The notes under the pieces: generated by a model
The model's input: only the letters and a program-made list of their open reading frames with translations
Told to the model about the DNA's origin: nothing
Databases searched by the model: none
In this document: in pieces, positions 1-44,017 of the stretch
How the letters are laid out: every line of letters starts with the position of its first letter
How positions within the stretch are numbered: position 1 is the stretch's first letter
Virus record (IMG/VR): IMGVR_UViG_3300036845_000140
Coordinates: 1 to 44,017 of that record
Reading direction: 5' to 3' (one strand)
Source: a virus
DNA length: 44,017 bases
Made by a program: the position numbers and the translations under genes

Positions 1-127
1 GGCCGCGATCGTAAGCATCCTTCGCCACCGGATCGCCCTGCCAGGCCTTGAGCGCGCCCGTCAGTGACCGGCCGATCATGCCTTCCGGCATGGCGGCGTC
101 GATCTCGTTCTGCTGGTCCTCCTCGCC
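1..127. repeat. Terminal redundancy, copy 1 (circular join)
   Basis: These 127 bases are identical to 43891-44017. The reading frame of the large virion gene continues perfectly across the join: the frame ending at 42044 reads through 44017 (equal to 127) and on to an ATG at 463. This is what a circular or circularly permuted phage contig looks like when an assembler leaves an overlap. The unique genome length is therefore 43,890 bp. It should not be read as a biological direct terminal repeat without end mapping. Confidence 0.95.
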
Positions 128-463
128 CTTTGGCACCAGGGTCTGCCCAGCTTCCTGAGCGCCGACCCCAGCCGGCAGGGTTCCCATCGTGATGGCGTCC
201 ATCGCGCCTGCGCCCGCCGCCTCGCCCGAGCCTACCGTCCTGGTGGCCTTCGGTTGTGGCGGCTGATAGTCGGGCGCGCCGGCCCACGGATCAGCGCCCG
301 GCGCGCCTGCGGTACCACCGGCTGGCGACGGCGCCACATAGTCAGGCGCACCGGACCATTCGTCTGGCGACCCGCCGGGCGTGCTCTTGACCGCAATCCC
401 TGCCGGTATAGGAGGTGGCTCGCCGCCCTTGGGATAAACGGTGACGTGAAGCTGATCGGTCAT
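1..463 (-). CDS. Large internal virion (ejection-type) protein, N-terminal part
   Basis: This is the start of a 769-residue protein that continues at 43890-42044 across the circular join. The ATG at 463 overlaps the TGA of the upstream gene (ATGA, 460-463). The first 124 residues are Pro/Gly-rich and disordered and contain two copies of a W-x-GAPDY motif (EWSGAPDY, PWAGAPDY), followed by an acidic Gln-rich stretch. Its position after other ejection-type genes and before the tail fibre suggests a protein carried in the virion and released into the cell with the DNA. That role is inferred from position and composition; no catalytic motif is visible. Confidence 0.85.
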   Translation of the reverse strand, partial: MTDQLHVTVYPKGGEPPPIPAGIAVKSTPGGSPDEWSGAPDYVAPSPAGGTAGAPGADPWAGAPDYQPPQPKATRTVGSGEAAGAGAMDAITMGTLPAGVGAQEAGQTLVPKGEEDQQNEIDAAMPEGMIGRSLTGALKAWQGDPVAKDAYDRG

Positions 464-2010
464 CGCGTCATTTTCAGATGCTGGCCGGTCATGTCGGAAT
501 AGGGCGTGCCCGCCGGCAATCCGGCGGCGTCGGCTTCAGCCGGCGTTCGGAACCGCTGCGGCGCAATTATGCGCGTGTCGTTCAGCTCGGCCGGCGAGAA
601 CAGCGGGTTTTTCGTGTCGTGATCCACCACCGCCTGCTCGAAACCGCCGTCGATGCGCCCCTTGCCCGGCCCGGTCTTGGACGAATATTGCTGCGCCATG
701 GTGGCGATCTGCTGATTGCGCGCATAGTTGCGATCCGCGATCTCGATCAGCATGCGGTTGGTCGCGGGCGTGTAGTCCTTGTTCGCGATTGCTTGCTGGA
801 TGATCCGCATCTCCGCGACGCGCACCGGGCCGGTCCCAGCCATTGCCCGGATCTGCGACAGCGCCAAGTCCTGCACCGCCTTGCCGAACGCCTCCTGCGG
901 GTTGGCCGCATCGGGCTTGCCTCCCAGAGCCACCGTCCACTGACGGTACTTCTGCACGATGCCGGCGCCCGCGCCCGAGTAGAACTGCGGATCGGCCATG
1001 ATCGATTTGATGAGCGCGAGCTTGGGACGCTCGGTCTGCGCCTCCTTGTTGCCGGTGCTAATTTCGCCCTGCATTTTCACGAAGCGTTTGGCGTCTTCCT
1101 TGCCGTACTCGATGGCGCCTTCGCTGGCCGCGACATCGTTACCTTGGCCGGTGAGGCGCGCGGTCTTGACCGCGTCGGGCACCTCCTGCTCCTTCAGGGC
1201 CGCAGCCTGATATTGTTCAATGCGCTTGTCGATGGCCGCGATTTTGTCGTTGAGCGGCTTGACGGTTTCTGGCGTCTGAACGCCGTACTGCGTTTGCGCC
1301 GCAACCCGATCGCGCTCTTGTTGCAATACCTGGATGGCCTTTTGGTAGCGGTCCGCAACCGGAGCCTGCGTCGGCTGCTGCACGGGTTCGGGAGGCGGCT
1401 GATCCTTCGGCACGAAGATGTTGGGATGGTCGCCCTGATCTCGGGCCGGCTGCTCCTGCGGCGCGTTCTGCGCCTCGCGCCTCATCTGTGGCAGACGGCC
1501 GCGCAAGGTCGCGATCTGATCGTCGGTCAACGGGGCATTCGGATCGACCTTGAGAGAGCCTGAGAAGGCCGTCACGAAGCGATCCTCGTCCTGCGGGCTG
1601 ACCGATGCGCGCACCATGCCGCGCACCGAGTTCGGCGGCGGTTCGCTACCCTGCGAGGATTGACTGCCAGCGGGAGCCGGCGCGCCTTCCTCGGGCGGCG
1701 ACGTTAGCGCCCGCGCGTTCCCTTGCTTTGTCTGCATGGTCATCGCCATCTGGATGAACGGCTGCGCCGCCTGCATACCGCCAGCCCTAAGCGCATCGCC
1801 GGCCATTTTGTTGTAGTCGAGCGAGCCGTCAGCGGCCTTCGGGTAATTGCCGTCGCGATAGAGGTTGCGCATGTTCTGCGCAACGCCGCGCTGTTGCCCC
1901 TGCTCGATGTCCTGCGGTATCCGCGCGAGCGCCGAGAAATCGATCGGCGACGGCGCCCACTGCTGGGCAGAGGGCGGCCCTGGGAGCGTTACATTGTCGT
2001 AGGCCGCCAT
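460..2010 (-). CDS. Internal virion / ejection-type protein, 516 aa
   Basis: This 516-residue protein has a Pro/Gln-rich first half and an alpha-helical, coiled-coil-like segment around residues 220-330 (many Gln, Lys and Glu residues). A more conserved-looking helical region follows at about 330-470. There is no signal peptide and no enzyme motif. The ATG directly follows the TAG of the upstream structural gene, and the stop overlaps the start of the 769-aa gene. Large, helical, low-complexity proteins at this point of a P22-like map are usually DNA-ejection proteins. I assign that role by order and composition only. Confidence 0.8.
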   Translation of the reverse strand: MAAYDNVTLPGPPSAQQWAPSPIDFSALARIPQDIEQGQQRGVAQNMRNLYRDGNYPKAADGSLDYNKMAGDALRAGGMQAAQPFIQMAMTMQTKQGNARALTSPPEEGAPAPAGSQSSQGSEPPPNSVRGMVRASVSPQDEDRFVTAFSGSLKVDPNAPLTDDQIATLRGRLPQMRREAQNAPQEQPARDQGDHPNIFVPKDQPPPEPVQQPTQAPVADRYQKAIQVLQQERDRVAAQTQYGVQTPETVKPLNDKIAAIDKRIEQYQAAALKEQEVPDAVKTARLTGQGNDVAASEGAIEYGKEDAKRFVKMQGEISTGNKEAQTERPKLALIKSIMADPQFYSGAGAGIVQKYRQWTVALGGKPDAANPQEAFGKAVQDLALSQIRAMAGTGPVRVAEMRIIQQAIANKDYTPATNRMLIEIADRNYARNQQIATMAQQYSSKTGPGKGRIDGGFEQAVVDHDTKNPLFSPAELNDTRIIAPQRFRTPAEADAAGLPAGTPYSDMTGQHLKMTR

Positions 2011-2907
2011 CTATTTTGCCCCGCCGAAGAAGCCCGCGAGATTGGAGAACATCGATTGCCCGCCGCCGCCAGAACCGCCACCCCCACCGGAGCCGCCGAG
2101 GAAGCCGCCGACCATCGGCATGCCGGCGGCGCCCTCTGCCGCATTGAGGCCGAGGCCCCACAGGTTCTTGCCAGCGGTGAGCGGAGCCAGATCGGCTTGT
2201 GCGTTCGCATTCCCGATGCCGGTCTGCGTCCCGTAGGCCGCATTCCCCTGTGTGGTGTCGCTGGCGTTGAGCTGGCCGCCGGTGCTCAGGTTGGCGCCAG
2301 ATAGCTGGTTGCCGGCATTCATGTTCGCCAAATTGATCTGATTTCCAGCGTTCGTGTTCGCGCCCGCGATGCCGCCCGCCGCCGTCCCGGCCGTGTTGAG
2401 GAACGGCGACAGGTTGCTGATGTAGCTCTGCCATTGATTGTTGGCGAGCCCGCTCGCCTGCTTGAGCGTGTCAACGCTGGTCGCGCCGGAATTGGCGTCT
2501 CCGGTCATCTGGTGCATGCGGGCCAGATTTTGCAGCATCTGGTCCATGTTGAACTGATAGCCTGGGCCAGTCTGGAAGTTGTTGACCGCGCGCGCGTTAC
2601 CGGCCGCACCATTGGCCCCGGTCGCGTCCCCGTAGGCGCCGACACCGGCGTTGCTGGTGGTGGCGAGCGGCTGATAGGCCGCAACCGAATTGTCGCGAGC
2701 GGTCGTGAGCGCGCCGGTCGAGTTGTCGCGCGCCGTGTTTAGCGCATTGGTCGAATTGGCGAGCGACGTGGAAAGCGCCGTTCTGCCCTGGTCGAGGAAT
2801 GGCGTTAGCTGGCTATAGCCCGCGGTGAGCCCGGCCTTCTGGTCAGCCGCCGCCTTGTCTTGCGCATCGGTGGTGAACGGCGCCAGCAAATTATCGAAAA
2901 TCCCCAT
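2011..2907 (-). CDS. Asn/Ala/Gly-rich virion protein, 298 aa
   Basis: The protein is rich in Asn, Ala, Gly and Thr. It carries a repeat near residues 50-80 (TARDNSTGAL then TARDNSVAAY) and ends in a Gly-rich hinge with GGGGG stretches and a short FSNLAGFFGG tail. The N-terminus (MGIFDNLLAPF) is amphipathic. It begins in a TGATG overlap with the gene upstream. It lies between a small tail gene and the 516-aa protein, so a structural or ejection role is likely. The composition resembles pilot or injection proteins of podoviruses, but no specific family can be claimed from sequence alone. Confidence 0.75.
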   Translation of the reverse strand: MGIFDNLLAPFTTDAQDKAAADQKAGLTAGYSQLTPFLDQGRTALSTSLANSTNALNTARDNSTGALTTARDNSVAAYQPLATTSNAGVGAYGDATGANGAAGNARAVNNFQTGPGYQFNMDQMLQNLARMHQMTGDANSGATSVDTLKQASGLANNQWQSYISNLSPFLNTAGTAAGGIAGANTNAGNQINLANMNAGNQLSGANLSTGGQLNASDTTQGNAAYGTQTGIGNANAQADLAPLTAGKNLWGLGLNAAEGAAGMPMVGGFLGGSGGGGGSGGGGQSMFSNLAGFFGGAK

Positions 2908-3161
2908 CAGACCACCCTTACCATCAAGACCGAGCCATTGCGGTACTGCTGGCCTATGCCGATCCCACCTGCGGCCGCCGCCGCATCATTCGCGAAATTC
3001 TGCCACGGCACCGTCGCCGGGTTGGTCACCCCGATGCTGGTCACGTCGGAGAGATAGTTTTTCGCGTAGTTGAGCCACCGCGCGAACATCGGATTCGGTC
3101 GCCCGCCCTGATCGACGATCTCGGTTCCGGGCGGGTTGAGCGGTTGAGCCCCGACTGTCAT
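2907..3161 (-). CDS. Small virion-region protein, 84 aa
   Basis: This 84-residue protein lies between the gp10-like tail gene (ATGA overlap at 3158-3161) and the 298-aa virion protein. The middle contains PMFARWLNYAKN, and the C-terminal half reads like a short beta domain (GQQYRNGSVLMVRVV). Small proteins of this type are common in the head-tail region of alphaproteobacterial podophages. No function is known to me. The tight overlaps on both sides support it as a real gene. Confidence 0.75.
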   Translation of the reverse strand: MTVGAQPLNPPGTEIVDQGGRPNPMFARWLNYAKNYLSDVTSIGVTNPATVPWQNFANDAAAAAGGIGIGQQYRNGSVLMVRVV

Positions 3162-4900
3162 TTGCCCACCTCGCGCGGATCGCTCGACATGGTGCCCCCG
3201 AGGAACATATCGTAGGTAGGATCAGAGCAATCGACGCGCCAGCGCACGCCCTGCGTCCCCGAGAGGCCCCGGCTCTTGACGGAAGCGCGCACGCCCTTGG
3301 TGCGCTGCTGGTTGCCGATCGCCCGAATTGACGGATTGTCCCAGGTCACACCGCCATCCTTTGAACAGGAGATGGCGCACGACGGCGCGATCTTGTTGGC
3401 CGGCGAGGTCACGTCGGTGACGGTACCCCCGGAAACCCAGGCATGGACGAACGGCACCGGAATTTCGATATGCGTGCCGTCGATGACGGTGCCCGCCCAC
3501 GAACCGTTCGCCTCGACCGTGCCGGTGACGCTGGCGACGTTGAACTGATCGCCGGTCCTCATCTGCGCGGTCGAGGTCACCTGCAGGATCACGTTGCCGG
3601 TCACCGGATCGGCTGCGGCCCCGGTCACATTGGTAACGACGTTGTTGACGTTGATCCCGGCGCCAAACACGAAGTCGAAGTCCGCGCGCGCGATCCGCAA
3701 TTGATGCGGGAAATCCTTGACCGGCCCGCTTTCCATCCGCGCGAGGAGCGGAGCGCCGTCCTCGGTGAAGTTGGTCGGGTCGCTAAACAGTAGGTTGCCC
3801 GAATAGATATCACCCAGGAGCCACTTGCCGAAAGCGTTGTGGCCGCCGGTCCCTCTCCATCGACCCTGCAATCCGGTAGCGGCGTTCAGGCTCGTGCGCT
3901 CAGACCACTTCATGGTCGAAAGGTTGATCTCCCAGGTCCAGTTTGGGGAGGAAAGCGTCCAGAACTTCTTGCCGTCCTCGATCCGAACCCCTGCTTCGAG
4001 CTGCTGGCCGGCGCGCACCGCAGCCCCGATAAGCGTATTGAGCGCAGGCGGCGAGATCGAGGGACCGGGTTGCAGCGTGTTGTAGACCAGCCGATAGACG
4101 GCAAAGTCCTGCGCCACCCACATCAGATCCTGAAACCCAGTCTCCCACCCGGCGATCGCATTGGCCTGCACCAAGCCGAACGGCAACGTCATGAATTTGC
4201 TGTAGGGGTAGGCCGGGAACGCCGCCGCTGTATCACTCCACACCTCGCATCCGCCGGTGGTGAAGAAGTACGCCATCCCATTGTAGGGGATGCCGCGCAG
4301 CAAGGTGACATCCGATAGGCTTTGCAGCTTGACGAAGGTCAGCGCGTTTTGCGTCAGCGCATTGACGCCAGAACCGAACACCCGACCATCCGCGATGGTG
4401 AAATGAAAAATGCCATCCTGATAGAAGACGCTATTGGGCGCCGGGAGGTTACCACCACCGTTATAGGCTGCCGGCGCGCCGCCCCCGGTCGAGGAGAAGG
4501 CGCCTACGGCTGGATCAACCACCACCACATCGATCGAGCCCGCAAGGTCGCGCGCGATGCTCACCTTGGCGGTGCCGTTGACCGTCCCGAGCACGGTCAC
4601 GACCCCGCCGGCGTCAATCGTGAGCAGTTCGTTGGCCCATACCTCGTATGAGATGTTGTTGACGATCAGGCCGCCCCGGTAGCCGGTCTGTGTGGTCGCA
4701 GCGTGGCGGGTCAACCCGGCGCACCGGCGCCACCCGTAAGGCGCCGGTCCCGTCTTTGGCTGCGGCTCGCCCAGGGCCTCGACATATCGGTTGATGATCC
4801 GCCCGCTGCTCTCCTGGTTGTTATCGCGCCCAGCCTCCAGGTTCGAGCCAGGGAACGAGGAGAGCGGAAAGGGAACCGGCGAGGGCGGGCGCGCGACCAT
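3158..4900 (-). CDS. P22 gp10-like tail hub / packaged-DNA stabilisation protein
   Basis: This is a 580-residue beta-rich protein. The opening region (RIINRYVEALG, then a segment on a defined interval of GLIVNNISYEVW and VTVLGTVNGTAKVSIARD) follows the pattern of the P22 gp10 packaged-DNA stabilisation family. A later FFTTGGCEVWSDTAAAFP segment matches the family's TEIWYD-type motif. In P22, gp10 joins the head-to-tail adaptor and helps close the portal after packaging. The ATG at 4900 overlaps the TGA of the gp4-like gene. The C-terminal third holds an inserted-looking beta domain (around TGDQFNVASVTGTVEANG) of the kind found in appendage proteins. Confidence 0.75.
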   Translation of the reverse strand: MVARPPSPVPFPLSSFPGSNLEAGRDNNQESSGRIINRYVEALGEPQPKTGPAPYGWRRCAGLTRHAATTQTGYRGGLIVNNISYEVWANELLTIDAGGVVTVLGTVNGTAKVSIARDLAGSIDVVVVDPAVGAFSSTGGGAPAAYNGGGNLPAPNSVFYQDGIFHFTIADGRVFGSGVNALTQNALTFVKLQSLSDVTLLRGIPYNGMAYFFTTGGCEVWSDTAAAFPAYPYSKFMTLPFGLVQANAIAGWETGFQDLMWVAQDFAVYRLVYNTLQPGPSISPPALNTLIGAAVRAGQQLEAGVRIEDGKKFWTLSSPNWTWEINLSTMKWSERTSLNAATGLQGRWRGTGGHNAFGKWLLGDIYSGNLLFSDPTNFTEDGAPLLARMESGPVKDFPHQLRIARADFDFVFGAGINVNNVVTNVTGAAADPVTGNVILQVTSTAQMRTGDQFNVASVTGTVEANGSWAGTVIDGTHIEIPVPFVHAWVSGGTVTDVTSPANKIAPSCAISCSKDGGVTWDNPSIRAIGNQQRTKGVRASVKSRGLSGTQGVRWRVDCSDPTYDMFLGGTMSSDPREVGK

Positions 4901-5322
4901 CAGATGTAATCGACCTGAAGTGGCTGCAGCGTCGGCTTCGCCCGGGTCATCATCTTGAGGGACTTCGCCGCAGCGCCCATGCCGACATCGCAGATCGACC
5001 CATCCGGGTTGAGGCCGCCGCCGAGGCCCTCGTTCATCTTGTCGTTTTTCTCCGGTCCGGTGTATCCGAACTTGGAGCACACCTCGCCCGCGATGATGGA
5101 AGCGAGATCCTGAAACCAGGCGCCCGGGACCGCCGCGGTGTCGTAGCTCGACAACGAGATGATCTCGAGCCCCTGGAGCTTTCGCAGGATGCCGTCATAG
5201 GCCGACAGCACGTAATTGAAGTCCTCCGGGTCCGTGGGCTGGCCGCTGGACTTCACGCCCAATTTCGACAGCGCCTCGTCGAAGAGGTCAGTCGTGGTGC
5301 GGTAAGGTCCAGCGTAGGCCAT
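4900..5322 (-). CDS. P22 gp4-like head-to-tail adaptor / tail accessory factor
   Basis: This 140-residue helical protein has the layout DLFDEALSKLGV, then DFNYVLSAYDGILRKLQ, then DLASIIAGEVCSKFG. It matches tail accessory factors that sit under the portal. It is placed directly before the gp10-like gene, as in P22. A hairpin-bearing 136-bp gap separates it from the preceding gene, so it may start a separate transcript or be subject to read-through control. The family call rests on order and helical pattern. Confidence 0.7.
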   Translation of the reverse strand: MAYAGPYRTTTDLFDEALSKLGVKSSGQPTDPEDFNYVLSAYDGILRKLQGLEIISLSSYDTAAVPGAWFQDLASIIAGEVCSKFGYTGPEKNDKMNEGLGGGLNPDGSICDVGMGAAAKSLKMMTRAKPTLQPLQVDYI

Positions 5323-5431
5323 CAGAACGTCTCCAAAAATAAGACGGGGAGCTGCCGCTTAATCGTAGTTGCCAATCGACGGCATTGAAGCTCACATCGA
5401 CCTAGGCCCCAAAGCAACAGCGTCCCCGTCA

Positions 5432-5460
5432 CCGCCCGGCGCCGGGCGGATTGCTTTTTT
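5432..5460. terminator. Perfect 9-bp hairpin with T-run on the plus side
   Basis: CCGCCCGGC (5432-5440) is followed directly by its exact complement GCCGGGCGG (5441-5449), then ATTGC and six Ts (5455-5460). The T-run follows the hairpin on the plus strand, so as an intrinsic terminator it would stop rightward (antisense) transcription. For the leftward genes it is only a strong stem just after the stop of the 234-aa gene. It lies in the 136-bp gap 5323-5458, where no gene is seen. Confidence 0.5.
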
Positions 5461-6163
5461 ATTCGTCTCCGAACTCGTCCTCGATGGTGAAGCGCTGCTT
5501 CACCTTCAGGTCATCGCCGCCGTCGTTCGCCGCGTGCTTGCGGCGCACGTTTCCTCGGAGCATCGAAACCTTCATGTCGAAGAACGGCTTGAGGAACTCA
5601 ACGTCCTCATCCGTGACGCCGCAGCGGTCGCGCATACGCTCCTCGTCGTCCCATCGTTCGAGCATCTCGCGCGGGGTCTGCGGAGCATCCTCGTTGATCG
5701 GCTCGCCGCCCTCGTCGAGGTCGCCGGCCTCGGTGAACCAACATTGTGCCCAGGAGCGGTATTCGTCAGCGGTCTGCGGCCGGCGGCCCTCCGCGAGCTT
5801 CTTGATGAAGCGCGGGTGACCCTCGACCTCGAAATGCGGGTTGCTCTTGGCGAGCTCGCCCATGAACATCCGCACCCGCCGGGTTTGGGTCTTGAGCTCG
5901 CCGTCATCGGTGGTCATGGGCTTGGGGATGTCGTTCTCGACGTAGTGGCGCGGGTTGTCGAGCGACAGCGTCACCGGCTGGTTGGCGACGAACGTGACGC
6001 CGTTCCAGACCGTGCGGGCGCGATCCTCAGGCCCCGGGCGGTACGTCACCTTGAACGACCGCTTTTCCTTCTCCGGTGCCTTCGGCGCCGAATGCTGCGC
6101 CGCCTTCGCTTGCGCCGGCGTCATTTTCGGCCGTCTTGCCAGGTCTGCTGCTGAGTTGGTCAA
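5459..6163 (-). CDS. Head-region protein of unknown function, 234 aa (TTG start)
   Basis: This charged protein has no signal peptide and no recognised enzyme motif. A beta-like segment (KVTYRPGPEDRARTVWNG) is followed by helical Glu/Arg-rich parts and a very acidic end (EDEFGDE). The TTG at 6163 is chosen because GAGGTGAGCC, the extended ribosome-binding motif used all over this genome, lies just before it. This makes the gene overlap the preceding one by 137 bp. An ATG at residue 14 (MTPAQAK) is an alternative. Its place between small decoration-like genes and the gp4-like gene suggests a head-completion or virion role. Confidence 0.7.
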   Translation of the reverse strand: MTNSAADLARRPKMTPAQAKAAQHSAPKAPEKEKRSFKVTYRPGPEDRARTVWNGVTFVANQPVTLSLDNPRHYVENDIPKPMTTDDGELKTQTRRVRMFMGELAKSNPHFEVEGHPRFIKKLAEGRRPQTADEYRSWAQCWFTEAGDLDEGGEPINEDAPQTPREMLERWDDEERMRDRCGVTDEDVEFLKPFFDMKVSMLRGNVRRKHAANDGGDDLKVKQRFTIEDEFGDE

Positions 6164-6494
6164 GGCTCACCTCGTTCTGTTGGTTGTGAACGTGTTCCGG
6201 CGGGGTGCGATCCGCCTCGGTTCCTTCTGGGTCGAGGTCATAGGCCTCGGTCCAAAGCTGTCGCGCCTGGTCGCGCTTCTCTGCGGCCAGGGCCTTCTTC
6301 GATTCGCTGAGCTTGGACACCGGAGCGTCGTCGCCCTCGTGAAACCAGGCATTCTCACGGAGCTTGGCGGCAAGCTGCATGCCAATCTCCGTGCCTTCGT
6401 CCACCTCGACGGCTTGGCCGCCGGGAAACTTCGCCCGCATGACCTCGGTGTCCTGCGGGTCGCCCTCGCGTGGGAGGTAGGTGAATTTCGTCAC
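6027..6494 (-). CDS. Acidic head-region protein, 155 aa
   Basis: The ATG at 6494 overlaps the stop of the 128-aa gene (ATGA). The first 100 residues look like a folded domain (FTYLPREGDPQD, then GTEIGMQLAAKLRENAWF). The last 45 residues are low-complexity and overlap the 5' end of the next gene in another frame. The overlap of 137 bp is unusually long for this genome, so the tail may be unconstrained. The function is unknown; the gene belongs to the capsid-tail block. Confidence 0.65.
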   Translation of the reverse strand: MTKFTYLPREGDPQDTEVMRAKFPGGQAVEVDEGTEIGMQLAAKLRENAWFHEGDDAPVSKLSESKKALAAEKRDQARQLWTEAYDLDPEGTEADRTPPEHVHNQQNEVSLDQLSSRPGKTAENDAGASEGGAAFGAEGTGEGKAVVQGDVPPGA

Positions 6495-6877
6495 GGGATC
6501 ACCGCCGATCGCCAGCCAGAGGACGAGCCGGCCAAATTGTTCGGCACGCGGATGAAGACCGCGCTCTGACCGGCCGGAACGGCGAGGACTTGGTTGACCA
6601 CGCCATTGTTGAACTCGCCCACCGCCGGGAAGGAGTTAATCGAGTTCGGGCCGTCATTGATGATGAAGGTCATCGGGGCGGCGTCCCCGGAGAGGACCGA
6701 CTTCATGATGACGCTGGTGCCGACGGCGCCGCGCGTGATCCGAGTGCCTTCTCCGATGACCGCAGTGGCGCCGGCCTGGACGGTCGAGCCGGCCGCCCCC
6801 CCGGCGGTCTGATCGTCGTCGATGTACCATCCCTGGATAGCCAGGCTGTTCAACAGAGCATTGTTGGCGAGGCTCAT
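6491..6877 (-). CDS. Small beta-rich capsid-associated protein, 128 aa
   Basis: The protein is rich in Gly, Val, Ala and Ile, with segments such as AVIGEGTRITRGAVGTS and QVLAVPAGQSAVFIRVPN that suggest a small beta sandwich. A good ribosome-binding site (AAAGGAGC) precedes the ATG. It is encoded two genes after the major capsid gene and behind a strong hairpin pair. Head decoration or stabilisation is the likely job by position; no family is certain. Confidence 0.65.
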   Translation of the reverse strand: MSLANNALLNSLAIQGWYIDDDQTAGGAAGSTVQAGATAVIGEGTRITRGAVGTSVIMKSVLSGDAAPMTFIINDGPNSINSFPAVGEFNNGVVNQVLAVPAGQSAVFIRVPNNLAGSSSGWRSAVIP

Positions 6878-6903
6878 GCGAGCGCTCCTTTCAAAATGGG
6901 GAT

Positions 6904-6973
6904 GGGCGGCGTGGCCGCACTGTCGTGGACGACAGGGACACGCCGCCCTGCCCGGCCCAAATCCACTTGGGCC
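6904..6973. other. Two strong hairpins between virion genes
   Basis: The outer arms GGGCGGCGTG (6904-6913) and CACGCCGCCC (6939-6948) enclose a second perfect stem, CTGTCGT-GG-ACGACAG (6920-6935). A neighbouring stem, GGCCCAA-ATCCAC-TTGGGCC, lies at 6954-6973. Both occupy the 99-bp gap between two virion genes. No long T-run follows on the minus strand, so they are more likely RNA stabilisers, processing sites or partial attenuators than full terminators. Confidence 0.6.
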
Positions 6974-6976
6974 AGA

Positions 6977-7564
6977 TCAGCAGGCCGGCGAGGTGGCGCC
7001 TTGCGACACGAACACGCACGAGCCGTCATTGGGCGCGAGCCATTCGAGCGCAATCACGGCCTGGCCAGCGGTCGGAGCGGCGCCGGTCTGGGCGTAGACC
7101 GCCCACACGTCGAAGCCGCCATTGGCGCCGGTCGCCGCGATGCCGTTGCCGGTCGCCGCGATGCCGACGTTGGCCGCAACCACGGTGAGCGCGGTCGCGC
7201 CGCCGGTCGCGCCATGGACCGATTGAGCGGCCACGATCTGACCGCCACCGGAAGCCGTGGCAAGTGCCAAGGTGTCGGTGGTCGCGGAGTTGAACGACGT
7301 GATGATCTGCTGCCATGCCCGCAGGAGGAAGGCGTTGTACGGCAGCGCGGCGCGTCGGGTCGAGCAGGTATTCGACACCAGAACGCAGTCGTTGAAGTTG
7401 ACCACGAAGCGCGTGTAATGGACCTGTTGGGTCGGGAAGTACCGCGGCGAGAAGAGCTGCGGGACGAACAGGGCGTAGGCCGTAGCGACCATGGCAACGC
7501 TGGAGACGAACAGGGCAACGGAGGCCGTAAAGGCGCCGCCCACCCGATGGAAGAGCTTCTTCAT
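6977..7564 (-). CDS. Capsid-region protein with N-terminal membrane/signal segment, 195 aa
   Basis: The first 35 residues contain a basic start (MKKLFHRV) and a long hydrophobic stretch (ASVALFVSSVAMVATAYALF), as in a signal anchor. The rest is Ala/Gly/Thr-rich and beta-like, with four Cys (two near residues 60-67, two near the C-terminus). It directly follows the major capsid gene in transcription. A secretion-type leader on a gene in the capsid block is odd but recurs in several genes of this phage. The role is unknown; a virion surface protein or an envelope protein are both possible. Confidence 0.65.
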   Translation of the reverse strand: MKKLFHRVGGAFTASVALFVSSVAMVATAYALFVPQLFSPRYFPTQQVHYTRFVVNFNDCVLVSNTCSTRRAALPYNAFLLRAWQQIITSFNSATTDTLALATASGGGQIVAAQSVHGATGGATALTVVAANVGIAATGNGIAATGANGGFDVWAVYAQTGAAPTAGQAVIALEWLAPNDGSCVFVSQGATSPAC

Positions 7565-7606
7565 GGGAGTGACTTTCGATTGATTGAAGGATGGGCGGAA
7601 GTGAAA

Positions 7607-7656
7607 CGGCGGCGCTGCCTGACACAGCGCCGCCGCCCCTCGGAACCAAGCCGAGG
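7607..7656 (-). terminator. Tandem hairpins downstream of the major capsid gene
   Basis: CGGCGGCGCTG (7607-7617) pairs perfectly with CAGCGCCGCCG (7625-7635) across a 7-base loop. CCTCGG (7638-7643) pairs with CCGAGG (7651-7656). They lie 25-75 bases beyond the capsid stop on the minus strand. Only three Ts follow, so a leaky terminator or mRNA-stabilising structure is more likely than a full stop. The region 7565-7680 holds no gene. Confidence 0.5.
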
Positions 7657-7680
7657 TGAGGCGACTTGGCCCCTACCTCA

Positions 7681-8829
7681 TTAGGTGTCGTTCGCCGATG
7701 CGAAGTAGCCCGTGAAAACGCCCCATTCTTTGTACTGGTTGGCGGGGTTCGCCTTCGCGATCTTCTTCAGGCCATAGGCCATCTCGACGCCGACGCCGCG
7801 GACGAATTGGTAATCGTCCTCTTTCAGGAAGGTGGGACGAGGCATTCTGCCCCACGCCCAGGCCATTGCGGACTGGCCGCACATGAACACGGGCGCGACC
7901 TGGATGCCACCTGCACCGGCGGTCGTATAGGTGACCGGCAGGCGGATATCCAGTTCCGGGACTTCCCGGAAGATCATGCCGTTGTACAGCAAATCACCGT
8001 CCTGGAAGAGCGGGTTCTTGTCGAGGCCGTCACCCTCACGCGGGCGAGCTTGCGTGTTGGCGTTGATGATGGTGGTGTCCGCCTGCAGATCGCGGAAGCA
8101 GTTCGAGCCCACGAAGACCACGAAGTATTCGCGGCCGTTCTTGAGCTTGTAGGGCCGGATGCGCGGATTCGCTTTCTTGGCGAGCCGCTTCATCTTGTTC
8201 GAGGCCGCCGCCGACATGGTCATGCCGGTGGTGATGTTGGCCGCGCTCGAGGCCCAGTTGCCGGCCACCAGGTTGCCCTGGGAACCGCCGAACAGCACCC
8301 GATCCGCATTGTCCGATACCCAGGTATTGCGCTGGGCGGCGGTCGCGGTGTCGAAGAGCTGGCCGTTGACGCGCTGACCGTTGTTCGAGCCCAGCGCGGC
8401 GGGCTGCGAGTTCTGCAGCGGGACCGCGTAGAAGGCGTCGATGATCTCGTCGCGCTGCAGCTCCTTGCCCCAATCTTCCAGGAGCGGGCGAGCCTGCCCG
8501 AACAGGTCGATCGAGGACTTCTGCTCTTCGGACTTCGGAATCCGAACCGCGTTGCGGGCCCAATCGACCCACATGCGATCGCCGAAGTTGTCGATGTTCT
8601 CTTCGTTACCGACGAGGGCGCCGGTCGCGATTGCCTGTTGCTTGAGACGCGCAACGAGCGGGATATTGATCTGCTCGCCGCCCTTCTTGAGGTCGTTGAT
8701 GACCCGGATGATGGCGGTGAGTTCGCTCCCGACGTAGGGCGAAAACAGATTTTGGCGGATGTACTCCCGAGTGACTTCCTTGCGGAAGACAATCAGTTTA
8801 TTTTGAGCTTGAACCGTCGTAACGGCCAT
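7681..8829 (-). CDS. Major capsid protein (N4 gp56 / DUF4043-like)
   Basis: This 382-residue protein carries the family pattern of N4-gp56/DUF4043 major capsid proteins: an N-arm (LIVFRKEVTREYIRQNLF), the segment GGEQINIPLVARLK, and GALVGNEENIDNF. No signal sequence is present. It is preceded by an acidic scaffold-like gene and followed by strong hairpins. Its N-arm (about residues 12-45) is copied in two small genes flanking the portal gene, which is unusual. It forms the icosahedral shell. Confidence 0.85.
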   Translation of the reverse strand: MAVTTVQAQNKLIVFRKEVTREYIRQNLFSPYVGSELTAIIRVINDLKKGGEQINIPLVARLKQQAIATGALVGNEENIDNFGDRMWVDWARNAVRIPKSEEQKSSIDLFGQARPLLEDWGKELQRDEIIDAFYAVPLQNSQPAALGSNNGQRVNGQLFDTATAAQRNTWVSDNADRVLFGGSQGNLVAGNWASSAANITTGMTMSAAASNKMKRLAKKANPRIRPYKLKNGREYFVVFVGSNCFRDLQADTTIINANTQARPREGDGLDKNPLFQDGDLLYNGMIFREVPELDIRLPVTYTTAGAGGIQVAPVFMCGQSAMAWAWGRMPRPTFLKEDDYQFVRGVGVEMAYGLKKIAKANPANQYKEWGVFTGYFASANDT

Positions 8830-8908
8830 GGCCCGACCCTTTCAGGTTGGGCTACAGCGACTTAGCGGAGCGCCTCTGAGGGCGCGAAGCGTAGCGAGTG
8901 ATTGATGA

Positions 8909-10054
8909 TCAGCCGTTGAGCGCGTAGTCGAAGATCGCACCCTCGGAACCGTCGAAGCCGCGGGCGTCGTTGGTGCGGCTGTTGCCGCCGCGACCACCGG
9001 CGCTACCGGCGCCGTTCAATGAGGGCAGTCTGCGACCACCCGAAGGAGCCTGTCGGCTTTGCTGTCCGCGCTCCTGTGCTTGTTGCTCCCGGCCTCGGCC
9101 CTGTTGCCGAGACGGACCCTGGCGCTCCTGCTGCCCGTCGTGGGACTGACGCAGGCCTTCCAATTCTTCCGGGTCAACTCCGAGCAGGCGTGCCGCCTGC
9201 TCGATCGCGTTGCCTTCCACCGATGCCCGGTAGTTGGCGAGGTCGAGGTTGTCCTCGGCCCACTGCATCAATGCGTGAGCTGGGTCACGGGCATTGATGA
9301 TCGATTGGACGATCGCCTGATCGCCTCGGTTCCCGGAGCGCGCGCTGTTGCTCAGCCGCTCCAAGTTCTGGGACGCGAAGCGGAACTCTTCGACACGCCC
9401 TTCGCGGTCGTAAGCCTGCTCCATCGTCCGAAAATTGTCCTCCAGCCGCGATGTTCTGACCGCGAGCGCGATACGCTCTTCGGTGCGCCTGTCCTGGTAT
9501 GCCTGCCATTCCTGCGGATGGAGTAATTGGTCGGGCACCTCGTCTTCGGTGCGCTGCTCCTGCCGCTCGCCGCGCGGTGCCTGCTGCTGGCCCTCCAGTC
9601 TGGCGAGGCGCTCGCGGAGCGCCGCTACCTCGGGATCGACGCCCTGCTGCTGCCCCCCCCGGCGCCAGGACGGCAGCATGCTGGTGTCGGTGCGCGCCGG
9701 GATTGTGGCGCCATCAGCCGGGTCGCCAGGCGCATTATCGCGCTCAAACTCTGCATCTCCGCCATCCGGTTCCTCTTCGCCCTCTACTGGCTCGCCGGTG
9801 ACCGGATCGACTTCGGCCATTTCGTTGGGGTCAACGAATTGGTCGCCCTCGGCGCCATCCTCCGGGTCTGTCACGTCCCCGAGCTCGTCGCCCATTTCCT
9901 CCAGAGAGCGGTCACCGTCGTTCTCGGCGGGGCCGTCGCCCATCGCCTCGAGGAAAATCTCGCTCTCGGTGTCGGCAATCGCGCCGGCCAGCATCGCCTG
10001 CTCGGCGGCGTCGTCCTGATCGTTCTGGACAGCAACTCGTCTGGCTTTCGCCAT
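8909..10054 (-). CDS. Scaffold-like acidic capsid assembly protein
   Basis: This 381-residue protein is very rich in Asp and Glu in its first 110 residues and in Gln/Arg in the middle and end. A helical segment with LEGQQQAP and DQLLHPQEWQAYQDRRTEER lies between. An acidic N-terminus, helical core and basic Gln-rich tail just before the major capsid gene are typical of podovirus scaffolding proteins, which direct capsid assembly and leave before DNA packaging. The ATG is preceded by GAGGTGAGCC, the extended Shine-Dalgarno motif shared by many genes here. The 14 bases before that are shared with the ERF gene leader. Confidence 0.75.
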   Translation of the reverse strand: MAKARRVAVQNDQDDAAEQAMLAGAIADTESEIFLEAMGDGPAENDGDRSLEEMGDELGDVTDPEDGAEGDQFVDPNEMAEVDPVTGEPVEGEEEPDGGDAEFERDNAPGDPADGATIPARTDTSMLPSWRRGGQQQGVDPEVAALRERLARLEGQQQAPRGERQEQRTEDEVPDQLLHPQEWQAYQDRRTEERIALAVRTSRLEDNFRTMEQAYDREGRVEEFRFASQNLERLSNSARSGNRGDQAIVQSIINARDPAHALMQWAEDNLDLANYRASVEGNAIEQAARLLGVDPEELEGLRQSHDGQQERQGPSRQQGRGREQQAQERGQQSRQAPSGGRRLPSLNGAGSAGGRGGNSRTNDARGFDGSEGAIFDYALNG

Positions 10055-10077
10055 GGCTCACCTCTTTGGTTTGAAAT

Positions 10078-10184
10078 TGGCAGCGGTCGCCGGAATTGAA
10101 CCGACTGTTCGGCCTCGTGTCTGCGGGTTCGGCTACCTGTCCCTACCCGCCCGACGGTCATCGGCTTTGCACACCAGCACCGCT
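10078..10184 (-). other. tRNA-like 3' half (T-arm, acceptor strand, CCA); doubtful gene
   Basis: On the minus strand the sequence ends with a 5-bp T-stem and canonical T-loop (GTCGG-TTCAATT-CCGGC, 10089-10105), a 7-base strand GACCGCT, one base and an encoded CCA (10078-10080). AGCGGTG at 10178-10184 could pair with six of the seven acceptor bases, giving a 107-nt element. I could not find a normal anticodon arm, and the length is too great for a standard tRNA. It lies in the 128-bp gap 10055-10182. It may be a tRNA remnant, an unusual tRNA-like RNA or chance. Confidence 0.25.
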
Positions 10185-10527
10185 AAACGCTGAACCTGAT
10201 CTTGCGCCGCTCACCGAACTCGGTAGCGGTCTTGAAGCCCTCCGCGCGCGGCAGGAGCCGGAAGAACGATGACTTGGCCACGATCTTGGGGCCGCAGAGC
10301 AGCCGTATGATCTGCTGCTGCCGCTCCGCTCTGATATCCTCGGCGCGCTCCCGCGCCTCCGCTGGCGTCAGACCGCTCGTGAGCGCCTCGTTGACCAGCT
10401 TGACGCCGTATTCGTGGATGAGCGCGCGCCATTTCTTGGGTAGGCGGTCGATCTCCAGCATGTGGATGACGGCATCGGGGTCGCCGATGTAGACGTCGGT
10501 GCGAGCGCGCGCGGTCAAGGCGGACAC
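10183..10527 (-). CDS. Virion-region protein of unknown function, 114 aa (GTG start)
   Basis: This is a helical, charged protein with a C-terminal basic region (RLLPRAEGFKTATEFGERRK). It overlaps the SGNH hydrolase gene by 13 bp and precedes the scaffold gene. It shows no signal peptide, unlike the genes just upstream. The segment GLTPAEARERAEDIRAERQQQI looks like an amphipathic helix. The function is unknown. Confidence 0.6.
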   Translation of the reverse strand: MSALTARARTDVYIGDPDAVIHMLEIDRLPKKWRALIHEYGVKLVNEALTSGLTPAEARERAEDIRAERQQQIIRLLCGPKIVAKSSFFRLLPRAEGFKTATEFGERRKIRFSV

Positions 10528-11225
10528 GTCCCGCTAAGCGGGTTCATCGACACACAAACTAGGTGGGCAATTATATTCAGGCCCGCGTTGGTTGGGTGAA
10601 CCTGATCCGATTGAAAATAGGTCAAGTTCGTATTGCAGGTTGAACACCCAATGTTTGCATCTAAATCGGTTCGAGCCAGAAGATAACTTCCAGCTCCATT
10701 TATGACGCCCGAATTGTATGCCGCCCGATCAGCATCGGAGTCTCCAGATCGCTTCAAGATGGGGACGGCAATGATGTGACTAGCCAGCCATCCCGCGCTT
10801 ATGCGCGCCGCCAAGTAGGTTTGAAACGAAGCGTATGTCGTGGCTCCGCTTGCTCCGTAAAATATATCATTGGTGCCCGCAAAAAGAATTAGATAAGGCT
10901 GCGATCCATTGCACGTCAAAGACGCCAGAAGCGGATCAACGTTGGCAGCCGCAAGGTTTATGAGGCTATTCCCTCCTGTCGTGCCCCCTGAATTGTAGTT
11001 CCAGCCTGTGGCGCCGACGCCTTGATTTGATGCGGTCGTAGAGAGGGCCGTCGCTATGGTTGCTGGGTATGGCGCAGTGGCCCCAAAGCCTACAGTTATG
11101 CTGTCCCCGACCGCAACGAGGTTTGTACATTGAGGCAAGACGCCGTGGGTGAAAGACCTGGACGGGGTCCGAGAACCAAGGAGCACCAGCACCGATAGAA
11201 ACGCGACAGACAGCAGTCTCAACAT
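10515..11225 (-). CDS. Secreted SGNH/GDSL hydrolase (esterase/deacetylase type)
   Basis: Block I (VAVGDSITVG) with the nucleophile Ser, block III (LFAGTNDIFYG) and block V (SDQVHPTNAG) with Asp and His are all present, so the catalytic set looks complete. The N-terminus is a signal-peptide-like hydrophobic stretch (LLSVAFLSVLVLLGS). The gene starts four bases after the stop of a fibre-like gene. Such hydrolases on phage particles often trim O-acetyl groups from capsule or LPS. The DNA is visibly AT-richer than the rest of the genome, which suggests recent acquisition together with the gene upstream. Substrate unknown. Confidence 0.8.
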   Translation of the reverse strand: MLRLLSVAFLSVLVLLGSRTPSRSFTHGVLPQCTNLVAVGDSITVGFGATAPYPATIATALSTTASNQGVGATGWNYNSGGTTGGNSLINLAAANVDPLLASLTCNGSQPYLILFAGTNDIFYGASGATTYASFQTYLAARISAGWLASHIIAVPILKRSGDSDADRAAYNSGVINGAGSYLLARTDLDANIGCSTCNTNLTYFQSDQVHPTNAGLNIIAHLVCVSMNPLSGTCPP

Positions 11226-11229
11226 GGGG

Positions 11230-12129
11230 TTAATACACATTGGTTCCAAGCGCCGTCATCGCAGCATTTATGCGCGATGCAATCGCGGTTGCTTGTGTCG
11301 AGTTAAGTCCGCCACCGGCAAAGGCCGCCGACAATTGGTCAGAGGTGAAATTGGTGGAACTCAGCGTTAGAAGGGTAATCGTGGCCGCTGGCGCGGAACC
11401 TATCGTCTGCGCTGCATTTACAAACGGCGTGCTGTTGCCGTTTTTATAAGCCTGAACATTCCCCGCATTTCTGGTGCAGACGAATTGACCTTGCGCCTGC
11501 GAGCTTGCGACTAAAGTTCCCGAGGGAGCTCCGAATGACACGCCATCCAGGTTTTGGAAATTTGATGTGCAATAATCGAACTGCCCACCGGTAACGGCGC
11601 CTACCTGCACGTATGAATCTGAAGTTGCTCTTAAAGTCCTATCGTAGAAACCTATCGATGCGCTTGTGGTAGAGCTATAAGAACCTCCAGAAGCGGAACT
11701 GAAGCCCGTGTCTAGCTTCATATTTGAGGCGTTGCCTGTATAGCCCTGATCAGCATTAAATGTCGGAGTGTTTGATGGGGTTAATGTAAAACTAGATGAA
11801 CAAAGATTTAGGTTTGCAGTCGTCGTCGTGTTTGTCGCGAGGAAATAAAATATATCGAGATTACCAGTACTCCCCGACCACGCGCTGCATCCAACGCCAT
11901 CGGAAATCATCCCGCAAATCATATTGGTATAAGCGGTCGTCTCCGTACCGCTCAGCCCGGAGGTGCGGGCCAGGAAGGTTCCTGCCGCACCATGAGTGGC
12001 GTCACATGTGGATGTGGCAATCTTGCCGCTTGAGACAATTCCCAAGAACTGCCCGCGCGCGGGCCGATCGCCCAGATGCAGGCACCAGATGCCGACGAGG
12101 GCGAGTGCGACAGCGAGAAGTTTGCGCAT
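11230..12129 (-). CDS. Secreted fibre-like / appendage protein, 299 aa
   Basis: A hydrophobic leader (LLAVALALVGIWCLHL) is followed by a Ser/Thr/Asn/Gly-rich beta protein that resembles lectin-like or LamG-like appendage domains. It has several Cys pairs and a helical end (STQATAIASRINAAMTALG) that reads like the tail of laminin-G-type phage proteins. The base composition is AT-rich, like the SGNH gene that follows. It starts in a TGATG overlap. A role in surface binding alongside the hydrolase is inferred. Confidence 0.65.
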   Translation of the reverse strand: MRKLLAVALALVGIWCLHLGDRPARGQFLGIVSSGKIATSTCDATHGAAGTFLARTSGLSGTETTAYTNMICGMISDGVGCSAWSGSTGNLDIFYFLATNTTTTANLNLCSSSFTLTPSNTPTFNADQGYTGNASNMKLDTGFSSASGGSYSSTTSASIGFYDRTLRATSDSYVQVGAVTGGQFDYCTSNFQNLDGVSFGAPSGTLVASSQAQGQFVCTRNAGNVQAYKNGNSTPFVNAAQTIGSAPAATITLLTLSSTNFTSDQLSAAFAGGGLNSTQATAIASRINAAMTALGTNVY

Positions 12130-12902
12130 CAGTTATAGCCCGCGTTGCAGTCCAACGCCGTGCCAGGCGCGGTCAATCCAGTGGCCGTCGTCGTTGCCGC
12201 CACGCTGATCGCCGTGCCGAACTGCAATCCTTGCAGCGATAGGGTGTAGCCGGTCGCGTTAGTTGGCGGTATTCCGAACGATTGAACCGGGACCGTTGTG
12301 CCGAGCGTGACACTGCCTGATGCCACGTTGAACACTTGCACGTACTCAACGGTAGCGTTCGGGTTCCAGCAGTGCAGCAATCCGAGCTGACCGGGGCTCG
12401 CCTTGATCGGCTTAACAGTGGTCGAAAGTGCATTCAGGAGTAACGGCGTCCACCCCGCCGATGTCCCGAGCGGAGGGGGCGCGTCCACAAGCGTATTGAG
12501 GCGCTTGATCAATGCCAGGAGCGAGCACGATCCGGTGTCTGACCCGCAGACGGTATCACCCTTCGCGCCTTCCGTCAGGTTCCAGCCATCGACGCCTGCG
12601 CCGGTAGCGAGAGAGCCGGCCGCATAGGCCCCAGACGCCACGCCTCCAGAGGCTATGGTGTGCGGGATCGCGCCCTGATCGCTCGCCACCACAACCGGGA
12701 TCGAATTGGCCGAGGTCTTGGAGCCGATCTTTTCCGCGCCGGTCGAATCGATCAGGACTTGCGCGGGGCATACCTTGGTCGATGCGCAGACGAAGGCGAG
12801 AACCGTCGTGCCGGCGCCTTGGGTGGCGGTATAGTCAGCGAGCGCCACGATGGGCGCCAGAGCCAACGCCGTGTAGAGAAGACTCAGCAGCCATTTCTTC
12901 AT
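12129..12902 (-). CDS. Signal-peptide-bearing virion-region protein, 257 aa
   Basis: The leader MKKWLLSLLYTALALAPIVA ends at an ALA-D type cleavage site. The body contains QVLIDSTGAEKIGSKTSANS followed by IPVVVASDQ, a pattern often seen in phage structural proteins annotated around tail or fibre modules. The C-terminal part is beta-rich and ends with CNAGYN. The ATG overlaps the previous stop (ATGA at 12899-12902), which fixes this start rather than the longer frame. A structural or appendage role is inferred; the secretion signal is unexplained. Confidence 0.7.
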   Translation of the reverse strand: MKKWLLSLLYTALALAPIVALADYTATQGAGTTVLAFVCASTKVCPAQVLIDSTGAEKIGSKTSANSIPVVVASDQGAIPHTIASGGVASGAYAAGSLATGAGVDGWNLTEGAKGDTVCGSDTGSCSLLALIKRLNTLVDAPPPLGTSAGWTPLLLNALSTTVKPIKASPGQLGLLHCWNPNATVEYVQVFNVASGSVTLGTTVPVQSFGIPPTNATGYTLSLQGLQFGTAISVAATTTATGLTAPGTALDCNAGYN

Positions 12903-13081
12903 GGGACAAGTCCTAGCAGGAGCACTGTGGTGCAGCCGGTCGCCATGCTGATGACGCCCGTGCCACAAGCTGCGATCGATACAGTCGAGAACGAGCCCGC
13001 CCCATAGCCGAGCGTTGGCATCTGCGCGCTCGCGGGGCCGCCGATGGCCAACAGCACCAGCAGCATGAGGGCGCGCGTCAT
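12899..13081 (-). CDS. Small secreted protein, 60 aa
   Basis: This is a 60-residue protein with a clear Sec leader (MTRALMLLVLLAIGGPASA, cleavage before Q). The mature part is about 40 residues with two Cys (positions 39 and 50) that could form a disulphide. It is joined to both neighbours by ATGA overlaps. It belongs to a run of five genes with secretory leaders between portal and scaffold. No family is recognised. Confidence 0.7.
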   Translation of the reverse strand: MTRALMLLVLLAIGGPASAQMPTLGYGAGSFSTVSIAACGTGVISMATGCTTVLLLGLVP

Positions 13082-13482
13082 TGCTTGATCCCGAAATTGA
13101 TCGTCAGACCGGTTGCGGCATTTGTGTTGTCGCTGTCGGCCTGTGCTCCTGTCAGGCAGAAGCAGAGCCCGGAAAAGAACTGGAGACCATCCGGGATCGG
13201 GATCACCGCACCGCCTCCGGCGCTGGATGCGCCAAATGGGATTGGCACCTTCCATTTCACCGGATCTGAGTTACAGGTAGGGGCTGTCGCCTTGTCGTAG
13301 AGCTTCAGCCAGTAAATGGTGGTGGTCGTGTTGAATAGGCCGAGCAGTCGAAGCTGCACATTGCCGGCGACCACGAGATTTGAATTGGTCGAAGCTGCGC
13401 TATCGAACTTGAGCGGCACCGACTGAGCGAACGCCGTTCCGCACGATGCGAGCGCGAAGAGGAAGGCAAGCAGTCTGCTCAT
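13078..13482 (-). CDS. Secreted beta-rich protein, 134 aa
   Basis: The Sec leader (MSRLLAFLFALASCGTAFA, cleavage before Q) is followed by a beta-rich domain with NVQLRLLGLFNTTTTIYWLK and a Cys pair near GLCFCLTG. Similar small proteins occur in structural blocks of alphaproteobacterial phages, where their role is unclear. It overlaps the upstream gene by four bases (ATGA). A virion surface or periplasmic role is possible. Confidence 0.7.
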   Translation of the reverse strand: MSRLLAFLFALASCGTAFAQSVPLKFDSAASTNSNLVVAGNVQLRLLGLFNTTTTIYWLKLYDKATAPTCNSDPVKWKVPIPFGASSAGGGAVIPIPDGLQFFSGLCFCLTGAQADSDNTNAATGLTINFGIKQ

Positions 13483-13910
13483 AGGTCGATCCTCCCGCGG
13501 GGTCGAAGCGATGCCGGGTCAAGCGGGACCTCGGGCAGCTTGCCGACGGCGGTCGGCGTAATGATCTGCTCAGTGGCATCCTTGGCCTTCTGCAGCCGCG
13601 ACAAGGCGGAAGAGGCCAGCGCAGTAGGGTCGCCGTTTGAAAACCTGGCATTGACCGCGCGCAGCTTGGCGGCGCCCTGCACCACGTTATCGACGATGCC
13701 CTCGGTGATCGCGGCCTGGACCTTCAGCTCACCGAATGCATCGCGGAACTTCTCCGCGAGATTGCCGCAGAACTCGTCAACGTCGCCCAGCTCGCTCATA
13801 AGATCAGCGAGCCCGGATGCTTTCTGGGACATCATCACCTCGAAATGTCGGTTCATGCGGACGCGCTCGGTCAGGAGCGCGATCTCGATCTCAAGCCGCC
13901 CGCCGCTCAT
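13479..13910 (-). CDS. Helical cytoplasmic protein, 143 aa
   Basis: This alpha-helical protein starts MSGGRLEIEIALL and has coiled-coil-like content throughout (MSQKASGLADLMSELGDV). No leader is seen. It lies between a capsid-arm mini-gene and the secreted genes, and overlaps the former by 20 bp. The ATG at 13910 is preferred to an in-frame TTG three codons earlier, but neither has a strong ribosome-binding site. The function is unknown. Confidence 0.65.
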   Translation of the reverse strand: MSGGRLEIEIALLTERVRMNRHFEVMMSQKASGLADLMSELGDVDEFCGNLAEKFRDAFGELKVQAAITEGIVDNVVQGAAKLRAVNARFSNGDPTALASSALSRLQKAKDATEQIITPTAVGKLPEVPLDPASLRPRGRIDL

Positions 13911-14142
13911 CGGCGGCAAGGGCCAAATCTAGGGCGCTGTAGGGCGTGAACAGATTGTGGCGGATGTATTCCAGCGTCACGCTGCGCCGAAAGTTGATGA
14001 GGCATTGAGCGTCCAGGAGGGCGGGCACATGGCCGAAACGGTCAGTTACGAGCGCTCGCACCGGCATGATCGAGGCCGCGCGAACGATGGCAGGCGCCGC
14101 AATAACGCTCACCAATCCTGTCAGAAAACCGCGTCTGTTCAT
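13891..14142 (-). CDS. Twin-arginine-like leader fused to a capsid N-arm copy (downstream paralogue)
   Basis: This 83-residue protein has two parts. Residues 1-30 form a twin-arginine-type leader (NRRGFLTGL, hydrophobic stretch, then IVRAASIMPVRA). Residues 48-72 (INFRRSVTLEYIRHNLFTPY) resemble the N-arm of the major capsid protein (IVFRKEVTREYIRQNLFSPY). It overlaps the portal stop by four bases. A paralogue with the same two parts sits on the other side of portal. The short leader-type family is common in rhizobial prophages; its function is not known to me. See findings. Confidence 0.8.
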   Translation of the reverse strand: MNRRGFLTGLVSVIAAPAIVRAASIMPVRALVTDRFGHVPALLDAQCLINFRRSVTLEYIRHNLFTPYSALDLALAADERRAA

Positions 14143-16256
14143 GCTGCTCTCCGCTTCGGGATGTTCTGCTTCGCACGCTTGGCCTGCTCCTCGCGCTGCG
14201 ATTTCTTGAACTTCTCCTGCGCTTCAAGCTCTCGCATCTTGAAGGCGTGTTCCTCGCGCCGCTCCTGCATCGACAGGACGATGCTGGCCCGCTCCGCTTG
14301 GGCGCGCTCCCGCTCCAATTGAAGATCGGCGGCGTTGTTCTGCATTTCAGCGCGCGCCGCAGCCTCATCGGCCTGCGCCGCCATGTGGGCCCGGGCGACC
14401 TCTGCCTGCCCCTTTTGTTGTGCCGTTTGCTGCTTGATTTGCTCACCCTGCAGCTTCGCCTGCACCGCCGGGTCGGGCGCGGGCGGCTGGCTCATCATCT
14501 GCATGATCTTCTTCTTGATGCTGTCGGCGAGCGGCATCAGCTCGATCAGCGCTATGGGAGGCACCGTTCCGGGCGGCATCTGCGCCAGTATCTCAAAGGC
14601 GTCCTGCATCATGTTGGCTTGATCAGGACCTTCGTCGAGGATGATCTCGACATCGAGGCCGCCGAGCGCATTGATGAAATGCGGGATGCCGTTGTGGTCC
14701 TTCTGAAAGCCGTTGATCTGGATCAGCTTGGCGGTGTCGTCGGTCCCGGTTCGGATGAAGCGCTCTTGCGTCCAGTTGCGCTTGATGATGTTCCACACCG
14801 CTCGATACACACGAAGTTTCCAAGACCGGTAAGCGAGTATAAAGCTGCCAAGTTCTGCGATGCCGGCCTTTTGCAGATAATTGATAGCAACACCGGAGTG
14901 CTGATCCTTGTCATCATTCCCCATAACGTCAGGTCGTATGTTCGCAAAGCCATCGATTTCACTCGTTGCGGTTTGCATGAGCTGCAGCTGCGCGGCCAGG
15001 TCAGCCTCGCGCTGATCCGGCTCAGGCTTCGCGAAGCCCTTGTTGTACTCCACCAGTCCATCGGGCCGCGCGCTCTCGCGCCGCGCCAACTCCACGTCAT
15101 CGACGGCGCCCTTTTCGAGGAACAGGCGGGTGACGTTCGAAATGAACAGCGCCTTGGAGCGCCGCGCGTTGACCTCGTCCTGCGGCCCCTTGAGGTTGCG
15201 CACGAAGCCGTAGCGGTCGCCGTCGTGATCGACGCTGGCCGAGAACATCACGAAGCGGTTCATCGGCTTGTTGCGCTCGTCCAAGAACGGGCTCACGCCC
15301 TGATCGAGCAACACGAACGAGCAATAGAAGGCCCAGTACCACTTGCCTTTGTGCTTGTACCAATGCTCGACCAGGCGCACGCGCTGCTCTTGGGTGTAGA
15401 CCCATTTGAACTCCCGATCACTGTGGGTGGTGAGGTCGAAGCCCTCATTGACCATCAGCGAGCGGATTTCATCCTCTTTGTCGGGGAAGAGTTCGACAGC
15501 TGCCTCCACGTCAAGCCACTTAGCGATGCCCATATACCGAGCGTCGGAGAAGTCGGGCTTGAAGGAACGGGGGTCGTAAAAGAAGTCATCCCCGAATATC
15601 CAGTCTCCACCCAAATCTGGATCGCCGTGGTCGCCCTCGACGAGCTTGAGCTCGATCCCTGCAATGCCATCGATGCCACACTGTTTGACGCACTCGAAAT
15701 CGAGGTTCTTGAAGTCCATCCCGTCGAGAGCGGACTTGATGCACAGGGTCGCCAGCTCGGCGCCCTGCGCGTTCCTCGGGGACCGCGGAAAGGCCTTCGG
15801 ATCTTGTCGGAGCTTCTGGACGAGCGACGTGATGCCGTCGATCTTGCGATTGATCCGGTTGAACGTGACTACCGGCTGCTTGCGGCTGCGCAGGATGCGG
15901 ATTTGCTCGGGCGTCCAGTGGGCGCCGTGGTAGTAGTGCCGCGCCTCTTTCTGCTCCTCGTATTCCAGCACCTTGACCGACAGATAGTCGGTGTATTGCT
16001 GACGCAGCCGGCTGACCGCGAAGAAGCCGTCCTCGTCACCCGAATAGTCAAAGTCGTCGGGCTGTTCGGTTGCCCAATCGCCTACCGTTCCCTGCTTGGA
16101 CTTGAACTCCGGGAACGCCTTGCCAGAGGGCTGGAACGCACCGCGGCCGTTATGCAGCGGCCGGCGCGCGGTCGGATTGGGCGCGCGCTGGCGACCACCT
16201 AGCTTGCCGGCGTTGCCGAGTAGCACCGGCGCAAGGGCTTGGCGGGACGGGATCAT
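14139..16256 (-). CDS. P22-like portal protein
   Basis: At 705 residues the length and motif order fit P22-type portals. N-terminal helices (RLRQQYTDYLSVKVLEYEEQ) are followed by GAHWTPEQIRILRSRKQPVV, then FNRINRKIDGITSLVQKL, then the IDGIAGIELKLVEG and WIFGDDFFYDPRS segments. The C-terminal barrel is long, Gln/Ala/Arg/Glu-rich and coiled-coil-like (residues ~580-700). The dodecameric portal is the DNA gate and docking site for terminase. The ATG at 16256 overlaps the stop of the preceding mini-gene (ATGA). A segment near residue 375 (EKGAVDDVELARRESARPD) is echoed in a separate 55-aa gene. Confidence 0.85.
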   Translation of the reverse strand: MIPSRQALAPVLLGNAGKLGGRQRAPNPTARRPLHNGRGAFQPSGKAFPEFKSKQGTVGDWATEQPDDFDYSGDEDGFFAVSRLRQQYTDYLSVKVLEYEEQKEARHYYHGAHWTPEQIRILRSRKQPVVTFNRINRKIDGITSLVQKLRQDPKAFPRSPRNAQGAELATLCIKSALDGMDFKNLDFECVKQCGIDGIAGIELKLVEGDHGDPDLGGDWIFGDDFFYDPRSFKPDFSDARYMGIAKWLDVEAAVELFPDKEDEIRSLMVNEGFDLTTHSDREFKWVYTQEQRVRLVEHWYKHKGKWYWAFYCSFVLLDQGVSPFLDERNKPMNRFVMFSASVDHDGDRYGFVRNLKGPQDEVNARRSKALFISNVTRLFLEKGAVDDVELARRESARPDGLVEYNKGFAKPEPDQREADLAAQLQLMQTATSEIDGFANIRPDVMGNDDKDQHSGVAINYLQKAGIAELGSFILAYRSWKLRVYRAVWNIIKRNWTQERFIRTGTDDTAKLIQINGFQKDHNGIPHFINALGGLDVEIILDEGPDQANMMQDAFEILAQMPPGTVPPIALIELMPLADSIKKKIMQMMSQPPAPDPAVQAKLQGEQIKQQTAQQKGQAEVARAHMAAQADEAAARAEMQNNAADLQLERERAQAERASIVLSMQERREEHAFKMRELEAQEKFKKSQREEQAKRAKQNIPKRRAA

Positions 16257-16522
16257 GCAGCCCACGCCCCATGGTTCACCGTGCGGATGATCGCAGTCAA
16301 ATCCTGCCCTACGTAAGGGCTGAACAGATTTTGCCGCACATATTCTCGGATGATCTCTTTGCGAAACATGATGAGCCGATTGCCCCCAACCGCCTGCATG
16401 AGTCCGAAGCCGCGAAATTCATCCAGGATCAGGGCGCGCACCGGCATGATCGAAGCCGCGCGCACGATGGCCGGCGCCGCGAATGCGCTTGCAAGCCCGG
16501 TCAGAAACCCGCGCCTATCCAT
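16253..16522 (-). CDS. Twin-arginine-like leader fused to a capsid N-arm copy (upstream paralogue)
   Basis: This 89-residue protein starts at 16522 in a TGATG overlap. Residues 1-30 are a twin-arginine-type leader (DRRGFLTGL, APAIVRAASIMPVRA). Residues 50-81 (LIMFRKEIIREYVRQNLF, then SPYVGQDLTAIIR) are nearly identical to the major capsid N-arm (LIVFRKEVTREYIRQNLF, SPYVGSELTAIIR). The capsid similarity stops at the next residues and the protein ends in HGAWAA. It is a paralogue of the 83-aa protein at 13891-14142, and the two flank portal. Confidence 0.85.
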   Translation of the reverse strand: MDRRGFLTGLASAFAAPAIVRAASIMPVRALILDEFRGFGLMQAVGGNRLIMFRKEIIREYVRQNLFSPYVGQDLTAIIRTVNHGAWAA

Positions 16523-16932
16523 CACACGCCCCCCGGTGCGACGTAGCAGTAGACCTGGCCCTGGCTGCCGATGAAGATCACGCCGTGCCCGGTCGGGTTG
16601 CCGGCGTCCCACTTCATCTTGGCGTTGGGCACCGGGATGTGGGTGCCGCTGGGCAGCACGCCTTTCCCATCGGTGATGATGGCGACGTAGTGGTCGCCCT
16701 CGACCTCGAACGTGTCGGCTTCGAACGCATCGGCCTCGCCGCAGCACGACCTGTATGGGTCGTCGGGCTGCATCAGCGAGTTGAACCACCAGCGCACGTT
16801 GGCCGGCTGGTCAGCCCATTGCCCATTGTCGCGGGCGAAGGCACGGGTGACGATGACGGCAGAAATTGCCAGCAAGACCATGTAGAGCACGATCGCGGCG
16901 GCAACAGCCGTAAGGCACTGGCGATAGGTCAT
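16522..16932 (-). CDS. Membrane-anchored or secreted protein with Cys pair, 136 aa
   Basis: One hydrophobic N-terminal segment (AAIVLYMVLLAISAVIV) is followed by an exported-looking domain with NVRWWFNSLMQPDDPYRSCC, an acidic part and a beta-rich end (GHGVIFIGSQGQVYCYVAPGG). The adjacent Cys pair and a third Cys could form a disulphide outside the cytoplasm. It starts in an ATGA overlap. This type of protein recurs in prophages of Bradyrhizobium-like bacteria next to portal genes, but I know of no function. Confidence 0.7.
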   Translation of the reverse strand: MTYRQCLTAVAAAIVLYMVLLAISAVIVTRAFARDNGQWADQPANVRWWFNSLMQPDDPYRSCCGEADAFEADTFEVEGDHYVAIITDGKGVLPSGTHIPVPNAKMKWDAGNPTGHGVIFIGSQGQVYCYVAPGGV

Positions 16933-17120
16933 GGCGATCCATCTCCCTCGCTCGGCACCGTGAAAACGTGCCCCTCGTTCGCAGCGTCTTCTGCGTAGGC
17001 GGTGACCATCCAGCGGTCGCCGTCCCTCCATGCGTGGTACCAGCGGATCGCGTAGTCGCGCTCGATCGCCCACTGCTCGGCCTTCTGGCGAACAGCGTTG
17101 GAGAGCTGCGCGAGCGCCAT
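16929..17120 (-). CDS. Small helical/basic protein, 63 aa
   Basis: The sequence has an amphipathic N-terminal helix (LAQLSNAVRQKAEQWAIERDY) and a Trp/Tyr-rich middle (AIRWYHAWRDGDRWMV). It is joined by overlaps to the genes on both sides (TGATG and ATGA). It has no leader and no recognised family. The coupling supports it as a real gene of the packaging block. Confidence 0.6.
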   Translation of the reverse strand: MALAQLSNAVRQKAEQWAIERDYAIRWYHAWRDGDRWMVTAYAEDAANEGHVFTVPSEGDGSP

Positions 17121-17323
17121 CAGTCGGTGGCCGGCTTTTCGAGTTTCGCTAGCTCCTGATGCAATTCGAACAGAACATCAGGATGCATCTCGCCGCCGCG
17201 CTCCGGAATAATCAGACGGCAGAAGGCCTCTACGATGCGGAGCTGCCCCGACATCTCGCCATTGTGCCGACGCAGACCTGAAATCTCATCGATTGAACGC
17301 CGTAAAAGCTCTTTGCGGTCCAT
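17120..17323 (-). CDS. Small helical protein, 67 aa
   Basis: This 67-residue, mostly helical protein (DRKELLRRSIDEISGLRRHN) carries an Arg/Glu-rich end. A perfect GAGGTGAG ribosome-binding motif precedes the ATG. The function is unknown. It starts after a 34-bp gap, so it may be the first gene of a short translational block leading into portal. Confidence 0.65.
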   Translation of the reverse strand: MDRKELLRRSIDEISGLRRHNGEMSGQLRIVEAFCRLIIPERGGEMHPDVLFELHQELAKLEKPATD

Positions 17324-17357
17324 CTTCTCACCTCACCTGTTCGATTGTTACGGTCCA

Positions 17358-17696
17358 TCAGTAGCCCGTTCGTTCCATCAGAACGCCGTCCTTTTCAAAG
17401 TATTTTGGGCCGAACATTGCAGTATCGGCGGCGGCGCGGCCGTCATCGAACAGCACTTGGCCCTCCTCGATCCGCTTCACCGGATCATTGACCGGCGAGA
17501 TCAGGCCAAGCGTGAGGCCCGATTTCACGAACACCATCTCGCGGCTCATGCCCGGTAGCGGCCCCATGCCGACCGCCAGAGCGATGCGGCCGCAGCCCGA
17601 CAGCATCAGGTCGCGCGAGGGCACATCATGGTTGCGGCAGGCGAGCCACGTCAGGTAGGTCAGGGCGTCAGACTTCTCTGATATGCCCATCGCCAT
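17358..17696 (-). CDS. Protein of unknown function, 112 aa
   Basis: The sequence opens MAMGISEKSDALTYLTW and contains GLTLGLISPVNDPVKRIEEG and an alpha/beta pattern. No leader or motif is recognised. The ATG at 17696 overlaps the previous gene by 28 bp; longer in-frame starts exist but lack ribosome-binding sites. It is placed between terminase and portal, where phages often keep small accessory genes. Confidence 0.6.
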   Translation of the reverse strand: MAMGISEKSDALTYLTWLACRNHDVPSRDLMLSGCGRIALAVGMGPLPGMSREMVFVKSGLTLGLISPVNDPVKRIEEGQVLFDDGRAAADTAMFGPKYFEKDGVLMERTGY

Positions 17697-17835
17697 CGAT
17701 CTCAACCAATAACGGCTCCGCAAAGCCCTTTTTGTACTCGATCACGGCGCTATCTGTCCGCGAAAGCTCTTTTCGGGTCGCCTCGACGTCATCGAGTGCG
17801 CCCTTCTCAGCAATCAGAATGAAACGCTTGGCCAT
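17668..17835 (-). CDS. Portal-segment mini-protein, 55 aa
   Basis: Residues 10-36 (EKGALDDVEATRKELSR then VIEYKKGFAEP) match the portal segment EKGAVDDVELARRESAR then LVEYNKGFAKP, so this is a stand-alone copy of a portal internal segment. The start ATG at 17835 has GAGGTGAGAAC in front. An in-frame ATG eight codons upstream lies in the preceding gene and lacks such a site. It lies 2-3 kb from the true portal segment. Its role is unknown; see findings. Confidence 0.75.
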   Translation of the reverse strand: MAKRFILIAEKGALDDVEATRKELSRTDSAVIEYKKGFAEPLLVEIDGDGHIREV

Positions 17836-17839
17836 GTTC

Positions 17840-18019
17840 TCACCTCTTGTTTGCGTCATCGGGCGTCATCCACACGCCGTTGAGCTTGACCATGTCGATG
17901 ACGACATCGGCGGTGCTGCTCTTCGCAGCTTGGCGTATTTCAGCATGCTGACGATTGACGCGCTCCTGATACCGTAGCATCGCGTCAACGTCGATCGTGT
18001 AGCTCCGATTGACCGCCAT
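17840..18019 (-). CDS. Small protein, 59 aa, just after terminase
   Basis: This gene reads MAVNRSYTIDVDAMLRYQER at its start and ends VWMTPDDANKR. GAGGTGAGCG precedes the ATG, and its own stop lies five bases before the start of the portal-segment mini-gene, whose ribosome-binding site its last codons supply. No family is recognised. The strong start signal and close spacing support translation. Confidence 0.6.
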   Translation of the reverse strand: MAVNRSYTIDVDAMLRYQERVNRQHAEIRQAAKSSTADVVIDMVKLNGVWMTPDDANKR

Positions 18020-18027
18020 CGCTCACC

Positions 18028-19545
18028 TCACAACGTCAACACGCTGATCTCCTGCCCGTCGATCAGGTCATCGTCCTTGGGCGCGTACGGGTTGCGCTCG
18101 AGCTCGGCCTCGGGGATCTTGCGCACCCATGGCCGCGAGCTGCACGCATACCGCCAATCGTCGGCGGCGTGATCCTCGCTCTCGGTGTCGAGGTCCTCTG
18201 GCTTCACCAGATCGTGCTGCAAGACCGGAATCGTGCGGATCGACGCCACGCATGTGTCGAAGCAGTAGATCATCGGCACGCCCATAGGCTTGCCCTTGTC
18301 ACTCAGCTTGCCGACCAAGCGCGCCCGCATCTGATCCCAGCCCGCCATCGGGCCCCTGCGATCCTTGCTGTCCCGCGTCGTTACGCGGGTATTGTCCGCT
18401 TCGTGGAAGGCTCGACGCTTCAGCCCGGTCAATTCTTCGTTGAGGCGCTCCGCAATGGTTGGCCCACCACCAATGTCCTTGAAACAGGACGGGTCTAGGA
18501 CACCATATGCACATCGCGGATCGTTCCCTTCCATCAGCGCCAAGCGCCGGCCGACCTCGTTGGCGTCGAGCTTCAGGCCTCGCTGGGCGTCTTTGGCGGG
18601 GTCTTTGGTTCCGTACCATTCGCGATATCTAACGAGCGCACCGCGTGGCAGAACTCGACCGTTGGCCATGCGGTAGTCGTCCTGGACAACCGCCCACCAT
18701 CCGAAGCTAAATGGAGAAGCCGAACCCCAATCCCCCGACATGAACCGGGTCCAAGTATGAGGGATGGCAAAAGGCTTAACGACATGGCGGTCACCCCTCC
18801 AGCAATCAAAGAACGCTCCCTCGACGACATCCCAGTCTCCGTCAAGCCAGGCCCTCACCATCGCCTCGGACCCGAGGCCGGCGAGTCGGTTCTTGTAGCT
18901 CGGGTCGTTCCTGATCAGGATCAGGTTTTGCGACAGCTTCGCAGGCACGAACATCCGATGGGCTTGCGTCACCGGATCGAATATCTTCTTGAAGCCCTCC
19001 CGACACGGCCTCACGAAGTAGGCCTTGACCCAATGGTGACCGACCCCTCCGGGATTTGCCGTCGCCCTGATCCGCTTGGTCGGAACGTCGTATTTGCTTC
19101 GCAGCCGCGCGCGCAAATAACGATATGCAGCGTCGGTGGCCCACTGTGTCAGCTCGTCCCAGCCGATCCACGTATAGGCCGCGCCTTGGTAGCGCGTGCG
19201 ATGCTTGAGTTGTTCGAGATACCGAAATCGGAGAAAGGCCCCATTGGGCCAAGTCCACGTCTTTTTTTGCTCGTTCCAGGTCGCACCGGTCTGGGGGTAA
19301 AGTTCCTGCGCGCGACCCATAAGCTCTTCGAGCTCGCCATAGGTCCGTCTGAAAATAATACCGCGCCACGCTTTGCCATACGTGGGAACATCCTGCAGAA
19401 AGTCGCCCAGGAGATAATCCGACTTGCCACCGCCCGCCGCACCGCCATAGAGAAGCTCCTCAACCCATGTCGCCTGTATCGCGTCGAGCTGCGGCCCTCT
19501 TTGGGGACTCCAGCGCTCGGCTAGCTCGAACTCCTCCGACATCAT
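18028..19545 (-). CDS. terL: Terminase large subunit
   Basis: This 505-residue protein has the ATPase and nuclease halves of a phage packaging motor. Walker A is GGAAGGGKS (residues 34-42). The Walker B-like acidic site is YTWIGWDEL at about 115. A coupling-type TANPGG lies near 160. The nuclease domain begins at FMSGDWGSASPFSFGWW with its first catalytic Asp, and further acidic residues follow. It cuts and pumps genome DNA into the prohead through portal. The ATG at 19545 overlaps the small subunit gene by 86 bp; a start at 19596 is possible. Confidence 0.88.
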   Translation of the reverse strand: MMSEEFELAERWSPQRGPQLDAIQATWVEELLYGGAAGGGKSDYLLGDFLQDVPTYGKAWRGIIFRRTYGELEELMGRAQELYPQTGATWNEQKKTWTWPNGAFLRFRYLEQLKHRTRYQGAAYTWIGWDELTQWATDAAYRYLRARLRSKYDVPTKRIRATANPGGVGHHWVKAYFVRPCREGFKKIFDPVTQAHRMFVPAKLSQNLILIRNDPSYKNRLAGLGSEAMVRAWLDGDWDVVEGAFFDCWRGDRHVVKPFAIPHTWTRFMSGDWGSASPFSFGWWAVVQDDYRMANGRVLPRGALVRYREWYGTKDPAKDAQRGLKLDANEVGRRLALMEGNDPRCAYGVLDPSCFKDIGGGPTIAERLNEELTGLKRRAFHEADNTRVTTRDSKDRRGPMAGWDQMRARLVGKLSDKGKPMGVPMIYCFDTCVASIRTIPVLQHDLVKPEDLDTESEDHAADDWRYACSSRPWVRKIPEAELERNPYAPKDDDLIDGQEISVLTL

Positions 19546-19999
19546 CGCGTGCCCGGCGGGCGCACCACTCTTCGTAGCTCTCTCTTGGAGGTGCATCGAT
19601 GAAGGCCGCGAAGTTGTTGGTGACGGTAACCTCTGCCGGCTTGTCGACCAGGAAGCCGCGCAGCCGCGCTATGCCAAGGATGGCGGTCACGGCGGCGGCG
19701 GGCTGCTTGATCTCCATGGCCAACAGCCGCGCTTCCTCGGCCTTGTCGATGAGCCGCTCGACCGTATGGACGGTCTTCTCTGCGACTGCGTTCTGTAATG
19801 CAGCCAAGCGGGCAACAATGTCGCCATTTGTAGCCAAACGGGCGGCGTGCTGCCGGCTTTCCTTATATCCTGCGGCCACATAGGCCTCGGTGGCTGACTT
19901 GCCCTTCGCCAGTTCTCTTACGAATGCCTCATGGCGTGGGTTAGCGAGCGGTCCAGACACGTCACCTCCGCCTAGTTTGGGCCGTCTATTTCGGTCCAT
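19460..19999 (-). CDS. terS: Terminase small subunit
   Basis: This 179-residue protein has the small-terminase pattern NPRHEAFVRELAKGKSATEA followed by AYVAAGYK and RLATNGDIVARLA, a helix-turn-helix DNA-binding part, then a helical oligomerisation region. It recognises the packaging site and recruits the large subunit encoded next. The C-terminal 28 residues are basic and overlap the large subunit gene in another frame, so that tail may be weakly conserved. Confidence 0.8.
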   Translation of the reverse strand: MDRNRRPKLGGGDVSGPLANPRHEAFVRELAKGKSATEAYVAAGYKESRQHAARLATNGDIVARLAALQNAVAEKTVHTVERLIDKAEEARLLAMEIKQPAAAVTAILGIARLRGFLVDKPAEVTVTNNFAAFIDAPPRESYEEWCARRARDDVGGVRASRALESPKRAAARRDTGDMG

Positions 20000-20247
20000 G
20001 ACCAGCGGTCGGTCCCGTCACAAACTCCGGGAATGCGAGCCATGGCGCCCCTCAATGCCATCATGAGGCTTTTGGAAAAGTGCCGTTCTTTGTCGATGTC
20101 GTTCTTGAGCCTTTTCCAATTATGATCGGCAATTTCCTTCATTCGGTCGCGTTCCGCGCGAATCTCTCTGAGTTGGCGCTCCTGCGATACGATCAGTTCG
20201 TGCTGCTTGCTGGCATGCTCCCGCAGTTCCTTCATGCTCCTTGCCAT
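19972..20247 (-). CDS. Coiled-coil protein upstream of terminase, 91 aa
   Basis: The sequence is a long heptad-type helix (MKELREHASKQHELIVSQER, then REIRAERDRMKEIADHNWKR) with a Trp-rich end. The ATG at 20247 is chosen for its GGAGGTGAGA site; an upstream in-frame ATG is part of that site. A nearly identical leader precedes the gene at 24004. It overlaps the small terminase gene by 28 bp. The function is unknown. Confidence 0.65.
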   Translation of the reverse strand: MARSMKELREHASKQHELIVSQERQLREIRAERDRMKEIADHNWKRLKNDIDKERHFSKSLMMALRGAMARIPGVCDGTDRWSWTEIDGPN

Positions 20248-20276
20248 TCTCACCTCCATGGCGTTGGGAAATCAGG

Positions 20277-20588
20277 TCACCGCCACGCCTTCTGCGTCGT
20301 GACGATGTGGTGGTTGGCCCACAGCACGGCCTCCTCCAGCCGCTGGCGGGCGATGGCGAGCGGGCGCGAGCCCTCCTTGCCGCCCAGCTTGTCGAAGATC
20401 GCCTGCACATGCTTGCGGGCCACCTGGAGGGCCTTCAGGGCCTCGAGCCGCTCGGCTTGCGTGGGCGGACTGTTTCCCTGCGGCGCGGCTTGCCGAGCGA
20501 CCTGCCGCGGCGCCTCCGCATCCACGAACTCCTCGCCGCCGATCGTCTCTATGCGCGGCTTTGCGTGCCTGCGCGGTGCGTTTGCCAT
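20277..20588 (-). CDS. Acb2/Tad1-like hairpin protein (candidate anti-CBASS sponge)
   Basis: This 103-residue protein has a disordered first half and a helical hairpin in the second half: LEALKALQVARKHVQAIFD, a turn, then SRPLAIARQRLEEAVLWANH. The pattern of an Arg-x-Leu-Ala-Ile stretch followed by LEEAVLWA at the start of the second helix is that of the Acb2/Tad1 hairpin domain. Proteins with that domain bind cyclic nucleotide signals and block CBASS or Thoeris-type immunity. Assignment is from pattern recognition. Start in a TGATG overlap. Confidence 0.55.
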   Translation of the reverse strand: MANAPRRHAKPRIETIGGEEFVDAEAPRQVARQAAPQGNSPPTQAERLEALKALQVARKHVQAIFDKLGGKEGSRPLAIARQRLEEAVLWANHHIVTTQKAWR

Positions 20589-20929
20589 CACGCCACCTCG
20601 ACGCGCTTGATCGTGCCGACCCGCGGGCGGAACCACCAGGCCACGCCGTCGCGGACCAAGACCGTGTCCTCGGAGTACCGCCCCTCCGGCGGCTTGGCGC
20701 CCTCACGGGCGCGCCGCAGCCCCTCCTCGATGCCGGCCTCGTAGCCTCTCGCATAGGCCGCATCCCCGATCCTTGGGATGCGATTCACGATGCACGACAT
20801 GCCATTGACAGCCGCAAGTCCATAAGGGGTGCCGCTCACCGTATAGAGCGAGCTTCCATTCTCCCACACCTTCAGTTGATAGACCCCATCTGGGGATCGC
20901 AACTCGAACGCAGCCTCGTCGTCTGCCAT
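20588..20929 (-). CDS. Accessory protein of unknown function, 113 aa
   Basis: The start has an AGGTGAGCC ribosome-binding site. The N-terminal half is beta-rich (GVYQLKVWENGSSLYTVSG), the middle has a helix (ARGYEAGIEEGLRRAREG) and the end is basic. No domain is recognised. It lies in the accessory block between the cytosine methyltransferase and terminase. Confidence 0.6.
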   Translation of the reverse strand: MADDEAAFELRSPDGVYQLKVWENGSSLYTVSGTPYGLAAVNGMSCIVNRIPRIGDAAYARGYEAGIEEGLRRAREGAKPPEGRYSEDTVLVRDGVAWWFRPRVGTIKRVEVA

Positions 20930-20932
20930 GGC

Positions 20933-21067
20933 TCACCTTCCTTCCTTGGCGTGTTTGCCATTGTTGCTCACCTTCCGCTCACCCAAGCGACAGCATGGGC
21001 CGATTTGACTGTCCTCGCATTTCGATTGATACGGCTCGCCGCAAGCGCGGCAGACCTTATCGAACAT
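20933..21067 (-). CDS. Cys-rich zinc-ribbon-like protein, 44 aa
   Basis: This 44-residue gene starts MFDKVCRACGEPYQSKCEDS and has a CxxC pair, then a single Cys and a CC pair (positions 6, 9, 17, 25, 26), which suggests a small zinc-binding fold. The ATG lies directly beyond the previous TGA (TGAATG), and its last codons supply the ribosome-binding site of the next gene. The function is unknown; a small nucleic-acid-binding or anti-host protein is possible. Confidence 0.55.
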   Translation of the reverse strand: MFDKVCRACGEPYQSKCEDSQIGPCCRLGERKVSNNGKHAKEGR

Positions 21068-21499
21068 TCAGCCTGCCGCGCGCGAGCTCGGGCCGCCGTA
21101 GGGTCCGCCCGACTTCGGCTTCGGGCCGCCCTTCATCCGCGTATTGTCGCTCGCCGCTTTCGGTGACCGCTTGTCACCGGTTCCGGCCGGGAACGCGACC
21201 TTCTGCTTGCCCGGGAACGTGTTGATCTGGGCTCGCCTCGGGATTTGCGAACCTTTCGCTTGAGCGCCAGAGCTGGGCTTCGACCGCGCCCGGTCCTTCT
21301 GCGTCGAGGGCGCCTCGATGTGGCGCGTGCGCGCAATCGCATCGCCCTTGCTCTTGCCCGCGCCCTCGTCCTTCGACTTGCCGTCGAAGCTCGCCATCTT
21401 GGAGGCCTGCACCTTCGTGCCCTTGAGGACCGCGAGCTTGCTCGCCGCCCCCGCCGAGATCAGCCCCGACCGCATCAGTGAGTTTCTGCTCGTGGCCAT
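21068..21499 (-). CDS. Basic, disordered protein, 143 aa
   Basis: The protein is rich in Lys, Arg, Ser and Gly with few hydrophobic residues, and opens MATSRNSLMRSGLISAGAAS. AGGAGGGCCTC precedes the ATG. Such proteins are usually nucleic-acid-binding or disordered linkers. No family is recognised. It is part of the accessory block. Confidence 0.6.
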   Translation of the reverse strand: MATSRNSLMRSGLISAGAASKLAVLKGTKVQASKMASFDGKSKDEGAGKSKGDAIARTRHIEAPSTQKDRARSKPSSGAQAKGSQIPRRAQINTFPGKQKVAFPAGTGDKRSPKAASDNTRMKGGPKPKSGGPYGGPSSRAAG

Positions 21500-21526
21500 G
21501 AGGCCCTCCTATGGTGATGTGCGGCG

Positions 21527-21727
21527 TCAGCGCCCAGAACGTGGCGGCTGGGCCGCGTCGTAGATCGCCTGCATCTTCGCCACGAACGCCGGGGTCAGGC
21601 TCGTGCCGTGTTCCAAGCGCTGCTTGGCCTCGTCGAGCAGATCCTTGAAGTGATCGAGCACCGATTTCCTGCCCTCCTCGATCTCGGCCAGCTGCGCCGG
21701 GGTCAGCTTCGTCTCTTCGTCGCTCAA
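21527..21727 (-). CDS. Small helical protein, 66 aa (TTG start)
   Basis: A textbook AGGAGG five bases before a TTG at 21727 supports this start. The protein is helical (LSDEETKLTPAQLAEIEEGR onward). The same frame stays open up to a GTG at 21874 that overlaps the preceding stop, so a 115-aa version is possible, but the extra region is Arg/Ser-rich and less protein-like. Between 21728 and 21870 another frame is also open; I cannot decide if a short gene lies there. Confidence 0.5.
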   Translation of the reverse strand: MSDEETKLTPAQLAEIEEGRKSVLDHFKDLLDEAKQRLEHGTSLTPAFVAKMQAIYDAAQPPRSGR

Positions 21728-21870
21728 TGCGGCCTCCTGTGTTGATGACGGCCCCCTGCAGCATCTGCCGCAGCTCGGCCTTAGTTGGTTCGCTATCGAT
21801 GCCGCGCGCGATGCGCGCCTTGATGCGGACGGTCTGCCGATGACGGTCTGGGAGCAGTCGCCAAAGTAGG

Positions 21871-22629
21871 TCACCGCGCGGCCTCCCAAAGCAGGCAGTT
21901 CCGATTCCACCTGACCAGTCCGCAGACCTTCGCGCACGGCGCCAGGTCGCCGCCGGCAATCGCCTTGCCAAAGTGCTGGCAGTCGTCGCAGTCGCCCATC
22001 GAATACATGACCTCGGGGTCGCCCTTCGACCGCTTGAACGCATCCTCGACCCCCTTGGCCTTTAGGCCGCGGATCAGGATGAGGTCGGTCGGGCTCGGAT
22101 CGTCGAGGATCGGGCCGCACCACAATCGAGGCGGCGGATTGAATGTGCCGGCCTTGATCTTATTGACCGAGCGCTTGAGGCAGCGCTCGAGTGCCGGCTT
22201 TATCCTGGCCTCGTAGAACTGCGCCCGACCCCGGCCGAGCACGTCCTCGACCCCGATCTCCTCGTCGCACGTCGCAAGCCCGTGGGCCGCGCTGTAGCTG
22301 TCCGCAGGGTTGTCGCCCAGCTCGCAGCTTATCTCGGTGCCTTCGTGGCGCAGCCAGCAGCGGATGATCTGGGCGCCGGTCATGCCGGGCACACAGATCC
22401 AAAGATGCTTCGCCACCGCGCTAGTGCCCATTACCTCGGCATGGAGCTGGCGATCGATGTAGAGCTCGCTCGCGTCAACCGCGGCACCCCCGCCATACGG
22501 CACATCGTAGCTCGTGGTCGCGTTCAGCTTGCGGGTCTTGGCGATCCATCGCGAGGTGTCGGCCTCGCCCTCGATCAGTTTCAGCTCCTGGACGGTCTTG
22601 GCGTTGTGCTTGTAGTGCCCCACGCTCAC
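21871..22629 (-). CDS. Phage protein with HExxE motif and Cys-rich C-terminus, 252 aa
   Basis: The GTG at 22629 overlaps the methyltransferase stop (GTGA). A HEGTE motif near residue 97 followed by GDNPADSYSAAH could be a metal site. The last 40 residues carry CxxC (CDDCQHFG), then CAKVC and a final Cys near CLLW, a spacing reminiscent of HiPIP-like or zinc modules at the end of some phage structural proteins. Similar proteins occur in alphaproteobacterial prophages. No enzyme activity can be claimed. Confidence 0.6.
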   Translation of the reverse strand: MSVGHYKHNAKTVQELKLIEGEADTSRWIAKTRKLNATTSYDVPYGGGAAVDASELYIDRQLHAEVMGTSAVAKHLWICVPGMTGAQIIRCWLRHEGTEISCELGDNPADSYSAAHGLATCDEEIGVEDVLGRGRAQFYEARIKPALERCLKRSVNKIKAGTFNPPPRLWCGPILDDPSPTDLILIRGLKAKGVEDAFKRSKGDPEVMYSMGDCDDCQHFGKAIAGGDLAPCAKVCGLVRWNRNCLLWEAAR

Positions 22630-23534
22630 GGCCGGCACTCCATGAACGCGCCTATGAACTCGGCCGCGACTTGCGGGACGATGGCATTGCCGAGGGCGCG
22701 CAGCTTACCCACGCGAGCGGGTATCCCATGAGCCACGCGAGCGGGTATCCCATGAGCCACGCGACCCACGTCGGGTTCAGTTGCCCACCAATCACTTCCG
22801 GTAGCTGCGGCGAGTGGCCGTTCTCCTGCCTGCCCTTCCCCGATCTCCAATCCCTTGCCGCTGGCGATGGCAGCAGATAGCTCTTGGGCGGCCGGCCCGC
22901 GGTGCGCAGATGAACAGCCTTCGTGTTGGTCGCAGTCGGCGTCGGGAACATTGCCACGGCCTGCGGGAGCGGAATGCCGGTGTCCTGTGGCCGGAAAGTG
23001 CCCGTCCCGCGGCGACCATCCACTGCGGTCGGTGTGGGCCACAAACCAATACCGATCGCGCTTGTGGAGCGCGCCCACGCTTGAGGCTTCGATAGGCATT
23101 GCCCCCACGGCGTATTCCACGGCTTCCATGTTACGGCGCACAAGTGCGAGCCATGCAGCCGCGCTCGCAACCTGTTCTCCAAAGACGATTGCAGGGCGGC
23201 ACTGGCGGATGAGGCGATACCAGTCTGGCCAGAGATGCCGCTTGTCGTCGACGCCCTGCATTCCACCAGCCAGGCTGAAGGGCTGACAAGGGCACGACCC
23301 GGTCCACACGGGGCGATCGTCAGACCATCCAGCGAGCCGCAAGGCATGCGACCAACCACCGAGGCCAGCGAAGAAGTGGCACTGTCGGAACGGTCGGATG
23401 TCGTCAGGTCGAACATCCACGATGCTCCTGCGGTCCACCACACCGTTGGCGATCAGGCCCGCGTCGATCAGGTTGAGCAGCCATTGAGCCGCGTAAGGCT
23501 CGATCTCGTTGTAGTAGGCGAGACCGGCCGGCAT
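22626..23534 (-). CDS. DNA (cytosine-5) methyltransferase
   Basis: This 302-residue C5-methyltransferase has motif I (HFFAGLGGWS, residues 53-62), the catalytic Pro-Cys loop (PCQPFS, 82-87, with Cys83 as nucleophile), FGEQVAS in place of the usual ENV motif, then GALHKRDRYWFVAH and the C-terminal LRALGNAIVPQVAAEFIGAF. It would methylate cytosines in phage or host DNA, most simply to resist restriction. Its TRD-like middle (residues 165-270) is low-complexity in this frame, while the +1 frame there reads like another known methyltransferase C-terminal region. The ATG at 23534 is preferred to a TTG two codons earlier. Confidence 0.85.
   Translation of the reverse strand: MPAGLAYYNEIEPYAAQWLLNLIDAGLIANGVVDRRSIVDVRPDDIRPFRQCHFFAGLGGWSHALRLAGWSDDRPVWTGSCPCQPFSLAGGMQGVDDKRHLWPDWYRLIRQCRPAIVFGEQVASAAAWLALVRRNMEAVEYAVGAMPIEASSVGALHKRDRYWFVAHTDRSGWSPRDGHFPATGHRHSAPAGRGNVPDADCDQHEGCSSAHRGPAAQELSAAIASGKGLEIGEGQAGERPLAAATGSDWWATEPDVGRVAHGIPARVAHGIPARVGKLRALGNAIVPQVAAEFIGAFMECRP
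22711..22764 (-). repeat. 24-bp tandem duplication inside the methyltransferase gene
   Basis: The 24-base unit at 22711-22734 is repeated exactly at 22735-22758, with 6 more bases of a third copy (22759-22764). In the main frame it duplicates RVAHGIPA; in the +1 frame it duplicates WLMGYPLA. Because the unit is 8 codons long, both frames stay open. A recent slippage or duplication event is the simplest origin. Confidence 0.95.
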
Positions 23535-23586
23535 TGCCAAAACCCCGCAAATGTGCTTGCGTTTTCACCACATCGGAGGTGAGACG

Positions 23587-23823
23587 ATGAACCCACGCGA
23601 TTATCGGAACGCGGCCGAGGCGGCGTGCCTCCTGGCCGTCACCACAACCGACATCGAGAGTGCCGAGCGTCACTGGCGCAAAGCCCAGCGCCTGATCAGG
23701 CTCGCCCACGGGCTCGAATGGGCTGACGGCGAGTTGCTTAAAGCCGAGACTCGACCCGAGACAGCTCGCCCTCAATCGAGCAAAGTAAATTATGGGCCCT
23801 ATCGATATTCCTCCGCACCGTAG
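23587..23823 (+). CDS. Rightward small helical protein, 78 aa (host-type family)
   Basis: This is the only clear rightward gene inside the leftward block. GGAGGTGAGACG lies just before its ATG. The protein begins MNPRDYRNAAEAACLLAVTT and continues ERHWRKAQRLIRLAHGLE, resembling the short MNP-x-EYR helical proteins common in Bradyrhizobium genomes. It diverges from the methyltransferase start and converges with the 88-aa gene, with an 86-bp 3' overlap. Function unknown. It may come from the host. Confidence 0.6.
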   Translation: MNPRDYRNAAEAACLLAVTTTDIESAERHWRKAQRLIRLAHGLEWADGELLKAETRPETARPQSSKVNYGPYRYSSAP

Positions 23824-24004
23824 GCTCGGGCTCGATCTGGGCCGGCTGGCCGCCAACGTCGTGCGGCTCCGATCCATGGAGCATATTGCCGACCTTGATC
23901 AGCCTTGAGTGAATTTCGGCAAGCCGCTCGGTCATGTGACCGCTGTCCGAAATCAGGCTTGGCGCGGACGGGACCGCATTTGCGCTTTGGTCTGCGTAGG
24001 CCAT
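23738..24004 (-). CDS. Small helical protein, 88 aa
   Basis: The ATG at 24004 has GGAGGTGAGA in front and shares a 24-base leader with the gene at 20247. The protein is helical in the middle (MTERLAEIHSRLIKVGNMLH) and C-terminus (NIDRAHNLLCSIEGELSRVE). It is the first leftward gene after the dyad-rich non-coding region, so it probably marks the start of a transcript. The function is unknown. Confidence 0.65.
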   Translation of the reverse strand: MAYADQSANAVPSAPSLISDSGHMTERLAEIHSRLIKVGNMLHGSEPHDVGGQPAQIEPEPTVRRNIDRAHNLLCSIEGELSRVESRL

Positions 24005-24016
24005 TCTCACCTCCAT

Positions 24017-24593
24017 TGGCGTTGAAACTCGGGAAGCACGGGGAGCGGAGTTCCGCTAAGACCAACGCTCCCCGCGCAACGAGCACAGGGCGACCGGCGA
24101 ACATGAGACACCGGAAGCCCCTTGCCTCGGTTAGCGGCTAATGACCGGGAAGTCGTGACCGGCGCGTCCCCCGCATCACACACACCGAAGCCGTCTTTTG
24201 ACCCTGAGAGCGCTCTGGCCCTACCAGGGCGGAATTGGGACGCCATGCAAAATTGGTGGACGTCTCTCCGCCCTGTCACGTCTGCGGCTGTCCTCGGGCC
24301 TTCCTCATCGGACCGGTCCGACACGACAGTCTGTTACCCCTCCGACCTAGCTGGTCGACGTTCACCGTGGCATATCCACGGAGGTAGTGGTCCCAACGCT
24401 AGCGGTTCTTCGCGGTGAGCATCCCAGAGTCGAAACCCCGCAGGAGTATCAAAAAGCGAATTGTTCCGCGCTGGAACAATCTGGAACAGGAGCTGTTCCG
24501 AAGACGCGTCGGACGCAATTCCGACAATGCATTACGTAGATGTCCCCCTGTTCGCTGAATCGGTCAAGGGCGCATCCACAGCTTTATCTGCGT
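24017..24593. other. 577-bp non-coding region dense in dyads (control region or origin candidate)
   Basis: I see no gene here. Seven dyads are visible: AGCGGA-GT-TCCGCT (24044-24057), TTAG-CGG-CTAA (24131-24141), GCCCT-ACC-AGGGC (24218-24230), TCGGACC-GGTCCGA (24308-24321), CCGTGG-CATAT-CCACGG (24365-24381), ATTGTTCC-GCGCT-GGAACAAT (24460-24480) and GGAACAG-GAG-CTGTTCC (24483-24499). Two partial DnaA-box-like 9-mers (24372-24380, 24572-24580; 7 of 9 matches each) also occur. It separates early genes from the methyltransferase/late block, so promoter control, an origin or a structured RNA are all possible. Confidence 0.55.
24460..24499. promoter_or_regulatory. Paired operator-like dyads, centres 21 bp apart
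   Basis: Two perfect dyads share the half-site TGTTCC/GGAACA: arms of 8 bp around 24470 and of 7 bp around 24491. A spacing of 21 bp is two helical turns, so bound dimers would lie on the same DNA face. This is the typical layout of cooperative operators. The half-site differs from the ATTCG operators at the switch, so a different regulator, phage or host, is implied. Confidence 0.55.
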
Positions 24594-24782
24594 TCACGGC
24601 ACTTTACTGATCAACACCCCCTCGCCAGCCTCCAGACGCTGACTGATGTCATCGAACGCCACCTGGGCTGCGTATTCATCGCCACAGCGGATTTCGATCC
24701 TGACCACATCGAAAATGACGCTAATCGCCATCTTGGCTCGCGGCCCCTGTGCGACAACAGTGCGCTTATCTCCGTTGCTCAT
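24594..24782 (-). CDS. Small protein, 62 aa
   Basis: The ATG overlaps the previous stop (ATGA, 24779-24782). The sequence has a beta-alpha pattern (KMAISVIFDVVRIEIRCGDE followed by a helix). It is the last gene of the early leftward block before the non-coding region. No family is recognised. Confidence 0.65.
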   Translation of the reverse strand: MSNGDKRTVVAQGPRAKMAISVIFDVVRIEIRCGDEYAAQVAFDDISQRLEAGEGVLISKVP

Positions 24783-25402
24783 GCCGGCCTCCAGATTTCA
24801 CCCGCGCGCCGCATCTGACCCTCCCTGCCCTTCACGTCGAGCCCAAAGTGCTCCACCAGCGCATCGAGCCCCTTGATCAGCCAGGGCAGATAGCCGGTCG
24901 GGCAGCTCTCGTCGTGGACCGCCACATGGCTCACCGCCACCGCGGCCTTGTGGTCAACGTCGAGGAGGACGCGGCAGGCCTGCAGGAACGCTCGCTTGGC
25001 AGCCAGACAGGCGCAGTCATCGACCAAGCCCATCCGGCAATCGTCAGGGACGCACCCCATACCCTTGCCGCCCCCGCCGTGCTCGCTGGTCGGAGCACCG
25101 ATCGACTGCCGGTAACGCCCCACGATCACCTGGAACCGCTGGCCTGCCTCGTGCTGGTGGTCGGTGAGCACCCCGGTGAGGTTGAGCCGGCCTAGCACCG
25201 TGCACGCCTTCTCGGAGCCCCGCAGCTCCTCAGGCAACTCGGCCCGGTGCGGCTGATCCAGGCTCGCCTGCCGCCATGCCCGCTCGTGCGGCTCCAGACC
25301 CGCCATGATCGTGTCCCGGTGCTCGTCCGTTACCGGAAGCTCCACCACCCGGAGGCTCGGATTGTGCCCCTTGAACTTCCGCTTGCTCCCCGCCCTCGCC
25401 AT
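24779..25402 (-). CDS. Early-region protein of unknown function, 207 aa
   Basis: The ATG at 25402 lies 12 bases beyond a GAGGAGAGG ribosome-binding site and is preferred to longer in-frame starts. The N-terminus is basic (MARAGSKRKFKGHNPSLRVV). The middle (LPEELRGSEKACTVLGRLNL, then EAGQRFQVIVGRYRQSIG) and the end (LIKGLDALVEHFGL) match a conserved phage protein seen in rhizobial prophages, whose role is unknown. It overlaps the replication gene by 173 bp in another frame. Confidence 0.7.
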   Translation of the reverse strand: MARAGSKRKFKGHNPSLRVVELPVTDEHRDTIMAGLEPHERAWRQASLDQPHRAELPEELRGSEKACTVLGRLNLTGVLTDHQHEAGQRFQVIVGRYRQSIGAPTSEHGGGGKGMGCVPDDCRMGLVDDCACLAAKRAFLQACRVLLDVDHKAAVAVSHVAVHDESCPTGYLPWLIKGLDALVEHFGLDVKGREGQMRRAGEIWRPA

Positions 25403-26291
25403 TTCCACTGACCTCTCCTCCTCTCGGGTGGCCGGGTGGCCACTGTGTCTCGAAACTCCATCCAAAATTGCGGTCCCGCGGCGCATGCTTGCCCCTGGTC
25501 GCCTTCCAGTGCTGATCCCAGGCGGTGATTTCCTCGGAGCCGTCTTTGGCGTAGAAGCCCAATAACGGCGCGTCTTTTGGTTGATTTCCTTCGGCCTCGG
25601 CAAAGCCGTCAAAGCGGCGCTGCGACAGGAAGCGGCAGGCGTGAACAACCGGATGATCAGGCTTCGATTTCAGAAATGATTTGTAGCTGGGAAGCGCTGC
25701 ACTGGCCTTGTCGCGGCTGTGTGGGTCGAGCTTGCGCCACTCCGCAAGCGCTTGTTTTTTCGACATGACTGGCGTTCGAGGGTACGGTTTCCAAAACCGA
25801 ATATCGAAATCGTCCTCGACGCGCGTCGGGCCACTTCGCCCGACAATCTCTTCCTCTTTCTTAATCTGGCTTCTAGTATCTAGCTTCTGGGCTTTATCCC
25901 CCCAAGGAACCGGGGGGTTAACCCCCCCATTAACCGGAGCGATCAAATCAGGATTACCGCCCCGTTTTCCGTTTGCGATATTTTCATCATCGCGCGCCTT
26001 ATCCCTCCTCATTCGTCGAGAGGTGATCGCACCATCGACCATCTCAAACACGCCGCGCCGCGTCAGTTCACCAAAGGCGCCCTCTACTTCACGCGCCGGG
26101 CGACCGACTAGGCCAGCGATATCAGCCAGTGTCGGCCGCGTGCCGTCGATCGTCAGATGGCCGTAGGGCTCACCCTCGTGCATGTAGGCGATCAGGTCGA
26201 TCCAGAGCCCGCGCGCGGCCAGCGAGCACATGCGTAGACGCGGATCAGCTCGCCAGTCAGCCGGGTAGAATTTGAGCCATGGGCGCTTCAT
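25230..26291 (-). CDS. Replication initiation-type protein (DUF1376-like N-terminus), 353 aa
   Basis: The N-terminal 100 residues (LKFYPADWRADPRLRMCS, then GLWIDLIAYMHEGEPYGH, then a winged-helix-like LADIAGLVGRPAREVEGAFG) match phage replication proteins with a DUF1376-type or winged-helix DNA-binding domain. A Lys/Glu-rich linker follows, then FWKPYPRTPVMSKKQALAEW and SYKSFLKSKPDH, a C-terminal part often found in such proteins. Possible origin elements lie in the linker DNA. It starts in a TGATG overlap. The last 55 codons overlap the next gene. Confidence 0.7.
   Translation of the reverse strand: MKRPWLKFYPADWRADPRLRMCSLAARGLWIDLIAYMHEGEPYGHLTIDGTRPTLADIAGLVGRPAREVEGAFGELTRRGVFEMVDGAITSRRMRRDKARDDENIANGKRGGNPDLIAPVNGGVNPPVPWGDKAQKLDTRSQIKKEEEIVGRSGPTRVEDDFDIRFWKPYPRTPVMSKKQALAEWRKLDPHSRDKASAALPSYKSFLKSKPDHPVVHACRFLSQRRFDGFAEAEGNQPKDAPLLGFYAKDGSEEITAWDQHWKATRGKHAPRDRNFGWSFETQWPPGHPRGGEVSGNGEGGEQAEVQGAQSEPPGGGASGNGRAPGHDHGGSGAARAGMAAGEPGSAAPGRVA
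25864..25927. other. Iteron pair and G6TTAAC6 palindrome in the replication gene linker
   Basis: On the minus strand two 11-mers AGAAGCTAGAT and AGAAGCCAGAT lie 14 bp apart (25878-25888, 25864-25874). Just upstream is the perfect palindrome GGGGGGTTAACCCCCC (25912-25927). Purine-rich, AT-richer DNA follows. In lambda the origin lies within the linker of the O replication gene, so the same arrangement is possible here. Two repeats are few for an iteron origin. Confidence 0.35.
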
Positions 26292-26515
26292 CAGTTGAGC
26301 GCCTTGTTCGGTGAGCCGTCAGCCGCCACCAGCGCCTCGGCATCCTCCTGGGTGGCGACGACGCGCGAGGTGGCCGCTATCGTCACGATCAGCGTGCCAA
26401 CGTCGTTATTGTGCCAGCCGGCCTCGAACAGCACCTTGGCGGCGAGCACGAGGATTTTCGGGGCGCCGGCCCGCGTCAGGTTGGAGAGGCAGAGGTCGAT
26501 TTCCTCGCTGGTCAC
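26291..26515 (-). CDS. Small early protein, 74 aa (GTG start)
   Basis: The GTG at 26515 overlaps the stop of the methyltransferase gene (GTGA), the coupling used throughout this region, so it is preferred to the ATG at 26566. The protein reads VTSEEIDLCLSNLTRAGAPK and is helical. Its stop overlaps the start of the replication gene. The function is unknown. Confidence 0.6.
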   Translation of the reverse strand: MTSEEIDLCLSNLTRAGAPKILVLAAKVLFEAGWHNNDVGTLIVTIAATSRVVATQEDAEALVAADGSPNKALN

Positions 26516-27138
26516 GCGGCGCTCTCCGCTGCGAATTTCGTTGTTTCGTTGCCCCAGGACGTCCATCCCGGGCGCGCGGTGCGGGCGAACAGTTCAAGGT
26601 AGGGGCCGATCGCGTACTCCCTCATCCGGTCGTAAGCCTCATCCGGCTTGCGGCTGTGCTCGCGGACTGGCGAGAGGATGATTTCGCGGATCTTCTTGGA
26701 TTCCCGTCGGCAGTTGCCGCGGCGCGCCAGCAGGCAAAACTCCGCGTTCTTGCGTGTGGTCAGCCCGAGCCCGGTATGCAGATCGCCCGCGGCGGTCGGC
26801 AGCACGCGAAGCTGATTGGGATTGTGCGACCTCTTGAGCTTGACCCAGGTGAAGCCGATCGCCGAATAGCGGAAGCCCCACGCCTTGATCAGTTCGAATG
26901 CCTGCGGGAGCGTGGGCCCGGTGGTCCATAGGAACAGGTGCGCGTCCTTGGCGGCGAGCTCGCCCACTGGCATGGCGGCTATCTCCTCCGACCCCATGAC
27001 CGCGTAGTGCTTCTCGGCATCGCGCCGGGACGTCCAATTTCCGACCTGCAGCGCGGTGCGCGCGCGGAAATGCCAGGGCGGATCCGCAGAGATCAGCTTG
27101 AAATGCCCGCGCGGGAGGCCGGAGAACGGATCGGTCAT
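26512..27138 (-). CDS. MT-A70-like DNA adenine-N6 methyltransferase
   Basis: This 208-residue protein has the MT-A70 order: FKLISADPPWHF (DPPW catalytic motif near residue 19), AHLFLWTTGPTLPQAFEL, WGFRYSAIGFTWVKLKR, then GLGLTTRKNAEFCLLARRG and REHSRKPDEAYDRM, with PGWTSWGNE near the end. It should transfer a methyl group from SAM to adenine in DNA, probably to protect phage DNA. It is joined by ATGA overlap to a second methyltransferase upstream. Confidence 0.85.
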   Translation of the reverse strand: MTDPFSGLPRGHFKLISADPPWHFRARTALQVGNWTSRRDAEKHYAVMGSEEIAAMPVGELAAKDAHLFLWTTGPTLPQAFELIKAWGFRYSAIGFTWVKLKRSHNPNQLRVLPTAAGDLHTGLGLTTRKNAEFCLLARRGNCRRESKKIREIILSPVREHSRKPDEAYDRMREYAIGPYLELFARTARPGWTSWGNETTKFAAESAA

Positions 27139-27785
27139 GCGACCTCCGCATCGAACAGCGAGGCGCTCTCGTTTTCGGCCTCAGCGAGATACTTGGCGGG
27201 CTGCTCTGGTTTCCCGACCCAAGACAGGCGATGCACCTCGATCGGCCCTCGGTATGAGCGATCCCATACGAACCACGCGAACGCCATGCCGCTATTCGAT
27301 TTGCGCCCTTCCCAGCCGGCGCGGTGCATCATCGGCAGGCGCTTGCGGAACAGATGCACGCGGGCGAGGTGGCCGTTATCGAGGATCGGCGTGCGCCGGT
27401 CACTCTCCAGGAATGCGAGTCGCAGCAGCATGATGACGCGCGGGCACATATCGAGAGCGTGCGCCACAAATTCGTTGGCGATCTTGAAGGGCGGATTTGT
27501 GACGATCGCCTCAACATCGATTCGCGTCTGCCGCTCCATCAGAAAGTCAATGCGGCCTTGCGAGTTCGGACAGCCGTAATCGACAAGATCGGTCGCCCAC
27601 ACCGTATGGCCGGCGCGACGTAGGATCTTCACGATGCGCCCCGGCCCGCAGGCCGGCTCCCAAATGTGATGCGGAAGCGATTCGACGCGCAGCAATGCCT
27701 CGGTTGCGACATCGGGCGTCTCATAAAGGTCGTCCTTGCGATCGGACAGCGGTGAGCGCTGGACCTGACAGGAGTGATCGAGCAT
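27135..27785 (-). CDS. N6-adenine-type DNA methyltransferase (NPPF)
   Basis: The 216-residue protein has a SAM-binding motif I (IWEPACGPGRIVKIL) and a catalytic TNPPF loop near residue 115, as in N6-adenine or N4-cytosine enzymes. It is short and lacks a clear target-recognition domain, so it may be a solitary, relaxed-specificity methylase or act on a specific site through its C-terminus. ATG at 27785 in a TGATG overlap. Confidence 0.75.
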   Translation of the reverse strand: MLDHSCQVQRSPLSDRKDDLYETPDVATEALLRVESLPHHIWEPACGPGRIVKILRRAGHTVWATDLVDYGCPNSQGRIDFLMERQTRIDVEAIVTNPPFKIANEFVAHALDMCPRVIMLLRLAFLESDRRTPILDNGHLARVHLFRKRLPMMHRAGWEGRKSNSGMAFAWFVWDRSYRGPIEVHRLSWVGKPEQPAKYLAEAENESASLFDAEVA

Positions 27786-28009
27786 CAAGCCCTCGCCTTG
27801 GCTTGGTGGTCGATAACGTAGACGTGCTCGTACTTCGGGACGCGGGATTTCCGCTTCTGCCCTCGCACCGCCTCAGCCATTTGCTCGGGATTTGTTTCAA
27901 CCCCCAGCAATTCAAATTCAGCGATTCCAGAGCGCTCGCGCACCATGATCGAATAGCGCTTCGGGCGCTTGCCGGCGCAGAGCGCGCGATAGTCGTCCAG
28001 CGTCGTCAT
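27785..28009 (-). CDS. Small early protein, 74 aa
   Basis: The sequence begins MTTLDDYRALCAGKRPKRYS and ends with a basic region and VYVIDHQAKARA. It is coupled by ATGA to the coiled-coil gene upstream and by TGATG to the methyltransferase downstream. No domain is recognised. The compact overlaps favour a real gene. Confidence 0.65.
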   Translation of the reverse strand: MTTLDDYRALCAGKRPKRYSIMVRERSGIAEFELLGVETNPEQMAEAVRGQKRKSRVPKYEHVYVIDHQAKARA

Positions 28010-28275
28010 GCGATGACGGCCCTATCGAGGGCGAGCAGGGCACGCTGCACCGCCGGGCTATCTTCGATGATGAAAGTCAGTCGCCCGCACGGGCGAGTAA
28101 CCTCCGCAAGAAACAGCCGGATCGCCTCGTGCGCATCGGTCTCAAGCTCCTCGATCCGGCCCTCAAGCCCCTCGATTTCCGATTTCGCCTCATCCAATTG
28201 GTTCTGCGCCAAATAAAGCTCTTCCTGCAGCTTCGCGCGTTGAATTTCGAGGCGGCTCGGTACGATCTTGCTCAT
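28006..28275 (-). CDS. Coiled-coil early protein, 89 aa
   Basis: Residues 8-55 form a long helix with heptad character (IQRAKLQEELYLAQNQLDEA, then IEGLEGRIEELETDAHEAI). A short C-terminal beta-helix end follows. It is coupled by ATGA to the DnaA domain IV-like gene. It may partner that protein, but this is only suggested by position. Confidence 0.6.
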   Translation of the reverse strand: MSKIVPSRLEIQRAKLQEELYLAQNQLDEAKSEIEGLEGRIEELETDAHEAIRLFLAEVTRPCGRLTFIIEDSPAVQRALLALDRAVIA

Positions 28276-28706
28276 GCCAGCGCTCCCAATGCAGGGTCAG
28301 CGCCGATCGCGAGATCGCGGATGGCGGCAACATCGTCCGATAGCCGTTCGTCCGATTGGATCAGCCGCTCGATCTTCCGCACGCCATGCAGGATGGTGGT
28401 GTGATCGCGGCCATCCAGGAATCTGCCGATTCCCGGAAACGTGTAGGTCGTGAGCCGGTAGGCGAGGTACATCACGATATGGCGCACGCGGACCAGATCG
28501 GCGCGGTGGCGATGCGAGATGATGTCGGCAGCGCTGTAGCCGGAATGCCGGGACGCGGCGCGGACAATCGTGGCGACCGGATTGAGGCCCTTCACGAGTG
28601 GCGGTGGAGCGATTGGATCAGGCTCGGGAGGGATCGGCTCAGGCTCAGGCGGCGGCGCAATGAACCTCGTCAGAAGCGCCACGGGCGCACGGGAGGCGTG
28701 AAACAT
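28272..28706 (-). CDS. DnaA domain IV-like protein, about 144 aa
   Basis: The C-terminal half has the signature of DnaA domain IV: SHRHRADLVRVRHIVMYLAY, then FPGIGRFLDGRDHTTILHGV, then RKIERLI. This domain binds DnaA boxes. The AAA+ ATPase domain is absent, and a Pro-rich linker (PEPEPIPPEPDP) precedes it. It may recruit the phage replication origin or compete with host DnaA. The start is uncertain: the frame is open up to 28871, overlapping the previous gene. Confidence 0.75.
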   Translation of the reverse strand: MFHASRAPVALLTRFIAPPPEPEPIPPEPDPIAPPPLVKGLNPVATIVRAASRHSGYSAADIISHRHRADLVRVRHIVMYLAYRLTTYTFPGIGRFLDGRDHTTILHGVRKIERLIQSDERLSDDVAAIRDLAIGADPALGALA

Positions 28707-28762
28707 CAACAATCGGGCAAGCAGTCGGTCGCAGCGGAAAGCGTCGGGGTCGCGGTAGCTGT

Positions 28763-29017
28763 CTATCCCCGCCCCTTCTGCATCCGCGCATAGACCTGCA
28801 GGAGATTGTATCCCGTCACGAAATTCGGCTGCTTCGCATCCGGGTAACCGTTGATGAACTTGCGTATCCATTCCGGTGATGCCCCTGTTAGTTGCGCCAC
28901 CCGCTCGTAAGCCAGCATGCGGGAGCGTGTTGTTGCTTCCTCCCGATCAACCAAAGCGACGGCCGCTCGCCGCGCCTCTTCGATCAGTGTCGAAGATCGG
29001 ACAAAATCGCTTTCCAC
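28763..29017 (-). CDS. Helix-turn-helix-like early regulator, 84 aa (GTG start)
   Basis: The GTG at 29017 has AGGAGG eight bases upstream, a perfect site, and is preferred to the upstream GTG at 29089. The protein is helical, with a candidate helix-turn-helix (YERVAQLTGASPEWIRKFIN). It follows the switch gene by two genes, the place of CII-like or antiterminator proteins in lambdoid maps. No family is certain. Confidence 0.6.
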   Translation of the reverse strand: MESDFVRSSTLIEEARRAAVALVDREEATTRSRMLAYERVAQLTGASPEWIRKFINGYPDAKQPNFVTGYNLLQVYARMQKGRG

Positions 29018-29144
29018 AACGCGCCCCTCCTGTGCCACAAACGCCGGCACAGGAGGGCGCGTGCTACGCAACGCACACAACGATCTCACCTTGGTAACCC
29101 CAGCCCAGAACGGCCGTGTCAGGCGGCCGGATACGCAGACGCAA

Positions 29145-29378
29145 CTACCAGCGCGACCAAACTACAAAGATCGCGATGCCCCAAAAGATCGGAACGAAAA
29201 GCCAGATCAGGCCCACGGCGGCCGGTAACGGGCGGCGAGCCCGCGCCGCCGCCCCCCACAAACGAGGGGTCAACCCATTGTTATCGCCCATCAAAATTTG
29301 ACTTCCGTCGCGCTCATGACACACTGGTATCCAGTTGTGCTTCGGGAGGACGTGATGGGTATAGTTGTACGGGTACAT
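29145..29378 (-). CDS. Small membrane protein, 77 aa
   Basis: A single C-terminal hydrophobic helix (AVGLIWLFVPIFWGIAIFVV) is preceded by a basic segment (RARRPLP). A GGAG site precedes the ATG. A shorter 48-aa version could start at MGDNNG. It is the second gene of the leftward early unit; small inner-membrane proteins here often act in exclusion or host take-over, but nothing specific is shown. Confidence 0.5.
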   Translation of the reverse strand: MYPYNYTHHVLPKHNWIPVCHERDGSQILMGDNNGLTPRLWGAAARARRPLPAAVGLIWLFVPIFWGIAIFVVWSRW

Positions 29379-29384
29379 CCGAAG

Positions 29385-29603
29385 TCACTCCGCATCCGCA
29401 GGCGCTTCAAAAAACCACCGATCGTTCCAATCAAGCCCGCGATCGATGGCATCGGCCCGAATGTGGTCAAGCTCATCGCGGCTCGGCTCGAGCTGGCCGG
29501 CCTCCCACTTGGAGACGGTCCCTTGCGACACGCCCGCAATCTTCGCCATCTCAGCCTGGGAAAGGCCAAGGATCGTCTTGCGAACGTGAAGCATCGGGGT
29601 CAT
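29385..29603 (-). CDS. XRE-type helix-turn-helix regulator, 72 aa (leftward switch gene)
   Basis: The domain (LGLSQAEMAKIAGVSQGTVS, then KWEAGQLEPSRDEL) is a classical Cro/CI-type helix-turn-helix. At 72 residues it has no room for an S24 peptidase or oligomerisation domain, so it is Cro-like in size. Predicted -10 (29610-29615) and -35 (29634-29639) boxes lie directly ahead of the ATG, so the transcript would have almost no leader. An ATTCG-N4-CGAAT dyad overlaps this promoter. Confidence 0.8.
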   Translation of the reverse strand: MTPMLHVRKTILGLSQAEMAKIAGVSQGTVSKWEAGQLEPSRDELDHIRADAIDRGLDWNDRWFFEAPADAE

Positions 29604-29696
29604 GACCCGACATTATTCGAAAACGAATTTATTCGTCAAGGCATTTTATTCGAAAAATCATCGCGGCCTCCCGTACCCTCTCTTTGGGAGAGGTCG
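29604..29696. promoter_or_regulatory. Divergent promoter/operator between the two switch genes
   Basis: The dyad ATTCG-AAAA-CGAAT lies at 29615-29628. A degenerate copy, ATTCG-AAAA-ATCAT, lies at 29648-29661. A leftward promoter reads TTGACG, 17-18 bases, then TAATGT on the minus strand, with the dyad in its spacer. A rightward promoter must lie here too, ahead of the GGGAGAGG site at about 29687, but no strong match is seen. The overlap of operator and promoter indicates repression. Confidence 0.7.
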
Positions 29697-30020
29697 ATGA
29701 CCGTTAGCCAGATCGTTGCTCAAATCATTGAATTAACTGAGCTAAACCAGCAGCGGTTTGCCAGGAAAATAGGCGTCGCCCAAAGCACGGTCTCCAAGTG
29801 GATCAGCGAAGGTCATACGCCGAACAAGTCCCAGTGGGATGCCGTTCTCGGCTTTATGGCCAAGGAGCCAAGGGTTGCCCACCTTCTTGAGGCCGCTCGT
29901 GGCCCCGACGCCCCTGACATGGATCCTGACTTTCTAGCATCGTGGCGGAAGCTGACGCCGCATCAGCGGCTTAAAATCGTCGAGCTCGTCAAGGGGCTCT
30001 CAGCAGAAAAAGCCGCATAA
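29697..30020 (+). CDS. XRE-type helix-turn-helix regulator, 107 aa (rightward switch gene)
   Basis: The helix-turn-helix (ELNQQRFARKIGVAQSTVSK) lies at residues 15-36. The rest is helical with no S24 peptidase motifs, and ends in a basic helix (WRKLTPHQRLKIVELVKGL). GGGAGAGGTCG precedes the ATG. The lipoprotein gene begins in its stop codon (TAATG). It may be the prophage repressor or its antagonist; which of the two regulators maintains lysogeny cannot be told from sequence. Confidence 0.75.
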   Translation: MTVSQIVAQIIELTELNQQRFARKIGVAQSTVSKWISEGHTPNKSQWDAVLGFMAKEPRVAHLLEAARGPDAPDMDPDFLASWRKLTPHQRLKIVELVKGLSAEKAA

Positions 30021-30397
30021 TGCGGCGGGCAGCAGCGCTGGCGACCACACTGCTGCTCGCCGGCTGCGCTACCGGTCCGACCTGGTGGCGAATCGATGGG
30101 ACGGCACCCGACCCGCAACAGGGCCAGATCGACATCGCGACCTGCCACGCCATGGCCATGAACGCGGCCAACGGCATCCCTATGCCCGCCCCGGCCTCCA
30201 GGGTCACCGTCGATAACAGTGTCACGGTGAACAGTCCCGGCTCGACCATGCCGCCACCGCCCTCCCCAGGGCAGTGGCAGGGCCCGGAAATGGACTTCTC
30301 TGGCATGGCGGGGATCGGGGCCAACCTGCGGCGCCGGCAGACCCACGACGCCTACATGGACGCCTGCATGGCCCAGCGCGGCTACCGAGCCCAGTAA
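30020..30397 (+). CDS. Lipoprotein coupled to the switch regulator, 125 aa
   Basis: The signal peptide MRRAAALATTLLLAGC contains a lipobox (LLAGC), so Cys16 should be lipidated. Residue 17-18 (Ala-Thr) gives no inner-membrane retention Asp, so the outer membrane is likely. The mature part contains an SRVTVDNSVTVNSPGST stretch and a Pro-rich linker. It starts in the stop codon of the regulator, so both should be made in the same state. Lipoproteins in such positions often act in superinfection exclusion or lysogenic conversion. Confidence 0.75.
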   Translation: MRRAAALATTLLLAGCATGPTWWRIDGTAPDPQQGQIDIATCHAMAMNAANGIPMPAPASRVTVDNSVTVNSPGSTMPPPPSPGQWQGPEMDFSGMAGIGANLRRRQTHDAYMDACMAQRGYRAQ

Positions 30398-30481
30398 AAA
30401 AATATTATTCGTTAACGAATTTTCGGCTTGACTATTATTCGTTTTGGAATAATCTCTCCGCATCGAAACCGGAGAGACGCC
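30398..30481 (+). promoter_or_regulatory. Rightward promoter with two operator dyads
   Basis: ATTCGTTAACGAAT (30407-30420) is a perfect 14-bp palindrome of the same type as the switch operator. A promoter follows: TTGACT (30428-30433), 16 bases, TAATCT (30450-30455). Its spacer is a second dyad, ATTATTC-GTTTTG-GAATAAT (30434-30453). A bound repressor would block RNA polymerase. The promoter drives the recombination/integration unit starting at 30482. Confidence 0.8.
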
Positions 30482-30697
30482 ATGACCCGCCGCCCCGCCA
30501 AGCAAGACTGGACAGTCGGCTCGATCGTCAAGGTCGGCTTCCTGAGCCTCAAGGTCCTCGCGAAGGTAGCCACCCCCGGCAATTGGCTGCCCGACCAGTA
30601 CGCGCTCGCCAGCGTGGACGGCAGCCGCTTCTACAAGTTCGTGCCGCACAACGGGATCGAGCGCTGCGACAGCCTCGCCCAGGCGATGGCGTGGTGA
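30482..30697 (+). CDS. Small protein, 71 aa, first gene of the rightward unit
   Basis: A GGAGAG site precedes the ATG. The N-terminus is basic (MTRRPAKQDWTVGSIVKVGF) and the middle reads like a small beta barrel (SIVKVGFLSLKVLAKVATPG, QYALASVDGSRFYKFVPHNG). It directly follows the operator-controlled promoter. No family is recognised; an early regulator or host-interaction protein is possible. Confidence 0.65.
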   Translation: MTRRPAKQDWTVGSIVKVGFLSLKVLAKVATPGNWLPDQYALASVDGSRFYKFVPHNGIERCDSLAQAMAW

Positions 30698-30702
30698 GCG
30701 CC

Positions 30703-30996
30703 ATGCCCATCAACCCCACCACGATCGAAGAGGCGCACGCCCTCCTCGTCTCCGCGATCATGCGCGACCAGCCGCGGGCCCTGCGCGCTCTGTGCTCGCC
30801 CGACGCCCAGGATGCGCGCGTCGAGCACCTCCTCAACACGATCGAGGCCGTCCGCGCCTACATGGCCTTCGCGATCGAGGACACGGCGGCGCACCTCGGC
30901 GTGCCCCGCAACATCGCGGTGAGCTTCGACAACCACCTCGACGACGCCGTCAATGACCTCGATGGCGAGTTCACCAACGCGATGGAGGATGCGTGA
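30703..30996 (+). CDS. Small helical protein, 97 aa
   Basis: The protein begins MPINPTTIEEAHALLVSAIM and is acidic and helical to the end. The GGTGAG site ahead of 30703 supports this ATG, although a GTG at 30694 overlaps the previous stop. No domain is recognised. Confidence 0.6.
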   Translation: MPINPTTIEEAHALLVSAIMRDQPRALRALCSPDAQDARVEHLLNTIEAVRAYMAFAIEDTAAHLGVPRNIAVSFDNHLDDAVNDLDGEFTNAMEDA

Positions 30997-31310
30997 TGAC
31001 CGAGCACACACCGGGGCCGTGGGTCCGTAGCCCTAAAGCCTACGATACTGAGGATTGGTCACCGACGCGCGCCGATGCGGAATGGATAGTGCTCGGCAGC
31101 GAGCGCGAGGACCTCCCAGTCGCGATCATATGCGGCGACTACATTGTCGACGACAGCGCGCGGCTAGAGGCCAACGCCCGCCTGATCACCGCCGCGCCCG
31201 ACATGCTCGCCGCGCTCAAGGAAGCGCGCGGCCTCTTAGATGGCATCCTGTACCCGGAATGTTTCGCTCAGATTTGCGCAGCAATCGCCAAAGCGGAGGG
31301 CCAGTCATGA
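30996..31310 (+). CDS. Conserved phage protein, HTPGPW type, 104 aa
   Basis: The opening TEHTPGPWV and the later LEANARLITAAPDMLAALKE are the hallmarks of a small protein found in very many phages of proteobacteria; its role is unknown to me. The ATG overlaps the previous stop (TGATG) and a GGAGG lies ahead. The stop overlaps the next small gene (ATGA). Confidence 0.75.
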   Translation: MTEHTPGPWVRSPKAYDTEDWSPTRADAEWIVLGSEREDLPVAIICGDYIVDDSARLEANARLITAAPDMLAALKEARGLLDGILYPECFAQICAAIAKAEGQS

Positions 31311-31453
31311 TGCCGCATCGATACGAAGCGATCCGCACCCGCCCGATCCCGCCGATCCGCATTTCAATGATCCCAGACGGCATGCCCGGCCGCACCGACA
31401 TGATCTGCGCGCTCGTGCTCGCCGTCATCATCGGCTTCGTGATTTTACTCTGA
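31307..31453 (+). CDS. Single-span membrane peptide, 48 aa
   Basis: The 48-residue product has a Pro/Arg-rich start and a C-terminal hydrophobic helix (MICALVLAVIIGFVILL). It overlaps the stop of the previous gene (ATGA), and a GGAGG site precedes it. It resembles small phage inner-membrane proteins but no function can be named. Confidence 0.6.
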   Translation: MMPHRYEAIRTRPIPPIRISMIPDGMPGRTDMICALVLAVIIGFVILL

Positions 31454-31465
31454 AAGGTGAGAACT

Positions 31466-32140
31466 ATGGCAACGCAACCCTACAAAGACGCATTCGGCAA
31501 GCGGCTCCCTTCCGTCACCACGATCCTGTCACGGTTCAAGGAATCCGGCGGCCTGCTGCACTGGGCAAACGCCCAAGGGCTGGAGGGCAAGACCCTCGAC
31601 GACGCCCGCAAGGAGGTCGCGACCCCGGGCACGATCGCGCACGAGATGATCGAGGCACACCTGCGCGGCGCGATCGGCGACGACGCCAGCAAGCTCGTCG
31701 GTTGGAAGAATTACGACCAGAAGCTGGTTGATGTCGCCAAGCAATCGTTCGCTGCGGCTATGACCTGGAAGCGTATGTCGCGCCTGCAATTCGACTACAC
31801 CGAAGTGCCGCTGGTCAGCAAACAGCATGCCTTCGGCGGCACGCTCGACGTGATCGGCCATATGGAGGGCAACGAGCAAACGCTGGTCCTGGCCGACTGG
31901 AAGTGCGCCAATTCAGTCTATGCCGACTACCTCTACCAGATGGCCGCCTACAAGCTGCTCTGGGAGGAGAATTACCCGCAGCACAAGATCACGGGCGGTT
32001 TCCACCTCTGCCGCTTCGCCAAGGAGCAGGGTGACTTTTCGCACCATCATTTTCCGAACCTCGACGAGGAGGCCAAGACCTTCCTCGCCATGCGCGATCT
32101 CTACGACCGCGTGAAGCTGTCCGAGAAGCGCGTGCGCTGA
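31466..32140 (+). CDS. PD-(D/E)XK exonuclease (RecB/Cas4-like fold)
   Basis: The core motif (FGGTLDVIGHMEG, then LVLADWKCAN, then YLYQMAAYKLLWEE) gives the catalytic Asp, the (D/E)xK pair (ADWK) and the following QxxxY motif of RecB-like nucleases. The N-terminal PSVTTILSRF segment is common in this phage family. Start chosen for AGGTGAGAACT. It precedes the annealing protein and forms a nuclease/annealase recombination pair. Confidence 0.8.
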   Translation: MATQPYKDAFGKRLPSVTTILSRFKESGGLLHWANAQGLEGKTLDDARKEVATPGTIAHEMIEAHLRGAIGDDASKLVGWKNYDQKLVDVAKQSFAAAMTWKRMSRLQFDYTEVPLVSKQHAFGGTLDVIGHMEGNEQTLVLADWKCANSVYADYLYQMAAYKLLWEENYPQHKITGGFHLCRFAKEQGDFSHHHFPNLDEEAKTFLAMRDLYDRVKLSEKRVR

Positions 32141-32169
32141 TCAACCAATCAAACCAAAGAGGCAAGGCT

Positions 32170-33561
32170 ATGGCGAAGCAGGCAACGGCGACCGCAGAGC
32201 GGGTCGAGCAGAAGATCGAGGAGGCCCCGGCAACGCAGCTGCCGGCGGTGCGCGACAACGTGACCCCGCTGCCGCGCGCCGTCGCGGCCCCGACCTACCC
32301 GCCCAAGATCGCCAAGGCGATCATCGCGGTGACACAGAAGATCGGCCACGTCGCGAAGGACGGGACCAACACGTTCCAGAACTACAAATATCCGAAATGG
32401 GAAGACGTGAACGAGAAGCTCTCTCCGCTGCTCGCGGAGCACGGCCTCATCATCGTGCAGAGCGAGGTGCGCCGCGACCTGCTCGAAAGCAGCATGGAGC
32501 ACGGCAGCGTGCTCGCCATCGTCTACCGCTTCACCATCGTCAACGATGATGGCGATGCGTGGCCTGAGATCGAGTGGACCGCGCTCGCCCGGCTGCGCAG
32601 CGAGAAGGGTGTCAGCGACGACAAGGCCGCCGCCAAGTGCCACACCCAAGGCGAGAAATATTTTTCGCTGAAAATGTTCAAGGTCAGGATCGGGGACGAG
32701 AAACTCGACAGCGATGCCGATGACGGCACCGGCAAGGTGAGTGCGACTGCGGAACCGGAAGCCGCCGAGGAGCCTCACCTCGTCACCGTCAGCAAGGGAG
32801 GTGCCAAGGCGTGGGCGCAGAAGTACATGGGCGCGATCCGGCGCGCGCGGTCGGCCGACGAGCTGATGGATTGGATGGTTCAGAACACGGATCAGCTCAA
32901 GAAGCTCGAAACCGCCGACGATGCGTTGTCGAAGAAGGTAAGCGAAGCAACCAAGCTTCGATTCGGCGAACTGCCGCCGGTCGATGAGGCCGCCAAGCCC
33001 GCCGCGCCCGAGGGTAAGCCGCTACCGCCGCGCGTCGATCAGAAGGCCGCGCAGCAAAAGCCCGTCGAGCCGCCCAAGGACGACATCGCCCAGGCGCTCG
33101 ACAACGCCGCCGCCAAGCAACAAGACCCGATGGCGATCCCCGACAACCTAAAGCGCATGGGGAACGTCGAGATTCAGCAGTGGTTGGACAAGCTGCACGA
33201 CGACCTGGAGGCTGCTCCGACGCAACAGACGGCCCTCGATGTCCAGATGCAGAACCTCACCACCGACATGCAGCGCAAGGTCACACCCGCGGCCTGGGCT
33301 GAGGCGGTCAAGAAGGTGCGGGCCCGCGCCCAATATCTGCTCGATCATCCGACCAAGCAGGCATTCGACGCCGAGAAATGGCTGGCGCCGAATGGTGACC
33401 TGGAGACGGCGCTTGCTGCCTGCGAAGCGCTGGAGCAGCTCGACGAGGTGAAGGACAAGACGCTGATCCCGTCGAAGGACAGCCTCACCACCGATCAGTG
33501 GAAGCGCGCGGTGAAGCTCTACCGCTCGCACCTGGGCCGCATCGACCCGGAGGCGATTTAG
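32170..33561 (+). CDS. erf: ERF-family single-strand annealing protein
   Basis: Residues ~45-180 match the P22 ERF core: KIAKAIIAVTQKIGHVAKDG, then FQNYKYPKWEDVNEKLSPLL, AEHGLIIVQSE, and the C-terminal KCHTQGEKYFSLKMF. It would anneal complementary single strands during phage recombination with the nuclease encoded just before. At 463 aa it is longer than P22 Erf (about 204), because of a Lys/Ala/Glu-rich linker and a C-terminal helical domain. Its 14-base leader also precedes the scaffold gene. Confidence 0.8.
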   Translation: MAKQATATAERVEQKIEEAPATQLPAVRDNVTPLPRAVAAPTYPPKIAKAIIAVTQKIGHVAKDGTNTFQNYKYPKWEDVNEKLSPLLAEHGLIIVQSEVRRDLLESSMEHGSVLAIVYRFTIVNDDGDAWPEIEWTALARLRSEKGVSDDKAAAKCHTQGEKYFSLKMFKVRIGDEKLDSDADDGTGKVSATAEPEAAEEPHLVTVSKGGAKAWAQKYMGAIRRARSADELMDWMVQNTDQLKKLETADDALSKKVSEATKLRFGELPPVDEAAKPAAPEGKPLPPRVDQKAAQQKPVEPPKDDIAQALDNAAAKQQDPMAIPDNLKRMGNVEIQQWLDKLHDDLEAAPTQQTALDVQMQNLTTDMQRKVTPAAWAEAVKKVRARAQYLLDHPTKQAFDAEKWLAPNGDLETALAACEALEQLDEVKDKTLIPSKDSLTTDQWKRAVKLYRSHLGRIDPEAI

Positions 33562-33564
33562 GCA

Positions 33565-34050
33565 ATGACTGAGGCGATCTTCAAAAAGCGCAAGGCGGGG
33601 CACAGGCTCGAGGTCGGCCTGTTCCCCTGTGACGAGGAGGGCGGCCAGCTCCTCTTCAAAATCCCCGACATGCGCGATGTCGAGGTTGACATAACGGTGC
33701 GCCGGAACCCGCGCCATCACCGGCTGTTCTTCGCCATTTGCAAGTTCGTCCAGATGCATTGCGAGCTGTTCAGCGACGCATCGGTGGACGAAATCAAGGA
33801 CGCGCTGAAGCTCGCAACCGGCCTGGTCAAGCGCTACGTGAGCACCGAGACGGCACAGACCTACTACGTGATGAAGTCCATCAGCTTTTCGGCCATGGAC
33901 CAAACTGCATTCGGTGAGTTCTATCAGAACGCCGTCGATGTGGTCTGCAAGCGCTGGATGCCGCCCGGGACGCTCCCCGCCGATGTCCACAATGAACTGA
34001 TCGCCATGGTGGACGGGCCGCATGCGCTCGACGAGAGGCGCACGGCATGA
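33565..34050 (+). CDS. DUF1367-like phage protein, 161 aa
   Basis: The pattern RRNPRHHRLFFAICKFVQMH, then SVDEIKDALKLATG, fits the DUF1367 family found beside recombination genes of many phages. The function is unknown. It starts three bases after the ERF gene and overlaps the next gene (ATGA). The call is by pattern. Confidence 0.7.
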   Translation: MTEAIFKKRKAGHRLEVGLFPCDEEGGQLLFKIPDMRDVEVDITVRRNPRHHRLFFAICKFVQMHCELFSDASVDEIKDALKLATGLVKRYVSTETAQTYYVMKSISFSAMDQTAFGEFYQNAVDVVCKRWMPPGTLPADVHNELIAMVDGPHALDERRTA

Positions 34051-34340
34051 GCAAATTCAACGCCGCCCTTTACCCGGATCGCGCTGGCTTCAAGGAACAC
34101 GAAACATCGCTCGACGCGGCCCGCAAGATCAATGTAGAGCACCTTCGCGGCGAGGTGCTGTTTACGCTGATGGCGCGCCCGCAGACTGCGGACGAGGTCG
34201 CCGGCAACATCGGCCGTGACGTTCTCGCGGTGCGCCCGCGCCTGAGCGAACTGCGCAAGCAAGGAAAGATCGAGCCGACCGGCGAGCGCCGGAAGAACGA
34301 GAGCGGCATGTCGGCGCATGTGTGGATGGTCAAGCGATGA
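34047..34340 (+). CDS. Winged-helix-like small DNA-binding protein, 97 aa
   Basis: LRGEVLFTLMARPQTADEVA, then DVLAVRPRLSELRKQGKIEP, reads like a winged helix-turn-helix with a MarR-type arrangement, followed by a basic wing (GERRKNESG). ATGA overlaps tie it to both neighbours. A role in regulation or recombination is inferred. Confidence 0.65.
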   Translation: MSKFNAALYPDRAGFKEHETSLDAARKINVEHLRGEVLFTLMARPQTADEVAGNIGRDVLAVRPRLSELRKQGKIEPTGERRKNESGMSAHVWMVKR

Positions 34341-34762
34341 GCGCCGCCGGGCGAGTGTCACCAATAGCCGCGCCGGGATCGCTGATGAAGCAGGGGAAGG
34401 GCGAGCGGGAGCGCAAGCGCAAGCCCGCGCGCAAGGCTCAGAAGCCCGACAAGGACTATCTGGCGCTCGTGAGAAGGTGCCCGTGCATCTCGTGCGATAC
34501 CGACCCATGCCGGGAGGCCGCGCATGTGCGCATGTGCGCTCCCGACAAGCCGATGCCGGGGATGGGGGCCAAGTCTGACGATCAGTGGGCGTTGCCACTG
34601 TGTCACCCGTGCCACATGAAGCAGCACGCCATGGGTGAAAAGCCGTTCTGGGAGGGCCTGGGGCTCAACCCGCTCGCGATCTGCGTCAAGCTATGGTGCG
34701 GGCGCCACAGCCTGCAGGCCATGCGCGCCGTGGTCTTTGCGGAGAGGGAGAGGCGGAAGTGA
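34337..34762 (+). CDS. HNH/Ref-like zinc protein (DUF968-like), 141 aa
   Basis: The order CPCISC, then EAAHVRMCAPD, then GAKSDDQWALPLCHPCHMKQ, gives the Cys/His set of RecA-dependent nuclease (Ref/DUF968) type proteins, a variant HNH fold. The N-terminus is Lys/Arg-rich. Such proteins assist phage recombination or recombination-dependent replication. It starts in an ATGA overlap. Confidence 0.7.
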   Translation: MSAAGRVSPIAAPGSLMKQGKGERERKRKPARKAQKPDKDYLALVRRCPCISCDTDPCREAAHVRMCAPDKPMPGMGAKSDDQWALPLCHPCHMKQHAMGEKPFWEGLGLNPLAICVKLWCGRHSLQAMRAVVFAERERRK

Positions 34763-35112
34763 CCGACGACGACCCGATCACGCTGCAAGAGGCTTGCGGG
34801 CTCTACCCGCAGGCTTCCTTCAAGGTCGCCACCTTGAAGGCGGCGGCGGCGAAGGGCATCCTGCATATCTTCGCGCTCGGTCGTCGCTATCACACGACCA
34901 GGGCAGCAATGGATTCATGGGTGAGACAATGCCAAGACGCCGCAAGGGGCCGCGGCTCTATCTCGATCCGAGACGGAAGCAATGGGTTATCCGAGACGGA
35001 GCGAGCTTCGCGCGCACGGGCATCGGTGAATCTGATGCTCGAGCAGCTGAAAGGTGGCTCGCCCAATACATCGATCAAAAGCACGGGCCGGCGCCGAGCC
35101 GCGACCCGCTGA
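34759..35112 (+). CDS. Excisionase-like protein overlapping the integrase, 117 aa
   Basis: The GTG overlaps the preceding stop (GTGA). Residues 1-60 (DPITLQEACGLYPQASFKVA, then ALGRRYHTTRAAMDSW) fit a small winged helix-turn-helix of the excisionase type. The C-terminal 60 residues overlap the first 184 bp of the integrase in another frame and read SISIRDGSNGLSETERAS, a segment I recognise as a conserved tail of this family in rhizobial phages. It probably sets the direction of recombination. Confidence 0.65.
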   Translation: MTDDDPITLQEACGLYPQASFKVATLKAAAAKGILHIFALGRRYHTTRAAMDSWVRQCQDAARGRGSISIRDGSNGLSETERASRARASVNLMLEQLKGGSPNTSIKSTGRRRAATR

Positions 35113-35921
35113 TCAACGAAGTCCTGTCCGCCTACGGGACAGAAGTTGCCAAGCACCGCCGAACGGCGAAAAACATCGCCTACAATATCGGGAGCCTCGT
35201 GGCTTGGTGGGGGGAGAAGCGCGCGTCCGAGGTGACCGAGCGCGCCTGCCGGGCCTATGCAGCCACCAAGACCGGCCCCGCGGCGGCGCAGGATCTGAAA
35301 ACCCTTCAGGCAGCGCTGCGCCATTGGCACAAAGAGCACGGGCCGCTGGCGAGCGAGCCGAAGGCATGGAAACCGGAGGGGGGAGGCGCGCGCGAGCGCT
35401 GGCTGACCGTCTCTGAGGCCGCGCGGCTGCTCTGGGCGGCTCGGCGCGTCCCGCGGCTCGCCCGGATGATCCTGATCGGGCTGAGGACCGGATCGAGGCC
35501 TGGCGTCGTCAGGGCTCTGCAATGGTCGTGGCTCGATCTTGACCGAGGCCTGATGTACCGCCGAGCGCCGGGGGCGGTCGATGCGGGCAACAAGCGCTCG
35601 CCGCCCGTTCGACTTGGGCGGAAGATCATCGGCCACCTGAAGCGATGGAAGCGGATCGACGGCGACCGCTGCCCGTGGGTGGTCCACTACGACGGAGCTC
35701 CGGTCGATGACCCGCACACGTCATGGGCGCGCGCGGTAACCAAGGCGGGCCTCCCGGGCGTCACCCCGCACGTCCTGCGGCACACGCGGGCTACCTGGCT
35801 GATGCACGCCGGCATCGACCCATGGAAGGCGGCGGGGAGCCTGGGGATGTCGCTGCGCACCCTGCTGAGGGTCTATGGCCACCACCACCATGACCACCAC
35901 GGCGGCGCGGAGGACGTTTAA
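34929..35921 (+). CDS. int: Tyrosine integrase
   Basis: At 330 residues this is a compact tyrosine recombinase. The N-terminus is basic (MPRRRKGPRLYLDPRRKQWV), the SAM-like core-binding domain covers about 55-145, and the catalytic domain has Arg190 (LRTGSRPG), HVLRHT with His281 and Arg284, and Tyr316 (LRVYGHHH). The C-terminus is His-rich. The ATG at 34929 is chosen for the GGTGAG site; an in-frame ATG lies four codons earlier. Arm-type repeats lie immediately after the gene. Confidence 0.88.
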   Translation: MPRRRKGPRLYLDPRRKQWVIRDGASFARTGIGESDARAAERWLAQYIDQKHGPAPSRDPLINEVLSAYGTEVAKHRRTAKNIAYNIGSLVAWWGEKRASEVTERACRAYAATKTGPAAAQDLKTLQAALRHWHKEHGPLASEPKAWKPEGGGARERWLTVSEAARLLWAARRVPRLARMILIGLRTGSRPGVVRALQWSWLDLDRGLMYRRAPGAVDAGNKRSPPVRLGRKIIGHLKRWKRIDGDRCPWVVHYDGAPVDDPHTSWARAVTKAGLPGVTPHVLRHTRATWLMHAGIDPWKAAGSLGMSLRTLLRVYGHHHHDHHGGAEDV

Positions 35922-36093
35922 CTGTGCCGTTTCTGTGCCAATTGGCAGCTAACCTATTGATGTATCGAAACCGGCCATCTTCCAGGCCAAAAGGCAGCTT
36001 ATGCCTAAGTCAATGATTTTGCGAGCGTTCACGTTTAGAATACATCAAGAACCTTGCGCGAACATGAAGGGGTTTCTGTGCCAAAACTGTGCC
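35922..36093. other. Probable attP with two pairs of integrase arm sites
   Basis: CTGTGCC occurs at 35922-35928, 35933-35939, 36076-36082 and 36087-36093, that is two pairs each spaced 11 bp and 137 bp apart. Between them lies AT-richer DNA with GGCAGCT twice (35944 and 35992). It follows directly on the integrase stop. Two pairs of direct repeats flanking a core is the usual layout of P and P' arms of attP. The core itself is not identified. Confidence 0.7.
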
Positions 36094-36094
36094 A

Positions 36095-36418
36095 TCACGG
36101 CTTCAGGTGGAAATATCCCGCCAGCGCCGCCAGCGCCGCCCCGATCGAGCCCGTCACGATGACGGTGACAGCGGTCATCATGGCGCGCGACCCGACCCGC
36201 TCGACCGAGATCCGCCAGCGCCGCAGATGGGCCAGATCGGCCCGCAGCTCCTCGCGCCCCTCCCGGTCCTCCAGCTCAAAGCCGAGCGCGGCGAGCGTCT
36301 CGTACACGGCCTCACGAGACGAGCGCCGCACGATGGCGTCGATGTCGTCAATGGTGATGTCCATCCCCGGTAAACGCCTGAAGTGCCGGGGGTGTTCCCC
36401 TTGACCGTTCTCAGACAT
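36095..36418 (-). CDS. Phage membrane protein, 107 aa
   Basis: The helical part (DDIDAIVRRSSREAVYETLA, then REELRADLAHLRRWRISVER) is followed by one or two C-terminal hydrophobic helices (AMMTAVTVIVTGSIGAALAA). This layout occurs in many proteobacterial phages near lysis genes. It is beyond the terminator at 36439-36472, with its own GGGAG site, so it may have a separate promoter or depend on read-through. A holin accessory role is possible. Confidence 0.65.
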   Translation of the reverse strand: MSENGQGEHPRHFRRLPGMDITIDDIDAIVRRSSREAVYETLAALGFELEDREGREELRADLAHLRRWRISVERVGSRAMMTAVTVIVTGSIGAALAALAGYFHLKP

Positions 36419-36438
36419 CCAATCTCCCTTCCACGCGC

Positions 36439-36472
36439 AAAAAGGCCGCCGGGGCTCGAGACCCCGGCGGCC
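36439..36472 (-). terminator. Intrinsic terminator of the late operon
   Basis: On the minus strand an 11-bp perfect stem (GGCCGCCGGGG at 36472-36462, complement at 36454-36444) with a 7-base loop is followed by five Ts (36443-36439). It lies just after the stop of the holin/outer-membrane fusion gene and should end the long leftward transcript. Confidence 0.85.
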
Positions 36473-36490
36473 GTCCCCCCGTCGATCAGA

Positions 36491-37390
36491 TCACCATTTC
36501 AGCGCGACACCGGCCAGATAGGTGGTGCCGACGCTGCCGCACGCCTGCTCGGCCGGCAGACCATTGCCGACGCAGACGCCCTTCTGCGGGAACTTGGTCA
36601 TCGCGAACACGTCGACCTCCGATCCGCTCGTCAGCTGTCCGAGAGCGCCGATGCCGATGCCCGGCGAGACGCGCCAGTCCCGGTTGGTCGCCGTCCCAAA
36701 GTCGATCGAGACATCTTCCTCCGTCAGCGAGCCGAACAGATACGGCTTGATGTTGCTCGCCACCTGACCATTGGGCAGCGGCGGGAACGGAGGCACGCTC
36801 AGATTGAGCGTCGGGAACAGCGCGGCAATTTCACTGAGCGGCGCGCCGACCATGGCGCGTTGCGTGAACGTCGCTGGGCCGGTCAAGCTGAAGCCCTGCG
36901 ACGCGCCGTTGAAGTTGGTCCACCCGAACCACCCCTCGACCGCGGCAAAGTATGGCGAGTTCGGCGCATTCCAGACATAGCCGACGATGCCGGCCACGCC
37001 GATCTCGTTTGATACCAGGCTGTTGCCGTTGACGCCAGGAACGGACGCCGAGACGGTTCCGCCCCCCCCAAGCGTGCCGACGCCGAAGTAAAACCCACTG
37101 GTCGCCGGATACGCGAAGCTCGCCGGCGCCTTGAGCGCGGGCGGCGCGAGGTTGGCCGCGAAGCTTGGCGAACTCATCACGAGCAGCCAGAGCAGCAAAG
37201 CCGCCTTCACCGCGCCGCCGGTGACATTGCCGTCTTTGGCCACCAGCAGGCCGACGCCGGCCGCAATCGCAGCGCCGGGAGGCATCGAAAACCCGGTGAT
37301 CGTCACGCCCGTCAGGAGCTCGAACAGCGCAGCCCCGATCATGATTGCGCCGGCCGAGCTGGTCTTCCAGTTGGTCAGGATGTAGTTCAT
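36491..37390 (-). CDS. Holin-like domain fused to an outer-membrane beta-barrel protein, 299 aa
   Basis: Residues 1-60 (NWKTSSAGAIMIGAALFELL, then MPPGAAIAAGVGLLVAKDGN) match short phage holin-like membrane proteins. Residues 62-78 (KAALLLWLLVMSSPSFA) form a clean Sec signal peptide with a cleavage site before ANLAPP. The rest (SGFYFGVGTLGGGG, AAVEGWFGWTNF, then GTTYLAGVALKW) reads like an alphaproteobacterial outer-membrane barrel ending in an aromatic residue. A GTG at codon 61 could start a free outer-membrane protein. The single open frame is unusual; see findings. Confidence 0.7.
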   Translation of the reverse strand: MNYILTNWKTSSAGAIMIGAALFELLTGVTITGFSMPPGAAIAAGVGLLVAKDGNVTGGAVKAALLLWLLVMSSPSFAANLAPPALKAPASFAYPATSGFYFGVGTLGGGGTVSASVPGVNGNSLVSNEIGVAGIVGYVWNAPNSPYFAAVEGWFGWTNFNGASQGFSLTGPATFTQRAMVGAPLSEIAALFPTLNLSVPPFPPLPNGQVASNIKPYLFGSLTEEDVSIDFGTATNRDWRVSPGIGIGALGQLTSGSEVDVFAMTKFPQKGVCVGNGLPAEQACGSVGTTYLAGVALKW

Positions 37391-37400
37391 AGCTTACCTC

Positions 37401-37907
37401 TCATTTTAGGACGTTGATGAAGCCGCCGAATATGTTCAGTAACATCGCGGGCGAGACGGCATGCGCGAGCGACGGGATTGGGAACGGAAGGCCACCGCCA
37501 GCGCGCGCGGTCATGGTGGCGAACGCAGAGCAGATCAGGTGCTTGGGCTGGTCGGCATGGATGAACGGCAGCGCAAAATCGACGATTGCCGCGAAATCAT
37601 AGGGTGAGCCGATCCTGCTGACCGCGTACTGGCGCGCGGCCACCTCGTCTTGCATCGGCACCTCGACGAACAGCTCACTCTTGCCGTAGCCAGGGACATC
37701 GATCACCACGGCGGCGTCGTAACCGATCGGGCGCAGCATCACGCCGCCGTCCGCATGCGCGCCGAGATAGCCATTCGAATCGAGGAGCGGCTCCCAGCCC
37801 TCCACCACCATCTCAACATGCGAAGGCGTGAACGGCCGGCAGGGAGGCCCGTTGAGGCGGATCAGCGCCGAGATTTCGGCGTTTCCGGTGACGAAGCGGA
37901 ATCTCAT
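37401..37907 (-). CDS. Permuted NlpC/P60 (YiiX-like) papain-fold hydrolase
   Basis: The order PSHVEMVVEG (His and Glu), then YAVSRIGSPYDFAAIVDFAL, then KHLICSAFATM (Cys) fits the circularly permuted papain-like peptidases/amidases. A peptidoglycan-cutting role in lysis or entry is likely from its place among lysis genes. The ATG at 37907 overlaps the stop of the small membrane gene; a GTG two codons earlier is less likely. Confidence 0.7.
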   Translation of the reverse strand: MRFRFVTGNAEISALIRLNGPPCRPFTPSHVEMVVEGWEPLLDSNGYLGAHADGGVMLRPIGYDAAVVIDVPGYGKSELFVEVPMQDEVAARQYAVSRIGSPYDFAAIVDFALPFIHADQPKHLICSAFATMTARAGGGLPFPIPSLAHAVSPAMLLNIFGGFINVLK

Positions 37908-38089
37908 TTGCACGCCTCATTGAGCTTAAGCGCGAGCACGATCAGCCCGCCGATGATGAGTGATGGGAATACGATCAGCGCCACAATATCCCCGGCGAAT
38001 GACCACGGCCGGTACATCTGATCGTAGGTCGGGGCCGAGAGCCAAAGGCCCAAGACGCCGATGACGATCGAAGCGAGGGCGCGCATCAT
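37904..38089 (-). CDS. Two-helix small membrane protein (holin candidate), 61 aa
   Basis: Two hydrophobic helices (ALASIVIGVLGLWLSA and IVALIVFPSLIIGGLIVLAL) are linked by a short polar loop (PTYDQMYRPWS). The C-terminus is short and charged. It lies between the muramidase-like and papain-like genes with ATGA overlaps on both sides. A class II holin is the natural guess; a spanin subunit is not supported. Confidence 0.6.
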   Translation of the reverse strand: MMRALASIVIGVLGLWLSAPTYDQMYRPWSFAGDIVALIVFPSLIIGGLIVLALKLNEACK

Positions 38090-38718
38090 GCCGTCACCCC
38101 CTGAAATTGGATGGACGGATCGAGCGCCATCATGCGGGAAATGATCGGCGCGCAGCCTTCCTGCACATCGACGGCGCTGGCCCGGTAGACGTGATCGGCG
38201 ATGAATTTGCCGCTGACGTATTGATTGGTGCCGCTCCAGACGTAGGCCGAAGGCACGCCGCGGGCGGCATAGCCGAGCCCGTTGTATTCCTCCAGGATCG
38301 TCAAGAGGCCGCCGATCGACCAATCGCGCCACCGCGCCGCGTAGGGTGCGCAGTTGATCAGCGCATCGAGCGCGCAGCGGGTCCATGCGTCGTTCTCGGG
38401 CGTGTCGCTCGGATGCGACAGGAACGGCCCGCGACCGGCGGGATCGTTGTGCGACACCAGGTCTAGCCGATCGCCCTGGCCGAGTTGGCGGTCCCATCGA
38501 GGCGGGCCGCCATACTCACGCTCGGACACCACCGCGGTGAAGTACCAGGGCACGAACAGCCCGACCTGGCGCAGACGATCGGTCACGCCAATGTAGCGCA
38601 GCTTGGCTGCACCGAGCCGCTTGGCGGTCGCGTCGAAGGCGGCGAGCCGATCCGGGTGGATCGTCATCGCCTTCCATCGATTGGCGTTGGCCGCGATCAG
38701 GGCCGTGATGTTGGTCAT
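38086..38718 (-). CDS. Muramidase-like endolysin, 210 aa
   Basis: The conserved stretch DWSIGGLLTILEEYNGLGYA, then PSAYVWSGTNQYVSGKFIAD, is a family mark of phage cell-wall hydrolases of the lysozyme type found in alphaproteobacterial phages. The acidic residue in LEEYN is a candidate catalytic Glu. There is no signal peptide, so it would need a holin to reach the wall. Neighbouring genes are a two-helix membrane protein and a papain-like hydrolase. Confidence 0.7.
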   Translation of the reverse strand: MTNITALIAANANRWKAMTIHPDRLAAFDATAKRLGAAKLRYIGVTDRLRQVGLFVPWYFTAVVSEREYGGPPRWDRQLGQGDRLDLVSHNDPAGRGPFLSHPSDTPENDAWTRCALDALINCAPYAARWRDWSIGGLLTILEEYNGLGYAARGVPSAYVWSGTNQYVSGKFIADHVYRASAVDVQEGCAPIISRMMALDPSIQFQGVTA

Positions 38719-38724
38719 CTGCGA

Positions 38725-40023
38725 TCAGTTTCTGTATGAGAGGCTCAAGGTTCCGCCGATAAAAGAACCCGTTGCGCCGAAGAGATTGGCGTTCGTCCCG
38801 TCCCCTTGCTCCATCGCGGAAAACTGATGAGCCCCGATCGCAAGAGCGTTGTGGTTCATGACGAGGTTGGGAGTCCCGGCCACGCCGCTGCTCACGGCGC
38901 CGTTGACCACCCCGGAAGGGCCTTGGTCGACGGATCCGTCGAAATAGACCAAGATGTTTCCAAAAGCCGACGCGGCCCCGACCGTAACTATCCTCTGATA
39001 GTACGTACTCAGAACCGGGTCCTCTCTGAGCCCAATTAGAAACGTGATCGAATTGCCCGTGTTGTTGTTGGCAGCGCGAACGGTTCCGCTCGTATAGGTG
39101 TACTGTGCCGTGAAATCGATGACGTTGGTGCCGCCCCCCACCCTGTTGTAGTTGTTCCACACTCCTAAGCTCGGGGCGGGCGAGTTCCCACTACCGAGGA
39201 TGAAGTCAACTGTCCCGGAGCTATTGGTCAGGATCGAACCGACGTAAAGCCCGAACCCGGCCGCGGGACCGTTGGCGATGGCGACGTTGTTGACGTACGC
39301 CCCGTTAGTACGAACGAGCGCAGGGGCCGTTCCGCGACCTGATGCCAGCGCTCCCAGGAAAGAGGCGCCCAAACCTTCTACGGCCGTAATCGTTCCAGTT
39401 GCCGCCCCACCGGCGTTGATGGCCGTGCCGCCAGGGGTGGCAGCAAGGGTATAAGTGTTGGCGGTGAAGCCAGCGGCTACGATGTAGTAGGTCGTGTTGG
39501 CCGTGAAGTTGGGAGAGAGGGAACCGCCGGTGACCGTCAGGCGTACCGGCATCCCGATCGCGAGAAGGTGCCCGGTGTGAGTGAACACCGCCGGGCTGGC
39601 GTTCGTGTTCGTCACGGTGGCCGTCTGCTGCCACATATCACCGCGGGTCAGGGTGGGCGTGCCGGCGTTGTTCCAGATGAACAGATCGTAGACGGCGTTG
39701 TCTGCGGCAGCGAACGGCCCAGCATTGCCCGTCGCACTATTGGCGAGAACGTTCGAGAGCTCAGAAAAGGTCGTGGGGACAAAAATGCTCCCATTCCACA
39801 AGGAAGCCTGATTGCCCAGATAGGGCGTGTAGTAAACCGTCGCGGCGCCGGCAACACCGCCGCCAGTATCGCGCGTGATGACTGGGACGGCGGTCAGCGC
39901 CGTCAGGCGCCCTTGTGGAGCCGACACCGGCGGGTAGAGCCCGTTGAAGGTCTGCGTATGGCCATTGACAAAAAAGCCGCCCAAGAGGGCGGCGGCAAGA
40001 CCAAGAGCGGCGAGAGTTTTCAT
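38725..40023 (-). CDS. Signal-bearing tail-fibre/appendage protein, 432 aa
   Basis: The leader (MKTLAALGLAAALLGGFFVN) is followed by a family N-terminus (FNGLYPPVSAPQGRLTALTA, then VYYTPYLGNQASLWNG) common in alphaproteobacterial phages. An inserted domain, FTHTGHLLAIGMPVRLTVTG, then TTYYIVAAGFTANTYTLAA, is of the FCCH-like phage type. The C-terminal half is a large beta domain. It starts in an ATGA overlap. A host-binding appendage is inferred. Confidence 0.7.
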   Translation of the reverse strand: MKTLAALGLAAALLGGFFVNGHTQTFNGLYPPVSAPQGRLTALTAVPVITRDTGGGVAGAATVYYTPYLGNQASLWNGSIFVPTTFSELSNVLANSATGNAGPFAAADNAVYDLFIWNNAGTPTLTRGDMWQQTATVTNTNASPAVFTHTGHLLAIGMPVRLTVTGGSLSPNFTANTTYYIVAAGFTANTYTLAATPGGTAINAGGAATGTITAVEGLGASFLGALASGRGTAPALVRTNGAYVNNVAIANGPAAGFGLYVGSILTNSSGTVDFILGSGNSPAPSLGVWNNYNRVGGGTNVIDFTAQYTYTSGTVRAANNNTGNSITFLIGLREDPVLSTYYQRIVTVGAASAFGNILVYFDGSVDQGPSGVVNGAVSSGVAGTPNLVMNHNALAIGAHQFSAMEQGDGTNANLFGATGSFIGGTLSLSYRN

Positions 40024-40553
40024 TCGATTGCCCACCCTACATTGGTTCCGTCGTTGAACGGGACGAGCGTCACGCCTTGGCGGTTGGCCTTGAGGACCAA
40101 GGTTGCCGCTCCGTCGATCGTCTCTGCCGCGAATGGTGTGATCGTGAGGTTGTTGACGCCGAACTGCGCCCCCACGTCCTTGAAGGTCAGCGGAACCCCA
40201 GCCCGCGACACGGCGGTCGGAAGCGCGCACGCTGCCGGTGCGGCAATGTTGCAGTTTAGGATTTGATCGTTGCTTGCGATGACGATGGGCGAGGCGATGA
40301 CAGATCTCTGGACACGCGCAGCCAACGCGGCCGCGAGCGACATCCTGAAGTAGGACTGCGCAACCGCGTCATAGACGAGCAGGTAATCGGTCGGGTAGTT
40401 GCCGATCGGCGGGGTCTGGGCGGCAAGCCCCGCGATCGTGAAGCCGATCGTCCATACCCCGTTCAGCTTCGTGACGGTGATCGGCGCGGCGCCGGTGACC
40501 AGCGCCGGGAACGGGAAGCGCGCGCTGACGCGTATATTCGCTGGCATCGCCAT
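40020..40553 (-). CDS. Beta-rich tail-region protein, 177 aa
   Basis: The protein contains NIRVSARFPFPALVTGAAPI, PTDYLLVYDAVAQSYFRMSL and the end TLVPFNDGTNVGWAIE, a module frequent in phage tail and appendage genes. No leader is seen. TAATG overlap fixes the start. Probably a fibre chaperone or a small structural protein. Confidence 0.65.
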   Translation of the reverse strand: MAMPANIRVSARFPFPALVTGAAPITVTKLNGVWTIGFTIAGLAAQTPPIGNYPTDYLLVYDAVAQSYFRMSLAAALAARVQRSVIASPIVIASNDQILNCNIAAPAACALPTAVSRAGVPLTFKDVGAQFGVNNLTITPFAAETIDGAATLVLKANRQGVTLVPFNDGTNVGWAIE

Positions 40554-40969
40554 TAGTTGGTCACTCCACCGTAGACGACCTGGAGGCGGTCCAGGTACAG
40601 CTGGCGCGTTTCGGTGCCGTCTGTGCAACTCATTGCGATCAGGTACGTCTGCGGCGCCCGTAGTGTTTTCACCAGCTTTTCGGGGATGAAAACCCGCAAG
40701 ACGCCGATGTCGACGATCGTGATGGTGCCGGTGCTGACATTGTCGCCGGTGAGCGAGGCTGTAAGGATCGGCGCTAGGGTGTCAATGGTGGTGCCGTTGT
40801 AGTAGGGTAGATAGCCGTCGAGCGTGTCGCGCGGGCCGGCGTCCCTGATCTCGAACTGGAACGCCCAGCCCAGCGCAACCATGTCGATGGGCTGTCCGTT
40901 GTCGTCGTCGTTCACCGATAGCGTGAGGGGGAGATCCTCACGATTGCTGATGCGGTGCGGGTCTTGCAT
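40553..40969 (-). CDS. Tail-region protein of unknown function, 138 aa
   Basis: The sequence opens MQDPHRISNREDLPLTLSVN and is beta-rich, ending DRLQVVYGGVTN. Related proteins occur next to tail-fibre genes of rhizobial prophages. The ATG lies two bases beyond the fibre gene stop. A baseplate or fibre-associated role is inferred. Confidence 0.65.
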   Translation of the reverse strand: MQDPHRISNREDLPLTLSVNDDDNGQPIDMVALGWAFQFEIRDAGPRDTLDGYLPYYNGTTIDTLAPILTASLTGDNVSTGTITIVDIGVLRVFIPEKLVKTLRAPQTYLIAMSCTDGTETRQLYLDRLQVVYGGVTN

Positions 40970-40971
40970 GA

Positions 40972-42042
40972 TCAGAGCTTCATATGCCAGGTGCCGAGCA
41001 CGAATGGCGGCATGGCGTTGATCTGCGCCCCGGAGCCGAATGCGACCGGGCTGATCGAGCCGGTTGGCGTGATCGTGCTGACCGAGCCGGCTGGGGTGAC
41101 GGTTACCGTGGGCTGCGTTGGATTGCCGTATGTCGTGCCGCCACTCGTGCCTGATTGAAACGAGCCGGTTTGCATGATTTGGGTCTGATTTAGGCTCCAC
41201 GTCTGCTGCGTCCCAGCGAACGTCGGCGTAACAGCATTGCCCGTGAATGACGGGGTGATCGAGGTGACCGGCAACTGTGCCTGCGTTATGGTCTGCGCCC
41301 CGATGCCCCCAAGCGATCCAGGCTGAGTTGCATTGCCGAGAAAGAAGAGCGAATTGGCCAAGCGATTGGAGTTCACGCTGCCCATGTCGGCTAAACCGAA
41401 CGGAGAGCGAGCGCGAAAATCTGGCGTAGAAATCTGTTTGTTTCCGCTGAAATCTGCCAGAGCACTGGCGCCACGTCCGCCTATGACCGGGCAGAACGTA
41501 TCGAGGCAATTGTTCCAGATGTAGATGAACAGGTTTTGCGTGTCGGCGTTCGCCCGTCCGGTCGCGCCCGAAACAGCGCTTCCAATCGTCAGGCCATTGG
41601 CCTTGACCCACCCGGAGAGCGTTTCCCCTGTCGCGCGGAACTTGATGTCACCAGTGGAAGCAATCGCACTAGGATCGACCGCCCCACCACCTCCTCCCCC
41701 ACCGGACGGACCGACCACCAGCATCGACGGATAGTCGAAAATCTGTAGCCCGGTGCTGTCGGTCAGCGTGACATGGACCGATCCGTTGGCCAGATAGAAC
41801 ATCGGGATGCGGCCGTAGGCATCGCTGAGCAGCGGCCACGGCTGGACGTTCGCGAGCCCGGTGTCCTTGAAGCTGTCCTGTCTGGTCGCGGTGGTGCCGA
41901 CCTGATAGACGTAGAGCTGGGCGCCGACGATCGGTCTGCCGTTCTGGTCAACCACGGTCTGCAGCGCGATCGGGACCGTGCCTTGCGCCTTGACCTGGGG
42001 CGGCGATAGGAGTAGGGCCGCGAGGATCAGGAGGCCGCGCAT
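40972..42042 (-). CDS. Tail fibre with collar-type domain and Sec leader, 356 aa
   Basis: The leader (MRGLLILAALLLSPPQVKA, cleavage before QGT) is followed by a beta domain (GRPIVGAQLYVYQVGTTATR). Residues ~135-250 (GDIKFRATGETLSGWVKANG, then QNLFIYIWNN) fit a phage tail-collar/fibre tip domain. The end is Thr/Ser/Pro-rich. It follows the 769-aa virion gene directly. The secretion leader on a tail fibre is unexpected; see findings. Confidence 0.75.
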   Translation of the reverse strand: MRGLLILAALLLSPPQVKAQGTVPIALQTVVDQNGRPIVGAQLYVYQVGTTATRQDSFKDTGLANVQPWPLLSDAYGRIPMFYLANGSVHVTLTDSTGLQIFDYPSMLVVGPSGGGGGGGAVDPSAIASTGDIKFRATGETLSGWVKANGLTIGSAVSGATGRANADTQNLFIYIWNNCLDTFCPVIGGRGASALADFSGNKQISTPDFRARSPFGLADMGSVNSNRLANSLFFLGNATQPGSLGGIGAQTITQAQLPVTSITPSFTGNAVTPTFAGTQQTWSLNQTQIMQTGSFQSGTSGGTTYGNPTQPTVTVTPAGSVSTITPTGSISPVAFGSGAQINAMPPFVLGTWHMKL

Positions 42043-42043
42043 G

Positions 42044-44017
42044 CTATTGGACAATACTGTCATACAGGTTGTCTTTCTGTCCGTGGTGCTCTTCACCATC
42101 GCCCTCGCCAAGGAGCTTCTGCACGCCAGTTATCGCCGCTGCCGCAGCGCTGCGGCCGCCGACGTCGCGCGTGGTGACGACGGCGATGGCGTCCGAAACC
42201 CGCCGAAACGCATTGAATATCGTCGGATTGGTCCTGATCGATTGAATGGCCCGCAGCACTACCTGCGGATCGGGCGAGGCGAGCATCTCCCCGACCCGCC
42301 GCGCAACGTCTTCGTCGATCTTGGCGGCGCCCTTCATCAGGGCGGCGTGCGCGAGCCCCCCGCCGACCATCAGCGCGAGGAACTTCTTGGGCTCGACATC
42401 GCCCTCTTTGAGGGCCTCGAGCGAGGCGACCGCCCCACCGGCAACGGCGCCCTCCCCGAGCTTTCGCGCAGTGTCGGAGCCGCTGAGTATTTCACGCGAC
42501 CGCTGGATCACCCCTTCGTAGCGCAGGAGTGCTTCCAACTCATCAGCGCCATCATTTCCCAGCACGGCGCGGATGCGTTGCCGGGCCGGGATCGAGCTGA
42601 TGAACGCCTGCTTGATCGCGCTCATCGTCGAGCCGACATCGCCGGCCCGCGAGAGGTTCTCCAGCTTTCCGGCCAGCTCGGCCGAGAAAGCGCGGGCGGC
42701 GATCTCGCGATCGAACGGACTGAGCTTCGCCAGCGCTGCCTCGACTTCCTTCGCCGGCCGCGTTGAGGTCACTAGCTCCTTGCCGAGTTCGTGCGCTTCC
42801 TTCGATTGAAAGCCCTGCAATGCGACGGCACGGGCCTGCCCGTATTCCGGCACGGCCTTGTCGAGTTCGGTTTTCAGGTCGCGCGCAAGATCGTTGTAGA
42901 GCTTCGCCTTTTGGCTCCCGATCGGCGCCGCCCTCGCCTCGTCCTGCAGCTCGCGGGCGGCATAGTCCCAGAACTGGATATTCGGATAGACCGGAGTTTT
43001 CCCGCCCGTCGATTTGACGAGGCCGCCATTGCCGATCTTGAACGGCGGGTTCATCGCGCCGTACCCGTCGCGCACCGCCCAATTTCGCCACTTCGTTTGA
43101 GCGCTCCTGAGCGCGCTCTCGACGGCCGGCGCGCCCGTCAAGCGCTCAAGCTCAGGCGTCCAAATCTGCCGATCGCCCGCCGCATAGGCCGCCTTATAAG
43201 CTGGCGCATTGGCCTTGCGGCTCATCTGCGTCAGCGCCTCTTCGTCCAGGTGCGCGTAGGGACGCCCGCGCAGGTTCCTGATGCGCTGACCGACCCGATA
43301 GCCTTGCGAGGCCGCGCGCGGCTGGATCACGTCCTGCAGCGCAGTCTTGGCGCCACGGGAAGCGAACGCCGCCGACTGCGCCAATCCCCTGGTCTGCTCG
43401 CCGCCAAGATCGAGGACATGGGGCGGATTGCCGGCGGCGACACCCGCCTTGAGCTCGTCCGTGGTGAAAGGCGCACGGCCGCCGTTGCGCTGCATGTCGG
43501 TGGTGAGCGCGGTCGAAACCCTCGCTCCGACTTCCCGATCCGGGTTCGTCTTGCCGCGGACCGTGCTCATGACCTTCTTGGCGGCTTGGCCGGCGGTTTC
43601 GACCACCGCTCCACCGACACCACCCAGGACCGCGCCAGCGGCGCCGCCGGCTGCGGCATCCTTGGCCACCTGACCGGGGCTGTTGCCTTCGCTGATCGAG
43701 CTGCCGCCGCCGTAGGCCGCGCCGCCGAGAGCCGCCCGGCCCGCGGCGCCAAGAATGCGCGCGCCCGTCCCGCCGGCGGCCGCCGGGCCGCCCGCGACAC
43801 CTCCCGCCAGCATGGCGGCGAGTTGGCCGCCCAGGAAGGCGATCGGGTGCTGGTCCTTGGCGAGATCCTGATCCTCCAGCGCCGCCTTGCGGCCGCGATC
43901 GTAAGCATCCTTCGCCACCGGATCGCCCTGCCAGGCCTTGAGCGCGCCCGTCAGTGACCGGCCGATCATGCCTTCCGGCATGGCGGCGTCGATCTCGTTC
44001 TGCTGGTCCTCCTCGCC
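42044..44017 (-). CDS. Large internal virion (ejection-type) protein, C-terminal part
   Basis: Continuation of the gene that starts at 463 across the join; together they encode 769 residues. This part holds a Gly/Ala-rich hydrophobic stretch (GGQLAAMLAGGVAGGPAAAG and on, roughly residues 170-240) that could insert in membranes, followed by long helical segments. Bases 43891-44017 repeat 1-127. A channel-forming ejection role fits the composition, but no enzymatic motif is seen. Confidence 0.85.
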   Translation of the reverse strand, partial: GEEDQQNEIDAAMPEGMIGRSLTGALKAWQGDPVAKDAYDRGRKAALEDQDLAKDQHPIAFLGGQLAAMLAGGVAGGPAAAGGTGARILGAAGRAALGGAAYGGGSSISEGNSPGQVAKDAAAGGAAGAVLGGVGGAVVETAGQAAKKVMSTVRGKTNPDREVGARVSTALTTDMQRNGGRAPFTTDELKAGVAAGNPPHVLDLGGEQTRGLAQSAAFASRGAKTALQDVIQPRAASQGYRVGQRIRNLRGRPYAHLDEEALTQMSRKANAPAYKAAYAAGDRQIWTPELERLTGAPAVESALRSAQTKWRNWAVRDGYGAMNPPFKIGNGGLVKSTGGKTPVYPNIQFWDYAARELQDEARAAPIGSQKAKLYNDLARDLKTELDKAVPEYGQARAVALQGFQSKEAHELGKELVTSTRPAKEVEAALAKLSPFDREIAARAFSAELAGKLENLSRAGDVGSTMSAIKQAFISSIPARQRIRAVLGNDGADELEALLRYEGVIQRSREILSGSDTARKLGEGAVAGGAVASLEALKEGDVEPKKFLALMVGGGLAHAALMKGAAKIDEDVARRVGEMLASPDPQVVLRAIQSIRTNPTIFNAFRRVSDAIAVVTTRDVGGRSAAAAAITGVQKLLGEGDGEEHHGQKDNLYDSIVQ
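43891..44017. repeat. Terminal redundancy, copy 2 (circular join)
   Basis: Exact second copy of bases 1-127. The join is inside the 769-aa gene and the frame is intact. See the first copy. Confidence 0.95.

Follow-up and report, generated by a model that had tools for sequence, protein, structure and literature searches.

A second conserved and selected reading frame inside a phage C5-cytosine methyltransferase gene

Split methyltransferases and the phage locus

The small chain of the EcoHK31I methyltransferase is encoded in another frame inside the gene for the large chain, and both chains are needed in vitro; M.EaeI is grouped with M.EcoHK31I as a close known system. In the account given in PMC3404938, M.EcoHK31I (YGGCCR) is a two-polypeptide C5-methyltransferase with motifs I to VIII and X on the large chain and motif IX alone on the small polypeptide (citing Lee, Kam and Shaw 1995), the predicted target-recognition domain (TRD) being placed in the large subunit. 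M.AquI (CYCGRG) is split linearly, with motifs I to VIII and part of the variable region followed by the rest of this region with motifs IX and X (PMC3404938). A different arrangement is the ShiLan element, a hidden HNH endonuclease within a phage methylase, which is an inserted homing element (PMC11855218).

The locus described here is located in a viral stretch of 44,017 nucleotides (IMG/VR record IMGVR_UViG_3300036845_000140, the window), in which two frames of the same strand, A and B, are superposed (Table 1). As in the PMC3404938 description of M.EcoHK31I, the large chain has motifs I to VIII and X, and motif IX is on the smaller chain; unlike in that description, the TRD is selected in the small-chain frame and not in the large chain. 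Given the same division of motifs and the other placing of the TRD, the locus probably works like EcoHK31I, in a comparison made by description, with no membership by descent claimed. Unlike M.EcoHK31I, the locus is an orphan phage gene, with no restriction enzyme seen near it. Searches of plasmids and 392 Enterobacteriaceae genomes with B or phrog_1008 revealed no EcoHK31I-like system in the few neighbourhoods viewed. M.AquI is likewise a natural two-chain C5-methyltransferase (the two chains being predicted in our case), but its motif X is on the second chain, while in the locus it is on the frame A chain. Monomeric C5-methyltransferases such as M.HhaI share the large-domain fold and motif order with frame A, but carry the TRD and motif IX on one chain with the rest. 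Frame A differs, these two parts being in the +1 frame. In both the ShiLan element and the locus, a phage methylase gene conceals a further protein in a different frame; the former is an inserted element, whereas frame B is conserved family-wide.

The window looks like a P22-like tailed phage. It contains a P22-like portal (14139–16265), a terminase large subunit (18028–19596) and an ERF recombinase (32170–33561).

Table 1. Features of the methyltransferase locus, in window positions
Feature	Position	Strand	Basis
Frame A, C5-cytosine methyltransferase catalytic chain, motifs I–VIII and X	22626–23534	-	ATG start; Pfam PF00145, phrog_363, M.HhaI alignment of model
Frame B (+1 relative to A), 254 amino acids, probable recognition chain, TRD repeats and motif IX	22652–23416	-	phrog_1008; open and selected across relatives
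Shine-Dalgarno-like AGGAG	23425–23429	-	8 nt before B ATG (23416–23414); sequence and similar context in 49 of 67 relatives
Motif IV, catalytic Pro-Cys-Gln, frame A	23283–23291	-	P84, C85 and Q86 invariant in 59 sequences
Motif VI-like Glu-Gln-Val, frame A	23169–23177	-	E122 and V124 invariant, Q123 nearly so (59 sequences)
Motif VIII, KRDRYW, frame A	23046–23063	-	R161 and R163 invariant (59 sequences)
TRD stretch, frame B reads WPTP...FPTP...LPSP	22781–23041	-	Codon-position reversal: B selected, A nearly free, A predicted disordered
Motif IX, LNPTWVAWLMGYPLAWLMGYPLAW, frame B, with 24-bp tandem duplication	22709–22780	-	Motif identity from comparison of relatives
Motif X, LRALGNAIVPQVA, frame A	22665–22703	-	N285 invariant (59 sequences); frame A divergence pattern from here on

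Both frames and their openness in relatives

Frame A covers 22626–23540 when read from a TTG start, or begins at 23534 with the ATG used in the original prediction. It matches phrog_363 (2.3e-76), the Pfam model DNA_methylase (PF00145, 8.2e-13 over residues 80–176) and, in a PDB profile search, the HhaI profile. The Pfam and PDB matches stop after motif VIII. The original prediction had placed the full C5-methyltransferase motif set in this frame; motif X is indeed present, but motif IX and a recognisable TRD are missing, and motif IX is found in frame B. The structure model of frame A can be aligned to M.HhaI (residues 34 to 323) over 169 of 327 residues, with a Z-score of 15.9 and an r.m.s.d. 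of 2.6; the parts containing motifs I to VIII and X fold like the M.HhaI large domain, motif X included. In the model, residues 180–272, with a pLDDT below 50, form a disordered TRD stretch and there is no folded small domain. At 22626–22638, frame A and the next gene (21871–22638) share a GTGA, in which the stop of the former meets the GTG start of the latter, suggesting translational coupling. The product of this next gene has no Pfam match.

Frame B is open over 263 amino acids (22652–23443), reaching back to a GTG at 23443, and contains all the strings quoted in the original prediction (LWPTPTAVDG and MFPTPTATN among them); its WPTP (23041–23030) overlies VAHT of frame A, also as predicted. 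The start is most likely the ATG at 23416 and not this GTG. When the frames were searched separately, B matched phrog_1008 (5.4e-22 for the window, 1e-23 to 1e-46 for five divergent relatives) and A matched phrog_363 and Pfam DNA_methylase. The observation that the same DNA reads as known protein in both frames is confirmed, and more strongly than the original prediction had it. No Pfam or NCBIfam model was found for frame B, a comparison of 57 B members with Pfam gave isolated weak matches only, and no solved structure was matched in a PDB profile search. Frame B contains W-P-T-P type repeats and, alongside these, motif IX (LNPTWVAWLMGYP); its C-terminal end is LNPxWVEWLMGFPxxW. Modelled alone, it gives a poor structure (pLDDT 57) with one helix, a hairpin and short C-terminal helices, which was left out of the fold search. 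Folding upon a partner could be the reason for the poor model.

In the window gene alone, the +1 frame contains no stops where 2.3 are expected (P 0.025), so this single gene proves little. A first set of 80 viral relatives was gathered with frame A only, and openness of B was therefore not selected for. In these loci the +1 frame is open over the body of the gene, with stops nearly always before the B start or in the last codons, and the +2 frame contains many stops. When 133 non-redundant loci, collected with either frame as query, are compared with synonymous shuffling within each gene, there are 22 stops in the +1 frame against 482 expected, without comparable depletion in the +2 control (1305 against 1382). 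Independent loci from bacterial genomes, found with B, have 25 against 210 in the +1 frame and 739 against 729 in the +2 frame. The other long open reading frames of the window show no comparable depletion. The depletion is present in every GC class of relatives, including below 0.54; B is open where it matters in lower-GC loci from Paenibacillus and Bacteroides plasmids, and open between motifs VIII and X in viral loci with a GC content of 0.44–0.50.

Frame A adjoins frame B in the expected relative frame in the loci collected with B (80 viral, 80 bacterial) and in 12 phage records, with one exception (L149), in which A-like and B-like parts are joined in one frame. The same is seen in L131, as a one-base shift would give; both may be contig or sequencing errors or natural fusions. 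Another locus (L317) appeared exceptional at first, but A is present by eye. Three of the loci that depart from the open +1 frame were viewed, L131 being one of them; in the other two, L046 and L070, frame A does not end near the B stop but remains open through an HNH gene inserted there; the endonuclease reading frames (L046:2621–3157 and L070:2016–2420) are located after the B stop and before motif X, and the insertions resemble the ShiLan element (PMC11855218). One locus (L275) contains the A/B pair in two tandem copies.

Alternation of the selected frame and the place of motif IX

Divergence was measured in 74 disjoint pairs, many of them from metagenomic contigs, on ungapped blastn blocks, which keeps the alignment independent of either protein. 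For codon positions 1, 2 and 3 of frame A it is.122/.088/.366 before motif IV,.122/.068/.219 in the part from motif IV to VIII,.286/.098/.087 in the TRD,.185/.072/.098 around motif IX and.091/.056/.259 from motif X onwards. Pairs in which the first position diverges more than the third, against the opposite, number 0 and 72 before motif IV, 69 and 4 in the TRD, and 1 and 42 from motif X. As the third position of B is the first of A, and the second of B the third of A, the position free to vary is at first the third of A, then the third of B, and then the third of A again. The selected frame thus alternates: it is A for motifs I to VIII, B for the TRD and motif IX, and A again for motif X. Overlap-aware ratios, from a simplified count, agree with this: for B the ratio drops from about 1 ahead of its start, a part that serves as internal control, to about 0.3 in the TRD, while for A it is 0.6–0.7 in the TRD and about 0.2–0.3 over motifs I to VIII. 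The refuting case named in the original prediction, selection in one frame only with stops in the other in close relatives, was looked for and not encountered, and the proposed overprinting is strongly supported. Chance openness in GC-rich DNA is ruled out by the synonymous shuffling and the codon-position reversal.

The identity of motif IX is derived from one clade, consisting of a Rickettsiales plasmid locus (L175) and L179 to L181. In this clade frame B remains the selected one in the TRD, and frame A is the selected one in the part with motifs IX and X; the LNPxWVEWLMGFPxxW peptide is located in frame A just ahead of motif X, where it aligns in register, weakly, with motifs IX–X of plant DRM2 (E 0.008). 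The Pfam DNA_methylase match covers residues 3–322 of 324 of the clade A chain, while in an A chain of the overlapping type (L185) it ends at residue 169. From its position in frame A, the DRM2 register and the fuller Pfam match, the peptide is the C5-methyltransferase motif IX, which in the window is encoded by frame B. Through a perfect 24-bp tandem duplication (22709–22764, 2.3 copies), motif IX of frame B and the RVAHGIPA of frame A each recur, and both frames stay intact. The duplication is absent from the aligned relatives and may weaken motif IX, or may be an assembly error.

A probable two-chain enzyme, its alternatives and its meaning

Conservation and selection are seen in both frames, which between them divide the parts of the C5-methyltransferase plan. 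Most likely they are the two halves of a DNA-methylating enzyme, one catalytic and the other sequence-recognising, and the locus very probably encodes a two-polypeptide C5-methyltransferase with the recognition subunit overprinted inside the gene of the catalytic subunit, like M.EcoHK31I. Frame A would provide the catalytic large domain, with SAM binding, the PCQ of motif IV, motif VIII and motif X, and its stretch between motifs VIII and X would be a filler linker. Frame B, from its own internal ATG, would provide the small domain with the target-recognition repeats and motif IX, and together the chains would form a single active enzyme, on the pattern of M.EcoHK31I. We infer from the sequences that B is translated, that A and B bind each other and that both are needed for methylation.

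An unlikely alternative is that B is indeed a genuine overprinted protein but, instead of being a methyltransferase subunit, does something else, such as regulation or anti-restriction. The link of B to methylation comes from sequence and its fold is poorly modelled, as such a protein would allow, but it bears a motif of C5-methyltransferases, supplies exactly the parts that are missing from A, and co-occurs with A in the examined loci.

Programmed ribosomal frameshifting, giving two C-termini in the original prediction, would join A to B (motifs I to VIII, TRD, motif IX), maybe with a second shift back to motif X. The switches of the selected frame near motif VIII and again near motif X would fit, as would the two loci with A-like and B-like parts in one frame, which are possibly contig errors. 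A single shift loses motif X and cannot explain the return of the constrained frame to A there; two are needed. B is also under selection before the TRD, and it has a conserved start of its own, which makes this explanation unlikely. An open, in-frame B ATG is located no more than 62 nt upstream of the HFFAG motif in 65 of 67 window-type relatives, 49 of them with a Shine-Dalgarno-like sequence, and the A codon for Asp that contributes to the usual B ATG is GAT in 45 of 59 cases, against 24.5 expected. In a core subgroup, the start of B comes 4 nt behind that of A (ATGAATG) and immediately follows an in-frame stop. The conserved ATG, its context and the subgroup start indicate that B can be initiated independently.

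A last possibility, that B is open only as a by-product of A in GC-rich DNA and that phrog_1008 consists of miscalled genes, can practically be discounted: many members do have a high GC content and the openness of the window gene is only mildly unlikely, but stops are depleted in relatives at all GC levels, neither the +2 frame nor other genes show this, and B-type third positions are the most variable in the TRD.

Returning to the two-chain enzyme, the locus matches both phrog_363 and phrog_1008, a different family also named "DNA methyltransferase", and these are two frames of one kind of locus. A tblastn search with B gave 58 phage records; in the 12 that were read, A and B are in the same relative frames, but the annotated frame differs, being B in PMG1, Tunturi_1, FoX4 and JC01, A in most others and neither in Riah. 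The idea that one family is a frame-shifted annotation does not hold as an artefact, but it does describe annotation practice, as records annotate A or B. The phages, prophages and plasmids that carry relatives of B belong to Proteobacteria, Planctomycetes, Acidobacteria, Nitrospira, Verrucomicrobia, Bacteroides and Paenibacillus; among 392 Enterobacteriaceae genomes, 30 contain such a relative. The hidden second protein is found in hundreds of relatives and is usually missed or mislabelled by annotation. The arrangement is unreported for phages in the literature searched, most subscription journals being outside the reach of the search.

More generally, there are reasonable grounds to think that the phrog_363 kind of C5-methyltransferase in phages and prophages mostly cannot work without a second subunit, the specificity subunit (TRD and motif IX, phrog_1008), which is overprinted in the +1 frame and recombines as WPTP-type cassettes. 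In that case many database entries would cover just one of the two subunits, and the assignment of the TRD to the large subunit in EcoHK31I-type enzymes would have to be revised. It would be an unusually long and widespread same-strand overlap, of about 200–400 codons with both frames selected, in phages and prophages of many bacterial phyla. It accounts for annotation calling either frame "DNA methyltransferase", puts the specificity determinant in the frame that annotation often ignores, and implies that a phage methyltransferase of this family will not work when cloned unless the frame B product is made as well. The family would further serve as a test bed for how an inserted domain of a single-chain protein becomes a second, overlapping gene.
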